Part shown: in pieces, positions 1-64,000 of the stretch
How positions within the stretch are numbered: position 1 is the first letter of the stretch
How the letters are laid out: each line of letters starts with the position of its first letter
Assembly (NCBI GenBank): GCA_015178975.1
Contig: WHVD01000012.1
Coordinates: 1,178,001 to 1,242,000, forward strand
Direction of reading: 5' to 3'
Length of the DNA stretch: 64,000 nucleotides
From: Hysterangium stoloniferum
Taxonomy: Eukaryota > Basidiomycota > Agaricomycetes > Hysterangiales > Hysterangiaceae
Position numbers and translations under genes: made by a program
The notes under the pieces: model-generated
Seen by the model: only the letters and a program-made list of their open reading frames with translations
What the model was told of the DNA's origin: nothing
Databases searched by the model: none

Positions 1-536
1 GCCCCCAGTTAACACTCCGGCCCCTCATAGGCAATTTCCAGTCCATTCGGACACCTTCCAGCCTTTCCGGCACCTTTCTGTCCTACTGGTTAGCATTTAT
101 TCTCGCACTGCCTTGCACCCTCTGCATTTTGGCATCTTCGGACTTTCGTCACCCCTGTCCCCCTTGCCCTGTTTTGTCTGCTCCCACATTTTCAGTGTGC
201 TCGGATCCCTCGGAACTTCCGGACTCTGTCCCGGACCTTTTCGGACTTTCAGACCTTATTGGATTTTCGGAATTTTTAGGTTTCCGGACCTTTTCGAGGT
301 TTGAACTTACATTCAAGTATCCAAATATGACCATGGCCTCGTCCTGACTTTTATCTTGATCTTGACTTTCCGAATCCTCTCCGAATCCTTTCTGAATCCT
401 TTCCGAACTTTTCCGAACCTTTTCCGAACCCTTTCCAGCACCTTGCCAAATCCCATCCCCTTCCGACCTTCCTGCCTTCACCTTATTCTTCAGCACTTTT
501 CGGCCTCCTTGGGATTTCGGCCAAATGGGGGGATAC
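1..536. other. Unassigned pyrimidine-rich flank, no gene seen
   Basis: No convincing coding region. Positions 360-440 carry imperfect short repeats of a ccgaaccttttc-like unit, which keeps several frames open by composition alone. It abuts an LTR that starts at 537 and may be part of an older repeat. Confidence 0.5.
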
Positions 537-1475
537 TGTTACGACCGTGTCGTAACCCATGTCGCAACCCGATGGTCTCCGAGAATACTACAGTCTATCG
601 ATGTTTCGAGTTATTGATCAAGTCATCATTTCGGCAACCTTCGGAACACCGACACTGACGTATACCTTCGCGGCGATCAAACCTCGTTTACGCCCCTGTC
701 AAAATATACTCTACCATCTGGTTATGCTTTGATACGTCCCCTTTCATTATGATGATCCGTTTTACTCTATGTTTCACATATGCCCATATATACCTGTAGC
801 CCGTGGACTATTCCCTTTTCTCGTAATTCCGCTCTCGGCTAAATCTCGGCTTCCGAACTTATTGTAACTTTCCGGTTCCTAGTCAAGCTTATTTGTCAAT
901 GCCGTTTTCCGCTCTTCCCTTAGTTAGTAGTTTCTAGACGCCGATAACTCGTATATAAGACCCGCTGTAATGTAACTACTAGACAATCAGAATATCGACT
1001 TAGAATATCGACTTAGATCGACTTATATATCCCTCTAATTTCCGACTCCATTATCTATTCACGACCACCACATTCCGACTCCATCCGATTTACGATTCAA
1101 CCTACATTTACGACTTCAACCTCTAATCTCCGACTCTCAGTCCCCGACTGTCTCAGTCTCCGACTGTCTCAGTCTCCGACTGTCTCAGTCTCCGACTCTC
1201 AGTCTCTGACTCTCTCGGTCTCCGACTCTCTCAGTCTCTGACTCTCTCAGCCTCCGACTCTTGGTCTCCGACCCCTCAACCCAACCCTCAACTTATCCTT
1301 CGGTTTCCGATCGGTAGTTTACCGAGAGGTTTACTTGACAGGACTAGTTTTCGCCCGCCCGAAATTTAAGGACACCTGACGGTAACTTGCGAGGGCGCAG
1401 CACATAAGCTGAAGCCAAGTCCTTCCGTTCGGTCCCCGTCGGTCTGCCGACATCCGTCAGTTTCTGCTCTTAACA
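537..1475 (+). mobile_element. LTR of family A (Gypsy-type), about 939 bp
   Basis: Begins TGTTACGACCGTG and ends CTCTTAACA, the TG...CA ends of an LTR. It aligns with the copies at 45185-45910 (same strand) and 52786-53524 (opposite strand). It carries the core cacataagctgaagccaag near 1403-1422 that recurs in the LTRs of this window. Positions about 1130-1265 are an expanded run of 'gactctcagtctcc' units. No internal coding region lies beside it, so it is a solo LTR or the remnant of one. No target-site duplication is visible: the right flank is a piece of another LTR family in reverse. Confidence 0.8.
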
Positions 1476-2335
1476 GGAATACAATAAGCAAACAAGTGAC
1501 TAATTGTCAATGGACAATTACCAAATGAGGAACAAAGCTTCAGGTTAGAAGTACAGGAGTTGCAAATGCTCCATGGGTCAGAAGTGAAGTTGGACTTACA
1601 TGGATTAAGCATTGATTGAGAATTAATGAGGATGGATGGAGCATGGGTTGTGCATTGATTGAGAGATAATTAATGAGCATTTATTAAACATTGATGATCC
1701 ACATGCAAAAAATGCATAGCATTTGTCACATCAACTCACAGTGTCCATAAGAGAGCCAAAAATGGTGGTGGGAACATTAGACAGAAACCAAGAAATATGA
1801 ATTAACAAGGGAAGTGAAAGGTCAGAAACATTATGAATGAATGATACAAAAAAAAACCATAGGAGGATAACCAAAATCTTTAAGTTATTTATCCACTCAA
1901 GTATGTACATATATTTATACTGTTTGCTGTAGAATTAATATTTAATCAAATTCAGTCCACCAGGTACTTTGGAGAATAAGGAAATATTAATATTTATCTT
2001 GTATCTAACAAAAGTTAGTCAAACAATCATTGTAGATTATCCTTTTGGAATAAATTACACAACATGGTTTGGTCATCCAGATAGTTTTAGTCAACTTTTT
2101 AAACCAAATAAATTTAAATTATAAGAACTATATTTGAAAGTTCACATTCATACAAGAGAATGCATCTTATCCAAAATAATCTGCCATATCCAAAATAATC
2201 TCTCATATCCAAAATAATCTTGTTTAACCATGACATATGAATATTTTAAAAGAGCATACAAGTTTTAAAAGATGAAATTTGGTGGTAATGAAATATAAAC
2301 TCCTAAAACATATAGTCATAGCCAGTGTTAGGGTA
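1476..2335. other. LTR-B fragment (reversed) plus unassigned AT-rich DNA
   Basis: Positions 1476 to about 1620 match, in reverse complement, the middle of the LTR at 3848-4441 (around 3926-4100). From about 1700 to 2335 the sequence is AT-rich and nearly free of CpG, with no open frame of note and no recognised feature. Confidence 0.55.
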
Positions 2336-3145
2336 CATACATGGTGGGTTTCCGGAGAAACCTGCAGGGTATCCAGTAGGACTTGGCTTCAGCTTATAGG
2401 CTGCATGCTCACAAGATCGTGTTGTCCAATTTCAGACAGGTGGACGGGAATCCTGGGGAGTCCAGGTGGGGTTCGTGGGTCGAAGGGTGATAGGTCAGAG
2501 GTCATGGGTTGAGAGGTCAGGGAGTTGAGATAAATAAGAGAGATAGATGCGTTGGAGTCTGTGGGCTCTGACTAGCGGGAGCGGTGTACTTCAAGGAGGA
2601 GTTTAGAGCAGAAAATGTATTAGATTACTGGGGGAAATCCAAGCCAATTTTCTGACTGGATTGTATGTACAACATCTGCCAGACTATATAGACCATGGAA
2701 TGAATAACATACCAAATCCAGTAATAATGAAACAAAACTAGCAAAACATAAAACGAGAATAGTAAACACCAAATTGGGTGTTAGGAATGGGATGGAACAG
2801 AGCAGAGTCCGAATCATGACAAATCATAAACCATAATGGGAAATGGAGCAGGAGCAGAGTCCGAATCGTGACAGGTCATTGACTAAAATGGGAACGGGGC
2901 TGAGAGCGATGACAGGTTTTCCAATCGGGGTCCGGTGACTGATGCATGGGATGAGGTCGGACATAGACAGGGATGGAGTCTGGCAGGTATTCTGGTGACT
3001 GATACATGATGTAATGAAGTCGAATGTAGACAAGTCTGACGTTCGGAGTCTGGCAGGAATTCCAGTGAACTGACAATGGGTGCGTATAGGGCACAGGTGC
3101 GTATAAGTTAGTGCCTGGAGTCTGGCAGGAATTCTGGTCGTAACA
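2336..3145 (-). mobile_element. Solo LTR (810 bp) with target-site duplication GCCAG
   Basis: Starts TGTTAGGGTAC and ends GTCGTAACA. It is flanked by the 5-bp direct repeat GCCAG at 2331-2335 and 3146-3150, the signature of an integrase-made insertion. It holds the shared core in reverse (ggacttggcttcagcttata, near 2380). Its outer half resembles 36995-37441. No internal region remains, so it is a solo LTR left by recombination. Confidence 0.85.
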
Positions 3146-3657
3146 GCCAGAGGAAATAGTCTCACTTAAAAGTATGAGGACTTTACCACAAAATTTTGTA
3201 TATTCAATAAATTGTGACTATCCTCCATAGATGGATAACTTTCCTTGTAATCTTGTGTGATGGCCATTACTTCCTCCTTGGCAATTCAGGAGGCAGCTAT
3301 ATTGGACAAAAAACTAAGTATGATCCAAAAGATGACTCATGAATAAATTGAAAAGGGAAGGGAAATATGGTGAGCATTATCCAAGACACCAAAATGTATT
3401 GCGGAAGATTGACAAAATGACATCTTTGTTGGCAATAATAATCCATATGGACCATTCATGAAGTGATAGTTTTTAGATAAGGCTTAATAACTTGCTCTTC
3501 TTTTTCATCTGAGGTCATCACCTCTAAAACTAAGTCTTCAAAAATGTTCGCTGCCTACATTTCATGAATAACAATGACAGGAATATGTTTACAAAAGGAT
3601 ATCAGTGTCTGACTACCCCAAATATATTTGTGCTTACTGCATAAGATGGCTGGCTAG
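3146..3657. other. Unassigned, CpG-poor stretch
   Basis: No gene or recognised repeat. Composition resembles the surrounding repeat-rich DNA. It may contain the lost 3' flank of the NLR gene, but nothing shows this directly. Confidence 0.4.
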
Positions 3658-3847
3658 CTTCCAGCACCTGCACCTCAATCAGTCAATCTACCCAGTTCAC
3701 AATATGTGCCAGGGAAGTTGGTGCTGCACTGAGAGTGTGTGGGCACTCAGTGCCCAGTTGATGATATGTGACAGCAAAGTTGGCCCTGGCACTCAGTGTG
3801 TCTGGGTGTTCAGTGCCTAGGAGCTGCTCCCTGGCCTTCAGCACCTG
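3658..3847 (-). pseudogene. Stranded 3' end of the NLR TPR array
   Basis: In reverse complement this stretch reads as further TPR units of the array at 4442-6125 (QVLKAREQLLGTEHPDTLSA, then a shortened, degenerate unit reaching a stop). It is separated from the main array by the solo LTR at 3848-4441. The copy of ACCTG at 3843-3847 is one half of that LTR's target-site duplication. The stretch is therefore the original continuation of the gene, now downstream of a stop codon supplied by the LTR, and it has decayed: one unit is shortened and the frame ends early. Confidence 0.8.
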
Positions 3848-4441
3848 TGTTACAGCTTGTTCATGGATATCTCAATTCCCATATCTTCCATAACATCTAA
3901 CTTATCCCTGGATAGTCCTACCCTCAATTACCTGTACATCTGACTTCACTTCTGACCCATGGAACATTTGCACTTCCCATACTCCCAACCCACAGAACAT
4001 TTTCAATTCCCATATTTCTGACCCAACCCTTTGTTCTGCATTTGGTAATTGTCTGTTGACAATTAGTCACTCATTTGCTTGTTGTATTTCCATTTCAGAA
4101 CTACTCCCTAATCCATCTTATTATGAACCAAATCCATAGCACAATAGTCTGAGAATCTATATTAGTTTCCATGCATTTGTACTTTACTTTAGATCTGATA
4201 TCAACTTAGTTTCTTATTCCACCTATCTGTCCATACACTTGATATTTGGAACTCTTTGGAACTCTGAATATCCATATCTTCCCATGTAATCCCTTCTTCA
4301 GATATTAAGGACACCCTGAGCATTTACATAAGGATGCAGCAAATAAGCTGAAGCCAATGTCCTTGACCCTATTAGGAACTTTCCAATTCCCAGTCTTTTC
4401 CCAATAGTTTCCGGAATAATTTTCTGACATGGCACTTAACA
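3848..4441 (+). mobile_element. Solo LTR of family B (594 bp) inside the NLR gene, target-site duplication ACCTG
   Basis: Begins TGTTACAGC and ends GGCACTTAACA, matching the LTR at 51946-52488 along most of its length. It is flanked by ACCTG at 3843-3847 and 4442-4446. It sits antisense within the TPR-coding part of the NLR gene. The gene's present stop codon (4374-4372) and last 22 residues come from this LTR. No internal region remains. Confidence 0.9.
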
Positions 4442-7400
4442 ACCTGCACATCTAGTTGTGCTGCATCAGTCCATCTGCCCAGGTGAAAATATGTGACAGC
4501 CAAGTCGACCCTGGCACTCAGTGTGTCTGGGTGTTCAGTGCCTAGAAGCTGCTCCCTGGCTTTCAGCACCTGCACCTCTAGTTGTTCTGCATCAGTCCAT
4601 CTGCCTAGCTGAGAATATATGTTGGCCAAGTTGGCCCTGGCACTCAGTGTGTCAGGGTGTTCAGTGCCTAGGAGCTGCTCCCTGGCCTTCAGCACCTGCA
4701 CCTCTAGTTGTTCTGCATCAGTCAATCTGCCCAGCTGGTAATATGTATTGGCCAAGTTGTCCCTGGTTCTCAGTGTGTCTGGGTGTTCAGTGCCTAGGAG
4801 CTGCTCCATGGCCTTCAGCGCCTGCACCCCTAGTTGTTCTGCATCAGTCCTTCTGCCCATCTTAAGATATGTGAGAGCCAAGTTGGCCCTGGAAATCAGG
4901 GTGTCAGGGTGTTCAGTGCCTAGGAGCTGCTCCCTGGCCTTCAGCACCTGCACCCCTAGTTGTTCTGCATCAGTCCATCTGCCCAGCTTGGAATATGTGA
5001 CAGCCAAGTTGGCCCTGGCACTCAGGGTGGCACGGTGTTCAGTGCCTAGGAGCTGCTCCCTGGCCTTCAGCACCTGCACCCCTAGTTGTTCTGCATCAGT
5101 CCATCTGCCCATCGTAAGATATGTGACAGCCAAGTCGCCCCTGGCTCTCAGTGTGTCTGGGTGTTCAGTGCCTAGGAGCTGCTCACTGGCCTTCAGCACC
5201 TGCACATGCAGTTGTTCTGTATCAGTCAATCTGCCCAGCCGGAAATATGTGGCCGCCAAGTGGGCCCTGGCACTCAGTGTGTCTGGGTGTTCAGTGCCTA
5301 GGAGCTGCTCCCTGGCCTTCAGCACCTGCACCTCTAGTTGTTCTGCATCAGTCCATCTGCCCAGATTGGAATATGTGGCAGCCAAGTCACCCCTGGCTCT
5401 CAGTGTGTCAGGGTGTTCAGTGCCTAGGAGCTGCTCCCTGGCCTTCAGCACCTGCACCTCTAGTTGTTCTGCATCAGTCCATCTGCCCAGCTGACAATAT
5501 GTGTTGGCCAAGTTGGCCCTGGCACTCAGTGTGCTAGGGTGTTCAGTGCCTAGGAGCTGCTCACTGGCCTTCAGCACCTGCACCTCTAGTTGTTCTGCAT
5601 CAGTCCATCTGCCCAGATTGGAATATGTGGCAGCCAAGTTGGCCCTGGCACTCAGTGTGTCAGGGTGTTCAGTGCCTAGGAGCTGCTCCCTGGCCTTCAG
5701 CACCTGCACCTCTAGTTGTTCTGCATCAGTCCATCTGCCTAGCTCAGAATATATGCTGGCCAAGTTGCCCCTGGCTCTCAGTGTGTCTGGGTGTTCAGTG
5801 CCTAGGAGCTGCTCACTGGCCTTCAGCACCTGCACCTCTAGTTGTTCTGCATCAGTCCATCTGCCCAGATTGGAATATGTGGCAGCCAAGTCGCCCCTGG
5901 CTCTCAGTGTGTCAGGGTGTTCAGTGCCTAGGAGCTGCTCCCTGGCCTTCAGCACCTGCACCTCTAGTTGTTCTGCATCAGTCCATCTGCCCAGCTTGGA
6001 ATATGTGGCAGCCAAGTTGCCCCTGGCTCTCAGTGTGTCTGGGTGTTCAGTGCCTAGGATTTTCTGCCTGGATTCTATCACCTCTAATTCTAGCACTTCT
6101 GCATCTGAGTATTTACCAGCCATTTTGTACACTAGGGCAAATCTCTTAGATATATCATCATAGTAGTCTTTTTTTTTTCCAGGAGTCACAGACTGATTTG
6201 CAATAATGTGAGGCAGGACATCTCTTTGGAATAATATATCATTCATTGTGTTTGATTCATTAATGCTGCCTACTATTAATGCTCTGGCTGCATAATAATG
6301 GGGCCTCCAATATATACCCAGTGCCTGATCTCTTATCCACATATGAATTACTGGATGCATTGTCCATGAACATAAACATTTTGTATCAGGATCTCTGGAG
6401 AGAAATGAATAATCACAGAGGACTTGCATGGCTAATCTGAAGGACAGACTTTCCCACTCCTGATCACTATTGCATCTGAGCAGCTGAGCTGGTAGATCTG
6501 ATGCCGTGGTTTTCAATCTCCCATCATAAGTATTCGCAGGTGGAAATTCTGCAGCTCGTTTGAAGATGCTTTCCATGATGTTCTGGTGATGAAAGAACCC
6601 TAACACTTTCAATATGAATAATGCATTTTGTGCTCTTGTTGAGGACATGGCCTGCTTTTCAATCAGATCATATGACACTTTTAAAGTACTATAAACAGTC
6701 TGATTATATCCTAGTGCTCCTTTCAGGGATGGATTGTCTGCATCAAAAAAATATCTTTGATATTTTTCAAGCACAATTAGAAAATCTGACATTCTACAAA
6801 GTCTAGTTGAGATGGCTGTACCAGCAATGTCTAGTGCTAGAGGCAAGAAGCCAAGTTTAATAACAATCTTCTCTGACAATTTCTGTATTGTAACATCAGC
6901 TTTATTGTCACATTTGGCTGCAGCTTGAAAGAGGACAACTGCTTCATTACTCTCCATTGGCACAACCTTCATTGACTCTGTGACATGGCTGGCTAGCCCA
7001 GGATTACGGCTAGTAATCACCACATGAATCTGCCGCATCTGTTGCAAATACTCTTTCACCACTTCATCCATTCCATCAGCATTGTCATAGATGATGAGAC
7101 ACCTCTTTTGAGTTGCTGTAAGCCACCTCAAAACTTCCTCTGGAGACTTTTCAACGCCCTTGGATTTAGCTTCTGGATCATCAGCAATACTTGAAAAATC
7201 ATTTGTCAAAGTTTCTGTGTTTGTACCATCTATCCAGAAAATCCTCCAAAAGTTACTTAATACCTTCCTGTAAGTGCTGGTAAGAATAAATAAATTATTG
7301 GCAGCTTACTAGTCGTTGCTAAGTAGCTCTTCAATGAATTGCAAACAAATCTGTGTTTTCCCAACTCCTCCCATACCATACAAAAGGAACCGTTTCCATG

Positions 7401-8733
7401 CCGGGAGAGAATTGAGGGAGTTCTCTGGAGCAAAAAACTTTCGGAGTCTGATGAGATACTTCTCCTGTCCCACAAAGCTTGGACTAGGACAGAGCTTGGC
7501 AATGTATATAGGCCAATTGGGGGTATCCTCTGCTGAATAATGTTAACCCATGTATGTCTATTTTGTTAACACACACCACTTTGATTATTAAACTTAATCC
7601 ACCGGACATGAACTGCAGTCGGAGCTTTCTTGACCATATCTTGTATAGCACACAACACAGACTTGAAGTCATCATCATTAACAGACTCAAATTTGGACAT
7701 CCCAGTGTGATCCTTATGCATGCCTATCGGTTCTATGTTGAGAGCCCCAGGCACCACAGCAGATGATCTGGGAACAATCTGGATACATCCTATAATTTAA
7801 CACTTCCATCAGGTATGTTAGAATTCTAAAACTCACAGTTGAAATATGACCAGGGAGAGTAGTAGCTAAAGTTTCATAGAAAAATTTCATGTGAAAATGG
7901 GCAGTGATGGTATTAAAATCAGATATTTGTTGCTGTAATAGTTCACAGTGAGCGGTCAAATGCCTCAACAAGATATTATTTGGCCGCCTGCATAGTGAAA
8001 CAAGTTTGGGCACTATGTCTGTTCCTTGGTGAGGGGTACCAAGGAAGAGGATGCCATATGTTGACAAATGAATCCATTTATATGGCAGAAGATGCCCTTC
8101 ATGTGCAACATTAGCTTGTATTAGGGCCTGTTCCCAAACATCAATGAAACATGACAGACATTTTTTTATATGAGGTGACATACACTCTTAAGAATAATGC
8201 CGCCTAGGCTATGCGCGATGAAGATTATGGGACGTTTCTACAGAAAATAGAAAAAAGTCATCAGGAAGCAAGACAAATACCAGTGATTTCAGTCAGTGAA
8301 CCTTAGTATCGTCTGTTTCCCTAGACATGCGAAGTCGTGCAAGGAAATTCTGTGCATGACCATATAAAGTCTGTTCAGACAATGAACTCTCTGTGTAAGC
8401 ATCGTAACCATATGACAAAATGCGCGCTCCAGGTATAGCCTGTGGGAGAAAGTCCCGGAGCCAGAGCTTCTTGTTATCGGCCGTCCAGGACTTTTCGCGA
8501 TGCCCATCGAGTCCATGAATAGCGACAATACTATACAATGTTAGGGAGTGGAAACTGATATGTTTGAACCAAAACACCCACTCTATAGTGGGGGTAGTCC
8601 CCGGTGAAAGTTCCTTAATTCCGAAACCGGGATCATTGTATGTGTTTCCCGGTTGCTCCACGACATCAGGAGAATGACCGCTTCTTGACTTGATGTTAGA
8701 AACACGATGACGCCGCTTCGACAACAACGGCAT
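4372..8733 (-). CDS. NLR-type protein: alpha/beta hydrolase, NB-ARC and TPR domains, C-terminus supplied by an LTR
   Basis: Fungal NOD-like receptor, probably a cytosolic sensor in non-self recognition or programmed cell death (inferred from the family). Exon model: 8733-8582, 8530-8302, 8237-8184, 8127-7837, 7778-7577, 7532-7310, 7255-4372. Introns are 44-64 nt, one with a weak GTTCAC donor. All phases agree, giving 1344 aa. Residues about 50-300 are a serine-hydrolase-like domain (DIVAIHGLDGH, AHSLGG nucleophile elbow, LGTPHQG, DHTGM). NB-ARC follows with P-loop GMGGVGKT (about 362), Walker B CLIIYDNAD (about 436), VVITSRN and LGFLPLAL. From about 762 there are 13 full and one partial 42-residue TPR units ending in the LTR-derived tail. 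An upstream ATG at 8805 is an alternative start; MPLLSK at 8733 fits family N-termini I know. The 3' exon is CpG-poor, the 5' exons are not. Confidence 0.85.
4442..6125 (-). repeat. 126-bp tandem array coding the TPR units
   Basis: Thirteen near-identical 126-bp units plus a partial one, each coding a 42-residue TPR (consensus start LGRWTDAEQLEVQVLKAREQ, then LLGTEHPDTL). Units differ at only a few positions, mainly the Y-x-x stretch before the next LG and the residue after EQL. Such low divergence between units suggests recent amplification or ongoing exchange. CpG is almost absent despite a balanced GC content. Confidence 0.9.
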
Positions 8734-8805
8734 GCTGAGATGGTATGCTAGTAGTAAGAGAGTCCTAAGTGGTGTGTGACTTGTGACATGCTTCTCTGTA
8801 CCCAT

Positions 8806-9682
8806 GGCACCGCCGAGTAACCCTTGCACGTGTCGGAAACAGGAAAGCAAATTCTTCTGATTTAATCTGAACATTGACCTTAGATAATAATAGCATCATT
8901 CGACAATTTCTGATCTGACAATACAAATGTGAAGCACATGGAATAATGTCGATCACAAAGCTGACAATATACGAAGGAATCTCCCGTCGATTGTATCGAG
9001 ACGAGGGGGCCTTTAACAAGTTTCTACACAAGCATATGACGCTTCCAAAGCTGAGAACACTGGTTCAAGTATTGATTTAACAAGGTGGGGATGACTCAGC
9101 GTCAGTCTTGAATAGACTTATGTCTGAGTCGTAGATTGGCTGCAGTCACGGTGAAGTCACACCGCGTCACTCTCGCCAAACCCAAACCACTGTCATCCAT
9201 TCTCACATTTTGCGTTATATTACTAGGCATTTCCCTTCTGCCATCACTCCTAAGAGCACACTCAACCTGCAAGCAATCCGAGATTGGGATGGGCCGTGAC
9301 GCCTTCATCTTCGCTGCTTTCTCTCTGCGGTTGGACGATTGCTCATTGCAACAAGCATCGCTGGAAGTGTTAGGTGTATTTTCATGCATGGATAACTATC
9401 TCTCACACTTGAACATCATCCATAGCCCACGCAGTCCGTACGTCACCTTTACGCAACAGATCGCTCCCATACAACCGAATCTCACCCAGCCGCGCCGTTG
9501 GTTTAGCACTTCATGATCACAAGCTACACCGACTCTCTTTCAAGCATCACGACAACGTCAGAACTACGACCAGCATCACGGACTGTCTCCCATATGTCTC
9601 TACAGCCTTTCCTCCCGCCCCCCACCACCCTGCCACCCTTCAGTCTCAGCGTAATGCTGCTGCCGCAACTTCTGCCGCCGGG
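8806..9682. other. NLR upstream region and unassigned DNA
   Basis: CpG frequency is normal here, unlike the NLR 3' half. Overlapping open frames exist on both strands around 9100-9516, but neither shows a domain or clear splice structure. The region probably includes the NLR promoter. Confidence 0.4.
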
Positions 9683-10255
9683 CTAGCCGCCGTAGGACCC
9701 CTGCGAGTGCCCAGCCATCAGCTCCAGCTGTTTTTGCTCACGCACTTGATTTTTCGCGATTTGTAGAAACATTGCCGGTAAAGAACGGGGAGGCCGATGC
9801 TGGATAACGGCGTCTGCAAGTCTTCGTGGATGCGATTGACCGTGGAGGAAAGAGAAATGACAAGGGTGGCATGGGACTAGATTCAATGCGGATTTAGGCG
9901 AGAGAGAGAAGCTGGATGGATGTATTGGCTTCCTGGTAAGTCTGGCTCTGCCATATACCATTATACCACAAATTGAACATATCTTTTTTGTTCTTGGAGT
10001 GGGTTCTATGGACGAACGCACGTCATGGCTGCAACACGTATATCCAACCCACACTGCTATGCCACCTTCCCAGCTCTTGATCACGCCCCTGCCATCCCTC
10101 TCCCTGCTTGATCCCGCTGCACCACCTATGGTATTATGGGTGTCGAAATACAGCGGAGTGGGCACCCGATGACCAAAGTTACGTCCGAATTGTTCGGCGG
10201 CGGTATTCGCGCGCATGCCTCTACGGATCGCATCCACGAGTACGAGGCATGGCAC
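9683..10255 (-). CDS. Hypothetical open frame, unresolved
   Basis: A 190-residue open frame with normal CpG content. I do not recognise the protein. The C-terminal part (RRLADAVIQHRPPRSLPA to KNQVREQKQLELMAG) is charged and helix-like and reads as plausible protein. The N-terminal and middle parts are low in structure and may contain introns (GT-AG pairs are present). No domain or partner can be named. It could equally be chance coding. Confidence 0.3.
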   Translation of the reverse strand: MPCLVLVDAIRRGMRANTAAEQFGRNFGHRVPTPLYFDTHNTIGGAAGSSRERDGRGVIKSWEGGIAVWVGYTCCSHDVRSSIEPTPRTKKICSICGIMVYGRARLTRKPIHPSSFSLSPKSALNLVPCHPCHFSFLHGQSHPRRLADAVIQHRPPRSLPAMFLQIAKNQVREQKQLELMAGHSQGSYGG

Positions 10256-10283
10256 CAGTTTTGAGCTAGACGAAACGTGACGG

Positions 10284-10514
10284 TTGCTTTCTCAATTTAT
10301 CAGTTGTCCTGTCTTGACGCCCTCACCTTCGTCTCATCTTCAACTTCAACTTCGCTTTCGAGTCACCCTCATACTTCGACTACCTTGTCTCTGCCTCTGC
10401 CTTAATTTTCACTTTCACTTTCGACTCACCCTCGTCTTCAACGTATCCTCATCGCCGCCGTCGGAGTCATATTATCTCCAACCCTGCCCTTCTCCATTTC
10501 CACACTCTGTATAA
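10284..10514 (+). promoter_or_regulatory. Pyrimidine-rich tract, possible promoter region
   Basis: A strongly CT-rich plus strand with runs of ttcaactt and actttcac-like units over 200 bp. CT-rich tracts of this sort commonly precede transcription starts in basidiomycetes, but no gene was found just downstream. It may simply be a degenerate microsatellite. Confidence 0.3.
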
Positions 10515-10938
10515 AGGTAGTTATAATTTCTTCATTTATTTATTTTATATCTTGGGCCGAACCTGATGTGATGAAAGAGCCAGCTTCCTCGCTGTGTCCT
10601 TTGTCACCGGGTGACATGCATGTATTTAGTAATGCGAGAACTATGAGTATTCCGAATTGCCAACTATACTTGGTAGTCTCGTTGCTAAAAGCGTGATGGT
10701 CATTACGTATTTTTATATTCTTCCTGGTCTAAGTGTCAGGGGATGGATGGCATGGAATGGATGATGGATAGTGTCGGCCAGATGGAGGGCTTTGTTTTCA
10801 AGAAGTTCAGGGGCTGTGGTGTTCTCAGTGACACCGCAGCACTGTCAGGGTGTAATGGTGAGGTTATCTATAATACCATACTATCTTTTACTTTAATTTG
10901 GGTTGGTAAGTTATGCACTTGCAATATGGCTCGTATAT
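10515..10938. other. Unassigned
   Basis: No gene or repeat recognised between the CT-rich tract and the small solo LTR. The open frame across 10743-11084 runs into the LTR and has no recognisable domain. Confidence 0.35.
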
Positions 10939-11223
10939 TGGAATCCCGTTGTCAATGGGATCACTGGCGGTCACACGAGTTGACAGGACCACGGTGTATA
11001 GTCTGGAACAGGACTGGATACAGGAAGTATAGCTACGGTGTCTGGAGAGAAGGGAAACATCCTGGGCTATATAAGTCATGGTAATGTGGCAATAGAACAA
11101 AAGAGGGGAACAAAGGAAACAAAGAACAAAGGGAACACATAACAAAGAGTGAACGCATAACAAAGAGCGAACACATAACGGGAACAATGAGTGAAAGCGT
11201 AAGACTGGGGCGCCAGGCTTACA
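10939..11223 (+). mobile_element. Small solo LTR (285 bp), target-site duplication TATAT
   Basis: Begins TGGAATCCCGTTG and ends CCAGGCTTACA. Flanked by TATAT at 10934-10938 and 11224-11228, although AT repeats make this duplication less telling than others. It matches the 199-bp copy at 34981-35179 over both ends. The extra length comes from internal repeats of an 'aacaaag/gaacacat' type at about 11095-11200. Confidence 0.75.
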
Positions 11224-12069
11224 TATATATATATAATAAATTATTAAATACACAACTATTCAGAATGTAATTTGGCGGTCCTAGAGCATATAGATCAAAG
11301 TTAGGCTGGCTCACAGACACCTGAGATAGCTAGTATACCCCAACTCGTAAAAAAAATACCATTTAGTAAATAGCTGGGCTTAGCTTGTTGTACTATCTAG
11401 CTAAGGCATCTACACATTCCACAATGCATGCTTCGCTTTCGTGTTTATCCTCAGTCTCACTAACTGAAATTTACTTGTTCTTCTGACTTGTGCAAATGAG
11501 AAGTGCTTCAGATTATTTCTGGCTTGCCTCACATTTGTGTCAAAGTATGCTGTGAATAGGCCAGAATACAGTCGGAATAAGTTTCATCGCATCGCTACGC
11601 ACATGTTGCCCAACTGCTTATAACAGAAGGATATCACTTTTTATTTATTGATACCAAGCATTGATGCCTATCATTCCCGACACCTGATTTCTCCAGTGCC
11701 GGGGTCAGGCGACATGCCACTACGCCAGATTTATTGTGACCGACGGCTCTGAATCCTATAGGACAGGCTTTGACTGGGGTGCTAGGAGATTGAATAACAC
11801 AGGCTTAGAGATTGGACCGTGGTATCTTTGTGGACTCGCTCTGGAACGAGTCGGCAGGACAATCCTTTATCACTCAAAGGTTTCATTGTTATTAGCTAAG
11901 CTATTGTTTTATGAACAAGTTGTGAATCACCGGCGGCCTTTTAGAAGTACTAGACGACTTTACAAACCTCCACCCACACAAAACCCGGAAATAATCTTGC
12001 AAGAGATAGTTGATCTAATGTGGTATGAGTTGCCTACATCTGAAACCTGGAGTGCCTTTGACACTTCTT
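11224..12069. other. Unassigned, one orphan open frame
   Basis: The open frame at 11736-12101 (plus) has normal amino-acid use but no domain I recognise. It runs into the Helitron scrap that follows and may be part of the same decayed transposon. The rest shows nothing. Confidence 0.35.
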
Positions 12070-12338
12070 TGGAATTTGGATCCAGGCCAAGGATTTCGTA
12101 ATGGAACAAGACTGCCATCAATCCAAATGATTCACAGAGTACTTGAAAGGAAGATCATAACAGGACCTTCCTCAGGAGAGCTGGCATTCGTCCCTTGAAT
12201 AACAATTATTCCAAAGTACAAACCAGATGCCATTTGCATTGCATCATAGGCAGTTTCCACTCAAGCTTGGGTTTGCTATAACTATCAATAAGTCACAGGG
12301 TCAATCTTTAAAATTAGTTGCATTTGTGCACTCCTATC
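12070..12338 (+). mobile_element. Helitron helicase C-terminal fragment (broken)
   Basis: Reads as the end of a Pif1-like Helitron helicase: LDPGQGFRNGTRL, then ELAFVP, then QFPLKLGFAITINKSQGQSL, the conserved late helicase motif. At least one stop and one frame change separate these pieces. The fragment is cut at 12338 by insertion of the Copia element, and no clear continuation was found beyond 17446. No Helitron terminus (CTRR plus hairpin) was seen. Confidence 0.7.
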
Positions 12339-12673
12339 TGTTGAATTTTAGGCTCTTGCAGTCAGACCAATGGCTACCCAACACCGTATACGGATACACC
12401 ACCCTGTATACGGTTATACCAAGCCGCATTATCCCCTGCCTAATATACCACGACTCACTACCATCAACTACGTAATTTAGATATTTTACTATTTAGCCTC
12501 GAACATTTCGATACCCATACCTCAGTCGAATCACTATCTGTGTCGACTGAGGTACGTCACTACGAACTATTTCTCGTCTTCATATTCTTATCTTGATGTA
12601 ATGTAGCGTGTTTCTTACAGGTAGTAAATCTTAGTCGAATCACTATCTGTGTCGACTGAGCGTGTTTCTTACA
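12339..12673 (+). repeat. 5' LTR of the Copia element at 12.3-17.4 kb
   Basis: 335 bp, TGTTGAATTTTAGG...TTTCTTACA. It contains a 10-bp perfect stem-loop at 12520-12552 (CCTCAGTCGA / TCGACTGAGG) and a second, slightly weaker copy at 12630-12660. Confidence 0.92.
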
Positions 12674-12690
12674 GGTTATGGGCCCCGACC
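12674..12690 (+). promoter_or_regulatory. Primer-binding site, half initiator-tRNA type
   Basis: GGTTATGGGCCCC directly follows the 5' LTR. It is complementary to the anticodon stem-loop of initiator methionine tRNA (GGGCCCAUAACC in Drosophila), the half-tRNA priming known for copia. The same motif follows the other Copia 5' LTR at 50909. Confidence 0.75.
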
Positions 12691-15600
12691 AAAGCTGTTA
12701 ATTAACCATCGAAATTGACTGACCAAACAAACTGACCCCGACATTGACCAACTGAACCTGACCCTGACCAACTAAACTTGACCCCAACCAACTGAACCCC
12801 GACCCAACTGACTAAAACAAATATGGCGTCACACCAACCAGCACTATTTATGTTGCAACCTGAGGATCGCCTCGATGGACACAATTGGTTCGCATGGCAC
12901 GACACTATCTGGTCTGCAGCGGGTGCACGAGGCGTCCGAGGGTATATGGATGGAACTATAAAGAAACCTTCCCAACTTGCCCCCAATACTACCCCTGTAC
13001 CAACGACTTACTGGGGATCACACAATCCTTCACCCGAGGAATGGGAACAGCGCGACGCATATGCAAAGGCAATGATTGATCTGAACGTCAAGAATCCTAT
13101 CGGCAATGGCATTCAACCGTCCGATACTGTGAGTGAGGCCTGGTCCGCCCTGAAAGCGATACACAGTGCAACCTCCGATATAGGTTTGCTTAATGCCAAT
13201 AACGATTTGCGTACAATCAAGCATATTGACAGCGCGGACATCATATCCCATTTCACATGACTACGTGAAGGATTGGCAAAGGTCAACGCGCAAGGGGGAA
13301 AAATGGACGATTCTACTTTCCGCACAATTGTGATTGCGTCGATGCCTAAGGAGTGGGATCTAGTAATTGGAACTCTTTTCTCACTGAAGACCTCCAAAGA
13401 AGTAATATCAAACCTCACCTTATATGACAAAACAATCGCACGAAACAGGAAACCCACACCCCAAACTTCACAAGCTCTCGCGACTACTAAATCTAATCGG
13501 TCTAGTGGTGTTTGCTCCAACCCCAACTGTAAATGCATAGGACACACGATTGAGAAGTGTTTCAAAGTCGGAGGGGGAATGGAAGGTCAGTTTCCTGATT
13601 GGTGGAGAAAGAAGGGGACCAGTACTGGTGGAAGTCAAGCCGTGCAGCAACAAAAACCATCCGACGGTGTACCTACCAAATCAACAGCTAACGTGTCGAC
13701 AGCTAACGTGGCAGTCGTGCCCTCTACTCCCTTCACGCCTGGATCTGGAGAATTCTGCGCCCTTATGACGCAGGTAGATCCAACGGTATCCACCAACAGC
13801 ACTATTGTCACCTATGCTGACTCCGCAGCGAGTGATCATTTTTTTATTGATATAAACGATTTTCAAACTTACAAGAATTATAATGGGAAGGATGGGACTA
13901 TGGCTAACAATGGTAGCACTTTTTCAATCTGCGGAAAGGGGACAGTTAGCAAGCGTTGCATATACGATGGACACATTATCAATCTCATATTTCAGGACAC
14001 ACTTCATTGCCCGACCTTATCCCACAACCTCGTGTCCATCGGGAAACTTGACAACAGTGGATGTTATGCAATTTTTGGGGGCGGCGGCGTTACATTTATC
14101 AACCCAGATGGTCATCCATTTATGTATGGGAGGGGAGAAGGAACAATGTACAAGATCGACATCTTTCCCCCAGCTGGCCCCCTCCCAGATAGCGTGCAAT
14201 TATCACCGGAGATGGCAATACACCCAGCAGCCGTAGTCAAGATGACCGCACATGCTTTTTCTGCCAAATCCCACGACTGACCAACCAATATAGATACCTG
14301 GCATCGACGCCTTGGTCACATTCAGTACGATACTGTACAACAAATGGCCAATCACAACGTCGTTCGTGGCATGCAGGTAACCACCATGACGCCCCAACCA
14401 GGGACATGTGAGGGATGTATAATGGGGAAGCATACACACCGCCCATTCTACATCAATGATGAGCGTGAAACAGCAATCGGGGAACGGACCTATGTTGACT
14501 TGTGGGGACCGTCCCGAGTCCAGTCCATCGGCGGGAGAAGTTACATGATGCCGTGTGTCGACGGGTACAGTGGTCACCCGGAAGTTTTCTTCTTGTCCAG
14601 TAAAGAAGCAAAAGGAACCTTAGCCGCATTGAAGCAATATACAGCACTCACTGAACGTCAGACAGGGATGAAGGTGCGCAGGATACGTACTGACGAAGGC
14701 ACCGAATTCTTCAATTCATTGTGGACCACTTACCTCAACGAACAAGGGATTATACACGAAACCACCACTGCATACTCGTCTTCGTCCAACGGCATTGTCG
14801 AGCGATGTCATCGCACCATCATCGAGCGAGTGTGTGTTTGCCTGTATGAGAATAAGTTACCTTCTGCGCTGTGGTGCGAAATAGCAGCAGCGATCGTATA
14901 CGTGATGGATTTTATCCCTACTACCAGAAACCCCAACTCGACTCCTTTTGAGTTGTGGCATGGGAAGAAACCCAATATTTCTCACCTGCGTCCCCTCGGT
15001 TGTGTAGCTTATGCTAAAATCCCCGTCGAAACAGGAGGAGGGCTTAGTAAACTGGATCCACGGTCCATAAAAGGGGTGCATATTGGATATTTCGGATGTG
15101 ACGCTTATAGAATTTACGACCCAGAGATGCGTCGTATTTTTCGCTCGCGTGATGTCATCTTCGAGGAGGGTCGCAGTTGCAAGACACTGATGGAGATATC
15201 GGGCGATGAGGAAATACAGAATCTCGACCACGTTACACTCACCACACCGGTTAACGAGAACACAGACGAACTGAGCAGCGGTTTGGCACCAGTACAAGAC
15301 CACACTTCCGCAATTGCCCCAACCAATATCTCAATCCCAACCGTCACTGAGTCTACCAGCGTGGAATCTGCACCACGTCGTTCCACACATGTATCTGTTC
15401 CAACACAGGCACTTAAGGAATCTCTCACCTCAGAGATGAACATACAGCAAGCCCAGTTGGCAGGGGAAGTGTGGGCTGACGACAGAGTACATAGTGCATT
15501 CCATACTGATGCCATGACAGTTCCAGACCCAACAAACATGTGGCTTCCCAAAACATACAGCGAGGCAATGACGCGTCCTGACATATGGGCGGGCCGGCCC

Positions 15601-17113
15601 TATCAACAAAGAGTTAGACGTCATGAGAAAACACGGGGTGTGGACAGTTATGGACTGTCCTGCTAATGCTAGACTGGTACAAACGCGTTGGACCTTTGCA
15701 CACAAATACAACAGTAACGGCGAACTTATTGCCCGCAAGGCAAGACTCGTCGCTAAAGGTTTTACCCAAATACCCGGTGTCGATTTTTTCGAAACATACG
15801 CCTCTGTCGTTCGGTATGAGTCACTGCGAATGAATTTGGCCATCGCAGCTGCCAAAAACATGGAGTCATGGCAGATTGACTACGTCGCGGCATACCTCAA
15901 TTCAGTTCCACAAGCTGTTACATACATCGAACTTCCTGATGGCGCGAAGGAGGCAGGGAAGGTCGGGAGACTGGAAAGGACTTTATATGGCACCATGGAT
16001 GGTGCCAATAACTGGTGGGGAACTTTGGATAGAGAAATGGGTGAGTTGGGATATTACCAGTCAAAAGCCGACCCATCAGTGCGCTCCCGCCATGCGAATG
16101 GCAGCACCACAATAACATCCACATACACTGACGACATGACCGGAATCTCCTCATCTGAAGAAGAGGCACATAGAGCCAAGGAAGAATTAGGCTGGAAGTA
16201 CGAGACCAAGGACATGGGGGATGCGAATTTAATCCTGGGAATCCGAATCGACCGTGACAGGAAACGTGGCACAATAAAGCTATCACAACGTGCATACCTC
16301 GAACGAATTCTTGAGCGTTTCGGAATGACAGAGTCAAACCCTCGTGGCACACCACTACCCCCAGGCATTACGCTGAACAGGGAGCAGGGGCCCCAGACGA
16401 CTGAAGACCGTGTCTTCATGGCTGATAAGCCATATCGAGAGTTACTGGGATCGATTATGTATGCACAAATTGCAACGCGTCCAGACCTCTCGTACGTGGT
16501 CTCCACACTGAGCAAGTTTGCCTCAAACCCCGGGAAGGCTCACTGGAACGCATTGACCCATGTCTTACGATATATCAAAGGGTCACTCAATTACGGGATT
16601 ACATATGGGGGTTCACTCCAGGATGTCAGGCCAGTCGGGTATGTCGACGCTGATTTCGCAGGGGACACTGACACACGCCGATCCTGTTCCGGACACGTTT
16701 TTATTCAGGCAGGGGGACCTACTGCTTGGGGATCAAAATATCAGCCGACAGTCGCTCTATCAACAACAGAGTCGGAATATATGGCACTCACCCAAGCCAC
16801 GAAGCAGATATTGTGGATGTACGCCGCAATGGATGAAGTCGGTTTTCCACAGCCGAAGCCAGCAATCCTTTACAATGATAATTCAGGCGCAGTTCTCTTA
16901 ACCAAGAATACGAAACACAATGCACGTGTTAAGCATATTGATATACGGTATCACTACATACGGGAACGGGTCGAGGAGGGGGACATCGAAGTCCGTCACG
17001 TCGCATCATCTGATAACCTCGCGGATATGTTCACGAAACCGTTGCCCAAATCAACGCTCATTCAGCAATGTATTGCGCTGCGACTCTGCGAGAGTGCGTC
17101 GAGCCAGGGGGAG

Positions 17114-17441
17114 TGTTGAATTTTAGGCTCTTGCAGTCAGACCAATGGCTACCCAACACCGTATACGGATACACCACCCCGTATACGGTTATACCAAGCC
17201 GCATTATCCCCTGCCTAATATACCACGACTCACTACCATCAACTACGTAATTTAGATATTTTACTATTTAGCCTCGAACGTTTCGATACCCATACCTCAG
17301 TCGAATCACTATCTGTGTCGACTGAGGTACGTCACTACGAACTATTTCTCATCTTCGTATTCTTATCTTGATGTAATGTTTCTTACAGGTAGTAAATCTT
17401 AGTCGAATCACTATCTGTGTCGACTGAGCGTGTTTCTTACA
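17114..17441 (+). repeat. 3' LTR of the Copia element at 12.3-17.4 kb
   Basis: 328 bp, preceded by a purine-rich tract (agggggag). It is nearly identical to the 5' LTR and is followed by the second CTATC. Confidence 0.92.
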
Positions 17442-17478
17442 CTATCTTCTCACATTGACACACTGGGATAACCCCCCT

Positions 17479-17808
17479 CTCCAAAAAATTTTAGGATCCT
17501 CAGTAGAGCCATATTTTATACAAACTCCAATAGTCATCCATGGAATCCTTATAAGAGTTAAAATTGATTAGAGATCTTTGAGGATTCTAATGTTTATTGG
17601 ATTCTAAACCCTGCAATCACATGTTAGATCCCTAAGCAATTTTAACTCAGTTATGGATCTTTGAAGGATCCGAAAGTTTGTTGGATTTTAAACCCCCCCA
17701 ATCACATGTTGGATCCTTAACTGACTTTAAATCAGTTAAGGATCCAATGAGTGATCAGCAGAGTTTATATAAAATAAGCCTTTACTTAGGATCCTAAAAT
17801 TTTTGGAG
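17479..17808. mobile_element. MITE-like element, 330 bp with 21-22 bp terminal inverted repeats
   Basis: Ends are CTCCAAAAAATTTTAGGATC(CT) and its inverse AGGATCCTAAAATTTTTGGAG. The interior holds two diverged tandem copies of an ~85-bp unit (about 17571-17655 and 17662-17750) sharing 'caatcacatgtt(a/g)gatcc'. No coding capacity and no clear target-site duplication, so the superfamily is not assigned. Confidence 0.7.
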
Positions 17809-18786
17809 CAAGGACTTTTCCTGGTGACAGTTTTATATTGGTGTTTTAAGGGACAAATTGGACAAGAGTGAAAATGCCACTCCATGCCACTGATATGACT
17901 GTGAATACAGTCTTTAAGGATGTTATTATTAGTTGCAAATACTCTCTATTGACCCATAAGTAAGTTTTCCACAAAGTTGAAAAAGGAGACTGATTTATGT
18001 TTTTTTGGGTTTAGTGAATACAAAAAAAGGATATATGCAATTGTAAATAACTAATAAGCTTTCATCACTTAAAAATAAGTTTCTCTAGATTAGATCACAT
18101 GCCCTAATAGATACTTAGAATTGTTGATACAGAGTAAAGTTGTGGGGTGGTGGGGTGGTGGCTTGCCCCTCACAGGTCATACAGCCTTGTATTCAATTTA
18201 TTTAATGGACAATTGGTCAGGTAGTACTTTACAGTAGCCTAGTCATCAGTATATTTTCAACACCTGCCAACACTCCAGTCATTCCATCAAAGTCCTTTCT
18301 ATTCTGACTTTTTGACTAGGTACTAAGACAGATGGGTTCTGCACTGGAGATGTGGGGAATTTTGACTGCCACTGGGGGACCAGTGGCAGGATCCCTCTAT
18401 CACAGAATAAATATTACATGGTTCCAAGGACCAAAATAGATGATAGGTTCCATGGTCACACAAGGTTTGGGTCCATGGTTTTCCAAAATACTCCCACAGT
18501 GCCAAAAATAATCCTGCACTTACAGAAATGCTCCTGTGGCATTGAAAAAGTGCCCAAAAATCTCCCCCAGTGCCCCAAATACTCCCACATTGACTAGGAC
18601 TGGGAATGTGACTAAGTTGATAGTACCTTTTACCTGAGTTTGGGCACTTTGCACCCTCATGTGAAGTTCCATTCCTGGAAACTCTTCAGAGTATTTCCTG
18701 GATATTATCTCTGGGTCCGAACCATCTTCTGGACCAGTATCAAGATCTGGAATCCACTGGAACCTGACCCTCATTTAGACACCTCC
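17809..18786. other. Unassigned CpG-poor repeat-like DNA
   Basis: No gene. The stretch 18470-18590 repeats a loose motif around 'actcccacagtgcc' several times. Composition matches the decayed repeats elsewhere in the window. Confidence 0.4.
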
Positions 18787-19350
18787 TGTTATGACCCAGA
18801 ACTTATCGGACTCTGCCCTTCAGTAGGTGACTTCCAGTCAGACTCCCGGTCAGACTCCCGGTCAGACTCCCGGTCAGACTCCCGGTCAGACCCCCGGTCA
18901 GACTCCCGGTCAGACTCCCGGTCAGACTCCCGGTCAGACTCCCGGTCAGACTCCCGGTCAGACTCCCGGTCAGACTCCCGGTCAGACTCCCGGTCAGACT
19001 CCTGGTCAGACTCCCGGTCAGACTTCTGGTCAGACTCCCGGTCAGACTTCTGGTCAGACTCCCAGTCAGACTCCCGGTCAGACTCCCATCTCTGATCCGA
19101 CTTTCCACCCCAAGTCTCTGATCTGACTTTCTGACATCCACCTCAATATGTATCTGATACGACGTTACTAAATACAGAACAAGGATGAGGTTTGGAAATA
19201 TGGAAACTATAAATGTTCCATAGTCGGAAGTTGGGTCAGATTTTGAGGTGGATGACAGGTTAACAGTTATTCATTTGCTTGTTTATTGTTCTTGTTGTAT
19301 TCCTGTTTTGGAATCTTCATCCTAATCTGTCTTATTATACTCCTAAGCCC
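18787..19350 (+). mobile_element. LTR-B-like fragment with an internal minisatellite
   Basis: Starts TGTTATGACCC, and its later part (about 19265-19340) matches the middle of the LTR-B copies at 3848 and 51946. The right end was not found. The fragment is interrupted by the minisatellite at 18834-19088. Confidence 0.55.
18834..19088 (+). repeat. 12-bp minisatellite (cagactcccggt)n, about 20 copies
   Basis: Units are almost identical, with a few variants (cccccggt, ttctggt, cctggt). Because 12 is a multiple of 3, all frames stay open and produce repetitive peptides such as SDSR on one strand. These are not genes. Confidence 0.9.
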
Positions 19351-19829
19351 CACAAGCCCCCCACAAACTCCCCACCCCACAACTTTCATCTGCATCAACA
19401 ACTTTAAGTATTTAGGTGGTATATTGTTAGAGAAATACATTTGGAATTTAAACGAAAAATCATCTACCTAATCAAATCAACACTCTCCTGAATGATATTC
19501 CCCAACTACTCACAGCGCTACACAGTATTTTGTCTACCACCATCGGTCGGACGGCCCGGAGGCCTTTTAGAACCCGCCTAAACATCGTTACCTTTGCTTT
19601 TAATGCAGATATGATGACTCCATACATGAGTTTCGTCCCGACAGGTTCCAAACCGACTCTGCAGTAGTACCCAGATGAAACTTCAATACTTGAAGTTGTC
19701 AGTGAGTTGGACGGTACTTCCCAGTCGGTATTGAGATATATGGAATTTTTGGAATAAATGCTATTCTAACATCCTGATGCCATGGTTTGGTCTTCGCATT
19801 ACAATCTCAGAATATTCCATCAGTAGCCA
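19351..19829. other. Unassigned transition into the gene island
   Basis: From about 19500 the CpG frequency rises to that of the gene island. No gene recognised. Confidence 0.4.
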
Positions 19830-20378
19830 TTATTTTCCCCGATGCAGAATAACACACCAGGTTGTCAGTGTAGATGCCACCTGTCTCTCAGACAATGGCA
19901 TGTGACCGTCTCGTCCTCGTAAACACAAATTATAGCCAGGCTCGTTACGAGCCCACTCTTCTTGTAGTATTCCGCGAAATATTTCTCTCATTCCCGTCTC
20001 CGACGTGTGGTCCGGTACCCGCGAATTTACGCTAGCAGGTGTTACCGCATTAGAAGACAACATCGCATGAGATCCGCATAAGCTGGGGTTAGATACAATG
20101 CCATCAGTACCATCAGGACATTTTTTTATTAGATCATACGGTAGATTATGAATCTTCGCACTGAAAAAAGCTGGGGCTGAGCAGATGAGTGATGTGAGCC
20201 GCTAACCAATTCATTAACGCACTTCTTCTAGATGCCTTTCATTAAGTGGGATGTGCCTATTGATTTCAGGGGCATTCCAACAAATATCATGACCTGCTCC
20301 CTTGCAAGCCCACAGATCCTCAGCTGCATTGTTGACTGGAGGGAGTACATCGACCATTTCATAATTTCCCTGTTCCAT
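19830..20378 (-). CDS. Small two-exon hypothetical protein with a duplicated motif
   Basis: Not recognised. Exon 1 is 20378-20223 or a few bases longer (52 codons). Exon 2 ends at the stop 19830. The joint is uncertain: a GTTAAT donor at 20218 with the acceptor before 20176 keeps frame (42-nt intron), as does GTGCGT at 20222 with an acceptor near 20149. The product is about 165-170 aa and acidic, without a signal peptide or membrane segment. Two related segments are visible: GAGHDICWNAPEINRHIPLN ERH in exon 1 and EPGYNLCLRGRDGHMPLSER in exon 2, sharing G-x-x-x-C/L-C...H-x-P-L-x-E-R. It is the minus-strand neighbour just downstream of the M28 gene. Confidence 0.5.
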
Positions 20379-20578
20379 GGTGTCGGGAATACTTTACGCT
20401 AACCCTAATTATGAGCATGAGTAGCATCCATTAAGGTGTATCACTCGTATGACTGAATTGTGCAATACGAGTAAATCTTTAACCAACGCATCGGTTGGGG
20501 GGGGGAAGAAACCCTGTTAACACTTCACGCCATACATAATCAATGGTATTCAAGAAAGCTCGCACACTCTATCTAATG

Positions 20579-22630
20579 CTAAATACTCTCCGCTCTGAAC
20601 CCAGCGGTGTGAAGGAGCGTCGCGAACTAAACGTAGTGGATGCGGGGTTAGCATTTGAATTAAAAAATATTATTACAAAATTAAATACGTACTGTAACCT
20701 TTGCAATGGAACGGATTTGTTCAAAATCGTATCCTTCACGGTCGCTCAAGTCACCTATGTACATCATGATATCAGTATGGTAGGGTATGATTGATAGAAG
20801 TGTAAAAACGTACGACTATTGTGGTACATTGGGTCGGCGATTGCACCGGCACGCTCAAAGACTTGGGTTGCGGCGTATCCTTGTTCGTGGAAGGACTGTT
20901 GGAGCACAAAATCTTTAGCATGTGCTTAAGGGGTTGAAGGGAAAAGGTCAAACCTGGTGGTCAGAGCAGCAGGCCTGGACATTATGATATGAGTCTCAAA
21001 TTTAATAGGATATAACAATAAATAAAAACACACAGAAGTTAATCCGACGCTTAACTCGGGACTGTACAGCGCCGATACATTAGCAACCAATTGTGCAACT
21101 TCTGCAGTCCCAATACTATATATCAGACCATGACGAGTCAGTGGATAAACAGAGTGCTGGACCAGACAAATAATGCCACATACCGATCAGGGAGCCCAAG
21201 CTGAGCAGGCTCGCCAGGCTTATGGTACGCAATCATATCAGCTTGAATCATGAGCGTGACATTCGCGTCTGCTTCTCTGAGTTCCTCTAGTAGAAGAATG
21301 ATGGTGTTAGCAATCTGTCGGGGATGCGGAATTTGGATGAGGCAAACGCACTGGCATAGGCACGACTCCCAACTAACCCCTGTTCCTCGCCTGCAAATGC
21401 GACAAGCTCGACGTTGGTGTGGAATTTAATTCCTTTGTTTTTGATCGTGCGAGCAATACCAAGGATGGAGAGGACGCCTGAGCCATCATCGTTACCTCCG
21501 GGGGCACGGGTGCTGATTGCGAAAAGGTAAATCCTAGACGCAGGAGAAAAGAAAAGGATTTCATACCTTCCGAAACTGCCACGAGAATCATAGTGGCCGC
21601 TGAGAATGCTAGTTTGGGGGGGTTAGGGTTGGAGGATTATTATGTGGGGAAAGTTATATGATGTCAAGTTTCTCTTACATTGTGCCAGTTGTGTTCACAA
21701 CAGCTGGGTATTTGCTATAGGACATGGTTACTATTGTAAAAATAATTCCGGACTTTTCAAGACATACCATACAACATTGGGTGCATATCCGAAGGAAAAT
21801 GGACGAAGTTCACAATCGCCACCAGTATCCTCGAACCGTGCCTTTATCCAATTCGCCGCCTTTCGCGCACCAGTGGTGAATGATTGTCTGGAAACAATCG
21901 GGGAGCTCTCGTCCTCGCCTGTAAGGTATCGAATATCATTCCTCATTTCATCTACCTGTGTGATTGCTCAACGTCCCGCGAGGTCACGTTGCATAATATA
22001 TTTCATGATACGCACAGAGAGGTCGCCAATGAGTGAGGAAATGTCTGCTTCAAAGTGGAGATCTGATAACCAGCCGGAAACACGGTTGACATCTTTTGAA
22101 GGGACGGGAATGGCCGCTAAAGTTGGCAGCAGTACCGGGACGAAAAACCGGGGTAGGACCGTATCCAGCGATGACAATGCGACATCAGGAATAGAGATTA
22201 GGGCGGATGAAGGGGTTCTATGAAGAACAAAAGCATCTGGATTTATGGCGAACACGCTTTGAGAGTCGTGCACGCGCTCGCTGTAGCTTACGAAAAGCAT
22301 CACAAGCTTATCAAGAGCTTCAGAGAACTCTGGCTCATCTCCTCGTATACTTTCGTCTACGCCAGCTTCTTGAATATAGACCACGCTAGTTTTATCTTGA
22401 ATTGGAAGTAAATGGGCAGTATCCAGTGACTGCAATGCACCACACTCCAATGAACTGCGATAGACATTATAGGTGTCGCCGTTGGTGCCGTATAAACCTA
22501 AATGAGAAAGACACTCATCAGTAGATTTGGTGGCTACGGCTTCGCCTGGTGTAACAAACAGAACAGGAGTTGACTCCACTATAATAGTAGAGGAAAGTAG
22601 AGAGGCAAAGAGAAAGAGGAAAGCAATCAT
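20579..22630 (-). CDS. Secreted M28 family zinc aminopeptidase
   Basis: Zinc metallopeptidase that trims N-terminal residues from peptides, likely secreted: it starts MIAFLFLFASLLSSTIIVES, a signal peptide. Eleven exons: 22630-22016, 21955-21768, 21714-21679, 21608-21567, 21533-21352, 21286-21184, 21115-21034, 20974-20954, 20895-20814, 20754-20693, 20626-20579. All phases agree and give 486 aa, a normal length. Metal-site motifs are present: GHYDSRG (about 285), RAPGGNDDGSG (about 309), FAGEEQGL (Glu 343-344), MIQADM, and CCSDHQSFHEQGYAA near the end. Exon 8 is a 21-nt microexon and intron 4 is only 33 nt. It is transcribed away from the RBR gene across 1.3 kb. Confidence 0.92.
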
Positions 22631-23947
22631 TCTGAGCTGTGGCCGTTGTTCAAGTCAACCAGTCACTCTCAAGAATTCACGGTGATGTGATCTAGTATGT
22701 ACCTATAAATGGCCATGGGATACGATTAGTGCTGCCGCAGAATGCAGTAAAGCGCCGTAAATGCTTGCCGACATCGCTGTCAGTCACCCTGCCGGCAAGC
22801 TTTAAGAAATGAAGTCTATTTTGTACTAGATCTTACTAAAAATAGATCACACAAATGGAATTAAAGCTAACCTTTAGGTTTGTCAGTCAATATCACATCT
22901 AGTTTTAATATTATGCGTGCCAACATACACCCAAAGAATGACCTTTCATCAGCATTTTGTGACTGCATAAAATGAGTCATTTCAAGCAAGATTAAAAAGA
23001 AGTAATATTTGGCAATAACATGCACTTCTGTGAGGCCCAAAAATATGACAATTTGTATAAAATTCCTAAAGGTATGCCTTTTTAACAAATGACTCATCTT
23101 GAGCACAGGGAACCTGCACTTTGAGTACAATATTGTAAGGTTCAGCTTCGCGAGATAGCGTAATCCTTCAAGGAATAGGCTCCAATTCGAAAAAGTCCCC
23201 TCTACCTAATGGAGGGTTCACCTACTTATGCTGCTATCGTAGGCTACGTCCCCTAACAACTCCTAATAAGTCTGAAACCCTCTAATGATCGAAAACTTCC
23301 AGTGTCTTCTCCTTACTCCTTACCATCTAAGACTAGGGCGGTTACCCGCCCGATTCAACGTCCGCCACCACGTCTGCTCACGTTACAAATATGTACAAGA
23401 TATTGCCGAGTTCTTCATCCTCGATGATTTATGTATGGTCAGTTCTTAGACACAACCCAACATAAGGCTTAGCAGTGAAAGCGCATGGAATAGGTCTTTG
23501 TGAACTTCTGGCTGACTTGGGCAGAAAAGGCGATTTGGCTGGAATGCACTGATCAATGTTTTTTGATGTTCCCCGTAAAAATGTCATCCATCCTATTATG
23601 AACCACCAATACCACCCTCAGTAGTCGATTCATAAAATCACAGAGAATTTTTCTGTATAGCCTGGTTGTTCCAGAAATCGCCAGATTTCCGGCTTATGTA
23701 CTTGTAATTGATCAAAGGGATATAAATACCCGAAATCTCTGAATCACAGAAAACGCATATAGGCTAAATATTCTTTCTGTAAACATTTACATTACAGCTA
23801 AATGCGATCACAACGTGCACTTTAAAATGACGGGAAGCCACAGCGTGAGATGAAACATGTGCCCAGCCACACCCAGATAGGGCCGCATCGTCCACACCTA
23901 GTCATAGCTGTTGCCTACCGTCTTGATTAATTCATTCTCAACTTGAC
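22631..23947. other. Divergent intergenic region between M28 and RBR genes
   Basis: Probably holds the promoters of both genes. Positions about 22810-23140 are AT-rich and CpG-poor, unlike their surroundings, and look like an inserted non-coding repeat whose ends I could not define. Positions 23790-23815 (gtaaacatttacattacagc) resemble 35415-35440. No further gene seen. Confidence 0.45.
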
Positions 23948-26167
23948 ATGGCAACACTGTCGACTTCAGAATCATCCAGAGGGGAGCAACATTCGTTCAG
24001 AGCGCAGATCTTGCAGCTTCTCGATGGTCGAGTTTCAAGGATTGTCAGTAGTTACGATGGCACAGGGCAATATTCACAAGGTGCTACTTCGGCGTGTGGC
24101 CTGGCTGCTCTCAATGCCGTACGGATTGTGTTGGGAAGTGACAAAATGGGCAGGTCAGGTGTGAAACTATTGGAGCATATGACAAATAAGGAGACGATCG
24201 AGGTGAATGTGGCCTTGAATACATGATTTGACAATTCTGATTTTTTCATTCCATGTAGGAAATAATCGCCATTTGTGCCCGATGGACGAGTCAACTACAT
24301 CTTGAAGCTGACGAACTCGCCAGTCTGCCACTTTTCCAAAATCCCCTCGTTCACGATGGCGCGGAGTACAACGAAGCTAATGTTGGGAACCTGAAAGGGC
24401 TGTTTGAGTATTTAGCTCCCTCTTAGATCCGCGGTCCATCGCTAAAAATTCTCCTTATGCAGACATCTTAAGGAAATGAGTCAATCGTCGAGCGAAAACC
24501 CTGTTCCTATTGCAGTGGTAATAACCCGACCTCCGGAAATATTCACCGTATTTTACATTCCTCTGCGACATCAATTACTGCCCGGTGTCTTTGCGATATT
24601 CGATTCACACCCGAGACCGGCCTGCGGGGCAACTGGATCGTCATTTATCTTATTTTCAACAATGGACGAGACTAGTGAATACGTCGCATCGCTTATCCAG
24701 ATTGAAAAAGGCCTATTATCTGGTGATTTACAATGGCAAGCTCAACTACTAGGACATTATTCGGGTCATTTCTTCCGAGCTAGAAGCATATACGACATCG
24801 CCGGTGACCACATGGCATCTATTTACGATGCTAACATGGAAATTCTAGAATTTAGAGCTCGCCTGAAAGACTCTGAAAGGGAAAATAACGAGTTGAAGAG
24901 GGAAATCGCAGCATTGCGGGAACAGCAGGCTCGAGTGGCACGACTCACAAAACCGCCTCCGCCCAAAAAAACGTCAGGGTCTACACAAAGACAATTTTTA
25001 AACGTAGGTGGGAACACCAAGTGGCGAGAACAATCCAACAGAAAGGACAGTGCTTCCTCTTCTGCCACTCCACACGAACAAGCTAGCTACAAACCCTCCG
25101 AGCGACGCCCTGAAAAGACCGATATAGAAGCGCTAGACTTCAGAGCCGCTCTTATTATGCAACAAGAGTTCGATGAAGAAGATAGGATGCTTCGAAATCA
25201 AGGGGCTCTTTTGAAACAAGCACTCCAAACAGTTTTCACATGCAAGGTCTGTTTTGAGACTTACCCTGAAGATTCGGTGGCTAGGATAGGAGGATGCGGG
25301 CATCAGCTTTGTCGTGATTGTGCAAAGGGATATCTCACCACCAAAATGGAAGAGCATCGCTATCCTATTCTATGCCCTATTTGCCAAGTAGAACAAGATG
25401 TTGTGGAGCACGGAGGTACTTTGCTCTTACATATGTTGTCATGAGTGGATGGCTGAGCGTCCCCGTTTTTGTAGTTATCACAGAAGAACTAGTTGCCCAA
25501 CTGGGTTTATCAGAAAAACAATATGGTGATTGGATCGAGTTAGAACTGTCGCAATTTTCGATTATCCTTGATTGTCCTGGGTACGGACTCTGTGACATCC
25601 GCATCATATTCTCTCTAATGAGCTATTAAGGTGTCGCCGTTCCACGTTTGTTGATTTGAAGGACCATGCGGACATGAAGCTGCTGTCTTGTCCACTGCCA
25701 GACTGTCGTCACGTATGGTGTAAAGAATGCCGTTGCAGTGTTGAACCTAACGCCGCACATTCTTGCGATGGAAGCGTCGAACTGGATACTTTGATGCAAT
25801 CGCGAGGATGGGTCTATTGCCCAGGTAGGTGCCGACCTAGACTATATCCTATATTGACTGAGAAGCCCTTTGTATCCTTAGGATGTAAAACTCCTACCGA
25901 AAAACACAGTGGTTGTAACCATATGACAGTGAGTTGTCCGTCTTTGCGAACTCGTCGACAATGTTCATCCCACTTCCCAGTGTCCCGCACGCGGTTGTAA
26001 TACGTGAGTTCTCTATTTTTTGTTGTCTTACAAGCATTTTATAATCCCTTGTTTGTAGTCATTTTTGTTATATCTGCAAGAATCCCATTGTACGGTCTGC
26101 GCTTCCGCAAACGATAGAAGTGGCTCTCAGCGAGCACTACAGCAGATGCAATCTTTTTGAACATTGA
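23948..26167 (+). CDS. RBR-type E3 ubiquitin ligase with N-terminal cysteine-peptidase-like domain
   Basis: Ubiquitin ligase of the RING-between-RING class. Eight exons: 23948-24202, 24259-24407, 24463-25415, 25475-25580, 25631-25824, 25882-25928, 25981-26003, 26059-26167. All joints are in phase, giving 611 aa. Residues 40-200 resemble a papain-fold peptidase: Cys50 in SACGLAALN, VVITRPPEI, and His184 in VFAIFDSHPRP. A coiled-coil, Lys/Ser-rich linker follows (about 250-380). RING1 begins near 396 (CKVCFETYPED, CGHQLCRDC, CPIC). IBR includes CRRSTFVDLKDHADM and CRHVWCKEC. RING2 is WVYCPGCKTPTEKHSGCNHM with the expected catalytic Cys564, then CPARGCNTHFCYIC. The peptidase assignment is inference from the Cys/His motifs; RBR is secure. 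One exon is only 23 nt. Confidence 0.92.
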
Positions 26168-27044
26168 ATACTGCTTTGTGAAGAAGGTGGCTCGGTGTAC
26201 GATGTTAATATATATATTATCGAGAACGAAGGCGTATACACGACATCATTAGAGCCAGTTGGGCCAAGTAGCATTATATAAAACGGAACGTTGTTTCTCC
26301 CTGTCTATACTTCAATGGTCGTTGGAATCTCCGCCCATTGGTTTACTTCGCCGTATCCACTCGGCACTGCCTTCAATCAATGCTGATGTGCACCATCCAT
26401 GACTATGTAAAAATTCTGAACGGTGGAGGATAAACTTCATAAATAAACCTTATTGAAGTTTGTTCGCAAGTGCGTCAGATAAATTCTCGGATGCATGAGT
26501 GCTAACATATGTCCACTGATTGGTAACTCACGCATGTGTGCTGCGCCTGACCGAATGAAGTTAGAAGTTTTTTCCAGTTCTATGCACGACTCGGGTGTAA
26601 CAGACAGACACCGTGATTGGCCAGAATTAATCCGTTTTGAGCTATATATTATCGTGATAGGCGGATCCAGAATATACCAGTATTAGATGGACTTACAATT
26701 TTGAATCGTTCAAGCCGCAGAGGTGTGGTTGGCGAAAACATCCCTCTCTCTAATATCAGTCTTCCGACCCATTTAATCCTACAATTGATAGTAACCCTCA
26801 TAACCAAAGTCACTATATGTAGGGCTCATTCTAATGAACTGGATTGTCAATCAGCAGTTCTGAGGTATGGCAGAAGCCTTACATAAGGCGCTAATATTCC
26901 AGTGGGAAGGGCTCAAGGTCTTGTCCTTCCAAGCGCGTTTCTTCGTTCTGCAACGCGTCGCAGGAGTTGACGGAAAAGTCATGTACGTCCCTTAGTGCCC
27001 ATTATTTTACAGTCATCCTTTTTCTCTAAAATCCCATTAAGAAC
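26168..27044. other. Intergenic region between RBR and NUP192 genes
   Basis: Contains one copy of a repeat shared with 34470-34690. A short ATG-led frame at 26867 (MAEALHKALIFQWEGL) ends before NUP192 and could not be joined to it in phase, so it is left out of the gene model. It could be an upstream frame or untranslated leader. Confidence 0.45.
26495..26730 (+). repeat. Direct repeat copy 1 flanking NUP192
   Basis: About 220 bp similar to 34470-34690 in the same orientation. Shared blocks include ggtaactcac(g/a)catgtgtgctg, cgtgata and ttc(a/g)agccgcagag. No coding capacity. Confidence 0.6.
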
Positions 27045-30000
27045 ATGGAAGAAGACTTGGTGGAACTAGCGAAGAAGCTTCGACATGGTCTGCTGGTAGA
27101 AACAAACGAAAGAGAGCTCCAAGAACTTTATTATGATTTGGAACGTAACAGACCACGTATACTGAAGTTATTTGATGTTGGGCGTCGTAGCACAGAGGAG
27201 GTGAAAGATGTCGAAAATAGTATGTGCAGGATCAGTTCTTCGATTGACATAGCCTTAACCACATCTCACAGAGAAGTACAAAGTAAACGGAAAGCACTAC
27301 GAGCTTAAGGCGCAATTAGTGCAGCCAATCCTCTTTCTGGCCGACCAACTGGATTGTTCTGAGTACTACATCGCCATGTTATTCGCCAAAGCCGAAAGAC
27401 GAAATCCCAATCTCGACATGGTATCACTTGTAGAAAAAGTTATCAAAACATACCACAATGAGCGCTCAGCGCTGCTGGAATGTCTTTTGCAGATATTTCA
27501 AGTTACCGTTCAACCGGCTTCTGAATCTTTAGGCGTGGTCCTTCAAAAATTTGCTCGCGAAGTAGTAGGGACTATGGTTCCGCTAGAAAGTGGCAGACGG
27601 GGTCGATTTTCGGAGAAATTATTGTTGGAAATTGATGGGAGCGTTGACAATAGTGCTAAATTATCAAATGTAATTTTGAACGCCACTTCTACTACCAACG
27701 CGCTCGGGGGACAAAGTACGTATAAATCGACTTCAAATGCTGGGTTAGTTCACTGATAGAAATATCAGATATTGCCAGATTAAGCCACGACTTGCTACAA
27801 TTGCGAATGGCCTGCCTCCGTGGAGAACGGCGCCAACTGGGTGTACTTTTGTACTCCATTGCCTCTGCGCATCTTTTGTCTGGCGTGGAGATCACAAAGA
27901 TGATTCAAAGGCTTGCTGATAGGCCTCAAGACGACATGACTTTCTATATTCTTACAACGACTCTCACGAGTTTAAGTTTCCCCGAAGGCGGGACCACCAG
28001 CGTGCCATTATATAACGATCGGGCCTTTGTTGGTACCCTAGGAAAAGTCATTGACGATAAGTCACAGTGGAAGCTACCCAGACTTCGTGCAGTGGTGGCC
28101 CTACAATGGTCAATTTTGATATACATGGCTCGGCATCGCGACCCGGAACTAGTTGAAGCGACGCATCTTCCGCCGGGTTTCAGCGACGACGAGGTCGAAA
28201 AACGAGTCTCTGAAGCCGTTCAGGGAGACGTGTTTCCCTTCCTATCGGAAGCAACACAAAACGTCCGCCCGCGGGGCGCTGTTGAAGAAGCTGACCGATC
28301 TCTTACCGGCCTCGGTCTGAGACTGCATTCCGAAACTGAAACCGACCCGGATATCGTCGATGAAGACTTCAAAATGGTCATCCTCGACTCGTTTGAACGA
28401 TTAATCACCGACTTCATCAAGTCCATGTCATCTGTCATTCGACGAATCAAGCATAGACAAGAGGATGTTAATCTTGCGGCTTCCCGTGCGAACAGAGGCG
28501 GCGCTGGTGGCAGATCAACGAACGAAGAAGGCCCGGCTACCGCCCAACGGAACGACGTAGCCCAACTTTTCGAGTTTATTGGCGTTCTTTATACTTGTCT
28601 CCCGCCGGACCGTGGCCTCAAGTTTTGGGTGACGTCTTCAGAGCCTAGTGAAGGGAAACTATTTGCCTTCCTTCGTTGGGCGACTGAATCAAGAGACAAC
28701 GTACTGATATCCGCTGCATTCGACATGCTTGCAGGAATTGCCCGAGGCCGCTCGTCGGCCGAGATCGCTTACAATTTCCTTATTTCAGCTCGCCCGAACC
28801 CCGCGGAGCGTGGCCACGGCGGTATGCTCGCTGGTGGAGGCAATATGTTCAGCTGGTCGATGCTCTTCAGTGCCCTGGCTTGGTGGGCAGAGAATCTCCC
28901 AAACTCACATGCTCAGCATCACCAGCATCCAAGCCTCAACTTGTCAGGGCGCTGGCAACAAATGACGCTAACAGATCCTGAAGCCCTGATGCTGGGTGCG
29001 TTCTTGCGCCTCTTGCGGGTAGTTGTAAAGCACGCGCCAGCGGCAAGAATTGCACTCTACACCATGCCTGACTTCCGGGTCGTACCGACACTTCTTGCCC
29101 TCTTACAGCATGGTATTCAGCTTGAGCTTAAAGGAGTTATCCTCGACGCTCTTGCCGCCTTCTGTGAACCTGGGGCAGGCGTACAAGGTGTTGACATCTG
29201 CAAGAATGTTTGGGCAGCGCTTGAGCGTGCCGAATTGATCAATTTGCGTCCTGGCGGCAGTTTGGCTACTCGTGGTGTAGAGAACGAGCTGGAGGGCGTT
29301 GAGACGCCGGCTCAACGCTACCCGGCTACGCTACCTTTCCTACGGCTACTCGGGACCCTTATTCATACACCCAAGGACCTTCGTCCTCAACAGATGCTAG
29401 TGGATTATGAACCTGTGGATACAATTCCAGATGGCCTTGGTCAACCTACACGCCTGGGTGGTATAGGTCCTTACATCAGATTCGTCATTGACACGGTCTT
29501 GCTTCGCGCGAACAACCGCGAATTTAGTGATCCTTCCGACAAGTGGAGAATGGTGGATGGATCCTTGTGCTTTGTCGAGCGGTGTTTGGCGAGCTATAAT
29601 CTTCGCAGCCTCCTTTCGATTGGCGAAGAAACACTCACTAAGAGCCCCGAAATTTTACGATCGTTCCAAATTCATCCTGGATTCGAGTTACTTTTACAGT
29701 TATTGACTGATACGCCTTTGCGAAAAGAGATCGTACAGTATCTCGAGCACGGCGTGGATGCCCTAGAAAATAAAACTATCAAAAACGTCTACTTCGAAAG
29801 GGTCCTATTGCGAATATTACGCATTGTTCATTGCGTATTGGACATCCAAACTTTATTCATAGAGATACTGTTACCACTATTGGCACAATTCGAAGGGTCG
29901 ACTGGCAACCTGAACTTCCTTATAAGCTCTGTTGTACCCTTCGATCAACTTTTGAATTGGACCCCTACCCTGGTTGTGAAAATAGCGCTATGCACGTTGT

Positions 30001-33000
30001 ACGCCGAAATTGAGGAGATTAAGCTCCTTTCCATTAGGATCATAACCCAACTTTCCGAATCCACTGTCTTTACTACTGTGGAGCAGGTCGGTCCAAACAG
30101 CAAGCGCCGAATCAGCAGGCTGGCCGTGATCTTCGAGCGGACAGAGGAGTCGTATATCATTTCAGATAGTTTCATGCTGCTCCTTCAACGCTCATCTTCA
30201 GAGGATGCTAGTCCGTCAGTGGAGCTCGTAGATCTGTCCACCGGCGCTGGTGCCCCAGTTACATCAGTATATTACGACTTAACACATGCGATTCGTCTGG
30301 CCATCTTGCAACTGATGTTGAAAAATACGCTTCCGGATAAACCGGCACCCAATGTTGCACATACCCTACTAGGCTTTTGTCCTGACACTACGCATTCTAA
30401 CCAGCTGGCAATCCAGGATCCACAAGCTGCCAACAGTCGCAGAACTTGTCTCCATGTCATACTGGACCTACTCAACGACGGTGTTCCGCGGCAAGGGCTC
30501 GGAGATGCAGCGCATGCAGCCCCAGCGTTCTTAATCACCCAACCCGTCGTGGCCGAGAGGTGTTATAAACTGATCTATCAGCTTTGTACTCAACGTGCCA
30601 CCACCACCGTGCTTATGCGCTATCTTCGTACCCGTGAAGATTTCTTTGCGCGCCACTTGTCTGTCCTTCCTATCAAAGTCCCGCCGCATGATGGTATTGG
30701 TGTAGGACAGATTGCCTATGGCGATGGGACAGCGGTTAATACTACTGTAAGCACAGCCATGTCGTTCCTCTGTATTCGGTCTTGGTTACTTGAATCAACC
30801 GCGCTCGAGCTCCACATGCTCACGGAAATGGGACAGTCACAACGAGCTTCGAAGCTATTGGCGTTGTTATTTGGCAGTGATGCACCACTTGATGATGAGC
30901 AAGATCTTCTAGAAGGAATGTTACATCCGTTCGCGACGGGCCAATCATTAATTCGAATCATTGAGCTTCTCCAATCCTTGGATCTAAGTTGGCATGACGG
31001 CTTAGGTGTTGAAGAGAACATGCAGTTGCGTTTATTTAGTAATATTGACGTGTCGTCTTGCCTGGAAGTCGATGACACAGGTTGCGAAGTCTTTGACATC
31101 AATGCCTTGCTCTCGTTAATGTATCAGGATAGACGACACATGCAGTCGCAAGGCGTTATCTCGGGCCCGCATGTTCTTGAACAACTTCAAAAAGAAATGA
31201 ACTTCATTCTCTCCAGTTGCGCCATCGAAAATAATCGACGAAGGGTTCAGCATGCTAAAGATGTTAATTTTGAGTCATGGAAGCAGCTGCTGGATATCTC
31301 TCTAGCCAAAGGATTCCATCGTTTACCCCAAGATCGACGAGAGTCAATACTCTTTGACCTTTTGCAGATGCTTTCTCCTGTCATTCAAAGTGGCGCAACC
31401 CAAGCATCGACATCGGTGTTACTTTCTGAGGTTGTCCTGACCCTTGTGACAAAGTTGCGAGGGGATAGGCAGCAACAGCTTATATTGCAGTCTACCTTTG
31501 ACGACAGTTATGCTGCGTCTCTCCCCGTCGACAGATTGAAGGGACTGCTAAGAAGTCTTTTAGAGTGCTTAGGTGCAAGCACCAAGGCTGAATTTACCCG
31601 GGGTAACCTGTATGCTGCGTTGGTGAACTTCTTGCATCTCGTTGATGAGGGACGGCGACGTCATGATCTAGATAACGCCAATGGCGATCATCTGTCGATA
31701 TCCTTATCGTCCATATCATCTTTGGACTCGTTTGAAACTTCTGGGTCACTCATTGCGCCACGGCTACGTACCAAACGCTCTGAACTCGAGACGTCTACCC
31801 TTGCTACTATTAACAAAGACGTCGATGGACTTGTTTCACTTATCAGTACCGACGCTATCGACGGAACAGAGGTTTGGAAAACGGTCTCATTTACTCTTCT
31901 AGATGCTCTTGTTGGACTTTCTCGCCTCGAAAAACCTCACAGAGTGCTAAATATTCTTACTCGCAAGGGGTATCTTCCAAATTTCATCCAGGGCATCAAA
32001 GATGTCGATTTACACCTGCAAAGCGTCCTAAGGCCGGATCCAGGTGTGTCGCAGTAGTTTTAAGGTCTCTTTGATATCTGACTTGTTTTTCAGATAACTT
32101 AAATACCCTTTATGTCTATGAAGCCAAAATGGCTCTTCTAATACGGATAGCGCAAACACAAACAGGTGCTGAAAAGCTGTTGGAAAACCGTGTCTTACAT
32201 ATGCTGGCAAATTGTGACTTCATTGAGGCCCAGCCAGAAGCAGACCAGTCATTCATTGGTAAGCCACCCGCATTTACCTTCTGTGCTTGCTCTTACACGG
32301 TCGTTAGATTGCAACAGCTTCCTTCCCTCGGCTGTTTATCGTTATTATCAGATGCTATTGCCTGCGTTAGAGCTTGTGAACAGCATTGTTGCAACTTTAG
32401 GTACTGCAAGCCAAGCTGGGCCACAGGTTAGCTGATCGTTACAGCACCGTCTCTCCTACTAAATTCAAACAGACTTTGCAATTCCTTTTCATGCACCGCG
32501 AGACATTCCTGATCTCGTTGAGAGAGGTGGCACCCATACCAACATTGCAGCAGATTAGGGCGATACATCTACTAATATCGATATCCTCGTATGTGACGTC
32601 GTTGGTGGAGGCAACCAGCTTGGTACGTGAATCGCTTTTGGTTTAGTCTTTGTTACTAACCGTTCATGCAGCGAAGTCCTGCGTCAGGCTTCGGCGGTCT
32701 CCACTCTGCTATTCTCTCATTGGCTGCCAAGTACTTAGCCCATGGTAACTGGAGCTTGATCGCCTCTCCTTCGAACGACACAGAACAAGACGAGGTTGCT
32801 GTCAGAGCGCCAGGTTCGTTGAAGCGGTTTAGGTTCCAATATGTATGAAAACTGATCACACATATCAGGTTATGGACGTAATGTCAGCGTCTTTGACGCC
32901 AAAGTTGAAGACGCGACGGATTTGTTGCACGAGGGCATTTGGATGTATCTTGAGGCTGCAAGTGATGTTAATGGTTCGTGTATCTCATTATACAGATGTA

Positions 33001-33948
33001 CTATGATCCATAACATTGATATAGTCTATGACGACTTCTCGCCGGTATTCACGCCTATTGGAGTTACCAACCGGCACAGCGACTCTTCATTGCATATCAA
33101 CGGTGGGTGACTATTTCCGTACGCTAAAGGCCGTACCTTACTTCGTTTCAAATACAGCTCCTGCACCCACGATAAGCGACTCCATTGAAGCCCTTAGCCA
33201 AGTTGTCAACGATCTCGCAAAGGTACTTGGTGAAGTCACAGAGATCTCTGCCAAGTTATCGAATAAAAATCATTTGGAACTTGAAGAGGTTGATGATGTA
33301 CGTCTTGCTCTATAATCACCATTCGACGTTATTAATTATAGAGCAAGATTGCTCAAGCTTCCGGCGCTCGATTTACCGAAGACCTTAATATGATGCAACG
33401 ACGGTTATTGGTATACAAAGAGCTCGAGAAGGCGCGACAGAGTAGAATCAACATCGTAATGAGGCGGTTGCGTAAGTACACGATTGGGTATGTAGACACA
33501 TGTTGATATCCGTTCTAGATTCGCTGGAAATACTGCTACTCCTCATATGGAGGCATATCAACTATTATACCTCACTGTCGCGTACTTCTTCTAACAAGTT
33601 GACTGGGCCAGGTCAATCAGCAGAGACTTTCGTATCCTCTGTTGGACGCCGACCAGTCCTGAGAGAGGATGACATAGATACACTACTGGAACACGTGAGA
33701 CGTGGATTGAGGCCGGCCCTAGAAAGATTGGATGGTGTGCAATTGGTGCGCTTTGTTTGTTCTCCCTTAATATTGACTTACTGACGGTTTGCCACGCTTA
33801 GCCACCAGAAATTGTGGGAGTTGACCATCGGTCTAGGGAAGAATACATTGAGATGATGTGTCGATTGATCCGCAATGCGGTCTCTGAAGATACACAGATA
33901 CAAGCAGTTGGACTGGCTGATGATATTCATGGCCTTGGAAGCTGGTGA
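27045..33948 (+). CDS. Nucleoporin NUP192/NUP205, inner ring of the nuclear pore
   Basis: Large alpha-solenoid scaffold nucleoporin of the inner ring; it binds NIC96 and NUP53-type partners (established for the family). Thirteen exons: 27045-27219, 27272-27715, 27760-32043, 32094-32258, 32308-32426, 32473-32622, 32672-32813, 32869-32973, 33025-33102, 33158-33297, 33342-33471, 33519-33745, 33802-33948. Introns are 44-56 nt and all phases agree, giving 2101 aa, the expected size. The start MEEDLVELAKKLRHGLL leads into the N-terminal solenoid (NGKHYELKAQLVQPILFLAD). The middle contains LRLLRVVVKHAPAARIALY and DALAAFCEPG. The protein ends VDHRSREEYIEMMCRL...GLGSW. It appears intact, with normal CpG content. 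Confidence 0.93.
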
Positions 33949-34980
33949 TCTAAAAAGACTACGTGTAATTATTTGCTTTTGTAGTTCTACACAACCACGT
34001 GTAATCATGTGACTATTCTGTTTGATTACGTTTCTTGGGCATGGGCGGCTGCCTGGCACTGTTTACCTTGTCAGTATGAAACTGTCTTCCGGGGTACTTA
34101 TTCTTGGAAATGCCTATATTTATTATACACAATACGGAATACTTGCATATCTAGTGAACTCCACTATATACCCCATGGGTTCGTTCGTATGGACATTGTA
34201 ATTGCTTGTCTGCAATCGACATACTACATACGCAGTTTGCTGATCAGTCCGTCTGTACAATATGGACGAAAAAGGAAGTTCGTTGTCCGGGCTTAGTGTC
34301 CCTTGTAACACAATATCGCGCACGAACATTCTTTTGTACCGTTACTCATTACCTTATGATTGTACCTTAGCTCCAGTTGTACTCCGGATTCATATATAGT
34401 TAATCCGATGCAGCTACACGCTGGGTATGCCACCGCAGCCTTCGAGCTGAAATAACAATTCTCATTCCTGTGCATAAGTGACATTTGTCCGCTGAGTGGT
34501 AACTCACACATGTGTGCTGCCTGACCGAGTGAAGTTACAAATTTTGCCGGGTTCTGTGCACAACAACGGATGTCATGGACAGAGTGACCGAAGTTCCAAT
34601 CCGTCTTGGCTACAGATTGTCGTGATATACCGATCCGGAATATATCATACATACATCTCGTTCGAGCCGCAGAGCTGTGTTTCGTGTCAATCAAACGGGG
34701 TATATTGTAAGAGTAAAAGCGAAGAAGTATCGTAAAAGTGTGTAAATATTGTAAAGACGCGCAAATATGTTCTCACCTTTGGCCTTGATAACCGAATCTT
34801 GTGTCCCCCCCTCCTTACAATTGGCCCTCATATCCACACCTACTCGCCCCGGCATCTACATACATTTCTCTACCTACCATTATGTGACAAGTTCAGGGAC
34901 ATCACGAGACATTGTAGCCTTGTTATTCTAACGGATAGAGGTATAGGCAAGAAAAGGGGGTAGGAGGATAAGGTGCCAGG
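33949..34980. other. Intergenic DNA downstream of NUP192
   Basis: No gene. Contains the second copy of the ~220-bp direct repeat and ends at a small solo LTR. Confidence 0.45.
34470..34690 (+). repeat. Direct repeat copy 2 flanking NUP192
   Basis: Matches 26495-26730 in the same orientation with moderate divergence. The two copies bracket NUP192. Confidence 0.6.
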
Positions 34981-35179
34981 TGTAATCCCGTCATCAATTG
35001 GGATCACTGGTGGTCACACGAGTTGACAGGACCACGGTGTATTGTCTAGAACTGAGACGAGATACAGGATGTTGCAGTGTATGGTAAGGTAAGAGAAGGA
35101 AAACTACCTAGGCTTTATATGCTGTGATCACGTGGTAGAACAAAAGAAGTGGAACAAAGACTGGGGTGCCAGGCTTACA
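34981..35179 (+). mobile_element. Small solo LTR (199 bp), target-site duplication CCAGG
   Basis: Begins TGTAATCCCGTCATC and ends GCCAGGCTTACA. Flanked by CCAGG at 34976-34980 and 35180-35184. Same family as 10939-11223 but without the internal repeat expansion. Confidence 0.87.
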
Positions 35180-35710
35180 CCAGGTGTGAACAGACTGATA
35201 ACAAGAGTTGGAAAGGGGCGCCCTTCAGCTGGGAAAAGATGCCCAGAATCACAAAGACATATATACCGCTTGCGATACATATACAAACAAGATTGAGGTG
35301 AATCAAAGGGCATACTATGGGTAGAGCGCTCTGGGCAGCGACACTTGTTTGTGGATTTTTCTGTATAAGTTATGGTATCCTCGGTTGTCATTGACTCTGA
35401 AGTCGCCAGATAAATATACTGTTTGTAAATATTTACGTTACAGCTAAAAGCGAGGACTATGGTGCGATTAAAAGTGGTAATGGAACATGTCAAAATGACA
35501 GTTGCCAAAGTTTCCATGGTGATCCTCAAGTGAGATGACATGCCATCAAGGTCGGCTCCTCCTTTCCTGGACTAAAACACCCATAAGGTTCATGCCATCT
35601 AACAAGCCTTCCTGCAGATATTCACTAGTTGATGAGTTAGAAATGACACCCATGATGGGGTGTAGTTTATCTTCTGTGAATTTTGTTCACCAGCACAGAA
35701 TAATATTCAT
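35180..35710. other. Unassigned
   Basis: No gene. Positions about 35400-35450 resemble 23775-23820. Confidence 0.35.
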
Positions 35711-36147
35711 TGTTCCAGTCACCCTTCTCTTTGTAGTATAAAATCTTCTTTATGTATGCTACAATTCTCCAGTTCAAAAATCGACCTAGATTACCCTCTA
35801 CTAGTTCTCAGTCTCTCTCCTCCCTTCTCAATACTCTCAAAGATGCTTTTGGCAAGTTGTGAACTCTTACTTTACAACTCTTAGTATTTTGACCCTCTGG
35901 TCAATTGAGCTAAGTGTTGATCTTCATCTTTATTGTACTATCTGCTCTATTTGAAATACCAGAGCACCCTAACAGTTTGTGTGAGAGCACAACACATGTC
36001 ATGAGTTGAAGCCAAGCTCCACTATGTTTATAGAGTCAGACCTCCCAACTAGTACAATCTCTATTGTCAGCCCCCCAATTAGCTCATTTTGTATCATTGG
36101 CCCCCCAACTTAGAGCTTTCCTCCCTCATTTTGCTTAAATCTTAACA
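35711..36147 (+). mobile_element. LTR family C fragment
   Basis: Matches 38965-39224 and then 41093-41253, the two halves of another copy. It contains the core in the variant catgagttgaagccaagctc (about 36000) and ends at cttaaca (36147). The left end is missing or too diverged to define. Confidence 0.65.
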
Positions 36148-38256
36148 TGCAGGAGTATATGTATAATACCTGAGTGAAGAGTTTCTAACAGTTACTGTAC
36201 ACTCTGGTACTCAAGACAAGTGTTACCTTTTAGCCTCTACATGCTTATTCTTGTCCCCTGAATACTGGAGCATCTATAACAGTCATCTGAGGGAAGAATT
36301 TATATATTGAAGCCAAGCTCCACTTGTGATAGACAACTGGAGTCTCCAGTTATGTGCATGTTCACCCCATTGAGCTTTGTTGTTAACAGTACTTCTCTCA
36401 GATGCATAGTGTGGGTGGTTTAACTCTGAACTCCACTAAGTACAGGATTTACAGGGAACTTTCTAGGTAATAGTCTGGGAGCTTTCAGAATATTACCAGG
36501 TACAGGATGGACTTGGCTTCAGCTTATGCTACACCCTTGCACAAATGTTTGGTTGTCTTTATTTCAAGTTGACAAATACTCAGCATATTCCTGGACCTGA
36601 GAACAAGTGTAAGGCTGAATCTGAGAGATCAAAGAGCATGCAGAGGTCAAGATATATGGAACCAAGGAGTCCAGGATATCAAGCAGGGAATGACAGACAA
36701 GGAGAGTAGACCAGACTATGCTAAATTCAAGAACACAATAAAACATATTCAGAACCATTTTCCAAAACAAGAATATTATAAACAAAGGAATGAATACTTG
36801 TCAGACAGACAAGATACTGTATGTAGAATAAGGAATTCATGTCATAAATATTCTGGAAACTGACTGGAAGTGCTGCAGCAGTTTGGGAGCATCTACTTGA
36901 AGTCTGAAATTCACTCTGGTGAGGATGATAAAGCTTCCTATCCACAACAGAAGTATCCTTGAAGGTACCTTCAAAGAGTAGGACTGCTGAGTGTATGCAA
37001 TACCAAATCCAGTAATAATGAAAACAAAACTAGCAAACATAAAACGAGATAAGTAAACACCAGATTTGGTGTTAGGAATGGAATGGGATGGAGCAGAGTC
37101 TGAATCATGACAGGTCATAAACCATAATGGGAAATAGAGCGGGAGCAGAGTCTGAATTGTGACAGGTCATTGTCCATAACAGGAACAGGGTTCATTTAGA
37201 GAGCTGATGGGTATTCTGAGAGAAGTCTGGTGACTGGTACGTGGGACAGGGTTGGAGATAGTCAGGAGCAGGGTCCGGTGGGTATTCCGGTGACTGATAC
37301 ATGAAGTGGCAGAAGTCGAGTGTGGACAGGTCTGATGGACAGAGTCTGGTGGGTATTCTGGTAAACTGACGATTGGTGCGTACAGGGTGCTGGTGTGTAT
37401 AAGTTACTGCCTGGAGTCTGGCAGGAATTCCAGTTGTAACAGAATATACTGTTAGAGTCTGTGGTTTTCAGGGTTCCAGGGGTCTGAAAAGTTAGAATGT
37501 ACTTAACCAGGAGGTTTGGTTCTACAGGAGAGGTGGAGCTTGGCTCCAGCTTATGTTTTGTGCCCTAACATGAACTGTTGGGGTGCTCCAGTATTATGAA
37601 ACAAGCAAGTAGTACATAATAGACTAAAAATCTACACTTAGCTTTATCAGGCCAGATGCTGGAATACTAAGAGGTGGAGTGCTAAGAGTCTTGGCTGGCT
37701 GATGATGTCTTGAAGAGGATCAAGTACATAAAAGAGTAGAGAAATCTAAGTTGATATTTGAACTAAAGAACTATAGCATACAAGATGAGAGTTATATACT
37801 AAAACAAGACAGGTGATCAGGAGGCCAATCATGGAGGTAAGAAGGCAAACAGATCAAATGAAGCAAGTGATGGGATGGAGGGATGATAGGAACTACAGTA
37901 AATGCAAAGTAGTAGGAGAATAAATACTAAGGGGTTTGAGGTGGCAAATGATGTGTACATACATGTAGAGTGGATGATGGGAAAGCATTGGGATGGGAGC
38001 AGAATGGAATGATTAAAAGGGTAATTGTTAAGATCTAAGGTTTAAAGGCAAAGGGGAAAGTGATGCTGGGGGGCTGAAGGGTATTTCATACTTAACTGGG
38101 AGGTCCAGTGCTACAAAACAAGTGGAACTTGGCTTGAACTTATGTGTAGTGTTTGAAGGTTCAGTCATATGGACCAAAAAATAACTGTAAACTGAACTGA
38201 ACTGCAACCCACATCAACTGAACTGCCAGCTGTAGTTATAGTCAATTCATCAGTTG
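36148..38256. mobile_element. Cluster of degenerate LTR pieces in both orientations
   Basis: The shared core appears forward near 36309 and in reverse near 36508, 37547 and 38130. The piece at about 36995-37441 matches the outer half of the solo LTR at 2336-3145. The pieces near 37449-37600 and 38027-38160 look like reversed LTR-C ends. No coding sequence; boundaries are mostly lost. The cluster is old and CpG-poor. Confidence 0.55.
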
Positions 38257-38638
38257 TGTTAAGTTCTGGATCTCTGGGCAGAGTTTCTGGTAGATATTCT
38301 GGACACTTCCCAGAATGTGTCCACAGAGTTCTGGAGAATTAGTCTGGTAGGTTCCAGGGATTAGTCTGGGGAGTATCAGAATATTACCAGAGTACAGGAT
38401 GGACTTGGCTTCAGCTTATGTGCTATGCCCTTATGCACTCACTCAGGTGTCCATATTTCAGAGGGTGCATATATGCTGGAGTGTTTACAGATACTCAGAG
38501 TTCTGGAAAGTTCCAGATATCCAGAAAAGACAGAAGGGATAAGAAACTAAGTTGAGATTAAAACTGAGGAGTAAGTACCGACTATGGAAGACTATATGTA
38601 TAGATATTCCAATAATTGTACTACAAGTCTGGGAGTAT
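38257..38638 (-). mobile_element. Truncated LTR-B copy, reversed
   Basis: Begins TGTTAAGTTCTGG and contains the reversed core at about 38402-38423. It continues with a stretch matching the reverse complement of 52190-52320 (gataagaaactaagt). It is cut at 38638 by the LTR-C copy. Confidence 0.6.
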
Positions 38639-39639
38639 TGTTAGAATCCCATCATTTCGGACCCCTGTGACCTGTTTTAGGCTCAAAACCCTCCATTGAC
38701 TCACTATTGGTATCCCCACCCAAGGTATCACTGCTTGTGGCACCCCTGACATTTGTTTTCATTATAGTAGTTTACCCCCTAGCCCTCTGTTCCATCTCCA
38801 TCCCATTCACTCCCCCATTACCATCTCCCTTTACACATCTCACTTGCCACCTCAAACCCCTTTAGTATTGTTTAGTATCTTACATTTAGTCTTCCCACCT
38901 TGTCATCAACTTCTTATGATCTGTTTTCACTTTTTGCTTCCTTGATCAGCCCTCCAGTCATCCATCTCATTGTAGTATAAAATCTTCTTCATGTATGCTA
39001 CAGTTCTTCAGTTCAAAAATTGACCTAGATTATCCTCTACTAGTTCTCAGTCTTGTTTCTCCCTTCACCATACTCTCGAAAATGTTCTTCAGCAAGCTGT
39101 GAACTCTTACCTTATGACTCTTAGTATTTCAGCCCACCAGTGGATTAAGCTAAGTGTTGAACTTCATCTCTATCATACTATCCACTCTGTTTGAAATACC
39201 AAAGCACCCTAACAGTTTGCATGATGTTATGTATTTTAGCGATTTCTCCTTTAATTTCCCCTCCAAAAACAAAGAGAATTGAGAAATTGAATTAAAATGG
39301 ATTTATATCGCTTACAAAACTTTGTATATATATTCTTCAGAAATAAATTGAATTTTTACAATTTATTTCATATTTTTAGAGGCCAAATCTAAGCTAGATA
39401 CGAATTTAATTCTTTTTTGTTTTAATAAAGTAGAATTCATCAGCTAGCATTAAATGTGAGAGATCATGTGATATTCACATGACATTTCAAAACTCCGACA
39501 AGGACAAAATGCGATGTGAAATAATCACACATAAGCAAGGCAATATATATTTATAATTAACTAAAAGTAAATATAATAACTATATAATAATATCAAACTG
39601 GCCACCTGGCGCTTATTACACAATGTGTGGGAACATTGT

Positions 39640-39735
39640 CACAGCAAGTGACAGTCATCACAAGGTGCGTGACAGTCACAAAGGTGCACAACAGTCACAA
39701 AGGTGCATGACAGTCACAAGGCATGAAGGGTGTCA
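39640..39735 (+). repeat. Short tandem repeat, about 19-20 bp unit
   Basis: Four to five diverged copies of 'aaggtgcatgacagtcaca' inside the 1.87-kb insertion. Confidence 0.75.
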
Positions 39736-40305
39736 TACGTGCACAGGTGCAAGAGCATTTATGTCATCATATATGCTACAATGAAAAGTAGCAGAAACTC
39801 CTGGAATATTCCAGCAGTTTCCAGGTAAAATAGTTAATAATATATACAAGTAGATAGAATATTGTAGAATATTCTATAATGTCTTAGAAGTAGTTAGAAT
39901 CTTCTGTAATACTCTAGAAAATTCTAAATGACACCATTCAATCTTCTAGAATCTTCTAAGATGTCTCAGACTAAAATGTATATAAGGAGCTCAGCTCCAG
40001 CCTTGAATAGAACATCTTATCATCTTATCAACCCATTTACACCACATCTGTGTGTCACTGCAGCAAGCAGCCTACTCCACCCCAATCTGGGCAGTTGGAC
40101 ATCTAATTCCACCTCTATCAGAGCTGTTGGAAACCCTTGCCACCTCTATCAGAGTTGTTGGTCCAATCAGATCCCTTGTCTGTTGGATATGGTTGGTTTA
40201 GACTCAGCTTTAGAGCAGTGTGAATGTGTGACTGTCTCTCACAGTTTCTGTGTATATGGAATGTTAATGGCCATATAGAGTTGACTTCACTACTGAGTAC
40301 CTAAA

Positions 40306-40378
40306 GGGTTGGTAGCTCAGTGGTAGAGCATCCAGTCTAGATTACAGATGGTCCCAGGTTCAATTCCTGGCCAGTCCA
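40306..40378 (+). tRNA. tRNA-like sequence (probable pseudogene) inside the LTR-like insertion
   Basis: 73 nt. The acceptor stem GGGTTGG pairs with CCAGTCC, including two G-T wobbles. D arm is GCTC/GAGC. A box is TAGCTCAGTGG, T arm is CCAGG-TTCAATT-CCTGG, and B box is GGTTCAATTCC. The anticodon arm (ATCCAGTCTAGATTACAGAT) does not fold into a standard five-pair stem with a seven-base loop, so no amino acid is assigned. RNA polymerase III promoter boxes are intact. It could be a tRNA fossil or a tRNA-derived module. Confidence 0.55.
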
Positions 40379-41696
40379 ATATTTTCCAATATTGTCACCT
40401 CAATATGAGTTGTTGACTAATCTGTTGTTCCCCTTGTCACCTCAATCTGAGTTGTTGACTTTTGTTCCCCCTTGCCACTTCTTAGTTGAATAGTTGGCTT
40501 TCCTTTATTACTTATCCACCTCTAGTTGAGTTGTTGGTTATCATTGTTGAGATTAGGAATACATTTCTAATTTCTACCCAGTTTTAGGCATAAATAAATA
40601 CTGAGAATATTCTTGCAGAATCTTTGAGACTACATTAAGATCCTGATAAGTTAGTATCACAGTAGATCTGGTAGGTTAGTGTAAGTAAAGCATATATTAG
40701 CCAAATAGTGTTTTATTCTATATCTAATCTTTTGACCTGTTTATAAATATTTTTACTGTTTGATAAATAGTATAAAATATATAAAAACTAGCTAGAATCG
40801 AAGTCGAATCTAGTTTTGGAATCAGTGAATTGTTATTCATATTTTAGTAGTTGTTTTCACAAAAAAAGAACAGCTTGCAAAAGCAGCTCTCAAAACCTTC
40901 TTTGCAAAGTAGGGTGCATATATTCAAGTAAACTCTTGACTTCAGGGGTTCTAAGTCTATTCAGGCTGCCACTGGTTAATATCAAATACTTAAATTATTT
41001 TACCTTGCAGTGAATTGAGTATTTGCACATTTTGATAGAGCATTGGACTCCTTTTTTGGAAAATAGTATTAAAATAAGGCTAATACATTACACATGAGGG
41101 TGAAACACATAAGTTGAAGCCAAGCTCCACTACATTTATAGAGTTGGACCTCCTGACTAGTATGATCTCTATTGTTCCCAATTAGCTTGTTTCCAATCAT
41201 CAGACCCCCTGACTTAGAGCCCTCCTTTCCCCTTTTAGCTTAGATCTTAACAGTATTTTTGAACTCAGCCTTGTAAACTGTTAAACTATGGCCTTTCAGC
41301 TCAAATTGTCCACTCTTTTAGACCCCAACTCCCTTTTCATATCCTTGACCTCAGCACACACCCCTTCCAGTTTTAGAGCCTTGGTGAACTCTAAATTGAC
41401 CACTGCTTCATGGACACCAAGTTCCTCACCATTCACAAGCTCAAAACCTGATCAGTTGATGTCCCCCTCTGACTCTTTGATGTCCCCCTCCAACTCCTTG
41501 ATGGCACTAGCAATGGCATTATCACTCAAGTTTGCAACCCTGCAGTCACTTTTCCATGTGGAACTCTTCAGCAGCTCACATTCTATGTGACACACCTGGA
41601 TTCAAGTTGCACCGTCATCCTTGGATACAACTGGTTCACCCACTTCAATCCAATGATTGACTGGGTATTCGAAATCTAACTTTCCAGGTGCCCAAC

Positions 41697-42650
41697 TGTA
41701 AGGGCAACCCCTACTACCTAATATTCACACTAGGCTAGCAGGAGAGAATCCAAAGATATATTAGAACTAATATATATACAAATAACTACCTAACTCACTG
41801 TTAGGGAAACACTAACAAGGCTATCAAGCACAAGATAAAACACAGAAATATGAAGTGAAGAGGGGATAGCTCAATGACAGGGGAGATCACACTTGTTTTA
41901 GTGGGATTCCTAAGAGATTGAAACTAAAGACTAGCTATGTACATGCCCCCTATTTATACTATTTATTATTTATGAGAATTTAAGAGAAAGTGCATATATG
42001 CACTGCTATTGAGCAAACCGGCGCTTCGGCGTCTAACTGGTGCCTTGGTGTTTGCATCGGTGCCGACTTTGTCTGCAGTGGCAGGGCACACATCTGTTCA
42101 CAGGGACTACTTTAGACACACAGTGCGAAGCACTGTGTCAACCAGACTATAGGCAGTGGTGGCGGCCTTACAACGATGGCAGTTGCGGCGACCTCACAAC
42201 GACGATGGCTGCGATAGCCTTGCATAGGCCCCGACTGCATTTGCAGTGCCAGTGCACAAGGAGGCCCCATGGGCATACAGTGCAAAGCACTGTGTGTCCA
42301 TCAGGGTGTAGGTGGCGACATCAGCCTTACATTGGCGCTGTTGTTTGGCCATGCCATGCTGCATTGCATCACGGTGCCGCTGCACTGTGCATGCACATTG
42401 TGACTCCACAGCACATGCACTTTGTGGCTCCGCAGTGTGCACATTTTGTGAGTGTGTAGTGTGTGCACATTGTGAGTGCACAGTGTACCCGTGTGTCACG
42501 ATGGCACAACCACTTTCAACGGCGGTGGTGGCAGTGTGATTACATAATTGTTCTCATGCCGTGCTTGCACTGCTACATGTAGATATAATTAAAATAAACT
42601 AAATTCAAAAATAAATGGCAAAAATATATATTATATATATTGCCCTGACA
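41697..42650 (+). mobile_element. Unclassified ~950-bp insertion in the Gypsy element
   Basis: Ends look like an LTR (TGTAAGGGCA ... TGCCCTGACA), but no clear target-site duplication is present. About 26 bp in, 'ctagcaggagagaatccaaag' recurs just past the right end (42658-42678), so these could be the starts of two direct repeats. The GC-rich middle (42030-42540) holds two diverged ~190-bp copies around 'cagtgc(g/a)aagcactgtgt'. No coding domain. Confidence 0.45.
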
Positions 42651-44666
42651 CTCACCTAGCAGGAGGGAATCCAAAGAGAAACAGTCTAAGGAATTCCTCC
42701 TGCAAGGTGTGACCCATAGGCACCCAGTAGTCTAAAAGAACTCTACCTAATACAGAACAGGGGCCTTTCCCACAATGGAACACCAATGCTGTGAGCTTCT
42801 AAGTCAATCACCTACTCCTCAGAGGCATGTATTAGCCAGAATAGTTGATATCCACAAGGAGAGGGAAAGTAATGAAAGGCATGGGGTTGGACTGTGGACT
42901 CAGGACTTCAATAAGATGAGAAAATGGTGCTCCCTAGGGTCTGTGACAGAGGGTCCCCTGACACCAATAGTCAAATTCCAGCTTCTTCAGTTTCGGCAAG
43001 GGCAGTGGCAGCTCTGCTGGCCACCCCTCCATGACGGACCACCCATCTATCTCTTCAGTTAATGCTGACACATATTTATGTGCCAGAAAGATGGATGGAT
43101 CCCAGACATTCTCCCTAAACATCTCTTAACTCAGCACCTCTTTGCATGCGACTACCTTTTCAGAGGCCACTGTTGACCTCAATGGTGTCCTGGAGAAGTA
43201 CCACAACTTTGCAGACATTTTCAGCAAATGGGGTGCCAACACCTTGGTGCCTCATAGAACCTATGACCTCAATATTGACCTTGAGTATGGTGCAGACCCT
43301 CCCCTTGTTCATATTTACTCACTCTCACCATCTGAACTGGCTTCCTTTAGAGAATTTATAAATGAACACCTTTGTATTGGCTTCATATGGCCCTTCACAT
43401 CATCTTATGGCACACCAATTCTTTTCATTAGAAAGAAGGACAGCTTGGTATGCCTTTGTGTGGATTCTAGAGGACTCAAAAAAGTCACAAAAAAGGATAG
43501 GCACCCTCTTCTACTCATTACAGACCCCTTAGATGCCCCTCAGAGAGCCCGCATCTATACCAAGATTGATTTGCATCATGCTTACCAGTTGGTATGGATC
43601 ACTGAAGGTGACAAAAGACAGCATTCCAAACATGCTATGGTTCTTTTGAATGGTTGGTCATGCTGTTTGGGCTCACTAACACCCCAGTGGCATTCCAGTG
43701 TTTTATGAATAACATCCTCATTTATTCAGAGGACCTGGCACAGCATGATGAACATGCTTGTGAAGTGTTTTGGAGGCTCCAAAAGCATGGGCTTTTTTAC
43801 CCATGGTGACAAATTCTCTTTTAAGGTTGATCACATTGAATATCTAGGCTTCATTTTGGGACTTGATGGACTTACAATGGATGAAGACAAAATCTGGACT
43901 ATCTGCAAATGGCCTGAACCCTGAAAGGTTAAAGACATCTAGTCTTTTCTTGGCTTTTGCCAATTTCTATTGTCATTTCATACACAACTATTCAGACATT
44001 TTGGTTCCCCTTACTCAACTTACTTGTAAGGGAACCCCATGGAATTTTACAGATCAATGCTGAATGGCTTTCCAACAACTCAAAGATGCATTCATATCAG
44101 CATCCACCCTTATGCATTGGCAACTGGACCACCCAATAATCATTGAAACTGATACATCTGACTAAACACTAGCTGTGATCCTTTCCATTATTACTTCTGA
44201 TGGATAAATTCACCCAGTTGCTTTCCTTTCCAGAACCTTTACCTCTACAGAGCTCAACTATGATGTCCATGACAAAGAACTCCTTGCCATTTTTGAGGCA
44301 TTCAAAGCCTGGCATCATTACCTTGAAGGTTTGGGAATCCCTATTGATGTTGTCACTGATCATAAGAGCTTAGAATATTTTGCTATAACTAAGCTTCTTA
44401 CTCATTGGCAGTCCAATGGTCAGAATACCTTTCTCAGTTCAACCTCATTATTCATTTCTGGCCTGGCCACCTGAGTGGCAAACCTGATGCCATGACTCGA
44501 TGATGGGAGATCTACCTTAAAGAGGGGACTAATGATTATGCAGCAGTCAATCTACACAATTTTAAGCACATCTTTACCTCAGAAAAACTGATGGCATCCC
44601 TTCACACTTCCTCTCTAGTCACACCAATACTTTGCAGCATCACCATTATGGATGTTACAAAGCTTC

Positions 44667-46958
44667 TGTTAGATTTTTGGGTAAAATGAGCAGCCGGAGT
44701 CATATAGTGACCAGGGTCATTATGACCCACATTCATTACCGCTCTTGTTTCTGAGTATATAATCCCGTAGTTACACATGAGACCCCCCTATGCATTTATA
44801 ACCAACAATATAACTCAGACAGTATTGCACTGCTCCTCTATAGGTCTGGTCATATTTTTGCTGAAAAGTTAACATAAACGCATGACCTTAGCTTGAAGGG
44901 TATCATCAAGCAACGCCGAGTGGGGCTGAAACTACTAGACTTGCATGGCTTTGAGTAGCCGCTCGCTTTATCATCACAGACATCGTACACCAATCCATTA
45001 TGACACTCATGGTACGAAGTCGAACCTGAATCCGAACCGTGGACACCTCGTTGAAAAGTGTCGCACAATGAACCCGAACCTGAACTGTGGATGCCTCATT
45101 GAAAAGCATCGCACGCCAAACCCGAACCTGAACCTGAACCCATGGACACCTCATTGAAAAGTGTCGCACACCAAACTGGACCGATGTTACAACCGTGTCA
45201 CAACCCTATCAGTCCCGAGGTTATCGCCACTTTACCAACGTTTTCAAGTCACCACTTCGGAAACCATCGGCCCCGAAGCTGACGTATGTTTTCGCGATGA
45301 TCAAACTCCGTTTACACCCACATCAAAATAACTCGTATTGTCTGGTTAAACTTTTGATACGTCCCTTTTATTATGTTGATCCGTTCAATCCTATGTTTCA
45401 CATATGTCTATCTATATTTGTAGTCCTTGAACTATTTCCTTTTATCGTAATTCCACTCTCGGTTATCATTGGCCTCCGAACTAATCATAAACTTCCCGTT
45501 CCTAGTCAAGCTTATTGTTAATACCGTTTTCCGCCCTTCTCCCCATTAGTATTTTTCTAGATGCCTGCTACTTGTATATGAACCCACTGTAGTTGTAGTT
45601 ACTAGGCAATCAGAATATCGACTCAGAATACCCTCATACGTTTGTAACAGTCTCATACTAAGAATCCCCCCATCCACCTTCACGTGCACTTGCCCACTCC
45701 CGGCCCTGACCCCTTGGCCCGACGCTCGACTTGTCCTTCGGTCCCAATCAGTATCTCGCCGAAAGGAACTCTTTAGGATTAGTCTTTGCCCGTCCAAAAT
45801 CTAAGGACACCCTACAGATATTTGCAAGGGCACAGCACATAAGCTGAAGCCAAGTCCTTCTGATTGGTCCCTGTCGGCCACAGACATTAGTCAGTTTTCA
45901 GTTCTTAACAACCGAACCGTTAGCCATGCCCCGTCGAACAGTGTGCACTGAACCCAAACTTGAACCTGAACCGAAGACACTGAAAAATGCCAGAACTGTT
46001 AGTTCCAAAACTCGACGATCACAACTACACTGACTTGGCTTATCTGATGGAAGCACTACTCACTGACAAGGACCTGTAAAATGTTGTTAGTGGTGACATG
46101 ACCCGTCCACCTGGTTCTGCAAACTCAAAGCCAGTCCATGCCTTCGTGATGAAGTGGAAACTCGCCTGCGCCAAGACTATCCTTCACGTCGAAATGTCAC
46201 AACTTCCCCATACACGTCACGAAGATCTGAAGGTTATTTGGGAAAGTTTGAGGCAAGTCCATCAGGCCCGTGGTTTCACTACCCATCTCACCCTTCATCA
46301 TTGTTTTCTTTATGTGCAGAAGTGCAATGATCAGACAATGAACTTCTGGACATCAGAAGTCAGAAATGCTGCCTACAGATTAACTAATGCAGGTGTAGAT
46401 CTTCTCAAAGAAGACATTATCCTTGCACTCTCAGCTGGCCTTCCTGACACCTACTCCACATTCATTCTTGCCCTCGACTCTATCCCTCCTGACCAATTGA
46501 CACTTGACAGTGTCATCACCCATCTCATGAATGAGGAGGTGTGCCAAAGGTCATCCACCGGAATTCGTCCCAACCCAGAGACCACGCTTGTCATTCACAG
46601 CAATGGTAAACCGCCTGTGTCCGAGATCACATGTTCCTTCTGCAGCAGTAGAGGACATTATGCTGGACAGACGAAGATAGGGAGTACAGTACCCGAGAGT
46701 ATGCCTTCTAGCAGGATAGAAATGCCGCACAACTCCTTAGCTCGAGGAGGTGTGTTAGATTTTTGGGTAAAACGAGCAGCCGGAGTCGTATAGTGACTGG
46801 GGTCATTATGACCCACATTCATTACCACTCTTGTTTCTGAGTATATAATCCTGTAGTTATGCATGAGACCCCTATGCATTCATAACCAACAATATAACTC
46901 AGACAGTATTGTGCTCCCCCTCTATAGGTCTGGTCATATTTTTGCCGAAAGGTTAACA
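44667..46958 (+). mobile_element. Gag-only non-autonomous Copia-like element, target-site duplication GCTTC
   Basis: Two LTRs, 44667-44874 (208 bp) and 46753-46958 (206 bp), begin TGTTAGATTTTTGG and end GTTAACA. GCTTC lies at 44662-44666 and 46959-46963. The interior has only a gag-like region (about 46.0-46.7 kb; PHTRHEDLKVIWESL, LALSAGLPDTYS, a partial zinc knuckle) and no pol. It resembles the TR-GAG type of terminal-repeat elements described in plants. LTR divergence of roughly 6-7% suggests an intermediate age. It sits in the Gypsy element and is itself hit by the solo LTR at 45185-45910. The gag is broken. Confidence 0.85.
45185..45910 (+). mobile_element. Solo LTR of family A (726 bp), target-site duplication ACCGA
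   Basis: Begins TGTTACAACCGTG and ends GTTCTTAACA. ACCGA lies at 45180-45184 and 45911-45915. Inserted between the 5' LTR and gag of the gag-only element, so it is the youngest layer of a three-level nest. Confidence 0.92.
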
Positions 46959-47160
46959 GCTTCATCAAGACATCCTGTCAGACCTCTGAAATAATCCAAT
47001 CACTAGTTCCCATCTTGACAACCCCATCCACCTCAATGGCAGAATCTACATACCAGATGCTGGAACACTTCATTGTGCATTCTCCAGCATGCTCATGACC
47101 ACCCCATTTCTGGCTACTATGGATCCAACAAAACCCTCAGTGTTATCCATTGAGAATACA

Positions 47161-49084
47161 CCTGGCTGGCCCTCCACACACTTGTAAAAAACTATTACAA
47201 ATCTTACACCAATTATATACAATCCAAAACCCAAAAACACAAACTATAATCTACTCAAACAACTTCCAATACATTTATAAGACAAAACAAAAATATTGGG
47301 CAAGTCTGGAAACTGATGTATTAATTCACTGCTTATATCCACAAAGGTTCATCCCAATAATCTGGTTGCTTTTAAGTTGGCCATCCTGTGGCACCTCCCT
47401 GTTCTTAGTATGTGGTCAGACAGAGTAGCTATGCCTCTTTTCTGAGCTTTTGTGACAGTCTTGAATCAAAACCAAGAATTTGAACTGAAGGATGCTGGTA
47501 AGCAGACTCTTTTACCTAATATGTACAACATTGATTCTGACTTTCATGGCCATTACCCCAATTTATTTCGATAATGAGGACCTGGAACTCTATCTGGGTA
47601 GACTAGAAAAGACAGAAGGTGTGGAAGCTATCCATCTACAGTGGTATGGTGACATGAATGTTAAACAAGTAAGCCATGGCCATGACCAGCTGTTCATGTA
47701 TATTTATATGTACCATTTCTGTGTCCTCCGCACTTTGTACTTAACTAGAAATAACACAATATAATTACCCATATTTAATTCTATTTACTTGTTAAGAAAA
47801 TAATCTAATATGAAATGAAATAATGGAAATAATGATAAGTCTTCCTAGAGGTCCTAGAGCACCTAGCCGAGGCTGGTATAGCTAGGAGACATCTAAGGTT
47901 GAGAAAATACCACGAAGTATATAGCCAGGCTTGGGAGTGTTTACAGATTTCCCAATTTCCTGGTGTAGGAATTATAGCCGTACTTCGAAATTTCACTCGT
48001 TTTTGTACGTCCTGTCCTGCTGCATGGGGTGGGCCGGAACACCTTTCTGTAATCACGAACAGATGTTCCCGCTGGCAGCATGAGATGGTGGTTTCGTTGT
48101 TGAGTGGGGTGTGATAGTACGGGAAATGTATGCATTCTCGTTAATGAGCTCAGGTAAATGCTAGATAAAGACTTGGAAGACAACCATAGACTATCCTGAA
48201 TGTGTTCTATTGTAGCAAGCATGAAACACCCCACCTTCGCCATCCTCCTCCCCAGCCCTCTCAGCGATCTCCTTATCCTGCCCTAGCATCATCCAACTCA
48301 ACCTCACCTCCCCAAGCTGATCCAACAACACGATTCTCAGCCTTCAACCCGAATCTTCTATGCGCCGGCCTGCACTATCACCTTCTGCGTTCCCGTATTA
48401 GGAGGAGTCCAGGGAGGGTTGGAGGTTAGAGAATTCTGAGGCGAGTGTTAGGAGTCGGTTGATTGAACGTCGAATTTGTCTTTAAGTGTGGTCCAGTTCC
48501 GTTTCAAATGGTCGGGAGACAAGGAAGAAAAAATGGGGAAAGTATCCATTGCATATGGATATGAAAGAAGGTAAAAAATGACCTGTGAAACTTTCCACCC
48601 TCGTCTCCCATTATCAGAGCATTAGTTTGAACGCAGTGAAGGATCAACGTATACATGACTCATGAGAATCGTATGATTCTCAAGTATATATACTTTAAGA
48701 CCTATCAATATTCACGTATATATATATATATATATACGTCTTGAATTCCGTGCTGAATCCTAATGACTGACTGCATAAATATTCCGAGAGGGTGCTACCA
48801 CTAGGACTCTCAAAGGAAAGAACCTCCTGGTATACGTTTGGAATAAGTGTGATCTGCGGCCTGCATACTCCACCAGCTGTAGCCCGATTCTTTACATTTT
48901 TGGGAAACATATACAAGTATTACATTACATAGGACACACTAACTTTCACTATGACCGGAGCACAACCAAAGCGAGGGTAGAGAAAAGGTCCGGATTTAGA
49001 TACAACCCCCGGCTTTACTCATATTAACTAAACGGGAAAATGGCGGTGAGACAGATGGTAATTCTGCGATAGAGTTATCAATTT
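47161..49084. other. Unassigned, mixed composition
   Basis: From about 47.2 to 47.8 kb the DNA is CpG-poor and may still be Gypsy remnant. From about 47.9 kb CpG is normal. An alternating TA run lies near 48716-48742. Open frames at 47492-47764 and 48202-48429 show no domain. No gene supported. Confidence 0.4.
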
Positions 49085-49828
49085 TCATAGAACTAATTGA
49101 TCGAGCCGAAAATTGACTGACTCAGGGCAAAATTCTGCAGAAGGTACTTCGCCACATCCACAACAAGGGCAACACCCCCCGCAAGGACGTCCTAACCAAC
49201 GCTGAAAAGCTTCCTTCTTGAGTGCACGGTAGACAGAATGGTTGTCCCCGACAATGGTTTCATTGGAATTTCGTCGGAGGCGGGTTGGGAGACTCTTTGT
49301 GGACGATGCTGAAGAGGAGGAGGAAGAACCTGAAGAGGATGGCCGGCGTTGAACCATTTCTGACCGATGAACAGGTTGACTATTAGTACTACTTCGCTGG
49401 CCATCCATAACTCTGGAGGATCTATCGCGAGATGAACCTGAGTATGATGAGTGATGAAGTTGGTCCTCCTCCATATAATCTGGGTCACATAGAGACAGGA
49501 CGTCAACTCAGTAGCGTAGTGAACATGGCAAGAACTCACAGTCTAAGATCGACTCTGAATCCTCCACTTTCTTATTCACTACCGAGTCTTGAAGCAGCCT
49601 TTGTGAGGTTTTTTTCTGTGCACTCTCTATTTCCAAAACATCTGAATAATGATAAGAAGTGATAATAGTGATGCTGTCGTCTACAATCGAATCCCGTAGC
49701 GTCACTGACTCTTCTTCGGAATTGGAGGGGCTTGAGGTGGCCAAGGAGGACATGGCGGGGCCAGTAGTGAAATTGCATTTTCTCAATTCGTTTTGAAGAG
49801 AGTCCGATGGGATAGGCTCACTCAACAT
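49085..49828 (-). CDS. Small Ser-rich protein with a C-terminal Cys cluster
   Basis: Not recognised. Two exons, 49828-49540 and 49479-49085, separated by a 60-nt intron with good GTGAGT and CAG signals. The phases agree, giving 227 aa. The first in-frame ATG after an upstream stop is MLSEPIPSDS (49828). The middle is Ser/Arg-rich (RRPSSSGSSSSSSASS) and probably disordered. The end carries RPCGGCCPCCGCGE, seven Cys in about twelve residues, which might bind metal or be lipidated. No signal peptide or membrane segment. CpG content is normal. Real coding is supported mainly by the clean splice and frame continuity. Confidence 0.6.
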
Positions 49829-50504
49829 ATGATCATCGGGGAGAGCACTCAAAAAGGACTTAGAACTTTCTGGAGGTCTCTACATAGGTGGCTATAAATA
49901 TCTAGAATATATATTTATCTAATTGAATGCTTCTAAAAATACGTTTAGCTCAGTTAGGGAAATAGGAAATTATCCGAAAGAATAACGTTCAGCCGTGTTT
50001 GAAGTGTAATTCAATGCATCATGCCGACTAACATAAACAACTCAGACGCTCAGACGCTCAGTTGATGAATTTTCTAGATACACAACAATTTAGCCGCCAA
50101 AATTGGCGGTAGGCGTACTTAGTATTTAAGTATGCACTGTCAACTGGGTTTGCGGCACCGTGACGCGTGACTACCAAATTGAATTTGATTGAGTGAAATG
50201 GTAGAGTACTCGTCATAGTACTTAGTTAGAACATTGTAAAGGTTCAAATAATTTTAGTATGATTTATCTTAAAAGTGTTGTGCAGTTTGTAGCTAAGTAA
50301 ATTATATATATTCGTTGATATGTAAGTCAAGTCTTTGTTTTGGCTTCCATTACACATGGGGTGGTTGTTTTGTTCGTCACTGAAAACAGCCGAAGATTAC
50401 TAGCGTCATAAGAGATACAGTCTCAACCCAGGCTCCAGCCAAGGCGACGTTCTGGCTTTGACTGTGACTCCTTCCAGCTTGGCTTGGCTACAAGAGCACA
50501 ACGA
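49829..50504. other. Intergenic, AT-rich
   Basis: Probable promoter side of the small Ser-rich gene. No gene or repeat recognised up to the Copia 5' LTR. Confidence 0.4.
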
Positions 50505-50908
50505 TGTTGGATTAGCAAGCACGATATAGTCTCGCTCCCGCTATATTCGGAGCCTAACCTAAAGTACCGAGCTAGGCAGGTACACACGATATAATATATA
50601 TGCCTTTCTATTTAGTTACTTCCTGTTTTACCCTCTGAAATACACAATGTACGATCATAGATAGAATGTCGATACCTTAAAAACTTAGTATCTATAGCTA
50701 GTGCACCTCAGCTGTTTAGCCCCACTACTGTGTGCAAACACTGAGGTGAGATTACTTTTACAGGTTTACTTAGATACAATACTTATCATACATCCTAGAT
50801 TATTTTCTGTTATCTAGGTAAATATTAGCTGTTTAGCCCCGCTACTGTGTGCAAACACTGAGATTACTTTCTGTTATCTAGCTGTCTAGCATCTATATTA
50901 TTTCAACA
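50505..50908 (+). repeat. 5' LTR of the second Copia element
   Basis: 404 bp. Contains a perfect 8-bp stem CACCTCAG / CTGAGGTG (50704-50711 and 50741-50748). A second copy of the loop region (ctgtttagccccNctactg) lies near 50830. Confidence 0.92.
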
Positions 50909-50924
50909 GGCTATGGGCCCCGTG
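50909..50924 (+). promoter_or_regulatory. Primer-binding site, half initiator-tRNA type
   Basis: GGCTATGGGCCCCG follows the LTR directly, differing by one base from the site of the first Copia element. Confidence 0.7.
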
Positions 50925-51945
50925 CTACCCTACCTATAGATTGCTACCAAGATGACCACCACTGCTACTTCTTTGTCCGACTCTCTTCCTTCATCCATCC
51001 CCAAGCTTGATACCACTGGCGTGAACTGGGCTATTTTTGCCGTCTGGTTCCAAGATGCAGTGGAAGCAAAGGGATTCTGGGGCCATTTTGATGGCACAAC
51101 ACCCTGTCCAAAATCCGTGGACGATAAGGCAACCGTCGAAGAGACAGCTCTCATTGCTGAATGGAACAAAAATGAAAAGTCAGCAAAATCTCTGCTCACC
51201 CAAAAAATCCCCAATTCAACCCTTATGTGAGTTCACTCCAAGAAAACTGTTATGGAGTGATGGACTGCAATTGTCTCCGAGTATACAGAAAAAGGTGCCT
51301 ATGCACAAACAGACCTGAGGGCACGTTTTTTAGAAACACGGTGTGCTGACAAAGGCAATGTTCGTGAGTTCTTGGATAGCCTGCGAGTAAAGCGAGAGGA
51401 GTTAGCATCAGTTGGTGTTGAAATAGATGAAAAAGACTAACACTCTACCATTATTTCATCTCTTCCTATTGCCCTCTCAAACTTCACATCAAGTCAACTG
51501 GCCAGCGCCAGGATGTGGAGCCCAACTGGATCTATCTCACCTGACCGGCTTATTTCCCTTATCTCCAAAGAATACGAACGTCAAAAGACACAGTGAACAC
51601 ATCGTTTTGGAAAATCAAAGGATGACGAAAAAGATGAGGCAATGTTTGTTGGATCATCAGGAAAAGGAAATGGAAAAGGACGTGAAAGAAAACCACACGG
51701 CATCTGTTGGAACTGCAACGAGAAGGGCCATTTCCAGAACAGCTGCCCGAAACCCAAAAAGGACGCTGAAAAGAAAAAAGAAGACCCACCGAAGAAAGCT
51801 AGTGGCACTGCTAATGCCACTATTGAACCAGATTCTGATGATGATGGTGTGTGGGTTGTTGAGGCTGTTGAAGCCAAGTCTATATCAGACTCCAGTCATA
51901 GCCTGCCGGATTTAATAGAGCTCACTGAACGTCAAACTGCTGTTC

Positions 51946-52488
51946 TGTTACGACCCGTTCCCGGATGTTTCAATATCCAACTTCCGATCTCCGACTACGG
52001 AACATCATAGTTACCGTATCATCCGCATTCTTCCCTTGTTCCGCATTTGGTAATTTGTCTGTTGACAAGTATTCACTCGTTTGTTTGTTATATTCCCATT
52101 TCAGAATATTGTCACCCTAATATGTCTTATTGTATTTCCGTTTTAAGAACACTTCTGTTTCTGTCTTATTATGGTCTTAGTTTGTAGTACAATAATGAGT
52201 AGACTTATATTAGTTTCTGTGAATTTGTACTTTACCTTAGATCAATATCGACTTAGTTTCTTATTCCTTCTCCCGTCTTTCTGTACACTCGATATTCGGA
52301 ACTCTTAGGAACTCTGAATATCTGTATCTTCCATTGTAAGTCTCACCTCTGAAATTAAGGACTTTGAGCATTTGCGTAGAGGTGCAGCACATAAGCTGAA
52401 GCTGACGTCCTGACCCTATCCGATAGTTCCCGACTTCCCGGTGACTTTCCAATAGTTCCAGAATAAGTTCCCGACACGGCACTTAACA
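51946..52488 (+). mobile_element. Solo LTR of family B (543 bp), target-site duplication TGTTC
   Basis: Begins TGTTACGACCCG and ends GGCACTTAACA. TGTTC lies at 51941-51945 and 52489-52493. Inserted in the gag-protease region of the second Copia element. Contains the core cacataagctgaagctgacg near 52389. Confidence 0.93.
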
Positions 52489-52785
52489 TGTTCCCAACTC
52501 TTCACACTGTGGAGACAGCGTACCAGACCTTGGGAAGTGTCAAACTCCTCTGCTGTGTCTGATCCAGAAGTACATTGCAGTGATGCTGATTGGTTCTCCG
52601 AAGTTGGTGAAGACTGTGATAGTGCATGGGACAATGCATGGGACTTGGATGACCCACCGGTGCTTACCCCAAACAATGCTAATAGATCAGAAGACGTAGT
52701 TGAATTTGCTGATGCCACCATATCCAATGCCGATACCACTGAAATACGAACTGAGCTGGTAGACTCTGGATGCTCACATTCAATA

Positions 52786-53524
52786 TGTTAAGAACTGAAA
52801 ACTGACTAATGTCGGTGGCCGACAGGGACCGATCGGAAGGACTCGGCTTCAGCTTATGTGCTGCACCTTCACAAATATCCATAGGGTGTCCTTAAATTTT
52901 GGACGGGCGAAGACTAATCCTAAAGAGTTCCTTTTGGCAAGATACTGATCGGGACTGAAGGATAAGTCAAGTGTCAGCCCAAGGGGTCGGGGCCGGGAGT
53001 GGGCGAGCGCACGTGAAGGCGGATGAGGGGATCCTTAGTATGAGACTGCTACAGACGTATGAGGGTATTCTGAGTCGATATTCTGATTGCCTAGTAACTA
53101 CAACTACAGCGGGTTCATATACAAGTAACAAGCGTCTAGAAAATACTAACAGGGAGAAAGGCGGAAAATGGTATTAACAATAATAAGCTTGACTAGGAAC
53201 GGGAAGTTTATGATTAGTTCAGAGGCCGAAGAGATAACCGAGAGCAGAATTACGGAAAAGGAAATAGTTCGAGGACTACAAATATAGATAGACATATGTG
53301 AAACATAGGATAGAACAGATCATGATAATAAAAGGGACGTATCAAAAGTTTAACCAGATAGTACGAGTATATTTTGACATGGGCATAAATGGAGTTTGAT
53401 CATCGCGAAAGCATATGTCAGCTTTGGGGGTGATGGTTTCCGATGCGGTGACTTGAGCAATAACTTGAATCGTCGATAGGTGGCGATAACCTCGGGGCTG
53501 AACGGCTGCGACACGGTCGTAACA
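52786..53524 (-). mobile_element. Solo LTR of family A (739 bp), target-site duplication CAATA
   Basis: Reverse-strand copy of 45185-45910. CAATA lies at 52781-52785 and 53525-53529. Inserted near the protease region of the second Copia element, 0.3 kb from the family-B LTR. Confidence 0.93.
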
Positions 53525-56500
53525 CAATAACACCATACTGTGATGAGCTCTAGAACTTCACGAAAATCCCACCACAAGTTTTTCAGGCTGCAAATAAACA
53601 AAATTTTCATTGACTTACCAAATGGTTCCGAGTCATCCAAGCTACACCTTACTGAAGTACTATATTCCCCAGAGGTGGGATACACACTCATATCAGTTGG
53701 CCAACTCGATGAAAAAGGGTTTACCGTTACTTTCGGAGGCAATAAATGCATAATTCAAGATGCTGACAGCAAAACAGTTGGTGAAATTCCTAAAACCAAA
53801 AAGGGATTGTACCAAAATGTCAGTGAAACTGACTCTGCAAACTCGGCAGAGGAACAACTCACCATTGACAAACTCCACTGCCAAATGGGCCATATAGTGC
53901 CAGATGTGGCAAAACACCTAGTTGAAAACGGTTTTGTAACTGGTTTACAGCTCGAAACAACATCAGATGGAGATCCATTCTTCTGTGAATCTTGCATTTA
54001 CACAAAGGCTACACGAAAACCTATTACCAAAGTTCATCAGGGAAATTGAGCAGTAAAATTTGGTGATAAAATTCATACTGATGTGTGGGGACCAGCACCA
54101 GTGTCCACAAAGGGCGGACAATGTTATTATGTCACTTTTACCGATGACAACACTCGACTTACCCACCTCCAACTTCTTCACACCAAAAATGAAACATTCA
54201 ATGCCTATAAGGAATTCGAAGCTTGGTGCACCACACAATTAGGTATTGGCATAAAAGTACTCCATTCTGACCGTAGTGGAGAATACCTAGGAAAGGAATT
54301 TGAAGCCCATCTGAAAAGTAAGGGAACAATGCAGAAACTCACAGTACACGATACTCCACAGCATAATGGTATAGCTGAGTGTCGAAATCGAACAATTGTT
54401 GAGCGCATTCGAGCATTGTTGCATGCAAGCAAACTCCCTAAATTCCTATGGGGTGAGGCGGCACATCATGTCACTTGGCTGATGAATAGAACCACTACAA
54501 AGGCTGTCAGTGGCATTACACCCTATGAAGCCACATTTGGAAACAAACCTGACTTACAGGATGTGCGCAAATGGGGTGAACGAGTATGGGTACAAGTGGA
54601 AGGTGTGACAAGCTAGGTGGCAGAGTGTGTGAGGGGAGATGGATTAGCATGGATGAAAGAAGCAACGGCATACGTGTCTACTGGCCAGACAAACAAACAG
54701 TCACTGTTGAACGCAACACGCATTTTGACAATACTGGATCATCAGCCTCTTGTCTCAAGGGGGAGGAATGGGAACTTGTCGAAATGAAGACTCTCAACCT
54801 CCAGACCCGAAATCCAAGTAAGCAAACCACTCCACAACATCGCCCATCAAAGAAATGCCAAACACCACCAGACCTGAAAATAACGAATCAGAAATCAGTG
54901 ATCAGGACACATCCACACAAAAGAAATGGCACCGCAAGCCTAGTCAATGCATCCAAGACATTCTATGTGGCAGCGGTGTTAGCTCACACTGGCCATCTGA
55001 ACCCAAAGTCACACCTGGCATCCAGATACCTCCCACACAACCCTCCACTGAAATCCTTGAAGGCCATGGCACCGCCGATTGGATGATGACAACTGAATCA
55101 CTAGATGAATACACATTAGCAGCCGAAGTCAGCGACAGTGAAGCGATAGAACCTCACTCACTTAGTGAAGCAAAACATTGCCTGGACTGGCCATTATGGG
55201 AGAAAGCAATCTTGGAGGAACTGGCAACATTGAAGGAAGCCGGAACATGGGAATTAGTGGATGCGCCCGAAGGAGCAAATGTTGTGGGGTCAAAATGGGT
55301 TTTTTGTGCTAAAAAGGATGCTGCAGGGAATGTTGTCAGATATAAAGCTCGATTGGTGGCACAAGGTTTCTCACAGGTACCAGGAGTCGACTACTTCAAC
55401 ACTTTTGCACCTGTTGCCAAACTCGCTTCAATCCACGCCGTACTTGCAATGGTGGCCAAACTGAACTTGGAGCTACATCAAATTGACATAAAAGGTGCAT
55501 ATCTAAACGGAAAACTTACCAGCAAAGAGCAAATATACATGAAACAACCTCCTGGCTACAGCGCTTCCAACTCCAATAAGGTATGCCACCTCTTAAAAAC
55601 CTTATACAGTTTGAAGCAATCAGGTCGCCGATGGTATCAGAAGCTTGTGGAAATCATGGAAAGTATCGGATTCAGTTTAAGTGACGTTGATCAGGTGGTA
55701 TTTTATCATAGGAAAAACAGAACACTGATGATTGTGCTCGTGCATGTTGATGATTGTACAATCACTTCAGACTCGTTTGACGCGATTGTGGCCTTCAAAC
55801 GCAATGTCACCATGCATGTCAAAATCACAGATCTGGGTGAATTACACTGGTTGTTAGGAATTGAAATCAGTCGAGAACGTGACAGATGCACCTTGAAAAT
55901 ATCCCAACGATCGTATATTGACTCCATCCTGCATCGATACAATCTCAAGGACCTCAAACCCATCTCCACCCCTATGGACCCGAACATTCACTTGTCCACA
56001 TCCCAAAACCCTTCCACCACTCTCGAAACTGCCAGTATGTGTCATATCCCATACCATGAAGCAGTCGGCTCATTGATGTATGCTTCCTTGGGAACACGCC
56101 CAGATATCACCTTTGCTGTCCAAGTTGTCTCACATTTTTCAACCAACCCAGGCTATGCCCATTGGGAAGCAGTAAAGAGGATCTTTCGCTATTTACAGGG
56201 CATGAAGGAGTTATGGTTAACATATGGAAAGCATGAAAATGGAGGTAAACTCACCGGTTACGCTGATGTAGATGGCAGCATGGCTGAAGATTGCCATGCT
56301 ATATCTGGGTATGCATTCTTGTTAAATGGCGGTGCTGTGTCATGGAGTGCAAAGCACCAAGAAATAGTGTCCCTGTCAACGACAGAAAGTGAGTATGTGG
56401 CCGCAACACATGCCTCAAAGGAAGCACTTTGGCAGCGTTCATTGCTTAGCCAACTACATATTTGGACCCATGACAGCACCCACAACTCTATTTTCGGACA

Positions 56501-56729
56501 ACCAGTCAGCTATCGCTCTCACACAGGATCATCAATATCATGCATGCACCAAACACATCAACGTATGTATGCTTCCATTTTATTCGATGGATAGTTGAAA
56601 ATGGCTCTATTCGCCTGGTTTATTGCCCCACCAATGATATGATTGCCGACACACTCACCAAGGCACTCCCGTCCGCTAAAGCCAAGCACTTTGCCTCTGA
56701 ATTAGGACTATCTACGGCTTGAGGGGGAG

Positions 56730-57133
56730 TGTTGGATTAGCAAGCACGATATAGTCTCGCTCCCACTATATTTGGAGCCTAACCTAAAGTACTGAGCTAG
56801 GCAGGTACACACGATATAATATATACGCCTTTCTATTTAGTTACTTCCTGTTTTACCCTCCGAAATACGCAACATACGATCATAGATAAAATGTCGATAC
56901 CTTAAAAACTTAGTATCTATAGCTAGTGCACCTCAGCTGTTTAGCCCCGCTACTGCGTGCAAACACTGAGGTGAGATTACTTTTACAGGTTTACTTAGAT
57001 ACAATACTTATCATGCATCCTAGATTACTTTCTGTTATCTAGGTGACTATTAGCTGTTTAGCCCCACTACTGCATGCAAACACTGAGATTACTTTCTGTT
57101 ATCTAGCTGTCTAGCATCTATATTATTTCAACA
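56730..57133 (+). repeat. 3' LTR of the second Copia element
   Basis: 404 bp, preceded by gagggggag. Same stem-loop and partial duplication as the 5' LTR. Confidence 0.92.
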
Positions 57134-57267
57134 GACAACACTAAAGTGAAATTCACTGAAGCATGTCCTTGTGTTGGGAACTCGTTGGGCATAGTGGAAT
57201 GTGACATGTACGGTGACTGAATTAATATCACGAGACATACTTATAGAGAGTATTTGCAATTAATGAA

Positions 57268-58650
57268 ATATTAGCAAACTGGATTGGTTCCTGATATATT
57301 TAAACCTAATGTTCCAACTATTGTGGAAACCAATGCTTCTGATTATGCAATTGCCACAATTCTTTCCATACAGGATTCTGATGGTGAAATTTATCCAGTT
57401 GTAATTCTTTCTTGGACACTTTCAGTTTCTAAACTCAATTATGACATTCACGATAAGGAAATTTTGGCAATCTTTGAGGCTTTCAAACATTGGTGGCACT
57501 ACCTTGAAGGTTCTGCAACTCCTGTTGACATCATTACTGATCACAAGAATCTGGAATGTTTTTCAACTACTAAACTTTTGACCTGCTGACAAGCCCACTG
57601 GTCCAAATTTCTCTCTGCTTTCAATATGATTATCCATTTCCGACCTGGACACCTTGTTGGAAAATCAGATGCCATGACTCAATGATGGGACATCTATCCT
57701 ACAGAGGGGGGAAGTAACTATGCCATTGTTAATCTGCACAACATGAAACCAGTTTTTACAACATAGCAACTTTCTGCATCTATCCAGGCAACTTCTGTCT
57801 ACCATCCAATTATGCATAGTGTTATGATTATGGACATTGAGCAATTACATCAGATATCCTCTCTGCACTTACTTCCAATCCAGCTCTCAAGTCACATCTA
57901 GAAGTTCCTGAAGATCCCAATCAACCCCAGTGGTCCCAAGACCCTCAAGGTTTCATCTGTCTTGATGGATGTATTTACATCCCAGACTCCAACAATCTCT
58001 GACTCCGTGTACTTCAGTACAAACATGATCATCCAATCTCTGGACACTATGGCATCAATAACACTCTTGGTTTAATCCAAAGAGAGTATACTTGGCCCAA
58101 CCTCCGAGATTTCATAACCCAGTTCTGTAAGTCATGCACCACTTGCTTACACTCTAAATCCCAGAGACATAAGCCATATGGCCTTCTCAAGCAACTTCCG
58201 ATACCAGAAAAACCCTGGAACTCAATTTCCATGGATTTTATTGAACAACTCTGGTCTTCTGAAGCTTTACATCCATTATTGTTGTTGTAGACTGATTCTT
58301 GAAACAAGGAATTTTCATACCCACTCATGATAAAATCACATCCTTGCAATTAGCGGAACTTTTCATCATTCTTGTATTTTATAAACATGGTGTTCCATCC
58401 TACATAACTTCCAATTGAGGTTCCAAGTTCATTTCCCATTTCTCTAAGGCCCTCAGAAAAGCTCTTGATATGAAATTACACTTCACTTTGGGATATCATC
58501 CAGACAGTGACAAATAAACAGAATGTGTCAACCAAACCCTGGAACAATACCTCTGCATTTATTGCAACTATCAACAGGACAATTGGAAATCCCTTCTTCC
58601 ACTCGCAGAATTTGCAGAACTTCCTGAATGCTTTTTAAGCCATTCTGAAC
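57268..58650 (+). mobile_element. Gypsy fragment: RNase H to integrase
   Basis: RNase H at about 57.28-57.6 kb (LNYDIHDKEILAIFEAFKHW, DIITDHKNLE). Then the integrase zinc-binding region at about 58.0-58.2 kb (HDHPISGHYG, CKSCTTC) and part of the integrase core to about 58.65 kb. Same agaricomycete Gypsy type as at 41-47 kb. Both ends are missing. Old, with many breaks. Confidence 0.85.
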
Positions 58651-58651
58651 C

Positions 58652-61135
58652 ATGAAAGAAGATCTCTGGGAGCGACTACCAGATACTACAAATGCTGAGG
58701 AAGCCATGCATTTTAGACTATACAGTGGGCTTGGTCACAATTTAGGACTTATGGAAGGTCTAGAAGGATTATTTTCATTTGTGAATCTTCTAGAGATGCA
58801 GGGTATTGCCAAGCAATCAGGGATACCAGTGGCATATGGGGCTATAAAACCTTAGACTAAGAATGCTCATCAGTTAGGATGAACTAAAGTTCACCAAAAT
58901 CCAAATTTTAGAAGATTTCAAAATGATAGTTGTCCACCAGATACTGCTAAGACTCTGATCCTTGGTACCAAAGGCAAGAAAAAGAAATCTGTCTTTATTC
59001 CAGGATACCAATGGAAGGAAAACTCCTGTTGGTTGGATACTTCACTTGAACTCATATACCAGGCAGTTGATCACCATTGGCCAGCATTATGTCAAAATAT
59101 TTCACAACTGGATGCTCAGTTATTACTCTCATTTTTATACCATATTTTTGAAGAGAGTTTAATTACTATTGGTGAAGTATTCAATGGCCAAGAAAGTATA
59201 TTGATTTCTGCCAAATGTGATCAATTAGGTGAACAACTCTTTCAAAAGGGGTTTATCAAAGCAATTAATGAACCTGATGTTCTCATGGGTTGGTTTGAGA
59301 GGGCTATTCAAGAGTTTCATAGCCATTCTTGTGATAATGCAACACTCTCATTTCTTGAAGTTAAAATAATCCAACTCTGCTCTTGTGAAATCCAACAAGA
59401 GGCCCATTATCAACTCACCAGCCTGCCAAAGACACAAACAATTCACTACCTTCAACTCAAATACTACCAGATGGCAAATGGCAATTTACACATGGTTATA
59501 CTCACAGGTCGTTCCAAGCTCAGATAATATAGAAGCTTGTTGGAAAAGGTGTAAAGGTGAACAGATATACAAGAGCACACCCTCTATGATGGAAATCTGG
59601 ATACACATTCCCATCATGCTTATTTTGTCCCTAGATCATGAGGACTTGACAAAGACATGGTGTCTGCCTAAAAAGCTAAAATTATTTAAGAATTCAAGCC
59701 ATCTTGATGGTCTCCACTACAACCTTGTAGGCAAAGCCATCTATTCACCATCTATTCAACACTTTACATCAAAGTTCCATAATGGCAAAGCTATCTATGA
59801 GCATGATAGTTTACATCATTCAGGATCCTCAGTAAAAATACAAAAAGGTACTATATCACAACACCTTGAAGAGAAGTTTCAGACAGTTTCAGGCATATCT
59901 TCATATACTAATGCTGTTATATATATGCTGCAAGGTGGAGTCAAAGCTCAGGAAGAGTTTCAGAAAATACAAAAAAAAGTCTTGGCTAATCACCATATTC
60001 TTGTAAACTACAATTCTTCAGCAACACTGTCTCAAGCCACTCTAAATCCTACTGTCTTTTCTCTATTTCCATCAGAGGAACAATTTTGGCTTACAAACCC
60101 CAGTAGGCTGAATATTCAAGATTATATCACCACAAGGCATTCCTCATGTGACTCCAAAGCAAACTAAAATCACTCCAATGCACCTAGCATACTCAAGAGA
60201 CAAAATAACAATGAATCTCATATGTTAATCCAAACTGATGAGGATGAGGTATCCTATCCCCAACAGAACCATCCCCAAAGATACCTTCAAAGGGTAGAGT
60301 CTGATAGTGAAGGCCAGGTAGTCATTCATAAAATGAAGCCCAAAAGACTTATAAAACCTGTGTCTATGCCTGCCTTATCTCCAATACCTGAGATTACTGG
60401 GATAAGTTCTAATGCTTCACTATTTCCAATCTCATGTCATTGTGGATGGGATTTACCAATGATTACATGAATGCCATAATTGGTCTCATATTACTTGTCA
60501 ATGTGAAGGAAGAGCTAGTAACCTTGGAAATAGACCATTCATTTGTGATGAATGTGATATAGTTCAAATTCAACTAGCATTGTGACCTTGATCAGGATGG
60601 TATGTGAACTTGTTTTGATATTTGGATAACCTCTTACAGATATGTTTTAAATAGCTCAACAGCTCAACAGCTAAATAACCATGCAACTCAACTTTTGCAC
60701 AAGTGCCTCATGTAAGTTTCCAAATCAAATTTCCCCTTTGATTGTCTTATGTAATGCATATTAATCATATTTAGACCTGGTTTGGGTGCCCTTGCCCAAT
60801 ATGGGAAGTATTACTATCCTGTGCGGCTAATTCTTCAACTTGATCATGACTCTGATCCCAAAATATGGCATGTGAAATGGTGGCAACACAATCACTATCA
60901 TAATCTATCTCCAACAGAGTCATGGATTCCAAAACATAATGTTATTGATTCCTTGTGGAGAGACCAGAAGTATAGATGGCAAACAGGACTCAGTCGATTG
61001 TTACAACTCGGCATCTCGGCCACTGATCTCATCACATCAATATTCGCTACATCGTACCGGTGTCATATTAAGTGCAAACACCTCATTGAGCCCCAGCTAC
61101 TTTTATTTATTATAAATAAACTCTCAGACAAATGA
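58652..61135 (+). pseudogene. Decayed transposon-associated gene with a peptidase-like segment
   Basis: Pieces in three frames follow one another in an order familiar from long agaricomycete proteins tied to DNA transposons (possibly the KDZ group; inference). They are LPDTTNAEEAMHFRLYSGLG (58.68 kb), NSCWLDTSLELIYQAVDHHW (about 59.02 kb), a helical middle with RPIINSPACQRH (59.4-60.2 kb), and a C-terminal GALAQYGKYYYPVRLI...HVKWWQHNHYHN...DSLWRDQKYRWQ (60.78-61.0 kb). NSCWLD resembles the Cys box of a ubiquitin-peptidase-like fold. Several frameshifts and stops interrupt it, for example between 58855 and 59033 and near 59500. CpG-poor. The superfamily is not certain and no terminal repeats were found. 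Confidence 0.55.
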
Positions 61136-61313
61136 TATTAAAAGCAGTGTAGTCTAGCCAGAACACAAGCATTATGAAAATTAGAAGGAAAATCTCCTGG
61201 CAATGTCGAAAACTGCCACAAGTATGAAAATTAGCCTTCAAGCATTAAAAGTATGTATCTAATTAATATAGCCAAGAAATGATTTGCGGAAGAATGAAGA
61301 ATTATTTGCTAAA

Positions 61314-64000
61314 TTACTGTTGGTGCTGATGGTGACAATAGTGGATCCCATTGTCAGGGTACGCTGCTTCACAATCATCGCAATACAAGTACCTGCACGA
61401 ATCCTCCACATCCATGGCACCTTCAAAAGAGGAAGAAGAGGGCATGCTTGACCCAGACATGACTACAGCTGCTAGCGAGGAGCTCATGGAATCTACTGAC
61501 ATGAAACGGTTGGGTCGGGATGATGCAGATGATAATGGTTTGCGGCGACTGAGGTTGGAAATGAGTTGTGAGACAGAGGGTGGGCTTGAAGACATCTGTG
61601 CTGGAGGGGCTCTAGATGGGGTTACTATGTACATATATTAGTTTAAAACCTCTGATGCAAATAAATATTAAACCTTCACGAAAATCAGATGGGAATTCCC
61701 TAGCCCGGTGGTTGCGGTGTAATGGGTGACGAATGGTGGCCAAACCTCTTGTAAAAGTTGGAACAATTGCTGGTTGTGTTTCTGTACACAATATACAGTG
61801 ACTTACAAAATGTATCCAATGTTTTGTAGTTTCAGCTTATATATGCTATATCCCAGTAGATAAAATAGTAGAAATCACCAAACTATTTGTGAACATGACC
61901 AATCATGTATATATTTATATGGTAGAACTATATTATGTAATATCCATATATGGAAACACTATGAATATTTTAATGGAGAGGGTTCATTGGATACGTTTTG
62001 TAACTGACAGGTTCTGGCATGAAAACCATGTGCCTATGTTGATTGTTTGCATTTGTTTATGTTTTTCAACATGTCATGTGATCATTCTATACAACAGTAT
62101 AAGTAGAAGGGCTTTCTCAGCTAAGATTCCCTCAATTCTAACTATGCATCCCCTTTCCACTCCTGCCCAGTATGAGATTCTTTCTCTACTTGATGCTGGC
62201 CATTCTGCCAGACATATTTCAGTTTCTACTGGCTATAGTTATACTACTATCTCTAGACTTCGTTATAAACACTGTTCCCACCTTTCTAAGTCCTCTGGTG
62301 GTCGTCCTTCCAAACTCTCCACAGCCAACATCCATTTTGCACAACGCCTTATCAGCTCTGGAAAGGCTGATACAGCTGTAGATGCAACAAAGGCACTTTG
62401 CACTATCACCAACCAGTCACTCAATCCTCAAACAGTGTGTCGTGGACTCAAGGCAGCTGGGATGAAGCCTGTGGTAAAGAAGAAAAGGCCTCTTCTTTCT
62501 AAGAGACATACATAGGAAGGAGAGGATGGATTTTGCTTTGGCACATCAGGATTGGACTGTGGAGGATTGGAAGAAGGTGGTGTGGTCTGATGAGACCAAA
62601 ATTAATAGGCTGGGGTCAGATGGCAGGAAGTGGGTGTGGAAAAAGGCAGGGGAGGGCTTGAGTGACAGACTGGTTGAGGGAACCCTGAAGTTTGGTGGTG
62701 GATCTTTAATGGTTTGGGGGTGCATGCTGTGGGAGGGGGTTGGGTATGCATGCAAGATTGATGGAAGGATGGATGGGGATCTCTACATCCAGATTCTGGA
62801 GGACGACCTGCAAGCCAGTCTTAAAGACTATGGTAAATCTGCCAATGGTATCATCTTCCAGCAGGACAATGACCCCAAGCATACCTGCAAGAAGGCCCAG
62901 AATTGGTTCCAAGAAAATGGTTTCAGGGTTCTCTCATGGCCAGCACAGTCTCCTGACTTGAATCCCATTGAACACCTATGGAATCACCTGAAGAGGAGGT
63001 TGGCAGGGTATGAGAATGCACCCCAGGGGATGGAAGAGTTGTGGGAGAGGGTGGTGGATGAATGGTACAGGATTGATGCAAAGGTGTGTCAGGATTTGAT
63101 TGAAAGTATGCCTAGGAGAGTTTCAGATGTATTAAAGGCAAAGGGTGGCTACACTAAGTACTAAATACTAGTAATTTACTGCCTAAATGTGTCAGTTACA
63201 AAATGTATCCAATGAACCCTCTCCATTGAAATATTCATAGTGTTGCCATATATGGATATTATGTAATATAATTCTACCGGATAAATATATACATGATAGG
63301 TCATGTTCACAAATACTTTGGTGATTTCTACTATTTTATCCACTGGGATATAGCATATATAAGCTGAAACTACAAAACATTGGATACATTTTGTAAGTCA
63401 CTGTATCAGTAATTTGAGATAAGAGGAAGTTGCATTTAACATACCACCATCTGGATCAAAACTAGGATAGTCGGCACTCATAGTATGACAATCTTCATAT
63501 TTATCATCAAAACATACTGTAAAATTTTCAAATGTCGCAATGAATGTCAAAAAAAGAAAAAAAAAGAAAAGTAGAGAATTACCGCATAAGCCACAATCGT
63601 CACATTTAGCAATAGTCCATTCCCTATGTTCCCGGATATCAGCGAAAATAGGGTAGTTGGGTGAGTATATAGTGCAGAAGCACTCAAACTTTTGCTGCCG
63701 ATGGCGGTTGTACTTTTTCAGCCCTTTAGGGTGAATGCGGTGCCCTCTCGATAGTGGGCTGTCCAAGATTTTGTCAATATAGACACAATAAGAATGAAAT
63801 AAATAAGAAGCACTAGGGAAACTCAGCAGCTTCGCCTTGTGGACGGTTATAAAAAACAAGATTCTTTGACTGCGCTTGAAGTTCAAGGCACTCTGCAAAG
63901 AGGTCCCGTCCAAATTCACGAATATACTGTTTTATCTTGTGTACTTGCTCATTGGCGACATACTGGTGCCTGGGATATCTGGGATGAGGGTTTCAGTGAT
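61314..64000 (-). CDS. Conserved-looking hypothetical protein, 5' partial, with a transposon in one intron
   Basis: Not recognised by family. Exons seen: from beyond 64000 (or an acceptor near 63975) to 63814, then 63758-63583, 63516-63445, 61781-61674, 61624-61314 (stop). Introns are 55, 66, 1663 and 49 nt with GT-AG ends, and all phases agree. The 1663-nt intron holds a Tc1 element; without it and one TA it would be 53 nt. The protein has a helical charged N-part (HKIKQYIREFGRDLFAECLE), then FECFCTIYSPNYPIFADIRE, CDDCG, YEDCHTMSADYPSFDPDGG. A Ser-rich region follows, and a Cys/His-rich end (CRYLYCDDCEAAYPDN, HYCHHQHQQ) that might bind zinc. Frame continuity across four joints argues it is real. 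Confidence 0.7.
61796..63403 (+). mobile_element. Tc1/mariner DNA transposon (1608 bp) with TA target-site duplication
   Basis: Terminal inverted repeats of about 214 bp (61796-62009 and 63190-63403) begin CAGTGACTTACAAAATGTAT. TA flanks at 61794-61795 and 63404-63405. The inverted repeats are still similar, so insertion is fairly recent. It carries one transposase gene with a frameshift, antisense to the host gene around it. Confidence 0.95.
62144..63164 (+). pseudogene. Tc1-type transposase, DD34E, one frameshift
   Basis: First part 62144-62515 (123 aa from MHPLSTPAQYEIL) is the paired helix-turn-helix DNA-binding region (LLDAGHSARHISVSTGYSYT). Second part about 62518-63164 carries the catalytic domain: WSDETK, IFQQDNDPKHT and SPDLNPIEHLWN. 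Thirty-four residues lie between the second Asp and the Glu, so DD34E, all three present. The two parts are in different frames, joined near 62508-62520 (KRH then RKERMDFA), a single small indel. The element is probably non-autonomous as it stands unless a small intron removes the shift, for which no good splice sites were seen. Confidence 0.9.

What the first reader, a model, noticed from the sequence alone, without database searches (positions are those of the whole stretch)
3658..6125. NLR gene truncated by a solo LTR that now supplies its C-terminus and stop
The LTR at 3848-4441 is bounded by ACCTG duplications, with TPR-coding sequence on both sides. Reading the gene across the junction, the last 22 residues (VKCHVRKLFRKLLGKDWELE and two Ser) and the stop come from LTR sequence. 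The original 3' units are stranded at 3658-3847 and have decayed since. Loss of the terminal TPR units may change ligand binding or make the gene a relic.
Basis: seen in the sequence. Interest (0 to 1): 0.72.

Follow-up and report, generated by a model that had tools for sequence, protein, structure and literature searches.

The report
Jumping-gene remnant ends a fungal receptor
A leftover piece of a retrotransposon sits inside a fungal immune-receptor-like gene and now writes the last stretch and the stop of its protein, and because the gene was later copied together with that piece and both copies stayed readable, the change looks tolerated rather than fatal.

Summary
A 594-bp solo LTR (3848-4441; TGTTA...TAACA ends, ACCTG duplication) splits a 126-nt TPR array. 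The array ORF runs 22 codons into the LTR and stops there (4372-4374). I added four results. (1) The gene is a 7-exon, 1351-aa hydrolase-like/NB-ARC/TPR NLR (splice sites shared with paralogs). (2) The nearest paralog, about 224 kb away on the same contig, carries the same LTR at the same nucleotide and also ends in LTR-coded residues, so the insertion predates a segmental duplication. (3) Between the copies, 788 pre-TPR codons show no indel and no stop, against 10 indels in 1.7 kb of non-coding DNA. Amino-acid constraint is clear in the other copy (omega 0.32) but not distinguishable from neutral in the window copy (0.82). (4) The DNA beyond the LTR is the old C-terminus: open in the other copy, broken by two deletions here. 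'Truncated with an LTR tail' is supported; 'relic' is not shown. AlphaFold predicts that the tail finishes the last TPR helix. Unresolved rival: the duplication reads CAG|GT on both sides, so exact splicing of the LTR is formally possible, though the donor is weak and the intron would be about tenfold too long. RNA would decide.

The parts
3848..4441 (-). Solo LTR, 594 bp, TGTTAAG...GTAACA in gene sense (its own transcriptional orientation not established)
3843..3847 (.). Target-site duplication, left copy (ACCTG; CAGGT in gene sense)
4442..4446 (.). Target-site duplication, right copy (ACCTG; CAGGT in gene sense)
4375..4440 (-). LTR-coded last 22 residues VKCHVRKLFRKLLGKDWELESS
   Evidence: predicted to continue helix B of the last TPR
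4372..4374 (-). LTR-supplied stop codon (TAA)
4442..6065 (-). TPR array in frame, 126-nt units (13 GTEH motifs), TPR_10/TPR_12
4372..7276 (-). Exon 7 (rest of NB-ARC region, TPR array, LTR tail)
7310..7532 (-). Exon 6 (P-loop GMGGVGKT)
7577..7778 (-). Exon 5
7837..8127 (-). Exon 4
8184..8237 (-). Exon 3 (AHSLGG)
8302..8530 (-). Exon 2 (DUF676/PGAP1-like hydrolase region)
8582..8733 (-). Exon 1 with proposed ATG (MPLLSKRRHR...; start codon inferred)
3602..3847 (-). Stranded old C-terminus: remnants of terminal TPR units and old tail, old stop TGA at 3604-3602; broken here by a 1-bp and an 11-bp deletion relative to copy B and paralogs
3137..3601 (-). Old 3' flank, homologous to 3' flanks of LTR-free paralogs (outer ~90 bp is a dispersed repeat)

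Best explanation
A fungal NLR gene (serine-hydrolase-like N-terminus, NB-ARC, 126-nt TPR array) took a retrotransposon insertion in helix B of a near-terminal TPR unit. LTR-LTR recombination left a solo LTR (inferred). Translation reads 22 codons into the LTR and stops, so roughly the last two TPR units and an old tail of about 20 residues are lost; the LTR-coded residues finish and extend the interrupted helix and cap the array (predicted). The locus was then duplicated with the LTR inside, and both copies stayed readable, so the truncated receptor is most likely still made. The array keeps about 13 units, consistent with a recognition surface that varies in unit number anyway. Shown: insertion, tail, duplication, open frames, old 3' end. 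Inferred: that the transcript ends in or past the LTR without splicing it, that the protein is stable, and any effect on ligand binding.
For: Same LTR, same junction in paralog B (C24:954795-955883). Full 7-exon ORFs of 1351 and 1345 aa, splice sites shared with paralogs. No indel in 2364 bp of pre-TPR coding sequence versus 10 in 1709 bp of chosen non-coding stretches (Fisher p 1.7e-4); combined omega 0.53, p 0.0013 (0.0025, and 0.016 at the most cautious transition bias tried). LTR divergence A-B (JC 0.107) is no smaller than that of the stranded piece and 3' flank (0.043, 0.058), so the LTR was not copied over recently. AlphaFold: final helix spans residues 177-200 of 209, of which 188-200 are LTR-coded; mean pLDDT 90 (181-190) and 84 (191-200).
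Against: On the window copy's own branch substitutions look near-neutral (14 syn/29 non, omega 0.82, p 0.33), unlike copy B (25/20, omega 0.32, p 1.2e-4). The 48 tail-coding bases shared by the copies differ at 3 sites, all amino-acid changing, and B's tail is 6 residues shorter, so the tail sequence itself shows no conservation. The 3' UTR would be long and might expose the message to decay (inference). No RNA data. The five AlphaFold models differ (mean pLDDT 91.5, 87.8, 78.8, 74.3, 74.0) and the alignment held only 8 stretches of the same array.
Confidence: 0.7

Rival explanations
1. The LTR is removed as an intron. In gene sense the 5-bp duplication is CAGGT on both sides, so CAG|GT-LTR-CAG|GT splicing (599 nt here, 518 nt in copy B) would restore the old frame exactly, as for TSD-borne Introners.
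For: Junction geometry and frame fit exactly; the exon-side CAG is ideal (recalled consensus); intron 2 of this gene also has a GTT donor, present in 9 of the 10 loci compared; copy B's stranded piece is still open to the old stop. Passages of PMC9860276 describe splice sites recruited from TSDs in Introners.
Against: Donor GTTGTT/GTTGCT is weak (recalled consensus); the introns compared in the clade measure 33-67 nt. In the window copy the spliced product would run into a frameshift and early stop. Changes in the stranded piece look unconstrained: 7 differing codons, 5 non-synonymous and 2 synonymous. An open stretch of 85 codons is within neutral expectation for copy B (my estimate from the indel rate).
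Confidence: 0.12
2. The gene in the window is a dying pseudogene: the LTR disabled it and the open frame is only a short-term survivor, while copy B alone is kept.
For: Window-copy branch omega 0.82, not different from neutral (p 0.33), and different from copy B (Fisher p 0.034); its stranded 3' end has two deletions. Expected nonsense changes on this branch are only 1.8, so their absence says little (P 0.16).
Against: No stop in 1351 codons and no indel against B in the exons before the LTR. With the lineage's own indel rate (2 in 548 bp, polarised by eye on the alignment) about 8.6 would be expected in the pre-TPR coding sequence, but that rate rests on 2 events (Fisher p 0.035). Copy B bears the same LTR and is constrained, so the LTR itself is not disabling.
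Confidence: 0.15
3. Assembly artefact: LTR and array units were mis-joined.
For: Tandem units of about 90% identity are hard to assemble.
Against: Two loci about 224 kb apart carry the same structure with JC divergence of about 0.04-0.11 outside the array; TSD and ends are exact.
Confidence: 0.02

Closest known systems
sesB-like/NB-ARC/TPR NLRs of fungi, e.g. Podospora Pa_2_10340, with highly internally conserved repeats (PMC4986451, passages)
   Same: N-terminal serine-hydrolase-like domain, NB-ARC, TPR_10-type array of near-identical repeats; repeat number varies between strains there
   Different: Here the array is cut by a solo LTR; that paper's main text has no word beginning 'transposon' or 'pseudogene'. 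That sesB-like and DUF676-like are the same kind of domain is recalled, not tested
LTR-terminated NLR transcripts RPP7/COPIA-R7 and RPP4/COPIA4 of Arabidopsis (PMC7529245, passages)
   Same: LTR in an NLR gene supplies the 3' end of transcripts
   Different: There the LTR provides polyadenylation in an intron or 3' UTR; here it supplies coding residues and the stop. Polyadenylation was not testable here
Introners with splice sites taken from the TSD (PMC9860276, passages)
   Same: Insertion into a CAGGT target gives CAG|GT on both sides
   Different: Splicing not shown here; the element is an LTR, a term that does not occur in that paper's main text
TPR domains of Podospora putative kinesin light chain (4y6c) and of KLC1/KLC2 (sequence match)
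   Same: Same TPR sequence family
   Different: Matches cover array residues; I did not look at the ends of those chains
PLP-1/SEC-9 allorecognition NLR of Neurospora (PMC10197012, passages)
   Same: Fungal NLR whose C-terminal sensor domain is held to recognise the ligand
   Different: Patatin N-terminus; function of the present gene untested

Membership tests
LTR retrotransposon remnant (solo LTR) | TG...CA ends and a short fixed-length target-site duplication | tested here: met
   TGTTA...TAACA; perfect 5-bp TSD in 7 of 13 sequences scanned, 5 independent insertions; 6 of 13 gave none with the strict motif
LTR retrotransposon remnant (solo LTR) | Dispersed family in the genome | tested here: met
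   49 matching pieces, 40 of 1760 candidates scored
LTR retrotransposon remnant (solo LTR) | Full-length relatives with internal gag-pol, primer-binding site and polypurine tract | not tested
   No systematic search was made and no full-length element of this family was seen among the loci fetched; the LTR-LTR recombination step is inferred
Fungal NB-ARC/TPR NLR | NB-ARC domain with P-loop | tested here: met
   PF00931 E 3.6e-11, 43.2 bits against cut-off 23.5; GMGGVGKT in exon 6
Fungal NB-ARC/TPR NLR | C-terminal TPR repeats with high internal conservation | tested here: met
   PF13374 E 2.7e-153; 300-nt stretches of the array mostly 87-93% alike
Fungal NB-ARC/TPR NLR | N-terminal effector domain of the serine-hydrolase (sesB/DUF676) type | tested here: met
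   PF05057 21.0 bits, just above its cut-off of 20.3; PGAP1 16.9 bits, below its cut-off of 24.3; AHSLGG in exon 3. Marginal
TSD-borne Introner (rival) | Element is spliced out of the mRNA | not testable with these tools
   No RNA data; only the geometry was checked

The most novel reading that the evidence does not exclude
One insertion created a two-ended receptor. Because the LTR landed exactly in a CAG|GT site of a TPR unit, the same gene could give a truncated protein with an LTR-coded cap when the LTR is retained and, in copy B, a full-length array when it is spliced. If repeat arrays with a CAGGT in most units are standing landing sites, transposons would be a regular route by which fungal NLRs change the end of their sensor: among 10 loci of this clade, four events at different sites (the LTR in A/B, and repeated DNA in L045, L046 and L050) have replaced or interrupted the end of the array.
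Probability: 0.1. Interest if true: 0.7.

Novelty: new member of a known kind. Interest (0 to 1): 0.45.

Why it matters
It is an ordered case (insertion, then duplication, then a retained frame) showing that a fungal NLR can lose the end of its TPR sensor to a transposon and stay readable. It offers a direct test of whether the terminal repeats matter. The clade around it shows repeated replacement of array ends by repeated DNA.

Tried and rejected
Relic reading: tested with frame, indel and omega analyses and not supported for the pair, though the window copy alone is ambiguous. Recent transfer of the LTR between copies by gene conversion: unlikely, since the LTR (JC 0.107) is among the most diverged non-coding stretches; of those measured only intron 4 (58 bp, 0.111) is as high. 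Independent insertions in A and B: rejected, because the junction and both flanks are shared. The third nearest LTR copy (C24:1168223, 86% over 364 bp) has no NLR sequence beside it. Search for further LTR-TPR junctions: a 24-mer with up to 3 mismatches gave 6 places; in the matched letters only A and B carry the TPR side. That misses more diverged junctions, and one search scored only 40 of 1760 LTR candidates. A full-length element of the family was not seen among the loci fetched, but was not searched for systematically; most flanks are private. Literature: (LTR, NLR, truncation or repertoire terms) returned 0 or 1 paper each; one search matched 281 papers, of which I saw 12 listings and opened one. 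None seen is a direct parallel, but this covers an open-access library and mostly listings. The organism was not identified; 'fungal' rests on the gene and repeat types and is not a taxonomic test.

What the indel comparison leaves out: the non-coding set was the six introns, part of the 5' flank, most of the LTR, the stranded piece and the 3' flank, chosen by me; it omits window 8734-9325 and the 92-bp LTR deletion, which hold 6 further gap openings and would strengthen the contrast.

Full report
What is there. The window is G000:C24:1178001-1242000, part of an unnamed 111-Mb genome in 554 contigs. At 3848-4441 lies a 594-bp element with TGTTA...TAACA ends between two ACCTG copies. TPR-coding units of 126 nt run from about 6065 down to 4442 and resume at 3847. 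The ORF on the minus strand (4372-7209, 945 aa) crosses the right-hand junction in frame: codon 4443-4441 is two bases of target-site duplication plus one of LTR, 22 further codons are LTR, then TAA.

Is it a solo LTR? The family gives 49 matching pieces in the genome, with 40 of 1760 candidates scored. I looked for the end motif plus a 5-bp duplication in 13 sequences: 7 show it perfectly, including a second member inside the window at 51947-52488 with TGTTC duplications; after merging A with B and L054 with L055 this is five independent insertions. Six gave none under that strict motif. Flanks are mostly private. No full-length element was seen, and none was systematically sought, so the origin by LTR-LTR recombination is inferred.

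The gene. Using splice sites shared with paralogs I built a 7-exon model of 1351 aa. The six introns (33-64 nt in the window copy, 33-67 nt over the ten loci compared) are at the same places in the paralogs; the exception is L049, which lacks the region of introns 1 and 2 and whose intron 4 does not align cleanly at its end. The protein has a DUF676/PGAP1-like hydrolase region (21.0 bits against a cut-off of 20.3, so marginal), NB-ARC (3.6e-11) and TPR_10 repeats (2.7e-153). The start codon is inferred. The genome has 114 matches to the NB-ARC segment (112 of 119 candidates scored); I studied 10 loci in detail: the window copy A, copy B and L043-L050.

The insertion predates a duplication. The best paralog (91% over 363 aa) is C24:954795-955883, inverted; LTR to LTR the two copies are about 224 kb apart. 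It carries the LTR at the identical junction, minus about 92 bp from its middle, with colinear flanks on both sides (window 4391-8937, 3137-4301, 9325-9801 and 1893-2325; alignment). Its protein (1345 aa) ends ...VQVAKCHIRKLFQKLLGKD: the deletion joint makes a stop six residues earlier. Five of the eight other paralogs fetched show the old 3' end running on from their arrays without the LTR.

The stranded 3' end is the old end. The sequence beyond the LTR is homologous to the 3' ends of L043, L044, L047, L048 and L049. A genome search with 3137-3660 found the same region, beyond its outer repeat, at nine further places, seven of them at or beside loci studied here. L049 has a tail ...LEASKPSYAVNTDTVVALRH that resembles the stranded one. 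In copy B the stranded piece is open for 85 codons to ...TVSTDTFGTVRH; in A it has a 1-bp and an 11-bp deletion and an early stop. A second stranded unit is strongly diverged in both copies, so that divergence predates the duplication and cannot be placed before or after the LTR.

Relic or not. Between A and B, 788 pre-TPR codons show dS 0.087, dN 0.032 (omega 0.37 by Nei-Gojobori; 0.53 with a transition bias of 3.8). There are no indels in those 2364 bp nor in the array, against 10 in 1709 bp of introns, LTR, stranded piece and flanks (Fisher p 1.7e-4). Differences polarised by the majority of the eight paralogs (some of them pseudogenes) fall 14 synonymous/29 non-synonymous on A, 25/20 on B, and 4/8 unassigned. 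A is thus not distinguishable from neutral (omega 0.82, p 0.33), B is constrained (0.32, p 1.2e-4), and the two differ (p 0.034). For comparison, four pairs among L043-L046 and L048 lie at 0.47-0.64, and the stop-bearing pair L047/L049 at 0.69. My reading: the LTR-tailed form has been kept readable in both copies and is clearly under selection in B; the window copy may be relaxing. LTR divergence (0.107) exceeds that of the neighbouring 3' flank (0.058) and stranded piece (0.043), though intron 4 is as high (0.111); the LTR was therefore not recently copied between the loci.

The tail. The LTR residues follow the middle of helix B of the last TPR. AlphaFold on the last 209 residues (alignment of 8 stretches of the same array, none of the other seven covering the tail) gives a last helix at 177-200, of which 188-200 are LTR-coded, then a low-confidence end (block mean 57); best model pLDDT 91.5, other models 87.8 to 74.0. 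So the tail plausibly completes and caps the repeat. Its sequence is not conserved: 3 differences in 48 bases between A and B, all amino-acid changing.

Rival: splicing. In gene sense the duplication is CAGGT, so CAG|GT-LTR-CAG|GT could be removed exactly (599 nt in A, 518 in B). That is the geometry of TSD-borne Introners (passages of PMC9860276). Against it are the weak donor, the length, A's broken downstream frame, and unconstrained changes downstream (5 non-synonymous and 2 synonymous codons). I give it 0.12.

Context in the clade. L045, L046 and L050 also have array ends replaced or interrupted by DNA that is repeated in the genome: 41 further matching pieces each for L045 and L046 (40 candidates scored in each search), and 100 further matches for the in-frame 411-aa tail of L050, which has no Pfam match. 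L046's insert holds a relative of that L050 tail protein (57% and 48% in two pieces), so those two events, at different sites of the unit, involve one repeat family. L050's breakpoint is at CAGGTG, the same phase of the unit as the LTR in A/B. L043, L044, L047 and L049 have stops or frameshifts. Of the 10 loci, only L048 runs open from NB-ARC to the old end. Array ends in this clade are thus often lost, which makes the present case one of a series. The independence of the events is inferred from their different sites and repeats.

Literature. The architecture and the high internal conservation of the repeats are described for fungi (PMC4986451, passages). LTRs that end NLR transcripts are known in Arabidopsis (PMC7529245, passages). 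The C-terminal sensor role is reviewed in PMC10197012 (passages). Searches for LTRs that truncate NLRs or fungal genes gave no direct parallel (with 0 or 1 paper each, 281 papers of which 12 listings were seen).

Verdict. Interest 0.45.

Noticed in passing
L050:5300-6655 (C1:1484001-1493500): A related NLR whose TPR array runs in frame into a 411-aa stretch with 100 other matches in the genome and no Pfam match; the breakpoint is at the same CAGGTG phase as the LTR in the window.
   Followed up: partly
L046, oriented 5951-9243 (C1:1351001-1360500): About 3.2 kb of inserted DNA within the TPR array of another paralog, holding a relative of the L050 tail protein, with TPR units resuming beyond it; a CTTGG stretch lies on both sides.
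   Followed up: partly
L045, oriented 7145-7501 (C356): Open frame of 1657 codons from NB-ARC ends in ...DTLSAMV and stops where repeated DNA begins.
   Followed up: partly
51947-52488: Second solo LTR of the same family (TGTTC duplications) inside a copia-type element whose own LTRs (50505-50909, 56730-57134) are 95.6% alike.
   Followed up: partly
12339-17441: ORFs of copia type by look (Pol_BBD found in 13273-14280; the rest from recall) between direct repeats 12339-12673 and 17114-17441, 96.7% alike.
   Followed up: no
61793-63406: Inverted repeats of 217 bp, 95% alike, around two ORFs that look like parts of a Tc1/mariner-type transposase (name from recall).
   Followed up: no
537-1007 and L042:3306-3776: 471 bp at 99.8% identity about 5 kb apart, which may be a young LTR pair spanning the window's left edge.
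   Followed up: no
3137-3232: About 90-bp dispersed repeat: some 30 further places at about 90% identity among the 40 candidates scored.
   Followed up: no
4447-6065 versus copy B: The TPR arrays differ more between the two copies (JC 0.137) than any non-coding stretch measured, without indels: rapid or concerted change of the sensor.
   Followed up: no
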